NCBI GenBank assembly: GCA_026416585.1
Contig: JAOAEV010000080.1
Span: forward strand, 1 to 33,530
Source: Chlorobiota bacterium
Lineage (GTDB): Bacteria > Bacteroidota > Ignavibacteria > Kapaibacteriales > NICIL-2
DNA: 33,530 nucleotides
Reading direction: 5' to 3'
The translations under genes and the position numbers were made by a program. This document shows positions 1 through 33,530 of this stretch, one piece after another (position 1 is the first letter of the stretch; every line of letters starts with the position of its first letter). Under the pieces are notes generated by a model that worked only from the letters and a program-made list of their open reading frames with translations, did not search any database and was not told where the DNA came from.

Positions 1-94
1 GACGATGGCCTCGGTGCACACCATCAAACGTGCCGACCGTAACGACTGAGCGTCGGTCAAAAGGTACATCACCGATCGAGCGATACGTTTGCAT
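1..94 (-). CDS. ribF: Bifunctional riboflavin kinase/FAD synthetase RibF, N-terminal fragment cut by the window edge
   Basis: Reverse-strand translation from ATG at 94..92 reads MQTYRSIGDVPFDRRSVVTVGTFDGVHRGHR, with the RibF nucleotidyltransferase signature (VGTFDGVHRGH). The position after truB matches the common truB-ribF order. Not in the supplied ORF list because it is truncated. Confidence 0.9.
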   Translation of the reverse strand, partial: MQTYRSIGDVPFDRRSVVTVGTFDGVHRGHR

Positions 95-815
95 TATCCG
101 TTTGAGTTAAGAGTCGTATAAGTTCAAGAACGTCGAAAGCATCCTCGACGCGATAGTTGCCAATCGCTGTTCGACGCAATGCCGTTACATATCCACCAAC
201 CCCGAGCTGCTCACCAAGATCACGTGCTAATGCGCGAATGTATGTTCCCTTTGAGCAACGCACAGTAAATCGCAGATAGGGCTGGCAGTACTCAATCTCC
301 GTGATGGTGTGGATGTTCACGCGACGTGGTGCGATTGGGGGCAGCGTTTTTCCTCGTCGTGCGAGCTCGTACATGCGCCGACCGCCTGCATGAATAGCTG
401 AGTACGAAGGTGGTATCTGTTCGAGTGAACCGATGAATGTTTTGAGTGCATCCACGATCATCGAGTCAGTTAAATGATCGATCGGTCGCTGGTCGTATTC
501 GGCAGTTTCGCAATCGTCGCTTGGGGTTCGTGCACCGAGCTTGACTTCCACACGGTATTCCTTGTCGAGGTCTTGAAAACTGCCAACATGCTTGGTCGCT
601 TTTCCAACACAGACGATCAGTAAACCTGTTGCAATAGGATCAAGTGTACCTGTATGACCTATTTTTTTGATGCGCAGGATACGACGAAGTTTTGCGACAA
701 CGTCGAACGACGTCCATCCCGTCGGCTTATCGACGAGCACTGCGCCGCCGTGTAATGGTAGCAGCGGAAGCCATGATTCGACAGTGCTGGTGCTATGAGA
801 AAGAAGTGGAATCAT
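69..815 (-). CDS. truB: tRNA pseudouridine(55) synthase TruB
   Basis: GGAVLVDKPTGWTSFDVVAKLRRI and KIGHTGTLDPIATGLLIVCVGKATK motifs; located after rbfA; ATGA overlap with the rbfA stop (812..815). Confidence 0.97.
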   Translation of the reverse strand: MIPLLSHSTSTVESWLPLLPLHGGAVLVDKPTGWTSFDVVAKLRRILRIKKIGHTGTLDPIATGLLIVCVGKATKHVGSFQDLDKEYRVEVKLGARTPSDDCETAEYDQRPIDHLTDSMIVDALKTFIGSLEQIPPSYSAIHAGGRRMYELARRGKTLPPIAPRRVNIHTITEIEYCQPYLRFTVRCSKGTYIRALARDLGEQLGVGGYVTALRRTAIGNYRVEDAFDVLELIRLLTQTDNANVSLDR

Positions 816-1171
816 TCGCCGCTATTGGCACTGGATGGTGGAGTTTGCCGCTTGAGCAATTGCTCGATGCGCTCCATGCGATCGAACACTGTGTCAAGAT
901 AGAAACGAAGCTCTGGAATTACTCTCAAACGGAGTTGTGCCACGCTCGACCGAAATTCTTGTGTTCGTTCGTTAAGTAACGCAACAACGCGCTCGCCGCC
1001 GAGGGTATTGTCGTACACGCTGATATACAGTTTTGCAACAGTAAGGTCAGGCGAAACTTTTACGTCTGTCAGGGTTACTAATCCACCGCCGTTGTACAGC
1101 GCAAATTCACTGATGGGCTGGCTCAGGATGCGTTGAATTTCACGGGCGACGCGTTCAGGACGAAACGACAT
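812..1171 (-). CDS. rbfA: Ribosome-binding factor A
   Basis: 119 aa, small KH-like protein (FRPERVAREIQRILSQ...VTLTDVKVSPDLTVAKLYISV) between infB and truB. Confidence 0.95.
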   Translation of the reverse strand: MSFRPERVAREIQRILSQPISEFALYNGGGLVTLTDVKVSPDLTVAKLYISVYDNTLGGERVVALLNERTQEFRSSVAQLRLRVIPELRFYLDTVFDRMERIEQLLKRQTPPSSANSGE

Positions 1172-1175
1172 AGTG

Positions 1176-4100
1176 TTATTGACCCAGCTTGCGTTGGACT
1201 TCTGTGATGCGATAGGTTTCGATGATATCGCCCTCAGTGTAGTCGTTGAATCCGCTAATGGTTAGACCGCATTCGTAGCCTTGCCGTACTTCACGGACGT
1301 CGTCTTTAAGATGCTTGAGAGATTGAATCGTTCCTTTGTAAATCTCGAAGCCGTCGCGGATGACGCGTGCCTTATCGTTTCGAGTGACTGTACCCGACAT
1401 AATGTAGCATCCAGCAACGGTACCAACTTTACTAATGCGGAAGACTTGCCGTACTTCCGCTCGACCAGTGACTTCTTCTTTGATCTCTGGTGAAAGCATG
1501 CCCTCGAGCGCGAGTTGAATTTCATTGATCGCATCGTAAATGATCGAATAGAGTCGAACATCTACGCTTTCACGTTCGGCGACTTTACGGACAGATGCTG
1601 GTAGCTGCACTTGGAAACCGACAACAATCGCCTCAGAGGCAGCAGCAAGCATAACGTCGCTTTCGGTAATAGCACCAACAGCGCGGTGAATGATCGAGAT
1701 TGTTACCTCATCAGTACTGAGCTTTTGCAGTGAGTCGGTAAGTGCTTCGAGCGAGCCACTGACGTCAGCTTTAAGAACAATACGAAGCTCCTTGATGCCG
1801 CCGTGCTGCATACGTTTGGAGATTTCATCCAGTGAGACGCGCTTGACTTGGCGTAGCTGCTGCTCACGCCGAAGAATCTGACGTTGCTGGGCGATCTGGC
1901 GAAGCTTATCTTCGTCGTGCGAAACAACAAGCTTATCGCCTGCCTCGGGTAAACCTTCGAATCCTGTCACTTGCACCGGGGTTGATGGAGGCGCTTCCTC
2001 GACGCGATGTCCACGCTCGTCGTACATGGCACGCACACGACCGAAGTATTGACCGCAGATAAATGTGTCCCCCTGCCGGAGGGTACCGCTTTGTACTAAC
2101 ACTGTGGCAACATTACCACGACCCTTATCAACGTGTGCTTCAATAACGGTGCCGAGCGCCGTGCGGTTGGGATTGGCTTTTAAGTCGAGAAGCTCAGCGT
2201 CGAGCAGAATCTTCTCGAGCAATATATCAACGTTGATACCTTTCTTTGCAGAGATCTCGGCACATTGGTATTTACCGCCCCATTCCTCGACCAAAACACC
2301 ATGGTCAGCTAATTGTTGTTTGATACGGTCTGGATTAGCGGTGTCCTTATCAATCTTGTTGATTGCGACGACAATAGGTACTCCAGCTGCTTGTGCATGG
2401 CTGATTGCCTCGATAGTTTGAGGCATGACGCTGTCATCGGCTGCAACAACGAGGACGACGATATCGGTGACTTGCGCACCGCGTGCGCGCATTGCCGTAA
2501 ATGCCTCGTGACCCGGAGTGTCAAGAAAGGTAATAGACTTACCATTGGGCAAAATGACTTTATATGCGCCGATGTGTTGAGTAATGCCTCCGGCTTCTCC
2601 GGCGACAATGCTTGAGCTTCGGATGTAGTCGAGCAGCGATGTTTTTCCGTGGTCAACATGCCCCATGATCGTGACAATCGGTGGGCGAGGTACAAGCGAC
2701 TCCGACGGGTCAGCGAGAGTTTCTTCCTCGAGCGTTATCTCTTTATCGGTCAAAAATTCAACAGTTACGCCATAGTCACTGGCTATCAATTGGATTGTAT
2801 CGCGGTCGAGACGTTGATTGATGCTGACCATCAAACCAAGCGCGAAGCATTTGCTGATGATTTCAGCAGGGGAGACGCCAAGAAAGTTTGCTAATTCAGC
2901 AGTCGTCACGAACTCTGTGATACGCAGCACACCGTGTTCCTGCTGTAGTTGCTCGAGACGGCGTTGTTGGCGCTCTTCACGCTGTTGCTTTTTCTGTTTC
3001 TTGATTCTGCTTCTGATGCGTGCCTCTTCTTCGATACCGGCAAGAGTTTCTCGAATCGCGCGCTCGACCTCTTCTTCAGCAATCAATTCGCGTATCGGTT
3101 TCCGCTTTTTCTGTGCCTTGTCGTCTGTTGCGAAGAATGCATCTTTGGTAGTAAGCTTTTTGTCTTTGGTCTTTAGTGCACCGCTGCTTGTCGTTGCAAG
3201 AATAGGGGTAGGGAGTTGTTCTTGTGGTTGTTCTTCTCGTTTTGTTGAATGCTGTTTCTCTTTATCTTTTACCCTGCTTGGACGAACATTGCGCTTTTGC
3301 GGTTCGGATAGCTTTTCGGGTTTCTCTAGTTTCTTTGCCCCACGTTTGCTGCGGCGTGGTTCTTCAACAGGGAGCTCAATCTTTCCAACGACTGTCAGTC
3401 CGCGCAGTTTCCATGATGTTGACGGCGTGTCGGGCTCGGATGTTACGAGGATGTTCGATACTCTCCGCCGTCGCTTGGGGTCGGGAGCGTCTTCACTTTG
3501 TTCGAGGGTAGGTTGTTGCTCGACGGTTTCTTCGACGGGGGCTTCCGCGATGATATCCGAGGGCAATGGTTTGACTTCAGTGCTTTCAGGGCTGACGGAG
3601 GATGATGTATCAGCAAGATCCGCTGTTGTCATCGTGACATCCGGTTCTTCTGAAGAAACGGATTCTTCGACAGACACCGATGTTGATACTATAGGTTCAG
3701 TTGAATCAATTACAGCCGATTCAGGTTCTTCACTTATTGTTGTCTCAATACGCTGAGATTCGACTGGAACAGCAGTAAGCTGCTCAACATCCAGAGGAAC
3801 GGCTACAGAGGATGGTTGCTGCTCTGCGAACGTAGGTTCAAGGATTGTTTGTTCGGCTTCGACTGTTGATAACTCTTCTATTGATACTTCAGCTGGTGGG
3901 GAAGTGGTCTCGTGGGATTCTTCTGGGGGGGCTTCGATACCAGTTTGACGAACCTCTTCTGATTCGGTCTCAGACGGCGCGACGGTTTTCTTCTTGACCG
4001 ACTGTTGATGGGTTCGTTCAAACTGCTCGATTTTCGAGCGGACACGCTCCGCATGTTTTGCTTCTTTCGCAAAATGCCCTGTGACAGCGTCGAGCATTTC

Positions 4101-4235
4101 GTCGGTAAGCTCGAAGCTGGGCTTGTTACTGATTTGGAATCCTTTAGCAGTTAAGTATTCAACAATCTCTTCTTTCGAGATATTGAAATACTTAGCGACC
4201 TTAAAAAGTTTTTTTTCAGGAATATTCTGGGACAT
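1176..4235 (-). CDS. infB: Translation initiation factor IF-2, with a long charged low-complexity N-terminal region
   Basis: G-domain motifs IMGHVDHGKTSLLDYIR, DTPGHEAFTAMRARGA, NKIDK; C-terminal IF2 domains; after nusA. Confidence 0.98.
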   Translation of the reverse strand: MSQNIPEKKLFKVAKYFNISKEEIVEYLTAKGFQISNKPSFELTDEMLDAVTGHFAKEAKHAERVRSKIEQFERTHQQSVKKKTVAPSETESEEVRQTGIEAPPEESHETTSPPAEVSIEELSTVEAEQTILEPTFAEQQPSSVAVPLDVEQLTAVPVESQRIETTISEEPESAVIDSTEPIVSTSVSVEESVSSEEPDVTMTTADLADTSSSVSPESTEVKPLPSDIIAEAPVEETVEQQPTLEQSEDAPDPKRRRRVSNILVTSEPDTPSTSWKLRGLTVVGKIELPVEEPRRSKRGAKKLEKPEKLSEPQKRNVRPSRVKDKEKQHSTKREEQPQEQLPTPILATTSSGALKTKDKKLTTKDAFFATDDKAQKKRKPIRELIAEEEVERAIRETLAGIEEEARIRSRIKKQKKQQREERQQRRLEQLQQEHGVLRITEFVTTAELANFLGVSPAEIISKCFALGLMVSINQRLDRDTIQLIASDYGVTVEFLTDKEITLEEETLADPSESLVPRPPIVTIMGHVDHGKTSLLDYIRSSSIVAGEAGGITQHIGAYKVILPNGKSITFLDTPGHEAFTAMRARGAQVTDIVVLVVAADDSVMPQTIEAISHAQAAGVPIVVAINKIDKDTANPDRIKQQLADHGVLVEEWGGKYQCAEISAKKGINVDILLEKILLDAELLDLKANPNRTALGTVIEAHVDKGRGNVATVLVQSGTLRQGDTFICGQYFGRVRAMYDERGHRVEEAPPSTPVQVTGFEGLPEAGDKLVVSHDEDKLRQIAQQRQILRREQQLRQVKRVSLDEISKRMQHGGIKELRIVLKADVSGSLEALTDSLQKLSTDEVTISIIHRAVGAITESDVMLAAASEAIVVGFQVQLPASVRKVAERESVDVRLYSIIYDAINEIQLALEGMLSPEIKEEVTGRAEVRQVFRISKVGTVAGCYIMSGTVTRNDKARVIRDGFEIYKGTIQSLKHLKDDVREVRQGYECGLTISGFNDYTEGDIIETYRITEVQRKLGQ

Positions 4236-4284
4236 TAGTGCGCCAAGTTATAAAGAATTGTCGAAACAACGATACATCAGACAC

Positions 4285-5754
4285 TCAGTCTTTGTCGGGT
4301 TCTGGTGACGATGATGTATCCTCTGTAGTGAGATCTTCATCATCGTCGAGCTCATCATAGGTTTCCGTCTCGTACTCACTGAACATTTCTTCGATTTCTT
4401 CTCCAATGTCAGCTGGAGAGGCTTGTTGTGATTCCTCAAGTTGAGCATGTGCAATAGCGACGCGTTCGCGGATATCCGGCAGTTCTTGTTCGTTGAATTC
4501 ATCGAGAATGAGCTTGCGAATTGCGAGCAATTTTTCCGGTGTCATTTTCGGAATCTGGAGAAGTTGCTTCAAATCTGCTTCGAGGAATTCGCGAGCTGTG
4601 TCGATATGTGCTTCGATGATTTGCTCGTAGAGTTCTCGACCGATGTCGTCTCGGAATTCGATCAGTTCGATGTCTTCACTCCCTTCCTTGACGAGGGTCA
4701 AGGTATATCCTGTCAGTCGCGATGCAAGTCGCACATTCTGCCCATTCCGTCCGATAGCTAATGACACCTGGTCATCGGGGACCACAACAACTGCTGTTTT
4801 GTTGTCGGTATTAACTTGAATTTGACGAACTTTTGCTGGTGAAAGCGCCCGTGCGATAAAGACCACAGGATCGTCGCTCCACTCGATAACATCAATGGTT
4901 TCACCGGCGACTTCGCGAACAATTGCATTGATCCGAATTCCTTTCATTCCGATGCATGCACCAACAGGATCAACACGCTCATCGTAGCTGGTAACAGCAA
5001 CTTTAGCACGCTCCCCTGGTTCTCGTGCAATAGCTTTGATTTCAACGATCCCATCGAAGACCTCCGGAATTTCGATTTCGAAAAGCCGCTGAAGGAATCG
5101 TTCATCGGCACGAGATACAATGATATCGGGATTACTTGTTGGTGTGGAGCGGCGTACTTCCTTCACAATTGCGCGAATCGTTGCATTCTTTTTGTAGCGC
5201 TCGGTTGGAATCTGTTCTTCGACAGGCATTCGCACTTCGTGTTTGTTGTGTAGGATAAGGATGTCATTGCGCCGTATTTGATAAATCTCACCGACGATGA
5301 TTTCGCCAATTTTTTCTTCGTACTCTAAGAAGATGTTGTTTTTCTCGATGTCGCGCAGCTGTTGGCTGAGAATTTGTTTGGCGTACATGATCAACTGTCG
5401 CCCAAACTCTTTGCTGATATTGTCCAGTGAAATTTCTTCGATGTATTCGTCACCAACCTCGTATTCTTCGTCTGTTCGGCGCTGTACCTCGCTGAACGAA
5501 ATTTCCTTGGCAGGGTTAAGAACATAATTGACGACTGTTCGCGGTAAGTAAATTTCGATGTCGCCACGATCCATGTTGACGATAATATCAGGTTCCGCAT
5601 CCTCTCCATACTTTTTCCGGACAAGCATCCGTAGCATGTCTTCGAACTTTCCTTGTATCAGATCGCGGTCAATTCCACGTTCTTTGGCTATTTCGACAAA
5701 AGCCGCAATGATTGCTTTCTTATCAACTTTGCTTTGCGTTTTTTTCCGTGGCAT
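4285..5754 (-). CDS. nusA: Transcription termination/antitermination factor NusA
   Basis: N-terminal NusA domain, S1 region, and KH domains (GACIGMKGIRINAIVREVAGETIDVIEWSDDP; SLAIGRNGQNVRLASRLTGY). Confidence 0.97.
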   Translation of the reverse strand: MPRKKTQSKVDKKAIIAAFVEIAKERGIDRDLIQGKFEDMLRMLVRKKYGEDAEPDIIVNMDRGDIEIYLPRTVVNYVLNPAKEISFSEVQRRTDEEYEVGDEYIEEISLDNISKEFGRQLIMYAKQILSQQLRDIEKNNIFLEYEEKIGEIIVGEIYQIRRNDILILHNKHEVRMPVEEQIPTERYKKNATIRAIVKEVRRSTPTSNPDIIVSRADERFLQRLFEIEIPEVFDGIVEIKAIAREPGERAKVAVTSYDERVDPVGACIGMKGIRINAIVREVAGETIDVIEWSDDPVVFIARALSPAKVRQIQVNTDNKTAVVVVPDDQVSLAIGRNGQNVRLASRLTGYTLTLVKEGSEDIELIEFRDDIGRELYEQIIEAHIDTAREFLEADLKQLLQIPKMTPEKLLAIRKLILDEFNEQELPDIRERVAIAHAQLEESQQASPADIGEEIEEMFSEYETETYDELDDDEDLTTEDTSSSPEPDKD

Positions 5755-5775
5755 AGCTGATTCTGTATGTAGGTG

Positions 5776-6240
5776 TTACCACTCCAATTGAACAATAGCC
5801 GATGAAATCTGCACGAAGGGAATAGTTAATATATCGTGTTCAGTTTTGATTGTGATATGTTGAGCATCTGCCAATAGTAAGCGCCCGCCGACAATCGTAC
5901 CATCGATGAGGTGTACCGTGAGCAATCGCCCTGTGTGCTTAGGATACTGCCACCATTGTTGAAGTGGGCGGTCAACCCCAGGGGATGATACGTCAAGTCG
6001 TGCAATTGACTTAAATGGCGGATCTCTATCGAAGAGCAGCTCGATATCACCACTGATGCGCCGACAGAGGTCGTGTGTAACGCCGTCGCGATTGTCTATG
6101 TAGATTTCCAGAATTTGTGAATCGCTTCGTCCCCGAAGCGTATAGTCCAGTAGCTCGGCATCGTGCCGACGACATATCTGGCGTATGGTCTCAACCGTCG
6201 AATCCGGAAGTGTCCGGCTCGGTTTTCCTACTTTTGGCAT
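5776..6240 (-). CDS. rimP: Ribosome maturation factor RimP
   Basis: 154 aa, DISGDIELLF...YTLRGRSDSQILEIYIDNRDGVTHDLCRRIS...LDVSSPGVDRPL is RimP-like; directly upstream of nusA. Confidence 0.93.
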   Translation of the reverse strand: MPKVGKPSRTLPDSTVETIRQICRRHDAELLDYTLRGRSDSQILEIYIDNRDGVTHDLCRRISGDIELLFDRDPPFKSIARLDVSSPGVDRPLQQWWQYPKHTGRLLTVHLIDGTIVGGRLLLADAQHITIKTEHDILTIPFVQISSAIVQLEW

Positions 6241-6257
6241 GGACAGTCGTTAGCAAC

Positions 6258-6278
6258 AAAAAAAGGGCAGCAATGCCC
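6258..6278 (-). terminator. Intrinsic-terminator-like hairpin: GGGCA-TTGC-TGCCC followed by T7, just upstream of rimP
   Basis: Plus strand 'aaaaaaagggcagcaatgccc' (6258..6278); on the minus strand this is a 5-bp GC-rich stem, 4-nt loop and 7 T residues, ending 17 nt before the rimP ATG. Confidence 0.65.
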
Positions 6279-6303
6279 AGTCCACGGTTACTCGTCGCGG
6301 CTG

Positions 6304-6330
6304 CAAATATACGGAATACGCAGGTTTCAA
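6304..6330 (-). promoter_or_regulatory. Candidate promoter for the rimP-nusA-infB operon: TTG-N16-TATATTTG
   Basis: Plus strand CAAATATA (6304..6311) and CAA (6328..6330); the reverse complement matches the Bacteroidota TTG / TAnnTTTG arrangement. The -33 element overlaps the stop codon of the upstream secreted-protein gene. Confidence 0.5.
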
Positions 6331-9300
6331 TTATGAAAGATGATATTTGTCTTTATACCAATCCCCTCAGCGGTAAATACGATAAACAAGACACCAGATG
6401 GGAGGCTTGTCGTAGGAACAGGAAATGTGTAGGTGCCACGTTCGAGGTAACCATTATAAACGTTCCCGATGGTCCGTCCGGTTATATCGTAAATGGCGAT
6501 TGTGGCGGTCGAATTGACTATGTGTTCGATGATGATAAACAACGTCGTTTCATCATTCTTAGTAGTGATTTTGCTCGATGTACCGAGTGAGATCAAACGT
6601 TGGTCGAGGTTGCATTCCTGGGATAGTCGTAGCAAGCCAGGCACAACAGTCGCAACATGAATGTTCGTATCACTGCTGTGGATTGCGTCGCGGTCTGGCA
6701 GGATAGGTGTTTGGCGTGCGTCGCCGAGAAGGACCGTGCCATCGAGTATTCCGATAATTCCATCGCGTTCGATTCGTGCACCTCTGACGGTTATAAGACA
6801 GCCTGATGGTATGGGCTCGAGCACTATCGAGCCTGAGGAAAGCACGTCGCCTTTCGTGATGCTCTTTGGGAATAGCACTGTTCGGTCAAAGCGTAATGGT
6901 ATCACGAAAGAATCGAGCACGAATACCCGAGCGACATTTTCGCAGCGAATACTAAATCGGACTTGTTCGCCAGGAGATGCTGTGATCGATTCGGGTATAA
7001 CAAGTCGTAGTGCTAATGGCGTGGTATTGGTTGTATCCCGCCGAATTCCACGAGCGGTAATGACAATGACCAGTCGAGCAGCACACGGCTCGATTGCATC
7101 AAGCACAAGTGTGTGGTTGTAGTTCCCTTCACTGTTTGCGTTGATCGAGATCTGTCCTGCGACAGTCATACCCGGTGGGATGATACCACCGGGTGCATAG
7201 GGAAACTGAGCTTGAAGCCACGGTGGTAGAGATCCCATTGCCCCGAAGCGAATCGTATCGGTAGAGCTATTCTGCAACGTTGCTGTTGTGGTGTATGTTC
7301 CTGGAATTTCAATATCCCCTACATCAAGTCGAAGCGTATCGCTTCCACCGCTTTCGATAAAGCCAAGATGGAAATCATCAGCATGCACTGTTATTGGTAG
7401 TGTTAAAATGCGTCCACAGGGCTCAATGCGAACCGAAAGAGTTGCATTGTTATAACCGCTCACCAAGCGCTGAGGCAGAATTATGATCTCGAATGGATGA
7501 TTACCGTCAGTGTATTGATCAGTTTTGAGTGTCGCCGTAAGCCATGGTGCAGATGATGAGACGGAAGTAATCACTGTCGGCACAGTGTTGGCTGGTATGC
7601 TTGACATTGTGAAAACGACTTGTCGTGCGATCGGGAGGGTGTCGCGGCAACGGAGAATTCGTGGGATTGATATTGCTGGCACATCGAACGCTGCAAATGT
7701 CCCTGTACGCATACCGCGAATGAGGAGTACCTCGGACTGTACGCATCGTCCGTCACCAAAAAGGATGGTCAAACGTTGTTGTGCTGCTGTGTAGCCGTTT
7801 GGGCTGTACCTCAGTCGGATCGTCAGCGAATCACGTGGCGCTATACGAAGTGTCGGGGATGGGATTGGTTGAACAATTTGAAGCTGTTCATCAAAAAGCT
7901 GTTCAATCTCAACTGATGTAAGAGATGTGTTGTAGAGCGTGATTGTTGTGTCGGCGAAAATCGTCGAACACGAATCCAGTGATGAAAAAACGATCTCACG
8001 TGTCGCAAGAGCGATAAATGGCGTTGTCAGTGCACCACGAATGGGTATCACAAGCGAATCACGACATTGTGCTGATGTGTATCGTATGACCAAATCACGT
8101 GCATACGTTTGATCGAGTTGCGGAGAAAAAACAATTGGCAAAGCACGAGACTCTCCTGCCCGGAGAGAAAATGCCATCGATACGCTTGGATCCAGTTGAA
8201 ATGGCGCGTTGATGCTAATGCTCTCGACGGTGAGATCTCCACTTGCAGCGATGAATACGGTATCAGTCTTGGTGGAAACTGTTCCATTACACCGAGTGAG
8301 GACGCCGAAATCTTTCGATGAGGTAAGGGGAGTGAGCACCCCTGCAGCTCCACTTTTCGAACCACGTACATGAATCCATGCAATACGGCCGCACGGTTCG
8401 AATCGAATGCCAATGCTATCGTTCCATGTTCCCGTTGTTGATGGCGCAAAACGAAGTTGAAGCGTTCGGCGTTCGCCGTTTTTCAATTCGATCGGGAGTG
8501 CTGGAGATGCTAACATGAATGGAGAAGGTTCAATGACCGACGAAAGCACAACGGGGAATCCCGAACGATTTTCAATGGTCAGAGTTGTATCACGAACAGA
8601 CTCGCAGCCACTCAAAGCAGAAAATGTGAGTGCAGTCTGTGATAGTACGTACCGCACCTGTATGATTTCGACAGATGTTCCTGCAGAGCGAGTGGAGCAA
8701 CCATACTCATTGGTGATCTCGACTCTGTAGTTCCCAGCAGTATTAGCCACGTAGGATGCAAGCGTGGCACCGGTAATTGGAGCACCGTCCCGGTACCACT
8801 GATACCGCGATTGTTCAACAAGAGGAGCTTGCAGTAACTGTGTAGAATCTTCGCAGAGCTGCACAAGACCGGCAGGGAAAATTCGTGCCTCTGGGGCTGG
8901 ACGAACTATCACAACGATCGAATCGCTCAGAACGAAGCATCCATCTGGTCTTTGCAGTCGAATGCGATACTCGCCACTTTCTGTAGCACGGTATGCGCTA
9001 TTGTTTGCACCGGAGATTGCGGTGCCATTGCGAAGCCACTGGGCAGAGTATCCATTTGGTATAGCTGTGATGCTCAGGACAATCGACCCACCTTCGCAGA
9101 ATGTTGTCGGCGAACCGTCCGTACGAAGAGATGGTCCTGGTTCAACTTGTTTGATTACCGTTGCAGATGCGAACGATACTGCGTTGTATTGTCGTCCTCT
9201 TGTTGATTGAACTGGTGAATAATTTCCATACTCGTCGTCGCGACCATAGCGAAATGCAAACACACGGTACGTGTACGTAACGCCGCATGTGAGAACGACG

Positions 9301-10271
9301 GGATCTGCGTAGGATGTCGCAGTCGAAGGCAAGTGTGCCAAAACAGTTGCTGTCCCGATTCGTTCACCATTGCTATAGATGCGACCTTGTTCTGGGAGGA
9401 AACCTTGCGCACTGCTGTCGCGCACAATCATGAATCCTTGGACTCCATCCTGGGAATATGGATCGGTTGCGAGGTTCCAGGATAGTTGCACACTTGACGT
9501 CGAGGTATTTGCTACTAATCGTGGTGAGTCCCACAGGGGGCGGCGAAGTGCATGCCAGAACTCCCAATTTGATGCCGATGATGTACACGATTTGTTCGGC
9601 AGTGTCCGGGTGAGATTGACAGCGCAGGCTTCTGACAGTGAGGCGCCGTGTGGTCCATTGTACTGGCTGAGCATGGCGCCCGGAAATACACGATTGCTCT
9701 GCCCATTGTTGAGAGAGCTGGCGGTATTGAGTTTGGGTTCTGCCATCGTCAACCAATACGAACCCGGCGTTGCACGGTGACCAAGTCCGTGAACGTGATT
9801 GCCATTTGCATCGAGTATTTCCATGATGTCTCCCTCCTGTGCCAAATTCATCGGAGCATCAGGAAATTGCACATCCGGCGCTGCATACGCTTCAAAGAAT
9901 CGCATATCATTTTTTGCGAGCATGACGCGACCGTCAGCCATAGAAGTATCGAAGTCCTGGGGATTGCTCGAAATGTAATCGCGATGCCAAATGCCAATTA
10001 TGGTCCCAGCTCGAACATGCTGCCAATAGGGAATGTTGCGGAATTTTACACCTCCTTGGCGTGCTGTTTGTGTTGCGTTGTTATCTGTGACAATCCATCC
10101 ACGCAAATCAATGTTGTCTTGGATAACGAGGATTTCGGTCCATTCCTGGGGAGGATTATCGTTGTAGTACTCACTGACTACGACGGGTTGTGCTATGCTC
10201 GGTGCAGTCAGTGCACCAAGCGCAGCCAGAACACATACCAACGCGTTTCGGTGTTGAGTTAAGCGGTGCAT
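6327..10271 (-). CDS. Giant secreted/surface protein: lamin-tail-like N-terminus, Fn3-like and Ig-like domains, repeated ASH/choice-of-anchor-D-like modules, cohesin-like region, divergent type IX sorting-like C-terminus
   Basis: Signal peptide MHRLTQHRNALVCVLAALGALTAPSIAQ; VVSEYYNDNPPQEWTEI...LRGWIVTD (LTD-like); QWLRNGTAI/QWYRDGAPI Ig-like segments; repeated ...EPCGRI...V.G units; C-terminus IAIYDITGRTI...LPSGVLFIVF. Confidence 0.8.
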   Translation of the reverse strand: MHRLTQHRNALVCVLAALGALTAPSIAQPVVVSEYYNDNPPQEWTEILVIQDNIDLRGWIVTDNNATQTARQGGVKFRNIPYWQHVRAGTIIGIWHRDYISSNPQDFDTSMADGRVMLAKNDMRFFEAYAAPDVQFPDAPMNLAQEGDIMEILDANGNHVHGLGHRATPGSYWLTMAEPKLNTASSLNNGQSNRVFPGAMLSQYNGPHGASLSEACAVNLTRTLPNKSCTSSASNWEFWHALRRPLWDSPRLVANTSTSSVQLSWNLATDPYSQDGVQGFMIVRDSSAQGFLPEQGRIYSNGERIGTATVLAHLPSTATSYADPVVLTCGVTYTYRVFAFRYGRDDEYGNYSPVQSTRGRQYNAVSFASATVIKQVEPGPSLRTDGSPTTFCEGGSIVLSITAIPNGYSAQWLRNGTAISGANNSAYRATESGEYRIRLQRPDGCFVLSDSIVVIVRPAPEARIFPAGLVQLCEDSTQLLQAPLVEQSRYQWYRDGAPITGATLASYVANTAGNYRVEITNEYGCSTRSAGTSVEIIQVRYVLSQTALTFSALSGCESVRDTTLTIENRSGFPVVLSSVIEPSPFMLASPALPIELKNGERRTLQLRFAPSTTGTWNDSIGIRFEPCGRIAWIHVRGSKSGAAGVLTPLTSSKDFGVLTRCNGTVSTKTDTVFIAASGDLTVESISINAPFQLDPSVSMAFSLRAGESRALPIVFSPQLDQTYARDLVIRYTSAQCRDSLVIPIRGALTTPFIALATREIVFSSLDSCSTIFADTTITLYNTSLTSVEIEQLFDEQLQIVQPIPSPTLRIAPRDSLTIRLRYSPNGYTAAQQRLTILFGDGRCVQSEVLLIRGMRTGTFAAFDVPAISIPRILRCRDTLPIARQVVFTMSSIPANTVPTVITSVSSSAPWLTATLKTDQYTDGNHPFEIIILPQRLVSGYNNATLSVRIEPCGRILTLPITVHADDFHLGFIESGGSDTLRLDVGDIEIPGTYTTTATLQNSSTDTIRFGAMGSLPPWLQAQFPYAPGGIIPPGMTVAGQISINANSEGNYNHTLVLDAIEPCAARLVIVITARGIRRDTTNTTPLALRLVIPESITASPGEQVRFSIRCENVARVFVLDSFVIPLRFDRTVLFPKSITKGDVLSSGSIVLEPIPSGCLITVRGARIERDGIIGILDGTVLLGDARQTPILPDRDAIHSSDTNIHVATVVPGLLRLSQECNLDQRLISLGTSSKITTKNDETTLFIIIEHIVNSTATIAIYDITGRTIGNVYNGYLERGTYTFPVPTTSLPSGVLFIVFTAEGIGIKTNIIFHN

Positions 10272-10272
10272 G

Positions 10273-13200
10273 TTATCGCTGAATAACGAATTGACGCTGA
10301 ACGAAAGTAGAAGTACGGTAGATCAAGAGCCGATAAACACCACTAGGTAGAGAGCTAACGTCGAGACACACACGGTCACCTGCTATTGGTGCTGAAACAA
10401 TCTGCAGTTCAAGTAGTGTGCGTCCGAGGACATCGACCACTGCAATCCGTCGGACGTCATCTGCATGCGTTATTGTCAATGTCTCGCTCACCGGTTGTGG
10501 GTACAACTCTATTTGCGTTTTATCTAATACACTGACACTTGATATGACATCCACCCTCGCAACGTTTGACCGCGTGCTATCGCCACAGTGATTATATACC
10601 ACACACACGTATTGCCCACGGTTATTGATTGTGGCATTTGAAATGGTCAGAACAGGTCCACTTGCAATTGAATCTGGCAATGGTTCACCATCTTTGTACC
10701 AGCGATAACGAAGTTGCTCGCCAGGTGAACCTTGTGCCTCAATGCCTAATACAAGGGCTGTGCCTTCGAGAATTTGCACCTGTTCGCGAGGTTGGGTTGT
10801 GATGACCGGGGCCGGGTAGAAGGAAATTGCTGTCGGATTGGTATAGAATGAATCACATTCAGTAATGATAAAGAAACGCACTGAGGAGAGCGATCGATCG
10901 TAGTTAGTAATTCGAAGAGTAAGACTATCCGTTCTTCTTTCGAGAACAGGTGCACCATTTTGCTCAGCTCTGACGGTAGCCACTACAGAAAGCTTGATTG
11001 TGATGCTGATTGGATCGCCGAAGCAGTACGTACTGTCAGAAGTGCGATAAAGTACAGTAACCCGCTCGCGAAGTTGGAGCCGACGTGCTGGAGTCGTTCG
11101 CGTTTCCCCAGTAGATTCGTCGGTGATTCTGCAGGAGTATTCTCCAGCATCGTTCGTTGTGATGTCTGCGACGACAAGTTGCGAAGTCGTTGTCCCTCGG
11201 ATGCGAGCAGATTCTTGCAGTGGTGTACCGTTTCTTAGCCATTGATAGCGCAACTGTCCTTGAGTCGTGCTTCGGGCAGTGACAGAGAATGTAGCCGTTG
11301 CACCTTCGCAGAACTCAAGCGGCGAGGTGTCGAAAGTAAACTCAATACCTGTAAACCGAAGTGCACCCGTGTCGGACGTAACAGTGCCGCATTGTGTTGT
11401 TACGATGCAGTAGTAGGTGGCGCCATAGTCGGATTGCTGAACGTTCCGTATTGTTAGTGTTGCAGTTCGGCTGCCAGTAATGCGGTTATTGTCGAGCAAT
11501 GGCTGGGAGCCTCGATACCATTGATACGACGCGTGAGGATCGGTTATGCTGGTTTCGATTGAAAGCTGAGCAGTTTTACCTAAACCAGCATACACGGTGC
11601 CAGGATGCCGCGTAATCTCCAAACGAGGGCGTACAGCAATAGTTATAAAGTTGGAGGAATCATTCGAGCAGGTTCCACTTCCATAAATGCGGCACCGATA
11701 GATACCTGATGACCGAGCATTCACATAACTCAGGTGCAACTGATTCGTTGTCGCGCCAGCAAGTGGCTGACCGTCTTTTTCCCACTGGTATCGAAGATTT
11801 GTTCCTGATGCTAAAACAACAAGTGTAACGCTGTCGCCTTGACACAGAGATGTGTTGGGACTCTGCGCGATGACGCGCGGAGGCATGTTTAGTGTAAACG
11901 GACCTGTCACGGCGTACACATCGGAACGCGTGTTATCTATAACTCGCAGATATGTATTGCTCGACCCAGCCAGGTTCGCAGGGATGTCGAGTTGCAACGT
12001 TGATATTCCGGGAAGGATTCCACGAGCCACAATAAATGGGGGATCGTTGTCACGAATCAGCTCGACTCTGGCACTATCCACACCGCGAATAAATACCGTC
12101 ACGGCAAGAGGTCCACTCAAACAGAGTGATTGGCCTGCCAGCGATGTTCGCAATTCAATTCTTGGGGTGTGAATGCTTGTCGCATTGATCCCACTTGATG
12201 GGCTGCGTGTATCGGCTTGTCCCCAAATACCGTCGCTGTCGGTGAACACACGAAGGAGCGACCCTGTTTGCAAATCACGTACCTCGATGCGTCGGATTGC
12301 AGGGATTGAATTCGGTACAACGGTTGCGAACGCTCCAGCTAAGCTATCTACTGCTGCGTAGAAGGGCACGGCACTGGTTACAGTCGTTCCTTCATCTTGG
12401 ATGATTGCTGTGGCAACAGGGCGTGAATTGCCGGTGATATCGTCGTAAAGACATATAATACTCTTCGGCGATAGACCACTGGCAGAATCCACCATACCAG
12501 ATACTTTATTTGTGGCAGGTCCGAAGTATAGTGCTTTTGTCCCTTGAACGGTGACTATCCGCGTCTGTATTGCGCGATTGGAATCGAGTATCGTGATAAG
12601 CCAATACATTGTGTTGCCTTCAGTGAACCGCACGTTTGCGGTTGCCACAAGATTTACCCACAGCGTCATTGTTGTTTGCGCTGGACCTGTGCGGAATTCA
12701 GAATAGCCGCCGCTAACGCTAAAGTCGCGAGTTGCGGTATAATTGAACGTCTGGTTATTCGCGTTGTAGTGAAGATTATTACCTGCTCCAATCGTTGCCG
12801 TAACAAGCGAAACGGAGTCTGCACCAACGTAATAGCGATACGTCGTATTCGGTTGAAGGTTGCCAAGTCGAACTAATGCCCATACGGGAATTCGTGTCGA
12901 GGCATTCGATGAAAGCATGTACTGCGGAATGATCTGTTCGGTAACAGTTGGATGCGCAACGATAGTCAATGTATAGCTAACGCTTGTGATGTTGTTGGCT
13001 GTGAATGCAATCGTATAAGTACCTGGTGTAGCAAATGAAAGATTGTTGAAAAGAGCAACACCGTTGATGTGCATTGTGCTTGTAGTTCCTGATGGGGTTC
13101 CGGGTCCGCTTTGGATGACGATGTTACACTGGTATGGAAAGTGCGTGTCTATGCTACCATCAGATCTACGTGCAGTGACGGTGAATGCTGGTAGAATAAG

Positions 13201-14271
13201 TCCCGCAAATGCAAACTGCGAGAACGATTCGACTGTGAGTTGCGTAGCATTGGGTAACACTGTAAAGGGTGCGCTCACGCCATTTGATAGGTTGTCACCG
13301 GCAGTGCGTCGTACGCGGATTTGTACGTTTGATTCCGCGATACTGTAGGTGACTCCAGATACAGTGACAGAATTCGTTCCTGCGGGAATAGTGGCAGTCA
13401 GCGACCCACCAAGCGTGCCACTGCCGTTTGCTAACTCGAGGACAATGTTAGTATTCGATTGAACGTTCCGGGGTTGACCAAGATCGTTTTGTGCCTGGAT
13501 AGTAACGCTGAAAGGTGCTGTGCGCGATGGCGAAACGGGGGCGATGGTAGTGATTGCCAGCTTTGTTGGAATGCCAGTGCTCGCATCACTTTGAACGAGA
13601 ATGTCATCCACTTTAAGTTGTGGACGATTGCCCGAAGTTTGAGGATAACGCTGGTAGTATCGCCAGCGGAGTTGCACGACTGATTGGTTCTCGCATGAGG
13701 AAGGAAGAGTGAAGGTCGGCATCGTGACGGTTTCAGCAACAACACTTGTGCCTTGAATATTGGCATTGTACTGAACAGTATCGGGACCGATAATCGCTGT
13801 TTGCCATTGACCAGTCGTGCCGACGCGATATTGGAGCATGATGGAGTAGTACCGAAAGCCCGTAAATGTTGAGGCGAGTGTCCCTGCTTTCCAGGAAACA
13901 CGGATATTGACACGCCCCGTTGTATTGATTGCTAGAACGGCTGCACCGAGATTGCCAGGGCTTGATGTGTTCAAGAACGCAAAGCCATCAATACCTAAGC
14001 CGTTTATTCTTGTGCCACTAGTGCCGTTGTATGCACCGGTATAATCACCGATGACTTGGGCAGTATCAGGTTGAAGATTGTTGTCGGCGCGATTAAAGAT
14101 GTGAAACGCGACATTCGGTGGATATGTCCCAGCACTATTTGTTGGATCCCATGCTGCCAAAGAGTAATCACCAGAGCTGAGATTGTGTGGCGTTGGATTG
14201 CTTTGTGCGTGCAGCGAAGTCACTGCAATAAGCGCAAGAACACCACTCCACATCATGAAACGAGCCTTCAT
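10273..14271 (-). CDS. Giant secreted protein with multiple eukaryote-like Ig domains and a type IX-type C-terminal sorting domain
   Basis: Signal peptide MKARFMMWSGVLALIAVTSLHAQ; four segments with G-x-Y-x-C motifs (SGIYRCRI, GATYYCIV, AGEYSCRI, RGQYVCVV); C-terminus IELYPQPVSETLTI...VVDVLGRTLL...LPSGVYRLLIY. Confidence 0.82.
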   Translation of the reverse strand: MKARFMMWSGVLALIAVTSLHAQSNPTPHNLSSGDYSLAAWDPTNSAGTYPPNVAFHIFNRADNNLQPDTAQVIGDYTGAYNGTSGTRINGLGIDGFAFLNTSSPGNLGAAVLAINTTGRVNIRVSWKAGTLASTFTGFRYYSIMLQYRVGTTGQWQTAIIGPDTVQYNANIQGTSVVAETVTMPTFTLPSSCENQSVVQLRWRYYQRYPQTSGNRPQLKVDDILVQSDASTGIPTKLAITTIAPVSPSRTAPFSVTIQAQNDLGQPRNVQSNTNIVLELANGSGTLGGSLTATIPAGTNSVTVSGVTYSIAESNVQIRVRRTAGDNLSNGVSAPFTVLPNATQLTVESFSQFAFAGLILPAFTVTARRSDGSIDTHFPYQCNIVIQSGPGTPSGTTSTMHINGVALFNNLSFATPGTYTIAFTANNITSVSYTLTIVAHPTVTEQIIPQYMLSSNASTRIPVWALVRLGNLQPNTTYRYYVGADSVSLVTATIGAGNNLHYNANNQTFNYTATRDFSVSGGYSEFRTGPAQTTMTLWVNLVATANVRFTEGNTMYWLITILDSNRAIQTRIVTVQGTKALYFGPATNKVSGMVDSASGLSPKSIICLYDDITGNSRPVATAIIQDEGTTVTSAVPFYAAVDSLAGAFATVVPNSIPAIRRIEVRDLQTGSLLRVFTDSDGIWGQADTRSPSSGINATSIHTPRIELRTSLAGQSLCLSGPLAVTVFIRGVDSARVELIRDNDPPFIVARGILPGISTLQLDIPANLAGSSNTYLRVIDNTRSDVYAVTGPFTLNMPPRVIAQSPNTSLCQGDSVTLVVLASGTNLRYQWEKDGQPLAGATTNQLHLSYVNARSSGIYRCRIYGSGTCSNDSSNFITIAVRPRLEITRHPGTVYAGLGKTAQLSIETSITDPHASYQWYRGSQPLLDNNRITGSRTATLTIRNVQQSDYGATYYCIVTTQCGTVTSDTGALRFTGIEFTFDTSPLEFCEGATATFSVTARSTTQGQLRYQWLRNGTPLQESARIRGTTTSQLVVADITTNDAGEYSCRITDESTGETRTTPARRLQLRERVTVLYRTSDSTYCFGDPISITIKLSVVATVRAEQNGAPVLERRTDSLTLRITNYDRSLSSVRFFIITECDSFYTNPTAISFYPAPVITTQPREQVQILEGTALVLGIEAQGSPGEQLRYRWYKDGEPLPDSIASGPVLTISNATINNRGQYVCVVYNHCGDSTRSNVARVDVISSVSVLDKTQIELYPQPVSETLTITHADDVRRIAVVDVLGRTLLELQIVSAPIAGDRVCLDVSSLPSGVYRLLIYRTSTFVQRQFVIQR

Positions 14272-14287
14272 GGCACTTCTCGAAAGT

Positions 14288-14317
14288 GAAACATACAGTG
14301 AATATTACTGATTGCAA
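14288..14317 (-). promoter_or_regulatory. Candidate promoter for the 14271-10273 / 10271-6327 gene pair: TTG-N19-TATGTTTC
   Basis: Plus strand GAAACATA (14288..14295) and CAA (14315..14317); one mismatch to TAnnTTTG on the minus strand, 16 nt upstream of the ATG. Confidence 0.35.
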
Positions 14318-14360
14318 TTTACTCAACTCGGGGAGCGTAGTGACGTTATGAATAATCAAA

Positions 14361-14390
14361 CCGCCCTACACAAGGGAATGTGTAGGGCGG
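14361..14390 (-). terminator. Rho-independent terminator-like hairpin after the 1440-aa secreted protein gene
   Basis: Perfect 11-bp inverted repeat ccgccctacac / gtgtagggcgg (14361..14371 / 14380..14390) with an 8-nt loop; minus-strand tail TTTGATTATT. Confidence 0.75.
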
Positions 14391-14414
14391 TAGATATACT
14401 GAATCTACTCTCTT

Positions 14415-17400
14415 TTATCGGGAAAGCATGAGCATTTTGACGGGTGATGACCAGTGTCCACTTGTCATTCGGATAAAATATGCACCATTCGGTAGTGTTG
14501 TTGCATCAGTTGAAACTTCGTATAACCCCGGTGCCAAGGTGCCGTCTACGATGGTGCGAACAACTTCACCCAACGAATTGACAAGCTGAACTGTGGTTGG
14601 TGCTTCGTAGCCAATACCGAAACGCACGACAATTGTTGTACCATCCGATGGATTTGGTTCTGGGTCGTAGAGCGTGAAGGTATTAGTGCTGACGATGACG
14701 TGTCGCATGTCCCATGCACAGACCCGAGGCATTAGTACTGTCGCTGGTTCGGTGTCAACAAGTACCCAGCAAGAGCTTCCTGTTGGATCGAAACCGCAAT
14801 CAAGTTTGGTGTCGAGCTTATGGGTAAAGTATGCGCGCATCTTGAATTTGAACAACGTTCCTACGCCTTGGAGTGGTCGTGTACCTGATGGTTCATCGAG
14901 CTCGATTTCAAATTCACCCGGCTTGTTGATGACTGCTTTCCGAACGGTCCATCCATCGCAGAGCGTCCCAGCAGTGATGATATTTTCAATACCTGTTTCT
15001 GGTACGAAAACTTCCGGATCGTAGTACACATAGGCGTGGAAGTTGGTCACACGTCCGTCGTCAATTCGATTAGGTCTGTCGAGAATATTGAACTCATACT
15101 CGAGCGGCTTGTCGTATTCATCGGCACGTACAGAATAATTCGGCTTATTCGACGGTTGGGTTGTTACTGTAACGACTATATCGATACCAGTGCCTGCCAC
15201 AAACGAGCGGACGCTGAGCGAACGATTATTCTCATCTTCGAGTGACCAATCGAAGGCGTATGTCGCAGATGCGTTCGATTCGTAACGTATCGCCTGACGT
15301 TCACGTGTTGCATCATACGGCGGGCTGAAGCGTATTACAAGCGGTGTAGATGTTTGACCTGGCTCGATTGATGTTCCAACGACTGCTGCTAAATTCTCGA
15401 TAGCAAAAAGTTGAGACGTCTCTGGTGATGCCGGTTGAACATTGACGATGCGCAACCGTGTTTGACCGGTATTGCGCACAAACACTTCTTGGGATGAAGT
15501 ACGCGAATTGCATTTGTAAACCGGACCGAAGTCATGATTTGTTGCTTCTGCGGAGTAGTTACTTGCTTCCCCGTAGCCATAAAGTGTTGGATGTTTGATT
15601 TGATCCGGCATCAAGTCGCATGTGACAGCAATACGTGCTGTTTGTAATCCAGGCTGGCGAACGGTGAAGATGACATCAATTGCGCGCTCGCCGCCTGGTG
15701 GTATGCTGAATGGTCCATTTGCGAAAGCGGCGGATAGCCAATCTGGATCAATTTGGAATGCCCCTGCCTGATCATCGGCAATGCGAAGATCGCTGATAGT
15801 CAAGTTCATTGTTCCGTGATTAGACAGGTAGGCAACTCCACGAACTTCTGTCCCGATTGGAAGTGGAACATTATGGCCCCACCCGAGAGAGTCTTGAATT
15901 GGAACGACAGCAATGCCACGAACCGTTGATGTTGCTGTGCGTTGCTCGCCATTGAAAACACCCGTGAGAGTAACGGACACAATGTATTCTCCTGTTACAG
16001 AGGGCGTGAATCTCACGGGAAGGCTGATGTTCTCACCAGCAAAAAGCTGGGCGGGTAATGTACGAAGATCGAGTTGAAATGCCTGGGTAGGATCGGTAAC
16101 ACCAGGGGGTAATTGAACCGCCTGCATTTGGATAGTTGGGTTCAAGAGTGATGTGCCCGCTGAACCGACTGCACCGGCGCTAATGGTATGATCATACGAA
16201 GTTCGCCCAAGTACTTGCACATTGTAACGATCGAGAACGCGGACAATGCCGAAATCGTGCCCTGTTAATACTGGTCCTGCATCGATACCTCGTCCTGACC
16301 ATATGCTGAGCTTGTCGCTGCAATTATCGTCAGCATCGCTAAGGATGCGTACTTCGATGGAATGCGTGGTTCCAACGTCGGGTGGTGTAAACCATACATT
16401 GAACTCGATTGATTCTCCGCCGTTGAGCGTTATGGGAGGATTCAACGATGCAAAGTTATCGCGGAAATATCGCTGGGATGGATAAGGATCGTTCTGTCCA
16501 GCATACTGGATGCCGTGGATTGTTGTAGAGAATCCACTTGTATTGGTTATCCGACATTTGATCGGTGTGCTACTTTCTGTTCCAATAGGAATAGCAGGGA
16601 AGGTAACATCAGTAACGGCAATGCAAGCTTTCCCAGTGGTCAGTCGTAATGGGATTTCTCGTGGAGAACATGTCAGTGTTACTTCGACAACATCTTGTAC
16701 TGGCTGCCGATTTTCTTGGAGTGCTGTTGCACGCAGTGTCAGAGTCATGCTCTCTGAAGAATTCAATGTTGCGGGCAACGGTTTTGATGTTGAGACAATT
16801 GTGAACTCAGTCCGACTGTTTTTAAGTCGGATGTTTGCGATGGTAATGGATTCAGTACCATTATTGCGCAGTGTGATAGTCCGCTCAACCGAGCTACCAA
16901 TAGTCAAGGTGCCGAAATCAATCTGTGCCGGGGATATCGAGAGGTCTTCGGGCAAGTAGTCAAACGTGCGTGAAGTGAATTTCCCGGAGCGTGTCGTGGC
17001 GATAACTTCCGCATGAGCGGGCTTCGTTGGATCAATGGGTCGAAGCACGAAGTTCATCTCACGAACAGTCACATCTATTTCTGTCAGCAGTTCGATCTCG
17101 TAGTTATAGCTGACATCAGGGTTAAGCTCGACCGAGAGCATGCGCGCGCAATCTGAATTGGGGGGCAATGCACGTGCTACGCCCTCAACAATTCCACAGT
17201 GTTGATTTGCTTCAATTGTTATGCTGTCGTCGCAGGCGAGTGCAAAGTTGATTCCTGTAGGATACCCGTATGCAAAACCATCTTTGGAGCGATCCCAGTT
17301 GCCATAAACATAAGCAGTGAACTTTGCATTGGGAGAGAGAGATTCAATCGTATGATCACCCGGTCCGATATCACCAATGGCATAACTAAACTCGCTCCCT

Positions 17401-18737
17401 GCAACAGGCTGTATTCTGCTACCGAAGTACCCGCGCAACGATACGCCATCGAATTTTATACTGTCAATGTATCGTGTTAAAAAAGTGATCATTATAAAGT
17501 TGTCAATACCCTGAGGAGCGTAAAAAGTGGTGTATGTTGCCCACTGTTCACGAGGGGTAAGAACCAACATCATTCCTTGCCCGTTCCGGCTCGGATTTTG
17601 CGCATCATTGCCTTTTTTGTCAGGCATATTTACTGGGTTTAAGCGCCATGCCTTGCCATAGTGTCCAATGAGAATCGGTTTGTTGCTTTTATAGAGGCAC
17701 GGTTCCTCCATGACGGTAAAATCGAAACGATCGCCCGCTCGGAGGGGACGCGGCACCACTTGCCATGAATTATCGCTTTTGCGGCGGTATTGGACAATCG
17801 TGTTATCTTCCGTTGCAACGATGCGAATGAGATCTCCCTCCGATTCAAGATCGAACGTTGAGCGTGGGCGGTCAGCATACATAATCGGCGCCGAGAAGTA
17901 TTCTTTCCCCAAAAACTCAACAGGCCACATGCTCTCGATCAGCATGTTGCGCATAAAGTTCGCAGGCGTTCCCAGCATCGTTGGCTGATAACGAGGAAAG
18001 GCTCCTTTGGTATGGCCAGAAATGACCGATACGGGAGCTGATGCAACGATTTTTGTTCCCGTCAAATCCGTTGTTTCGAAGTCTTGGTCATAGCCGGGTT
18101 TGATCTTTGCTTTGAGCAGTAGTGTCTGCCCGCGTTGAAGAGTGTATACACGGGTTTGTCCGGGACGCGTACCATCATCAAGATCGACTTTGGGTGTTAC
18201 CGTAACTTTTGTGTTGTCTTTGGTTGCGGTGACGAGAATTTGACCGACGCGCTCACGATCAGTGCGATCCTGATACAGATTCAGTGTATAGTAGATGCGT
18301 CCGAGCTGTTCGAGCGGAATGATTTTGAATGCTTCGCCTGACCACCGATAGCTCATGTAAACGGTTGCCGTTATCGGCTGTTCTGCGACAATATGAATGC
18401 CGTTATCGTTGATCCCCGAAATTTTGTTCATAAGCGCTTCAGGAACCGAGACAATCAAAGTGCGTCGCGGCGACAAATTGTATTGCCCCAAGAAGTCACC
18501 TGTCCGTGGCAGAGTAATTCGCACTTTTGTCGGTACACGTGAAGATAGCCACAACTGGATAGGCATACCGCGTGCGGCTTCGACATTCGCGAAATCGCAG
18601 TGAGGAATGCCGAAATAATATTCACGACCTTCGAGTACTTCTCGCTGACCATATTGTGCCCTTGCCGAAGTGGCAGTGACCTGCAAAAGGACAGCAATGG
18701 CTATCAGTAGCCAATGAGTGCGGCGCGTGCTGTTCAT
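14415..18737 (-). CDS. Giant secreted protein with IgGFc-binding-protein N-terminal-like domain, ASH/choice-of-anchor-D-like modules, cohesin-like region and type IX C-terminal sorting domain
   Basis: Signal peptide MNSTRRTHWLLIAIAVLLQVTATSARAQ; YYFGIPHCDFANV...GIHIVAEQPITATVYMSYRW...FTAYVYGNWDRSKDGFAYGYPTG; 'SPAQIDFGTLTIGSSVERTITLRNNGTESITI' ASH-like repeat; C-terminus YDPEPNPSDGTTIVVRF...LVNSLGEVVRT...LPNGAYFIRM. Confidence 0.82.
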   Translation of the reverse strand: MNSTRRTHWLLIAIAVLLQVTATSARAQYGQREVLEGREYYFGIPHCDFANVEAARGMPIQLWLSSRVPTKVRITLPRTGDFLGQYNLSPRRTLIVSVPEALMNKISGINDNGIHIVAEQPITATVYMSYRWSGEAFKIIPLEQLGRIYYTLNLYQDRTDRERVGQILVTATKDNTKVTVTPKVDLDDGTRPGQTRVYTLQRGQTLLLKAKIKPGYDQDFETTDLTGTKIVASAPVSVISGHTKGAFPRYQPTMLGTPANFMRNMLIESMWPVEFLGKEYFSAPIMYADRPRSTFDLESEGDLIRIVATEDNTIVQYRRKSDNSWQVVPRPLRAGDRFDFTVMEEPCLYKSNKPILIGHYGKAWRLNPVNMPDKKGNDAQNPSRNGQGMMLVLTPREQWATYTTFYAPQGIDNFIMITFLTRYIDSIKFDGVSLRGYFGSRIQPVAGSEFSYAIGDIGPGDHTIESLSPNAKFTAYVYGNWDRSKDGFAYGYPTGINFALACDDSITIEANQHCGIVEGVARALPPNSDCARMLSVELNPDVSYNYEIELLTEIDVTVREMNFVLRPIDPTKPAHAEVIATTRSGKFTSRTFDYLPEDLSISPAQIDFGTLTIGSSVERTITLRNNGTESITIANIRLKNSRTEFTIVSTSKPLPATLNSSESMTLTLRATALQENRQPVQDVVEVTLTCSPREIPLRLTTGKACIAVTDVTFPAIPIGTESSTPIKCRITNTSGFSTTIHGIQYAGQNDPYPSQRYFRDNFASLNPPITLNGGESIEFNVWFTPPDVGTTHSIEVRILSDADDNCSDKLSIWSGRGIDAGPVLTGHDFGIVRVLDRYNVQVLGRTSYDHTISAGAVGSAGTSLLNPTIQMQAVQLPPGVTDPTQAFQLDLRTLPAQLFAGENISLPVRFTPSVTGEYIVSVTLTGVFNGEQRTATSTVRGIAVVPIQDSLGWGHNVPLPIGTEVRGVAYLSNHGTMNLTISDLRIADDQAGAFQIDPDWLSAAFANGPFSIPPGGERAIDVIFTVRQPGLQTARIAVTCDLMPDQIKHPTLYGYGEASNYSAEATNHDFGPVYKCNSRTSSQEVFVRNTGQTRLRIVNVQPASPETSQLFAIENLAAVVGTSIEPGQTSTPLVIRFSPPYDATRERQAIRYESNASATYAFDWSLEDENNRSLSVRSFVAGTGIDIVVTVTTQPSNKPNYSVRADEYDKPLEYEFNILDRPNRIDDGRVTNFHAYVYYDPEVFVPETGIENIITAGTLCDGWTVRKAVINKPGEFEIELDEPSGTRPLQGVGTLFKFKMRAYFTHKLDTKLDCGFDPTGSSCWVLVDTEPATVLMPRVCAWDMRHVIVSTNTFTLYDPEPNPSDGTTIVVRFGIGYEAPTTVQLVNSLGEVVRTIVDGTLAPGLYEVSTDATTLPNGAYFIRMTSGHWSSPVKMLMLSR

Positions 18738-18740
18738 GAT

Positions 18741-18748
18741 TCCTCCTA
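18741..18748 (-). promoter_or_regulatory. Strong Shine-Dalgarno-like motif TAGGAGGA upstream of the 1440-aa secreted protein
   Basis: Plus strand tcctccta, 3 nt from the ATG on the minus strand. Confidence 0.6.
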
Positions 18749-18883
18749 CTCTATGGTTGATGGGATAAATAAGGGCTCATAAGTGCAATCGTGTTTCAAG
18801 TGATTCTACGCATAGCCGATATTATGCGATGAACTAAAATACAATAAAAAAAAATAATATCCAAACGTGTTGCGCATGATTCT

Positions 18884-19747
18884 ATGAACATCGTCGAACA
18901 CCTGCAACAGACACATGAATTTGCGTCGCTGCCGACAGTCGCTGCACGACTTTTGTCAATGTTGGAGGACGACCAAATTGATATCCGGACAATCGCGCAA
19001 TTTGTTGAACAAGATGTTGCAATCGCCGCAAAAGTCATCCGAGTGGCGAACTCACCAATTTTTGGCTTACGTGTGCCAGTTGCTTCGATATCTCAGGCTA
19101 TCATGACGATAGGACTCAATCGGGTATCCAATATCGTACTTGGAGTGAGCATCTACTCAAAGTTCATTTTACTCCGTACCCTTGCGGGAGATTACCTCCA
19201 AAAGTTTTGGATGCATTCGGCTGTTGCCGCAACACTTGCTCGGTCATTGGCACGATATGTTCGATGCGATTTCCAAGAGTTAGAATTTCTCACTGCGCTC
19301 GTGCATGATATCGGCAAGCTTGCGATGCTACAGTTAGATCCAGAGCGCTTCGGTTTAGTCCACCAGGCAATAGATGCGGGAATAGATGAACTCGAATCTG
19401 AACGCCAATACTTCGATGCGGCACACACCGAAGTCGGAGAAGTCATTGCAAATCTGTGGAAATTACCGCCGCAAGTGCAAGTGGCAATCAAGCTGCATCA
19501 TGAGAACCAACTCCATAATGATGAACTATCACCCCTACTAAGTGTTGTACGTGTTGCCGATCTTGCAGCCGAATCGTACGGGTTTACTTCAGGAGAAAAG
19601 ATCGATAAGCCGATTCATGAGACGATTCACTGGAAGAAGTTAGAATCAATTTCCCCACAACCGTTTGATCCCGAACAGATCGATGTGATATTCCAAAACG
19701 ACATTGCATCTGCGCATACATTGATCGAAGCCCTTACCATCAACTGA
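18884..19747 (+). CDS. HDOD domain protein
   Basis: LPTVAARLLSMLEDDQIDIRTIAQFVEQDVAIAAKVIRVANSPIFGL...ISQAIMTIGLNRVSNIVLGVS plus ALVHDIGKLAML, AHTEVGEVIANLWKLP and IKLHHE. Confidence 0.88.
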   Translation: MNIVEHLQQTHEFASLPTVAARLLSMLEDDQIDIRTIAQFVEQDVAIAAKVIRVANSPIFGLRVPVASISQAIMTIGLNRVSNIVLGVSIYSKFILLRTLAGDYLQKFWMHSAVAATLARSLARYVRCDFQELEFLTALVHDIGKLAMLQLDPERFGLVHQAIDAGIDELESERQYFDAAHTEVGEVIANLWKLPPQVQVAIKLHHENQLHNDELSPLLSVVRVADLAAESYGFTSGEKIDKPIHETIHWKKLESISPQPFDPEQIDVIFQNDIASAHTLIEALTIN

Positions 19748-19771
19748 GTGTATCCATAGAAGGGGAGTATG

Positions 19772-19779
19772 TAGTTTTG
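19772..19779 (+). promoter_or_regulatory. TAGTTTTG (TAnnTTTG) candidate -7 element for lgt
   Basis: Exact match to TAnnTTTG 33 nt upstream of the likely lgt ATG; no convincing -33 TTG at the right spacing. Confidence 0.25.
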
Positions 19780-19812
19780 TTCGTTTGTTGCTGGATAAGC
19801 TATCCGTACTGC

Positions 19813-20652
19813 ATGAAGCCGATTCTTTTCAACCTCGGGCCGATTACGGTGTACAGCTTCGGTCTTATGATGGCACTGGCGTTCTTGACCGCGAACTGGT
19901 TGTTTTCACGTCGTGCTCGGCAGCTCGGTTGGAGCGAGAAATTCGTTTCTGCTATTACGTTTATCGCGCTGATAGGGGGTATCATTGGTGCGAAGTTGTT
20001 CCATTTGTTGGAATACCCCGAGATCTTTCTCCGTGACCCAATTGGCGCTGTTTTCAGCGGTGAGGGGCTGACGTTTCATGGGGGATTGATTATTGCGGCA
20101 ATAAGCATCGGTGTATTTGTAAAACGCAAGGGCGTGCCTTTTTTCGTATTAGCCGACGCTTTAGCACCATCACTGATCCTTGCGTATGGGATCGGTCGTA
20201 TTGGTTGTCAATTGGCAGGGGACGGCGATTATGGCATACCAAGTAAACTACCTTGGGCAATGACATATCCTAATGGAACTGTTCCAACCCTTTCTCATAT
20301 CAACCTCGAGCTCCGGCAGAAATACGAACAAATGTATCCTGGCGAGCCTGTTCCTTCCGACATTGCCGTTCATCCAGCGCCAGTGTATGAAACTCTTGCG
20401 TCTGTGCTCATTTTTTTCATCCTGTACCGATTGCAGCAGCGAAACCAACATCCAGATGGATGGCTATTTGCACTCTACTTGGTGTTGGCTGGGCTTGAGC
20501 GGTTCTTGGTCGAATTTATCCGACTCAACCCTACCTACGGTGGGCTTTCGCAGGCTCAGTGGGTATCGCTGGGAATGATCGTCTGCGGAGCTATCCTGCT
20601 CATGGTTCGATCGACTCGTGCTCCTTCACAAGCTGCTCGATCCACCCCATAA
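19813..20652 (+). CDS. lgt: Prolipoprotein diacylglyceryl transferase (listed ORF starts at 19777; internal Met at 19813 preferred)
   Basis: MKPILFNLGPITVYSFGLMMALAF...GGIIGAKLFHLLEYP...GEGLTFHGGLI...YGIGRIGCQLAGDGDYG...HPAPVYETL...RFLVEFIRLNP are Lgt signatures. Confidence 0.96.
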   Translation: MKPILFNLGPITVYSFGLMMALAFLTANWLFSRRARQLGWSEKFVSAITFIALIGGIIGAKLFHLLEYPEIFLRDPIGAVFSGEGLTFHGGLIIAAISIGVFVKRKGVPFFVLADALAPSLILAYGIGRIGCQLAGDGDYGIPSKLPWAMTYPNGTVPTLSHINLELRQKYEQMYPGEPVPSDIAVHPAPVYETLASVLIFFILYRLQQRNQHPDGWLFALYLVLAGLERFLVEFIRLNPTYGGLSQAQWVSLGMIVCGAILLMVRSTRAPSQAARSTP

Positions 20653-21868
20653 CTTTCTCGCTGACGCCTACTACCTCTGCGAGCGTGTGAGCATATCTGC
20701 GTGCTCGTAGCTGCAACGAATCATTGTCAAGCAGCTCCTGTACCCATGCAATCGCATGGTGGCTCGAGTTGATGATACGTAAACTCTCATGATGGAGGAG
20801 ATCATAGGCATCGTCACTACGTCTAATCCGTGGACCGCAGGAAACAGGAATCCCCGCCATTGCGGGCTCTATCAGACTGTGTACTCCTGCACCAAACCCA
20901 CCACCAACATAGGCGGCGGAAGCATAGCGGTAAAGCGAAGACAAAATCCCGATTTGATTGACAACAACAACTGGTGCCTGAGTATTCGAATCAACAGCTT
21001 CACTTGACAAGACTGATTCATTGAAGAGGCGGAGCAACCGTTTGCAAGTACGTGGGGTAGGTTCATGTGGAACAATGATTAGTTGTAACTGCTGCCGAAT
21101 GTGTTGGTCTAGCATATTCCATGCTTTTGCCCACAGTCGTTCATCGGTATGCCATGTGCTGCCAAGTATAAGCCGGAAACGTCGTGTGTCTAGAAACGGG
21201 GGATGTATAGGGGAAACCTTTGATGCAATCGCTGCCAGTTGATCGATGCGAGTATCTGGAAGGGTCAAGAGAGGCGTTGCGACTTGGAGATGTCGAAATC
21301 GTTCGGCGTGCGTCGGAGAACGCGCGATGACCATGGAGAGCTGATTGTATAGGCAACGGTAATAGCTTCTGAGAAGATTTGAAAGTCCAGAAGAAGGGAA
21401 TGTCGCATTGACGAGAATAATCGGAATTTTTCTCTTGGAAAGCTGGTGAACGATATTCCACCACAGATCGTAACGCGACACAATGACTACTCGAGGATGA
21501 ATACCTTCGATAAAGCGCCGAGCATTCCATGGCGTATCGTATGGAAGCAGAAAGAGTTTGTTGTACGGTACATCAGGATGCTCGCGATATGCAGATGGAG
21601 AAAACACGCTTACCGTAATTGATGCCTCTGGATACCGACTTCGTACGAGCCGAATAAGTGGCTTGATTTGCTCGAGTTCTCCAGCCGAAGCTGCGTGGAA
21701 CCAGAAGGTGAGCCTATCTCCAGATTGTTGTTGTAGTGAAGAAGTCTGTAAACGAAGTATGTGGTGGCGAGTGCGAAGCTTGGGAAAGAACACTGCCAAC
21801 ACTCGTGCCGCAGTAGCGAGGATGGCAACAGTCAGTATATGGATGCAGTGCCAGATGGCACACATCAA
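20600..21868 (-). CDS. waaA: 3-deoxy-D-manno-octulosonic acid transferase (Kdo transferase, GT30)
   Basis: FWFHAASAGELEQIKPLIRLVR; DTPWNARRFIEGIHPRVVIVSRYDLWWNIVHQLSKRKIPIILVNATF; GSTWHTDERLW; YVGGGFGAGVHSLIEPAMAGIPVSCGPRI. Confidence 0.93.
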   Translation of the reverse strand: MMCAIWHCIHILTVAILATAARVLAVFFPKLRTRHHILRLQTSSLQQQSGDRLTFWFHAASAGELEQIKPLIRLVRSRYPEASITVSVFSPSAYREHPDVPYNKLFLLPYDTPWNARRFIEGIHPRVVIVSRYDLWWNIVHQLSKRKIPIILVNATFPSSGLSNLLRSYYRCLYNQLSMVIARSPTHAERFRHLQVATPLLTLPDTRIDQLAAIASKVSPIHPPFLDTRRFRLILGSTWHTDERLWAKAWNMLDQHIRQQLQLIIVPHEPTPRTCKRLLRLFNESVLSSEAVDSNTQAPVVVVNQIGILSSLYRYASAAYVGGGFGAGVHSLIEPAMAGIPVSCGPRIRRSDDAYDLLHHESLRIINSSHHAIAWVQELLDNDSLQLRARRYAHTLAEVVGVSEKVMGWIEQLVKEHESIEP

Positions 21869-22626
21869 CGCCCCTTAAATGCTGGTGTACGCTTTTCCAA
21901 AAATGCTGCAGTGCCCTCGCGAAAATCTTCTGTCCCACACAAGATCCCAAATTCTCGTGCCTCGACATCCATTGCCGAAAGCTGTACCCCGTAAGTACAA
22001 TGAAGGATACTTGTAAGAGCTGTCTTCGGTAATGCTTCGAGCTGGGCGCAAAAACGCAATGTTTCTTCCAATAACTTCTCATGGGGATAAACACGATTGA
22101 CCAATCCCAACGTATGGGCTCGGTCGGCGGCAAGGTACTCGCCCGTTAGCATGAACTCAACTGCACGTGCAACGCCAATCAAGCGAGTCAAACGTTGTGT
22201 CCCGCCATATCCTGGAATGATGCCGAGCTTAACTTCGGGTTGACCGAACACAGCAGTCTCTGCTGCAAAGCGAAGATGACACGCCATTGCCAGTTCACAT
22301 CCCCCTCCAAGAGCATATCCGTTGACGGCAGCAATTACAGGTATTGGGGAAGATTCAATGAGTTGGAACACATATTGCCCACGCTGTGCAAAATCCTGAC
22401 CCGTATCACGAGAGCACGCAGCAAGCTCTGCGATATCCGCGCCTGCAGCAAAGGCTTTGCCACTGCCCGTGACAACAATACTGCGATGTGATTGAAAAAA
22501 CTGCTCGTCTGAGAAAATCCTTCGCAGCTCCTCCAACATTATGCTATTGATAGCATTCAATTTATCGGGACGATACAGAGTAACAACCAACGTTGAACCG
22601 CGCGTTTCGAGTTGAAGTGTTGACAT
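21865..22626 (-). CDS. Enoyl-CoA hydratase/isomerase family protein (crotonase); preferred start 22626, listed ORF begins at 22671
   Basis: GKAFAAGADIAELA, ALGGGCELAMACHLRFAAETAVFGQPEVKLGIIPGYGGTQRLTR; both conserved catalytic Glu positions present. Confidence 0.92.
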   Translation of the reverse strand: MSTLQLETRGSTLVVTLYRPDKLNAINSIMLEELRRIFSDEQFFQSHRSIVVTGSGKAFAAGADIAELAACSRDTGQDFAQRGQYVFQLIESSPIPVIAAVNGYALGGGCELAMACHLRFAAETAVFGQPEVKLGIIPGYGGTQRLTRLIGVARAVEFMLTGEYLAADRAHTLGLVNRVYPHEKLLEETLRFCAQLEALPKTALTSILHCTYGVQLSAMDVEAREFGILCGTEDFREGTAAFLEKRTPAFKGR

Positions 22627-22670
22627 AAGCAAAAACTCAGAATCCGAAATTCTACTGATGACAGAACGCA

Positions 22671-22697
22671 CAAAGATATTGCAATTTGTACCACCAA
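22671..22697 (-). promoter_or_regulatory. Candidate promoter for crotonase-waaA: TTG-N16-TATCTTTG
   Basis: Plus strand CAAAGATA (22671..22678) and CAA (22695..22697), same N16 spacing as the rimP promoter candidate. Confidence 0.5.
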
Positions 22698-22699
22698 CG

Positions 22700-22727
22700 T
22701 TGGACCTACATAGCGTACATTTATAAT
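22700..22727 (+). promoter_or_regulatory. Candidate sigma70-type promoter TTGGAC-N16-TATAAT for the small membrane protein
   Basis: TTGGAC 22700..22705, TATAAT 22722..22727, about 30 nt upstream of ATG 22758. Confidence 0.4.
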
Positions 22728-22757
22728 CTTGTCGTTCAAAGAATAGTGCAACAGAAC

Positions 22758-23231
22758 ATGAGAGAATCAGGGCTCAGTTTATCCAACTCAGCAATTGAGT
22801 ACGAGCTCCGTCGGATACAACGGAAGCACTGGTTAAGGTATGTAACGATAGAGTCCCTTCTTGGTCTTGTAGTGGGGTATTATGCATTGCCGAGAATTCA
22901 ATTGTGTTATGCGGTGGTTGGTGTGTTGGCGCTGTTTGTCGGGGTACAATTGTCGCTACTGCGGCAGCATCGTCGTACATGGCAGTCAGATCGAATCGTT
23001 CGATTACTCGATGCGATCGAGCGACTGGGAATAGGTACTGCTTTATTTGCGTTGTGTGTGTATGTATTGCTTGATTCAGTGCCACACGGTGATTTTGTTG
23101 CAACGCTATCATGGACTGGGTTCTGGATTGTTGCTGGTAGTGCAGGAGGTGAGTACCGATGGCAGTATTGGCAATTTCCGACGTTAGGACGTGTTGAGCA
23201 GGTTCGCTACCTTTGCAGGTGTGGGCGTTGA
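22758..23231 (+). CDS. Hypothetical multi-spanning membrane protein (listed ORF starts at 22686; Met at 22758 preferred)
   Basis: Several hydrophobic segments (YVTIESLLGLVVGYYALP; CYAVVGVLALFVGVQLSLL; IGTALFALCVYVLLD; WTGFWIVAGSAGG); no family recognised. Confidence 0.6.
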   Translation: MRESGLSLSNSAIEYELRRIQRKHWLRYVTIESLLGLVVGYYALPRIQLCYAVVGVLALFVGVQLSLLRQHRRTWQSDRIVRLLDAIERLGIGTALFALCVYVLLDSVPHGDFVATLSWTGFWIVAGSAGGEYRWQYWQFPTLGRVEQVRYLCRCGR

Positions 23232-23261
23232 TGCTTAGAGCATCTTTGATGTCCACAGCTT

Positions 23262-24803
23262 ATGCGTATTTCGATATTGATCGAACGAATGTTCAATAGG
23301 ACTACATCTGCTCAGCTTATACTGACCACTACCATTTTTACGCTTGTTATTGTGACGTTGTCAACAGTAGTGTGTGTGCCTGCATCGAGCGCACGGCTGA
23401 GTGTGACATTGTTGCTTACCAAGCAGAAACAGCTAACAGGCAAAGCAAAACACCAACGACGGGCTGTTACATCGCCATCAAAGAAAAAGCTCCAGCGTAA
23501 CCGTCGTACCTATCGACCCCAACGTCGAATAAAAAGTACAAGTATCAACTCGCAAACAGCGGCGATTCGGTCGGTAACGATTGTGCGAGATTCATTGCTT
23601 GTACCTGGCATCATTTATCGGATGCTCGATGTTACGCTTGCTGACTCAGCGCATGCTATTGTTCATGCAGTCACATGTGTTGTGCGTAATCCCCGCTACT
23701 CGATCGACCTTGTACCCTCGCGCGATCGAATTGGTGGCCTCGAATCTGTGCCGGCGATAGCCATGCGCCTTGATACAACCTTCAATCGTGATGTACTTGT
23801 GGCCATCAATGCCAGCTTTTGGCGTGCTGGTACCAACATCCCAATTGGTGTAACGGTCTGCGGGGGGGAAATTGTGAGTAACCGCGCAGCTCAGTGGTAC
23901 ACTCTGTGGCTCGATCGTCGCTATAGACCATGGTTCGATAGCTCATACATCGAAACAAAATTGATTCTTTCGAACGGAACGGCATATCCCATTGAGGCAA
24001 TCAATTGTAATGCTACCAGTGATACACTGGTGATGTACAATCGCTGGGCAGGAGATAGTATCCCTATTCGCTCATTTATGCTGGATTCTATGAATATGAC
24101 AGTTGATGCTGGATTAATCGTACAGCTCGATACGCTGGATCCTGTTCCTACTCCACGTGAGCGTAGTACTATTGTTGCCACAGAGTACAGAAACTGGTAC
24201 GCACACCTTTGCCGTCGAAAAATTCTACTACGTTATTTACGTCCCCCGGCGATCAATAGCACGACACCATGTTTAGTGTTAGCTGTTCGCGATAGTGGAG
24301 CGGTTGAGGTGCCCCTTCGTGGCTGCATTGTGAGTCTTCCATCACATCATCCCCTTGCCACAGCGATTAACGCCGGCGATACGGTCCTTCTTTCGACACG
24401 TACAAGAATGAATGATTCAATTGAATTTCATGTAGCTGTCAGTGGAAGTCCTTTGTTGCTCCGACAGGGTGCTATCAAACCACACTTGGAAGATACAACC
24501 AAACGGGGCAGTCCCTTTATCGAACAGAGGTTAGCGCGAACTGCTGTTGGGACCGATGCGATTCAATCCGTGCTATATCTTATTGCTGTTGAAAAGTTGC
24601 CGAATAAATCGGTCGGGATGTCGTTGCGTGAGCTTGCCCAATTTCTTCGTCGGTTTGGCGCCTATGAAGCGATCAATTTCGATGGTGGTGGGTCTACTAC
24701 CATGGTTGTCGGTCGTACATGTGTCGTGCCTGCAGATGTGCAGAGGTATCGACCCGTTGCAAATAGCATAGTTGTGTGGCGACGCAAGGTGTCCTCTCGC
24801 TAA
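23262..24803 (+). CDS. Phosphodiester glycosidase (NAGPA-domain) family protein, secreted or membrane-anchored
   Basis: N-terminal hydrophobic segment; INASFWRAGTNIPIGVTVCGGEIV and AINFDGGGSTTMVV are characteristic of the NAGPA domain. Confidence 0.8.
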   Translation: MRISILIERMFNRTTSAQLILTTTIFTLVIVTLSTVVCVPASSARLSVTLLLTKQKQLTGKAKHQRRAVTSPSKKKLQRNRRTYRPQRRIKSTSINSQTAAIRSVTIVRDSLLVPGIIYRMLDVTLADSAHAIVHAVTCVVRNPRYSIDLVPSRDRIGGLESVPAIAMRLDTTFNRDVLVAINASFWRAGTNIPIGVTVCGGEIVSNRAAQWYTLWLDRRYRPWFDSSYIETKLILSNGTAYPIEAINCNATSDTLVMYNRWAGDSIPIRSFMLDSMNMTVDAGLIVQLDTLDPVPTPRERSTIVATEYRNWYAHLCRRKILLRYLRPPAINSTTPCLVLAVRDSGAVEVPLRGCIVSLPSHHPLATAINAGDTVLLSTRTRMNDSIEFHVAVSGSPLLLRQGAIKPHLEDTTKRGSPFIEQRLARTAVGTDAIQSVLYLIAVEKLPNKSVGMSLRELAQFLRRFGAYEAINFDGGGSTTMVVGRTCVVPADVQRYRPVANSIVVWRRKVSSR

Positions 24804-26134
24804 GGATACAACAAGTAGCGTGAACGCAGCTCAGCGAAATGTTGGGCTGTTGATCGGAAATCTGTGTTCGATGATAAACTGCCGTTCCATGCAAGAAACA
24901 CTCGATCACCGGTAATGCGAAAGAGCCTACTACGTACCTCGTCACGGGCAAGGCTCTCTCGTGCTGGAGGATATTTTCCTACCAGTGTTTCGAGCAATGC
25001 CATCGCGATTGAGTAATAGGAGAGTGCTTGTCCTGGCGTTGTTGTGAACCTTACGCCTTGGCAGACGGCATTTTGGAATACCCCCTTGTTCGGGGTGAAG
25101 GTGTAACGATACGCCGAAATTCTATATCGGCGAAATACATCGAGCAATGCAGCGATGAGGGAATCAGGCAATTCGGGAGCACCGATACATTCAAATGGAC
25201 TGTCGGTACCTATACCGACACTAACGGTACCAAGCTCGCCTAATAAACCCGTGATAGCCATCCCACGAATGGCGGCTATTGTAGGCACATTGGGCGAGGT
25301 CGGTAGCCATTCTGTGCCGATGTTCTCCCAATCAAGATGTCTCCGCCACCGCCGCATTTTGATGATGTGAAGCTCGCAACGGCGTGGCGTGTTAGTTGTA
25401 GAGTCATTGCTAAGCCACCCTTCATTGTTGATCATGAGTGCCAATTCCCCAATTGTCATTCCATGAATGTAGGGTACTGGCACTACGGTAAACGCTGTGC
25501 GTGGGGCAGTCGGGTCCGGTATGGCACCATCAAAGACTTCTCCGCCGAGCGGATTGGGACGATCCAGCACGTAAACAGGTATTCCGTACTCGGCACACGC
25601 ATCGAGCACCCAGTACAACGTCGCAAGTGTTGTCTGCGAGCGCAACCCAACATCCTGAAGATCAACCACAGTTGCATCGCACCCCTCGAGCATCGCTTTT
25701 GTGGGACGCCGTTGCACTCCAATAAGTGCTTGGACACGGACACCCGCGATGCTTTCCTGTTGGATGGTGCTAACTGGGCGGTTGCACCAGTAGCTGTATT
25801 CCGGTACCAGAATAGTTCGAACGATGATGGTTGTGGTGTTACCGAAAACCTCTGCTGTTTCGTGAAGCAGTCTTGTTCGACTTGCACTGTTGCAGACAAG
25901 TGCAATACGCTTTCCACGCAGTGGTTCAAATCGTAAATCGAGAATGTTATCAACCCCGAATTTGACAAGACGTAGCTGCCGGGTATCCCTGCTGCCACTC
26001 TGCTCGATACTCGGCGCGCTTGCAGTGGCGACGTCGAGAGCTGCGACAAGTAACACAGCAGCCATCGCAACACTACACCACTTCTGCCGACTAAGCCCTC
26101 GATACTCCTCACCAGGAGGAACAAGCCACTCCAT
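24800..26134 (-). CDS. DUF1343/NamZ-like (exo-beta-N-acetylmuramidase family) protein, divergent; preferred start 26134, listed ORF extends to 26503
   Basis: VDNILDLRFEPLRGKRIALVCNSASRTR; RRPTKAMLEGCDATVVDLQDVGLR; EYGIPVYVLDRPNPLGGEVFDGAIPDP; VPVPYIHGMTIGELALMINNEGWL are family landmarks. Sequence upstream of 26134 overlaps xerD in another frame. Confidence 0.78.
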   Translation of the reverse strand: MEWLVPPGEEYRGLSRQKWCSVAMAAVLLVAALDVATASAPSIEQSGSRDTRQLRLVKFGVDNILDLRFEPLRGKRIALVCNSASRTRLLHETAEVFGNTTTIIVRTILVPEYSYWCNRPVSTIQQESIAGVRVQALIGVQRRPTKAMLEGCDATVVDLQDVGLRSQTTLATLYWVLDACAEYGIPVYVLDRPNPLGGEVFDGAIPDPTAPRTAFTVVPVPYIHGMTIGELALMINNEGWLSNDSTTNTPRRCELHIIKMRRWRRHLDWENIGTEWLPTSPNVPTIAAIRGMAITGLLGELGTVSVGIGTDSPFECIGAPELPDSLIAALLDVFRRYRISAYRYTFTPNKGVFQNAVCQGVRFTTTPGQALSYYSIAMALLETLVGKYPPARESLARDEVRSRLFRITGDRVFLAWNGSLSSNTDFRSTAQHFAELRSRYLLYP

Positions 26135-26154
26135 GCTATGCCAAGGTGAAAATT

Positions 26155-27108
26155 TTACCACCGCGGGTGATATTGCCGATGCACCTCGCGCAAGTAGAGC
26201 CGATCGAGGTGCAAGTATATCTGCGTGGTTGAAATATCGGCGTGCCCGAGCATCTCTTGAACAGCACGAAGATCTGCTCCTGCTTCTACCAAGTGCGTAG
26301 CAAAGCAGTGTCGGAGTGTGTGGGGAGTAACGTGTGCTTTCAAGCCTGCCGCTTGTGCAGCATTCTGAACGATTGTCCAGACAGCCATTCGATTGAGCCG
26401 ACGTCCCCGATTCGACAGAAAAAGCGCGCCTGGTTTGTAGCGTGGTGAGAGTAGTAACGGATAGGCATCGTGTTGATAGCGTCCGATCCAGTCCAATGCG
26501 CATTGTCCAATTGGTATCAGTCGTTCCTTTGATCCTTTACCGACCACCCGAAGCAATCCTTCGTCAGGTGATATGTCGCTGGCACGAAGTGAACATAACT
26601 CGCTCACTCGCAAACCGCATCCATAGAGAACCTCCAATACTGCACGGTCCCGAATACCGGTTGGTGTTGAGGTATCTACTGCTTCAAGAATACTGAATAC
26701 TTCCTCGACGCGCAAAACAGCGGGAAGAGTTCGTTCGAACGAAGGGGTCTCTAGCAATTGAGTTGGATCATTGTCTGTGTGGCTTGTTGCGATTGTGAAG
26801 CGGTGAAATTGGCGCACAGCACTCAAATAGCGGGCAAGGCTACGGGAGGAAATACCTGCCCGAGACAGCGATTCTAAAAACGAAAGAACCGAACGCTCCT
26901 CAACAGCTGAAAGCGACACAATGCCCAGTTCCCGGAGGTGATCGAAATAGCGCCGTACGTTGTGAAGATATGCTTCGATTGTTAGCTCCGACAGACCCTT
27001 CTCAAATCGTAGGTACAACCTAAATTCTTCCAAGAGACGTTCGTAGAAGTCGTCAGGATTGTCGTTGTGGGTCGGTTGAGGTTTGGTTTTCACGGGAGAG
27101 AGTGGCAT
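26155..27108 (-). CDS. Tyrosine recombinase XerC/XerD-like (listed start 27177; internal Met 27108 preferred)
   Basis: Full catalytic set: GLRVSEL (R), GKGSKERLIP (K), HTLRHCFATH (HxxR), LGHADISTTQIYLH (H...Y); N-terminal SAM-like core-binding domain. Confidence 0.92.
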   Translation of the reverse strand: MPLSPVKTKPQPTHNDNPDDFYERLLEEFRLYLRFEKGLSELTIEAYLHNVRRYFDHLRELGIVSLSAVEERSVLSFLESLSRAGISSRSLARYLSAVRQFHRFTIATSHTDNDPTQLLETPSFERTLPAVLRVEEVFSILEAVDTSTPTGIRDRAVLEVLYGCGLRVSELCSLRASDISPDEGLLRVVGKGSKERLIPIGQCALDWIGRYQHDAYPLLLSPRYKPGALFLSNRGRRLNRMAVWTIVQNAAQAAGLKAHVTPHTLRHCFATHLVEAGADLRAVQEMLGHADISTTQIYLHLDRLYLREVHRQYHPRW

Positions 27109-29245
27109 AGTGATGCTCGTCACTATCGAGTTGTATAGGAGGTTCTTTGTATTCCGGGCGCTGATGCAGTGCACCAATCAAGAGGTCCAAGAACGCGCGA
27201 CGGATCGTGATAATTTCCGACAATGATAAGGGACACTCATCGAGTTGGCCGTCAAGAATTTTTTCACGGAAAACGAACTCCAAACGGTCTTCTAACTGGG
27301 TTGTAGATTCTGCAGTGCGAGCTACGGCTTCGGCAATGTCAGCAAGCATCACGATTCCGGTTTCTTTTGTTCGTGGTTTGGGACCCGGATAGCGAAAGTT
27401 GCTTTCGTCAACAGTCGAACCAGCTGCCTGTGATTCTTCCACCGCTAACGCGTAGAAATGCCGTATCAGCGAAGTTCCGTGGTGCATTGGGATAAACTCG
27501 ATGATCTTTGGTGGTAACTTGTATTCGAGCGCTAATTCGACGCCTTCTTCGACATGTGCCCGGATGATTGCCGCGCTTTGTTTTGGGGAGAGCTGGCGAT
27601 GCTTATTGGTTGAATCGAACTGATTTTCAGCAAAATACTCGGGTTTGCGAATCTTTCCGATGTCATGGAAATATGCGCCGACACGTGCAAGAAGTGGGTT
27701 GGCTCCTATTGCAAGTGCTGCATGTTCAGCCAGCATCGCAACAGTCAGCGTATGTTGATATGTCCCTGGAGCTAATTGGCGCATTTTCACGAGGAGCGGA
27801 TGTCTCAGGTCATCTAATTCAAGCAATCGAAGATCCGTCGGAAAGTCAAATGACCGATCAATTAGTGCGAGAATGCCATATACCAAAAGTGGTGATACGA
27901 TTGCATTTGCTGCAGATGATAGAAGGGGTGCTGTCAGTACACTCGCTTGGATTTCGCTCTCGAGCACCGCAATCAGGAGCGAACCGCCAAATCCAAGTGC
28001 AACAAATAGTATCGCACGGAAAAATTGATACCGACTCGACAGTGCTTGAATGCTCAGAGCCCCCGCAATCGACGCAACAAGCAAACTAAGACCAGATGCA
28101 ATATCGCTTGATCGTATTGCAATGTGCAATAACGCCGCAGACATTGCATAAACAAAAGCAAGACGGATGTCGAAAAGTACCGTTACCAGCATCGTCCATG
28201 CTGGGAGCAGGACTAAAAACTCTGGGGCGATCGAATCTGATATAATCGTGCTAAGAAACGACTGAATTGTACTTATGACCAAAAGCGCTGCGACCGTTAC
28301 GACAATGCGATTATCTCCATAGTCTTTCCACCGTGCGACGATCAAATACAGCCACACAACACTGCTGAGTAACAGCGCCCGTACCAGTGCCGAAAGTATT
28401 CCGCGAAGGCTGTTTTGTGTAGAATGTTCCTGGGTCAGAACCGTTCGGTAGGAAGCAAGTGATGCTGCTATTGTGGGGGTGACGGTCTGACCAGATGCGA
28501 CGATCGTTTCTCCACGTCGAACGATACCATAGGTGCGTCGGACTTGCGCAACAGCATAGTCTTTTTCAATTTGACTCCACTCAGGTGAATAGTGAGCCAC
28601 TGTTGCGGCGGCAATGTGAGTAATAAGATCCCGTCGTAGCGAGTCGGGTATTTGTTGCTCGCTAAGAAACTGCGAGAATTGTAAACGCAACGTCTCGCGA
28701 TAGAGCAAAAGGGGGATCGGAATGGTGCGGTAGTTGTCAGTCGGTGATCGAAGCAGCGCAAAACGGGCAGCTGTCGGAACGAGTGTGTCAACAGGTATTA
28801 CACTAGTGAGGGTGCTATCGATCCAGCGCACAATAGAAAGAGCAGCTTGCTTGTTTCTAAGCGACCCATTTTTAGCCAGCCATTGGCGAAATGCAGTGAT
28901 AATCGGGTTAGATTGCTTGTACGGTTGAAAGTCGTAGAGATAAACCGGTGGAGCTGAATCCCGAGCACGCGCACACTCCTCGGCGTACAATTGTTCAGGT
29001 TTGAGTACTGAAAATGTTCGCTCTGCGACGACAGGGGGACCATTCCATCGAAAACCAACGGTTGGAGTAGGAATAGGCGGAGTCCCCGTCAGTAAAACCG
29101 CCACCTGCGGCATGCATAACGAAGCAGCAATAATCGAAAGAGTGATTGCGGTCCACCGAAATCCAACAGATGTCCGCCAATATGGACGCTGGGCTAATTG
29201 CGAGGCAATGTACTGCTCGTATAACGTTGGCTTCGATGTCGCCAT
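27053..29245 (-). CDS. 7TM-HD family phosphodiesterase, PgpH-like (probable cyclic-di-AMP phosphodiesterase)
   Basis: N-terminal TM plus extracellular 7TMR-HDED-like region, multiple TMs, then YFHDIGKIRKPEYFAENQ...KLPPKIIEFIPMHHGTSLIRHFY. Confidence 0.88.
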   Translation of the reverse strand: MATSKPTLYEQYIASQLAQRPYWRTSVGFRWTAITLSIIAASLCMPQVAVLLTGTPPIPTPTVGFRWNGPPVVAERTFSVLKPEQLYAEECARARDSAPPVYLYDFQPYKQSNPIITAFRQWLAKNGSLRNKQAALSIVRWIDSTLTSVIPVDTLVPTAARFALLRSPTDNYRTIPIPLLLYRETLRLQFSQFLSEQQIPDSLRRDLITHIAAATVAHYSPEWSQIEKDYAVAQVRRTYGIVRRGETIVASGQTVTPTIAASLASYRTVLTQEHSTQNSLRGILSALVRALLLSSVVWLYLIVARWKDYGDNRIVVTVAALLVISTIQSFLSTIISDSIAPEFLVLLPAWTMLVTVLFDIRLAFVYAMSAALLHIAIRSSDIASGLSLLVASIAGALSIQALSSRYQFFRAILFVALGFGGSLLIAVLESEIQASVLTAPLLSSAANAIVSPLLVYGILALIDRSFDFPTDLRLLELDDLRHPLLVKMRQLAPGTYQHTLTVAMLAEHAALAIGANPLLARVGAYFHDIGKIRKPEYFAENQFDSTNKHRQLSPKQSAAIIRAHVEEGVELALEYKLPPKIIEFIPMHHGTSLIRHFYALAVEESQAAGSTVDESNFRYPGPKPRTKETGIVMLADIAEAVARTAESTTQLEDRLEFVFREKILDGQLDECPLSLSEIITIRRAFLDLLIGALHQRPEYKEPPIQLDSDEHHYATLSRENQTSTDPQRQS

Positions 29246-29261
29246 GTGTTACAAAAAGTGC

Positions 29262-30047
29262 TCAGTGACCAGTGAAATTCGGTGCGCGCTTTTCCCGGAA
29301 AGCAGCGACACCTTCTCGATAGTCATCGCTTTCACCAGCGAGTTGCTGGTATTGTTCTTCAAGTTCGAGCATTTCATCGAGCGTCGAGACCAGGCCTTTT
29401 TGCAGCAGCATTTTGATCATTCCATACGTTCGCGTGGGACCACTTGCGTATGTGCGTGCAATAGTATCGAGCGCATGCGGGAAAGCACGTGGTGATGCGA
29501 GCATATTAACCAGGCCGAGTCGATACGCTTCGTCGGGACCAATGGCTTTATTGAGGGTCGCAAACTCAAATGCTTTTGCATACCCCAGCATGCGTGGATA
29601 AAAAAACGTTGCGCCACTGTCTGGGATCAACGCAATGCCAATGAATGCTTCGACCAAGCGCGCAGCGGTGCTCATGATGCGGATATCCGCTGCAAGTGCA
29701 AGCGATAGTCCGGCACCCGCAGCGACGCCATTGATACCGGCAATGATTGGCTTTGGTATGCTGCGCATCAATCGGATGATCGGATTGTATCGGCGGTGCA
29801 GAGAGTCACGCAAATCGCGTTGTGAGCCTGCTTGTGGTGCTTCTTTGAGATCTTGACCGGAACAGAACGCTCGTCCAGCACCTGTAAGTACGATACATCG
29901 CACGGAGTCGTTCTGTGCGGCATGTTCCAACGCCTGACGAAGCTCTGCGGTCAATTGCTCGTTGCACGCATTGAAGACGTCTGGTCTGTTCAGCGTAATC
30001 CGAGCAATTGCATCACTTTCGTTGTAGAGGATTGTGCTAAATTCCAT
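29262..30047 (-). CDS. PaaG-like enoyl-CoA hydratase/isomerase
   Basis: LTGAGRAFCSGQDLKE; GAGLSLALAADIRI...FIGIALIPDSGATFFYPRMLG, with Asp rather than Glu pattern typical of PaaG-type isomerases. Confidence 0.88.
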   Translation of the reverse strand: MEFSTILYNESDAIARITLNRPDVFNACNEQLTAELRQALEHAAQNDSVRCIVLTGAGRAFCSGQDLKEAPQAGSQRDLRDSLHRRYNPIIRLMRSIPKPIIAGINGVAAGAGLSLALAADIRIMSTAARLVEAFIGIALIPDSGATFFYPRMLGYAKAFEFATLNKAIGPDEAYRLGLVNMLASPRAFPHALDTIARTYASGPTRTYGMIKMLLQKGLVSTLDEMLELEEQYQQLAGESDDYREGVAAFREKRAPNFTGH

Positions 30048-30066
30048 TGCGATTAGTTACTAAAAG

Positions 30067-30849
30067 TTAACGACCTTTCCAATTGGGCATTCGTTTTTCC
30101 AAGAAAGCAGACATACCTTCCTTTTGATCCTCTGTCGAAAAGAGCATGTAAAAATTCTTTCGCTCAAATTCGAGTCCTGTCTCGAGGAAAAGGGAGTATG
30201 CTTTATTGACGGACTCTTTCGCCAATCGTCTGGCAATCGGAGCTTTCGCTGCAATTTCCTCTGCAAGAGCGAATGCTTCGAAAAGGTAATATTCGACTGG
30301 AACAACACGGCTAACCAAGCCCCGCTCGTATGCCCGGTGTGCACTTAACATCGAACCCGTCAGGACCAATTCCATCGCAACAGATTTACCGACTGCCCGC
30401 GGCAGACGCTGTGTTCCTCCTGCCCCAGGCATTACACCAATGTTGATTTCGGGTTGACCAAACTGCGCTGTATCACTTGCAACGATGACATCACATAGCA
30501 TTGCTAATTCACACCCACCACCGAGGGCAAAACCACTAACAGCAGCCACAAGAGGCGTTTTGATTTGACGGAGTCGCTCCCACCGCGCAAACTGGTCACG
30601 GGCGAGCATCGTCACTGTTGTTGCCTCATCCATTTCACGAATGTCTGCACCAGCAGCAAAGGCTCCTTCGTTGCCGTGGATAACAATACAACCGATCGTC
30701 GCGTCTTGTTCGTATGTTTCACAGGCTGCGACCAGTTCTTCCATTGTACGCAAGCTGAGAGCGTTGCGAACCTCTGGGCGCGCGATTTGAATTGCACCAA
30801 CCCCACGGTAGTCCGCGGGACGGTAGACACGAATGCACTGATAATCCAT
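30067..30849 (-). CDS. Enoyl-CoA hydratase (crotonase)
   Basis: EGAFAAGADIREM; ALGGGCELAMLCDVIVASDTAQFGQPEINIGVMPGAGGTQRLPRAVGK. Confidence 0.93.
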   Translation of the reverse strand: MDYQCIRVYRPADYRGVGAIQIARPEVRNALSLRTMEELVAACETYEQDATIGCIVIHGNEGAFAAGADIREMDEATTVTMLARDQFARWERLRQIKTPLVAAVSGFALGGGCELAMLCDVIVASDTAQFGQPEINIGVMPGAGGTQRLPRAVGKSVAMELVLTGSMLSAHRAYERGLVSRVVPVEYYLFEAFALAEEIAAKAPIARRLAKESVNKAYSLFLETGLEFERKNFYMLFSTEDQKEGMSAFLEKRMPNWKGR

Positions 30850-30877
30850 AGCTGGTATAAAACGTAATTTTCTGGCG

Positions 30878-30885
30878 CAAAGATA
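30878..30885 (-). promoter_or_regulatory. Candidate -7 element TATCTTTG upstream of the crotonase cluster
   Basis: Plus strand CAAAGATA, identical to the element at 22671..22678; no good -33 TTG at 16-19 nt spacing. Confidence 0.35.
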
Positions 30886-30897
30886 GAAAGCAACTCA

Positions 30898-31605
30898 ATG
30901 GAGTGTTTATACGTCCCCGATTTTGATAGTCATTCGACCCTTGTCACGATCGACGGCGATGCATTCAAGCATCTTCGTGCGTTACGCTGTAATTCTGGCG
31001 AGCACATTTTGCTCAGCAATGGCAAAGGTATTCGTGCACGTGGTGTGGTCAGTAGCATATCAAGAGACGCGGCGCATATCGCTATCAAGGAGATTCAATG
31101 CCGGCCTGACGAATTACCATGTCACGTTACAGTAGCTGTTGGGATTCTGTCGTCCGATGATCGGATAGAATGGCTGGTCGAAAAGTGTACCGAGTTGGGA
31201 GTTCATCGTATCATCCCGTTGCAATTGGATCGCTGTCAGCGCCACCAGCTCCGAAGACCAGACCGCTTAGAGAAAAAAGCAATTGCCGCACTCGAACAAT
31301 CACAACGCAGCACTCTGCCAGAAATCAGCCAACCAATAACGTTGGAGACGCTTTTGAGAAGCACACGCGGAACAGTGATCGCGTGTGATCCTCGTGGTAG
31401 CGTACCAAACCGTGTAGCCCACGAGTGTACAATAGTCGTCGGCCCAGAAGGTGGATTTTCCGAGCATGAAGAAACACTGCTTGCACAGTATAGTTGTGTG
31501 CGCTGGTCACTCGGTCCGCACCGTCTTCGAACAGAGACTGCAGCACTTTCAGCAACAGCGATCGCGATAATGCTCTCAGGAGTCGCCGCGGAGGGTGCGT
31601 ACTAA
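30898..31605 (+). CDS. rsmE: 16S rRNA (uracil(1498)-N(3))-methyltransferase RsmE
   Basis: KHLRALRCNSGEHILLSNGKG; EWLVEKCTELGVHRIIPLQLDRCQ; VVGPEGGFSEHEE; SLGPHRLRTETAALSATAI. Confidence 0.95.
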   Translation: MECLYVPDFDSHSTLVTIDGDAFKHLRALRCNSGEHILLSNGKGIRARGVVSSISRDAAHIAIKEIQCRPDELPCHVTVAVGILSSDDRIEWLVEKCTELGVHRIIPLQLDRCQRHQLRRPDRLEKKAIAALEQSQRSTLPEISQPITLETLLRSTRGTVIACDPRGSVPNRVAHECTIVVGPEGGFSEHEETLLAQYSCVRWSLGPHRLRTETAALSATAIAIMLSGVAAEGAY

Positions 31606-33369
31606 CACTCGTGCTCGTGGGACATAGATCGAGTTACCGTACCGTTCTAACAAAGTTGTGGCATATGCAAGCGCCGTTTGAGTGTCTCCCTTTGCGCGAT
31701 GTGCTAATGCCAGCGACCAGAGTGCTCTGTCGCCATAAATTGTTTCTGGAAATTTTTCGAACAGTTGTCCGAAATACTTGATTGCTGCATCGTAGTTGGC
31801 TCGACTGAGTGCAACACTGCCAGCACGCATGAACATGTATTCCGCCAGATCACTCTCGCTATCTACTGTCACGATTTCGTCAATTGTGGCGAATCCTCGC
31901 TTCAGGTCTTGCTGGTAGAATGCAGCTTCAGCAGCTGCGGCACGGCAGAGGGCTGCAGAGTCGTTACGATTGATTGTGATGAAGGTCGCTCGTTCAATTG
32001 CATCGTTTGCAAACGGTGATTCAGTATTGCTCGCGATGCGATGGTATTTATCCAGTGCATCGGTGAGTCTGCAGCGGAAAAAATCAAACTCCGCCGAGAC
32101 AAAAAGAGCATGAGCCTGGAGTGATGAAAAGCGCATTATCGCTGGTTGTTCTCGATTGAATTCTGCTGCTGCAGAATCAATGCCGGCAAGCCGTGCCAAT
32201 AGCGGCAGCCGTTCGAGACGTCCACGTGCTGCATGCTCGCTATTTGGGTATCGCACCAGGAGTGTATCGAATCGTGTAAGTGCACGGTGCGGATTGTCAG
32301 TGCCGTAATCTCGTTCGAGCTCAGCGATGCGAAGTAATGCGTCGAGAGCTACGCTATAGGTGGGGTATTGATTCGCTATCCGCTCGTATTCAGCAATAAT
32401 GCGAGCGAGAGCATTTGCATCTGGTACGGAACGCTCGAGTGTTCGTTGTTCAAGAGTCTGGACATAACCAAAAAGCGCCATCGTGCGCATGTCAGGCTGC
32501 TGCGCAAGAGAGAGAAGTCTTTGATACGCACTGGACGCGACATCATAGGCTCCCTCGTTCCGTGCCCGTTCAGCAAATGCGTAGAGTTCTCGTCCTGTTT
32601 TACCAGTTCGTTGTTCGATGTCAACTACGATATCCAGTGCTGCTGTATAGTCCCCTATTTCGCGAAGTGTCCATTCGTAGAGTCGAAGTGCAGCAATATT
32701 CGATGCGTTTGCTTGCGCATACTTGCGAATGCGCTCGAGTAGGGGCTGTCGGGTTGCGTCGAATGCCAGAAGGGTTGCGATGTATCCTTGAGTTTTCGAA
32801 AGATTCTGGGTCACCTCGAAAAGGGAGAGTATTTCATCGAGGGCAGCGTTGACCTCGCGTGCAGCAATTGCTATCTGTGCTAACTCTTCGGCAAACAATC
32901 GAGGATTAGATAGAACTTTACGCGCGTAGCGATATGTTTCCACCGCAGCATCGCGGGCACCAGCTTCTACTTGTAATGAGGCGAGCAAACGAAGGTCGGC
33001 TTCGGTTGCCATCTGTGCTTGTGCATCCGACCAGCTTCGTTTGGCAGGGTCTATTTTGCCAACCCGATAGAGTGCGTAGCCGTAATATGCTATCGCCTGA
33101 GGTGAACGCGCTTGCGGAGCCGCACTCTCGATGAGTGAAACCATCGCCTCAGTATTGCCAAGCATCTTTAAGCAACGAAGCGCGCTGACCAAATACTGCG
33201 AAGAGGTCGGGTTCTGTTGGAATAGCTCTTGCCACAGACGCGCTGCGTTACGCCAATCGCCTGCTTGTTCATAGGCATATGCGACGCGCTCACGATCTCG
33301 CAAACTCTGAGCAAGAGTGCTTATGGAAACCATCGATGCGAAGAGCAGCAAGATGAAGGCACGACTCAT
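31576..33369 (-). CDS. Secreted/periplasmic tetratricopeptide-repeat protein
   Basis: Signal peptide MSRAFILLLFASMVSISTLAQ; repeated TPR-like helices (VAYAYEQAGDWRNAARLWQELFQQNP; YDAAIKYFGQLFEKFPETIYGDRALWSLALAHRAKGDTQTALAY). Confidence 0.8.
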   Translation of the reverse strand: MSRAFILLLFASMVSISTLAQSLRDRERVAYAYEQAGDWRNAARLWQELFQQNPTSSQYLVSALRCLKMLGNTEAMVSLIESAAPQARSPQAIAYYGYALYRVGKIDPAKRSWSDAQAQMATEADLRLLASLQVEAGARDAAVETYRYARKVLSNPRLFAEELAQIAIAAREVNAALDEILSLFEVTQNLSKTQGYIATLLAFDATRQPLLERIRKYAQANASNIAALRLYEWTLREIGDYTAALDIVVDIEQRTGKTGRELYAFAERARNEGAYDVASSAYQRLLSLAQQPDMRTMALFGYVQTLEQRTLERSVPDANALARIIAEYERIANQYPTYSVALDALLRIAELERDYGTDNPHRALTRFDTLLVRYPNSEHAARGRLERLPLLARLAGIDSAAAEFNREQPAIMRFSSLQAHALFVSAEFDFFRCRLTDALDKYHRIASNTESPFANDAIERATFITINRNDSAALCRAAAAEAAFYQQDLKRGFATIDEIVTVDSESDLAEYMFMRAGSVALSRANYDAAIKYFGQLFEKFPETIYGDRALWSLALAHRAKGDTQTALAYATTLLERYGNSIYVPRARVLVRTLRGDS

Positions 33370-33530
33370 GAATCACCTATGACGATGATATCAGTTTGCA
33401 AAGGTTCCGAGGGTACTAACACGTTCCCGCTCGGTTCAATGACAACATCGCATTCGCTACGAATACCAAAGTATCCGGGGATATAAATACCTGGCTCGAT
33501 ACTAAATGATGTGCCAGCAAGAATGCGGCG
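33366..33530 (-). CDS. M24-family metallopeptidase (Xaa-Pro aminopeptidase/dipeptidase-like), C-terminal fragment cut by the window edge
   Basis: Reverse-strand translation RRILAGTSFSIEPGIYIPGYFGIRSECDVVIEPSGNVLVPSEPLQTDIIVIGDS*, with the M24 IEPGIY and downstream Glu metal-ligand motifs; ATGA overlap with the TPR gene start. Confidence 0.87.
   Translation of the reverse strand, partial: RRILAGTSFSIEPGIYIPGYFGIRSECDVVIEPSGNVLVPSEPLQTDIIVIGDS

Follow-up and report, generated by a model that had tools for sequence, protein, structure and literature searches.

The closest described relative of the element reported here is the rimP-leader, a short premature terminator with a GGGc...gCCC core and a U stretch that lies before rimP-nusA-infB, 4-130 nt from the gene start and without an antiterminator, and for which NusA was the proposed regulator (Naville & Gautheret 2010, PMC2965389). 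It has been called the most ubiquitous attenuator in bacteria. Its sensor was left between NusA and RimP, and the published guess for the GGG/CCC core is recognition by the RNA-binding domains of NusA. Related operons show such feedback. According to 1985 papers, as cited in PMC2965389, NusA represses the rimP-nusA-infB operon in E. coli, and in B. subtilis nusA is autoregulated through NusA-stimulated intrinsic termination in its leader (Mondal 2016, as cited in PMC12288461), which at about 180 nt (as cited in PMC2965389) is longer than the one described below. In Streptococcus agalactiae, intrinsic termination 31 nt after the start of gbs0413-gbs0418 (rimP-nusA-infB) has been reported and NusA feedback proposed (PMC4448216). 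The control by NusA in B. subtilis was shown by experiment and the leader of S. agalactiae has RNA-seq support, whereas the leader described here, in a phylum distant from the latter, is known from sequence alone. The 2010 paper stresses Firmicutes and Gammaproteobacteria and does not mention Bacteroidetes in its main text. Our literature search returned no description of such a leader for Bacteroides or Bacteroidetes, nor of a hairpin retained before nusA after loss of rimP; a phylum-wide presence in Bacteroidota may already be contained in the species lists in the supplements of that paper.

We analysed a stretch of 33,530 nt from a Chlorobiota bacterium (the window), in which a rimP-nusA-infB operon is directly adjoined by a leader of the form TTG-N16-TATATTTG-N25-GGGCATTGCTGCCC-TTTTTTT-N17-ATG(rimP) on the minus strand. 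The letters and coordinates that a first-pass annotation had given for the promoter, the hairpin, the T7 tract, the rimP ATG and a competing pairing all proved exact on re-reading. Its placement of the hairpin between a candidate promoter and the operon was also borne out, the promoter being conserved in relatives. The features are as follows.

6330..6328, minus strand: TTG, a weak candidate -33 element that shares letters with the stop codon of the gene upstream
6311..6304, minus strand: TATATTTG, a -7 promoter element of Bacteroidota type, read directly from the sequence and almost invariant upstream of the hairpin in relatives
6284..6280 and 6244..6240, minus strand: TGGAC and GTCCA, which are able to pair
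6278..6265, minus strand: hairpin GGGCA-TTGC-TGCCC (GGGCATTGCTGCCC) of rimP-leader type, with a GGGc...gCCC core
6264..6258, minus strand: T7 tract adjoining the hairpin, the tail of a putative intrinsic terminator, conserved in relatives
6240..6238, minus strand: rimP ATG, 17 nt 3' of the T7 tract
6240..5776, minus strand: rimP coding sequence, 154 aa (PF02576, E 1.2e-11)
5754..4285, minus strand: nusA coding sequence, 489 aa, the proposed sensor and target of the feedback, with homologues found in relatives
4235..1176, minus strand: infB coding sequence, 1019 aa, downstream of nusA in the same operon

After infB there are rbfA-like and truB-like ORFs, named by eye from the sequence. Judging by gene order, nusA is probably transcribed together with the leader; the terminator would thus lie in a transcript carrying nusA, which comes after rimP in the window and is the first gene in one family of the same order (f3).

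The window hairpin combines the GGGc...gCCC core with a T7 tract directly after the stem, 17 nt to the gene and the absence of a conserved antiterminator, and by these features we class it with the known rimP-leader kind. It departs from the rimP-leader as published in the nearly fixed, short distance at which it follows TAnnTTTG, and in being kept before nusA when rimP has been lost. E. coli K-12 carries ACTGGGC...GCCCTTTTTTT at the same place, with AACTGGGCTTTAGGCCCTTTTTTT immediately before rimP. The first-pass annotation had spoken of this lineage only, which is too narrow for a motif already described as the rimP-leader in 2010 and found in E. coli as well; the other half of that proposal, a short attenuator responding to NusA, is still the best reading. 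The distal hairpin of the gammaproteobacterial rimP leader in Rfam (RF01770) aligns almost letter for letter with the window (ACUGGGC...GCCCUUUUUUU, ending at 6258). We nevertheless rejected membership in RF01770 because the window scores 19.8 bits against a gathering threshold of 47. Unlike RF01770, the leader has neither a tandem upstream terminator nor an antiterminator.

The promoter is of Bacteroidota type, and a scan with the sigma-70 consensus did not have it among its matches. Because TATATTTG fits TAnnTTTG, the -7 element of Bacteroidota promoters, transcription would be expected to start near 6298 and a terminated RNA to be about 40 nt long. The TTG upstream of it, the candidate -33 element, is present as annotated but shows no clear conservation among genus relatives. 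When the hairpin is folded by itself, its energy is unexceptional (-8 kcal/mol, z about -1.3 to -1.4), and single-sequence folding cannot tell it from chance. The genome context can: the pattern GGGCN{3,12}GCCCN{0,2}TTTTT occurs at exactly one site in the 2.06-Mb genome (three rows listed for it are this one site with differing tail lengths), and the reversed hairpin-T pattern at none. Among 59 terminator-like sites in a 274-kb sample, made up of the window and 20 contig stretches of the same genome, only this site has TAnnTTTG at most 25 nt upstream. By these measures the arrangement is not a product of chance.

From the 99 genomes of the order, we extracted the DNA upstream of rimP in the 67 in which RimP was found and searched it for terminators with no assumption of a GGGC sequence, using dinucleotide shuffles as controls. 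A hairpin with a T tract at -6 kcal/mol or below was present in 59 of the 67 leaders (11% of shuffles), one of the 59 being a different, unrelated structure in a genome that has lost the motif (G081), and at -10 kcal/mol or below in 44 of the 67 (1.5% of shuffles). One genome scored without the hairpin, G021, carries it farther upstream. GGG follows TAnnTTTG at exactly 25 nt in the window and in each of its five genus relatives; the overall median of this spacing is 18 nt, with most values at 11-32 nt. The distance from hairpin to start codon, in contrast, ranges from about 20 to over 100 nt among relatives. The hairpin is absent from all six sampled genomes of family f5 (G011, G020, G027, G033, G038 and G043), in which rimP is present, and the element is therefore dispensable in that family. 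In most of the corresponding loci (L030, L013, L018, L020, L011 and L053) we observed a promoter-like element of TATTTTTG type, which makes the family a natural negative control.

Across Bacteroidota we gathered 80 named loci by means of NusA, 78 of them with sufficient upstream DNA. A hairpin with a T tract at -10 kcal/mol or below stands in the expected place in 70 of the 78, compared with 1.5% of shuffles, five of the 78 loci being off-point or carrying something else: in Ignavibacteria bacterium RIFOXYC2_FULL_35_21 (L069) and UBA5771 (L072; GGGCAAAAGCC followed by T10) the hairpin is directly before nusA, in L070 no rimP ORF was seen before nusA, and the hairpin of L106 and L107 is a different one. 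The conservation of hairpin and T tract before rimP in relatives, on which the earlier proposal had been made to depend, thus holds across the order and the phylum. Typically, TAnnTTTG is followed after about 20-30 nt by GAGGGGAC...GTCCCCTC-TTTTT, as in Pedobacter, Flavobacteriaceae, Cytophagales and others. The arms read GAAGGGAAC...GTTCCCTTC in Chitinophagaceae, and both arms are changed in Psychroserpens and Arcticiflavibacter (GCGGAC...GTCCGC) and in Flavobacterium enshiense (GAGGCACGC...GCGTGCCTC). Pairs were counted by a folding-free anchored comparison, a MAFFT alignment having right-justified the arms and being useless for counting; the invariance of GGG/CCC in this comparison is set by its anchor. 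Arm changes outside the core preserve pairing: the flanking positions are paired far more frequently than after permutation of the 3' letters (for example 89% against 44% at +3 and 77% against 48% at -1), and none of 500 permutations reached the observed excess. A difference between two large groups accounts for part of this signal, from which independent events can therefore not be counted; within the order alone, +4 is the sole position beyond the permutations (77% against 41%).

The element is specific to the operon throughout the order, and it follows nusA. The hairpin-T site is unique in its own genome, and a promoter-plus-hairpin pattern has 60 matches in the 99 genomes (3 for the reversed pattern), and by comparison of coordinates 51 of the 60 are directly before rimP (30) or nusA (21). 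All 21 matches before nusA belong to family f3. None of the 30 genomes searched in this family (completeness at least 91%) has a RimP (PF02576) over the cut-off, while 10 of 14 control genomes gave one in the same search. To judge by these 30 genomes, the whole family seems to be without this widespread ribosome maturation factor. NusA was found in 28 of them, and with two too near a contig edge 26 could be evaluated, of which 25 have a GGGC...GCCC hairpin with a T tract about 30-180 nt before nusA; the remaining one (G082) has a version of the hairpin with a displaced T tract. As the hairpin is kept before nusA where rimP is missing, the element is tied to nusA(-infB) and not to rimP, an association that would fit NusA feedback. 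We stress that in most f3 loci whose sequence extends far enough nusA is itself followed by infB, so that synteny cannot single out NusA over IF2 as the product under regulation.

These observations bear directly on what the hairpin may be for. That it merely terminates the upstream secreted-protein operon, with no role in the control of rimP-nusA, was the simpler alternative of the first-pass annotation, and within the genus its position is that of a normal terminator, 43-53 nt past the stop codon of a same-strand gene. Outside the genus the neighbours change: in 95 loci, the closest long ORFs upstream, some of them possibly spurious, fall into about 55 sequence clusters, with 44 reading in the direction of the operon and 46 against it, while hairpin, T tract and promoter stay. 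Because upstream genes switch both family and strand while the hairpin remains, and with a promoter upstream of the hairpin, this explanation is contradicted and we give it very little credence; in this genus the hairpin may also end the upstream transcript incidentally. Feedback by RimP in place of NusA was mentioned as possible by Naville & Gautheret (PMC2965389), and in most genomes the operon begins with rimP. With no recognizable RimP in any of the 30 f3 genomes, yet a hairpin before nusA in at least 25 of the 26 that could be evaluated, binding of the hairpin by RimP seems the most improbable of the explanations considered here.

A role after transcription, as a 5' stem-loop that stabilizes the mRNA or tunes translation, would suit a hairpin that begins about 20 nt from the putative 5' end, and a wider fold in the window takes in the rimP ATG. 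This wider fold is the pairing of TGGAC with GTCCA, which had been put forward as a competitor of the hairpin. The pairing does exist, but it surrounds the hairpin; since it encloses the terminator it cannot compete with it, and as it is also absent from all five genus relatives we rejected it as an antiterminator. The lack of conservation of this ATG-sequestering pairing, together with a T tract that is conserved while the distance to the start codon varies, renders post-transcriptional action improbable. A fixed premature terminator or hairpin pause, imposing a constant drop in operon output without regulation, deserves more weight, although we still regard it as unlikely. No conserved antiterminator, aptamer or other leader sequence was seen among relatives, in which the stretch between promoter and hairpin varies, and the RNA before the hairpin has room for only about 5-20 nt, which together exclude a classical antiterminator in practice, as a constant terminator would have it. 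The GGG/CCC core is, on the other hand, kept in primary sequence throughout the phylum and in E. coli, which exceeds what a constant terminator would need, and NusA feedback is seen in the related operons of E. coli and B. subtilis.

Given that the leader has neither room for nor conservation of an RNA antiterminator, a protein would most likely set the level of read-through. NusA stimulates intrinsic termination and pausing. It is the natural effector because of this activity, because it is encoded here and because of the precedents for its autoregulation elsewhere. We therefore consider it probable that the window carries a promoter-proximal, premature intrinsic terminator of rimP-leader type whose read-through is set most likely by NusA. 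RNA polymerase would start near 6298 and make about 20 nt before the GGGCA/TGCCC hairpin forms; at the T7 tract it would either release an RNA of about 40 nt or read on into rimP-nusA-infB. Since NusA stimulates pausing and termination at such hairpins, abundant NusA would increase both at this one and thereby lower the transcription of its own operon. With slightly less assurance, we hypothesize that the GGG/CCC hairpin serves the whole of Bacteroidota as a minimal, promoter-fixed device for NusA autoregulation and that its partner in evolution is nusA and not rimP. The motif, now extended across Bacteroidota, stays with nusA after the loss of rimP and so points to NusA as the sensor; if this is true, the rimP-less family is a natural experiment indicating which gene the "rimP-leader" serves. 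To our knowledge, little is known about termination control in Bacteroidota, and a leader as short as this one (about 40 nt) could offer a clean system in which to study NusA-dependent termination in the phylum.

Several further features of the loci were recorded. In the window, two large adjacent ORFs lie upstream of the leader on the minus strand (6327-10271 and 10273-14271; 1314 and 1332 aa); by eye both look secreted, and their C-terminal regions resemble type IX secretion sorting domains. In each of the six species of the genus, a homologue of the same gene precedes the hairpin. The T tract is interrupted in some genera (TTTTCGTTT), where termination may be weak unless assisted by a factor such as NusA; in genus g4 of family f2 (for example L035, L047, L054, L064 and L066) the interruption is alike in several species. 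The hairpin region is deleted in the leader of G081 (L056) and seems partly duplicated or rearranged in that of G067 (L057; ATGGGCTCAAATACTCCCCATTTTTGCGTCCCATTTTTTG). Among the named Bacteroidota loci, genes for tRNA-Gln (TTG anticodon) are found just upstream of the hairpin in L086 (998-1071), L097 (999-1070) and L123 (983-1056), where they apparently lie between promoter and hairpin, and L141 has two copies (461-533 and 667-739) farther upstream. A tRNA-Gln gene before the hairpin recalls metY, which is upstream of rimP in E. coli.
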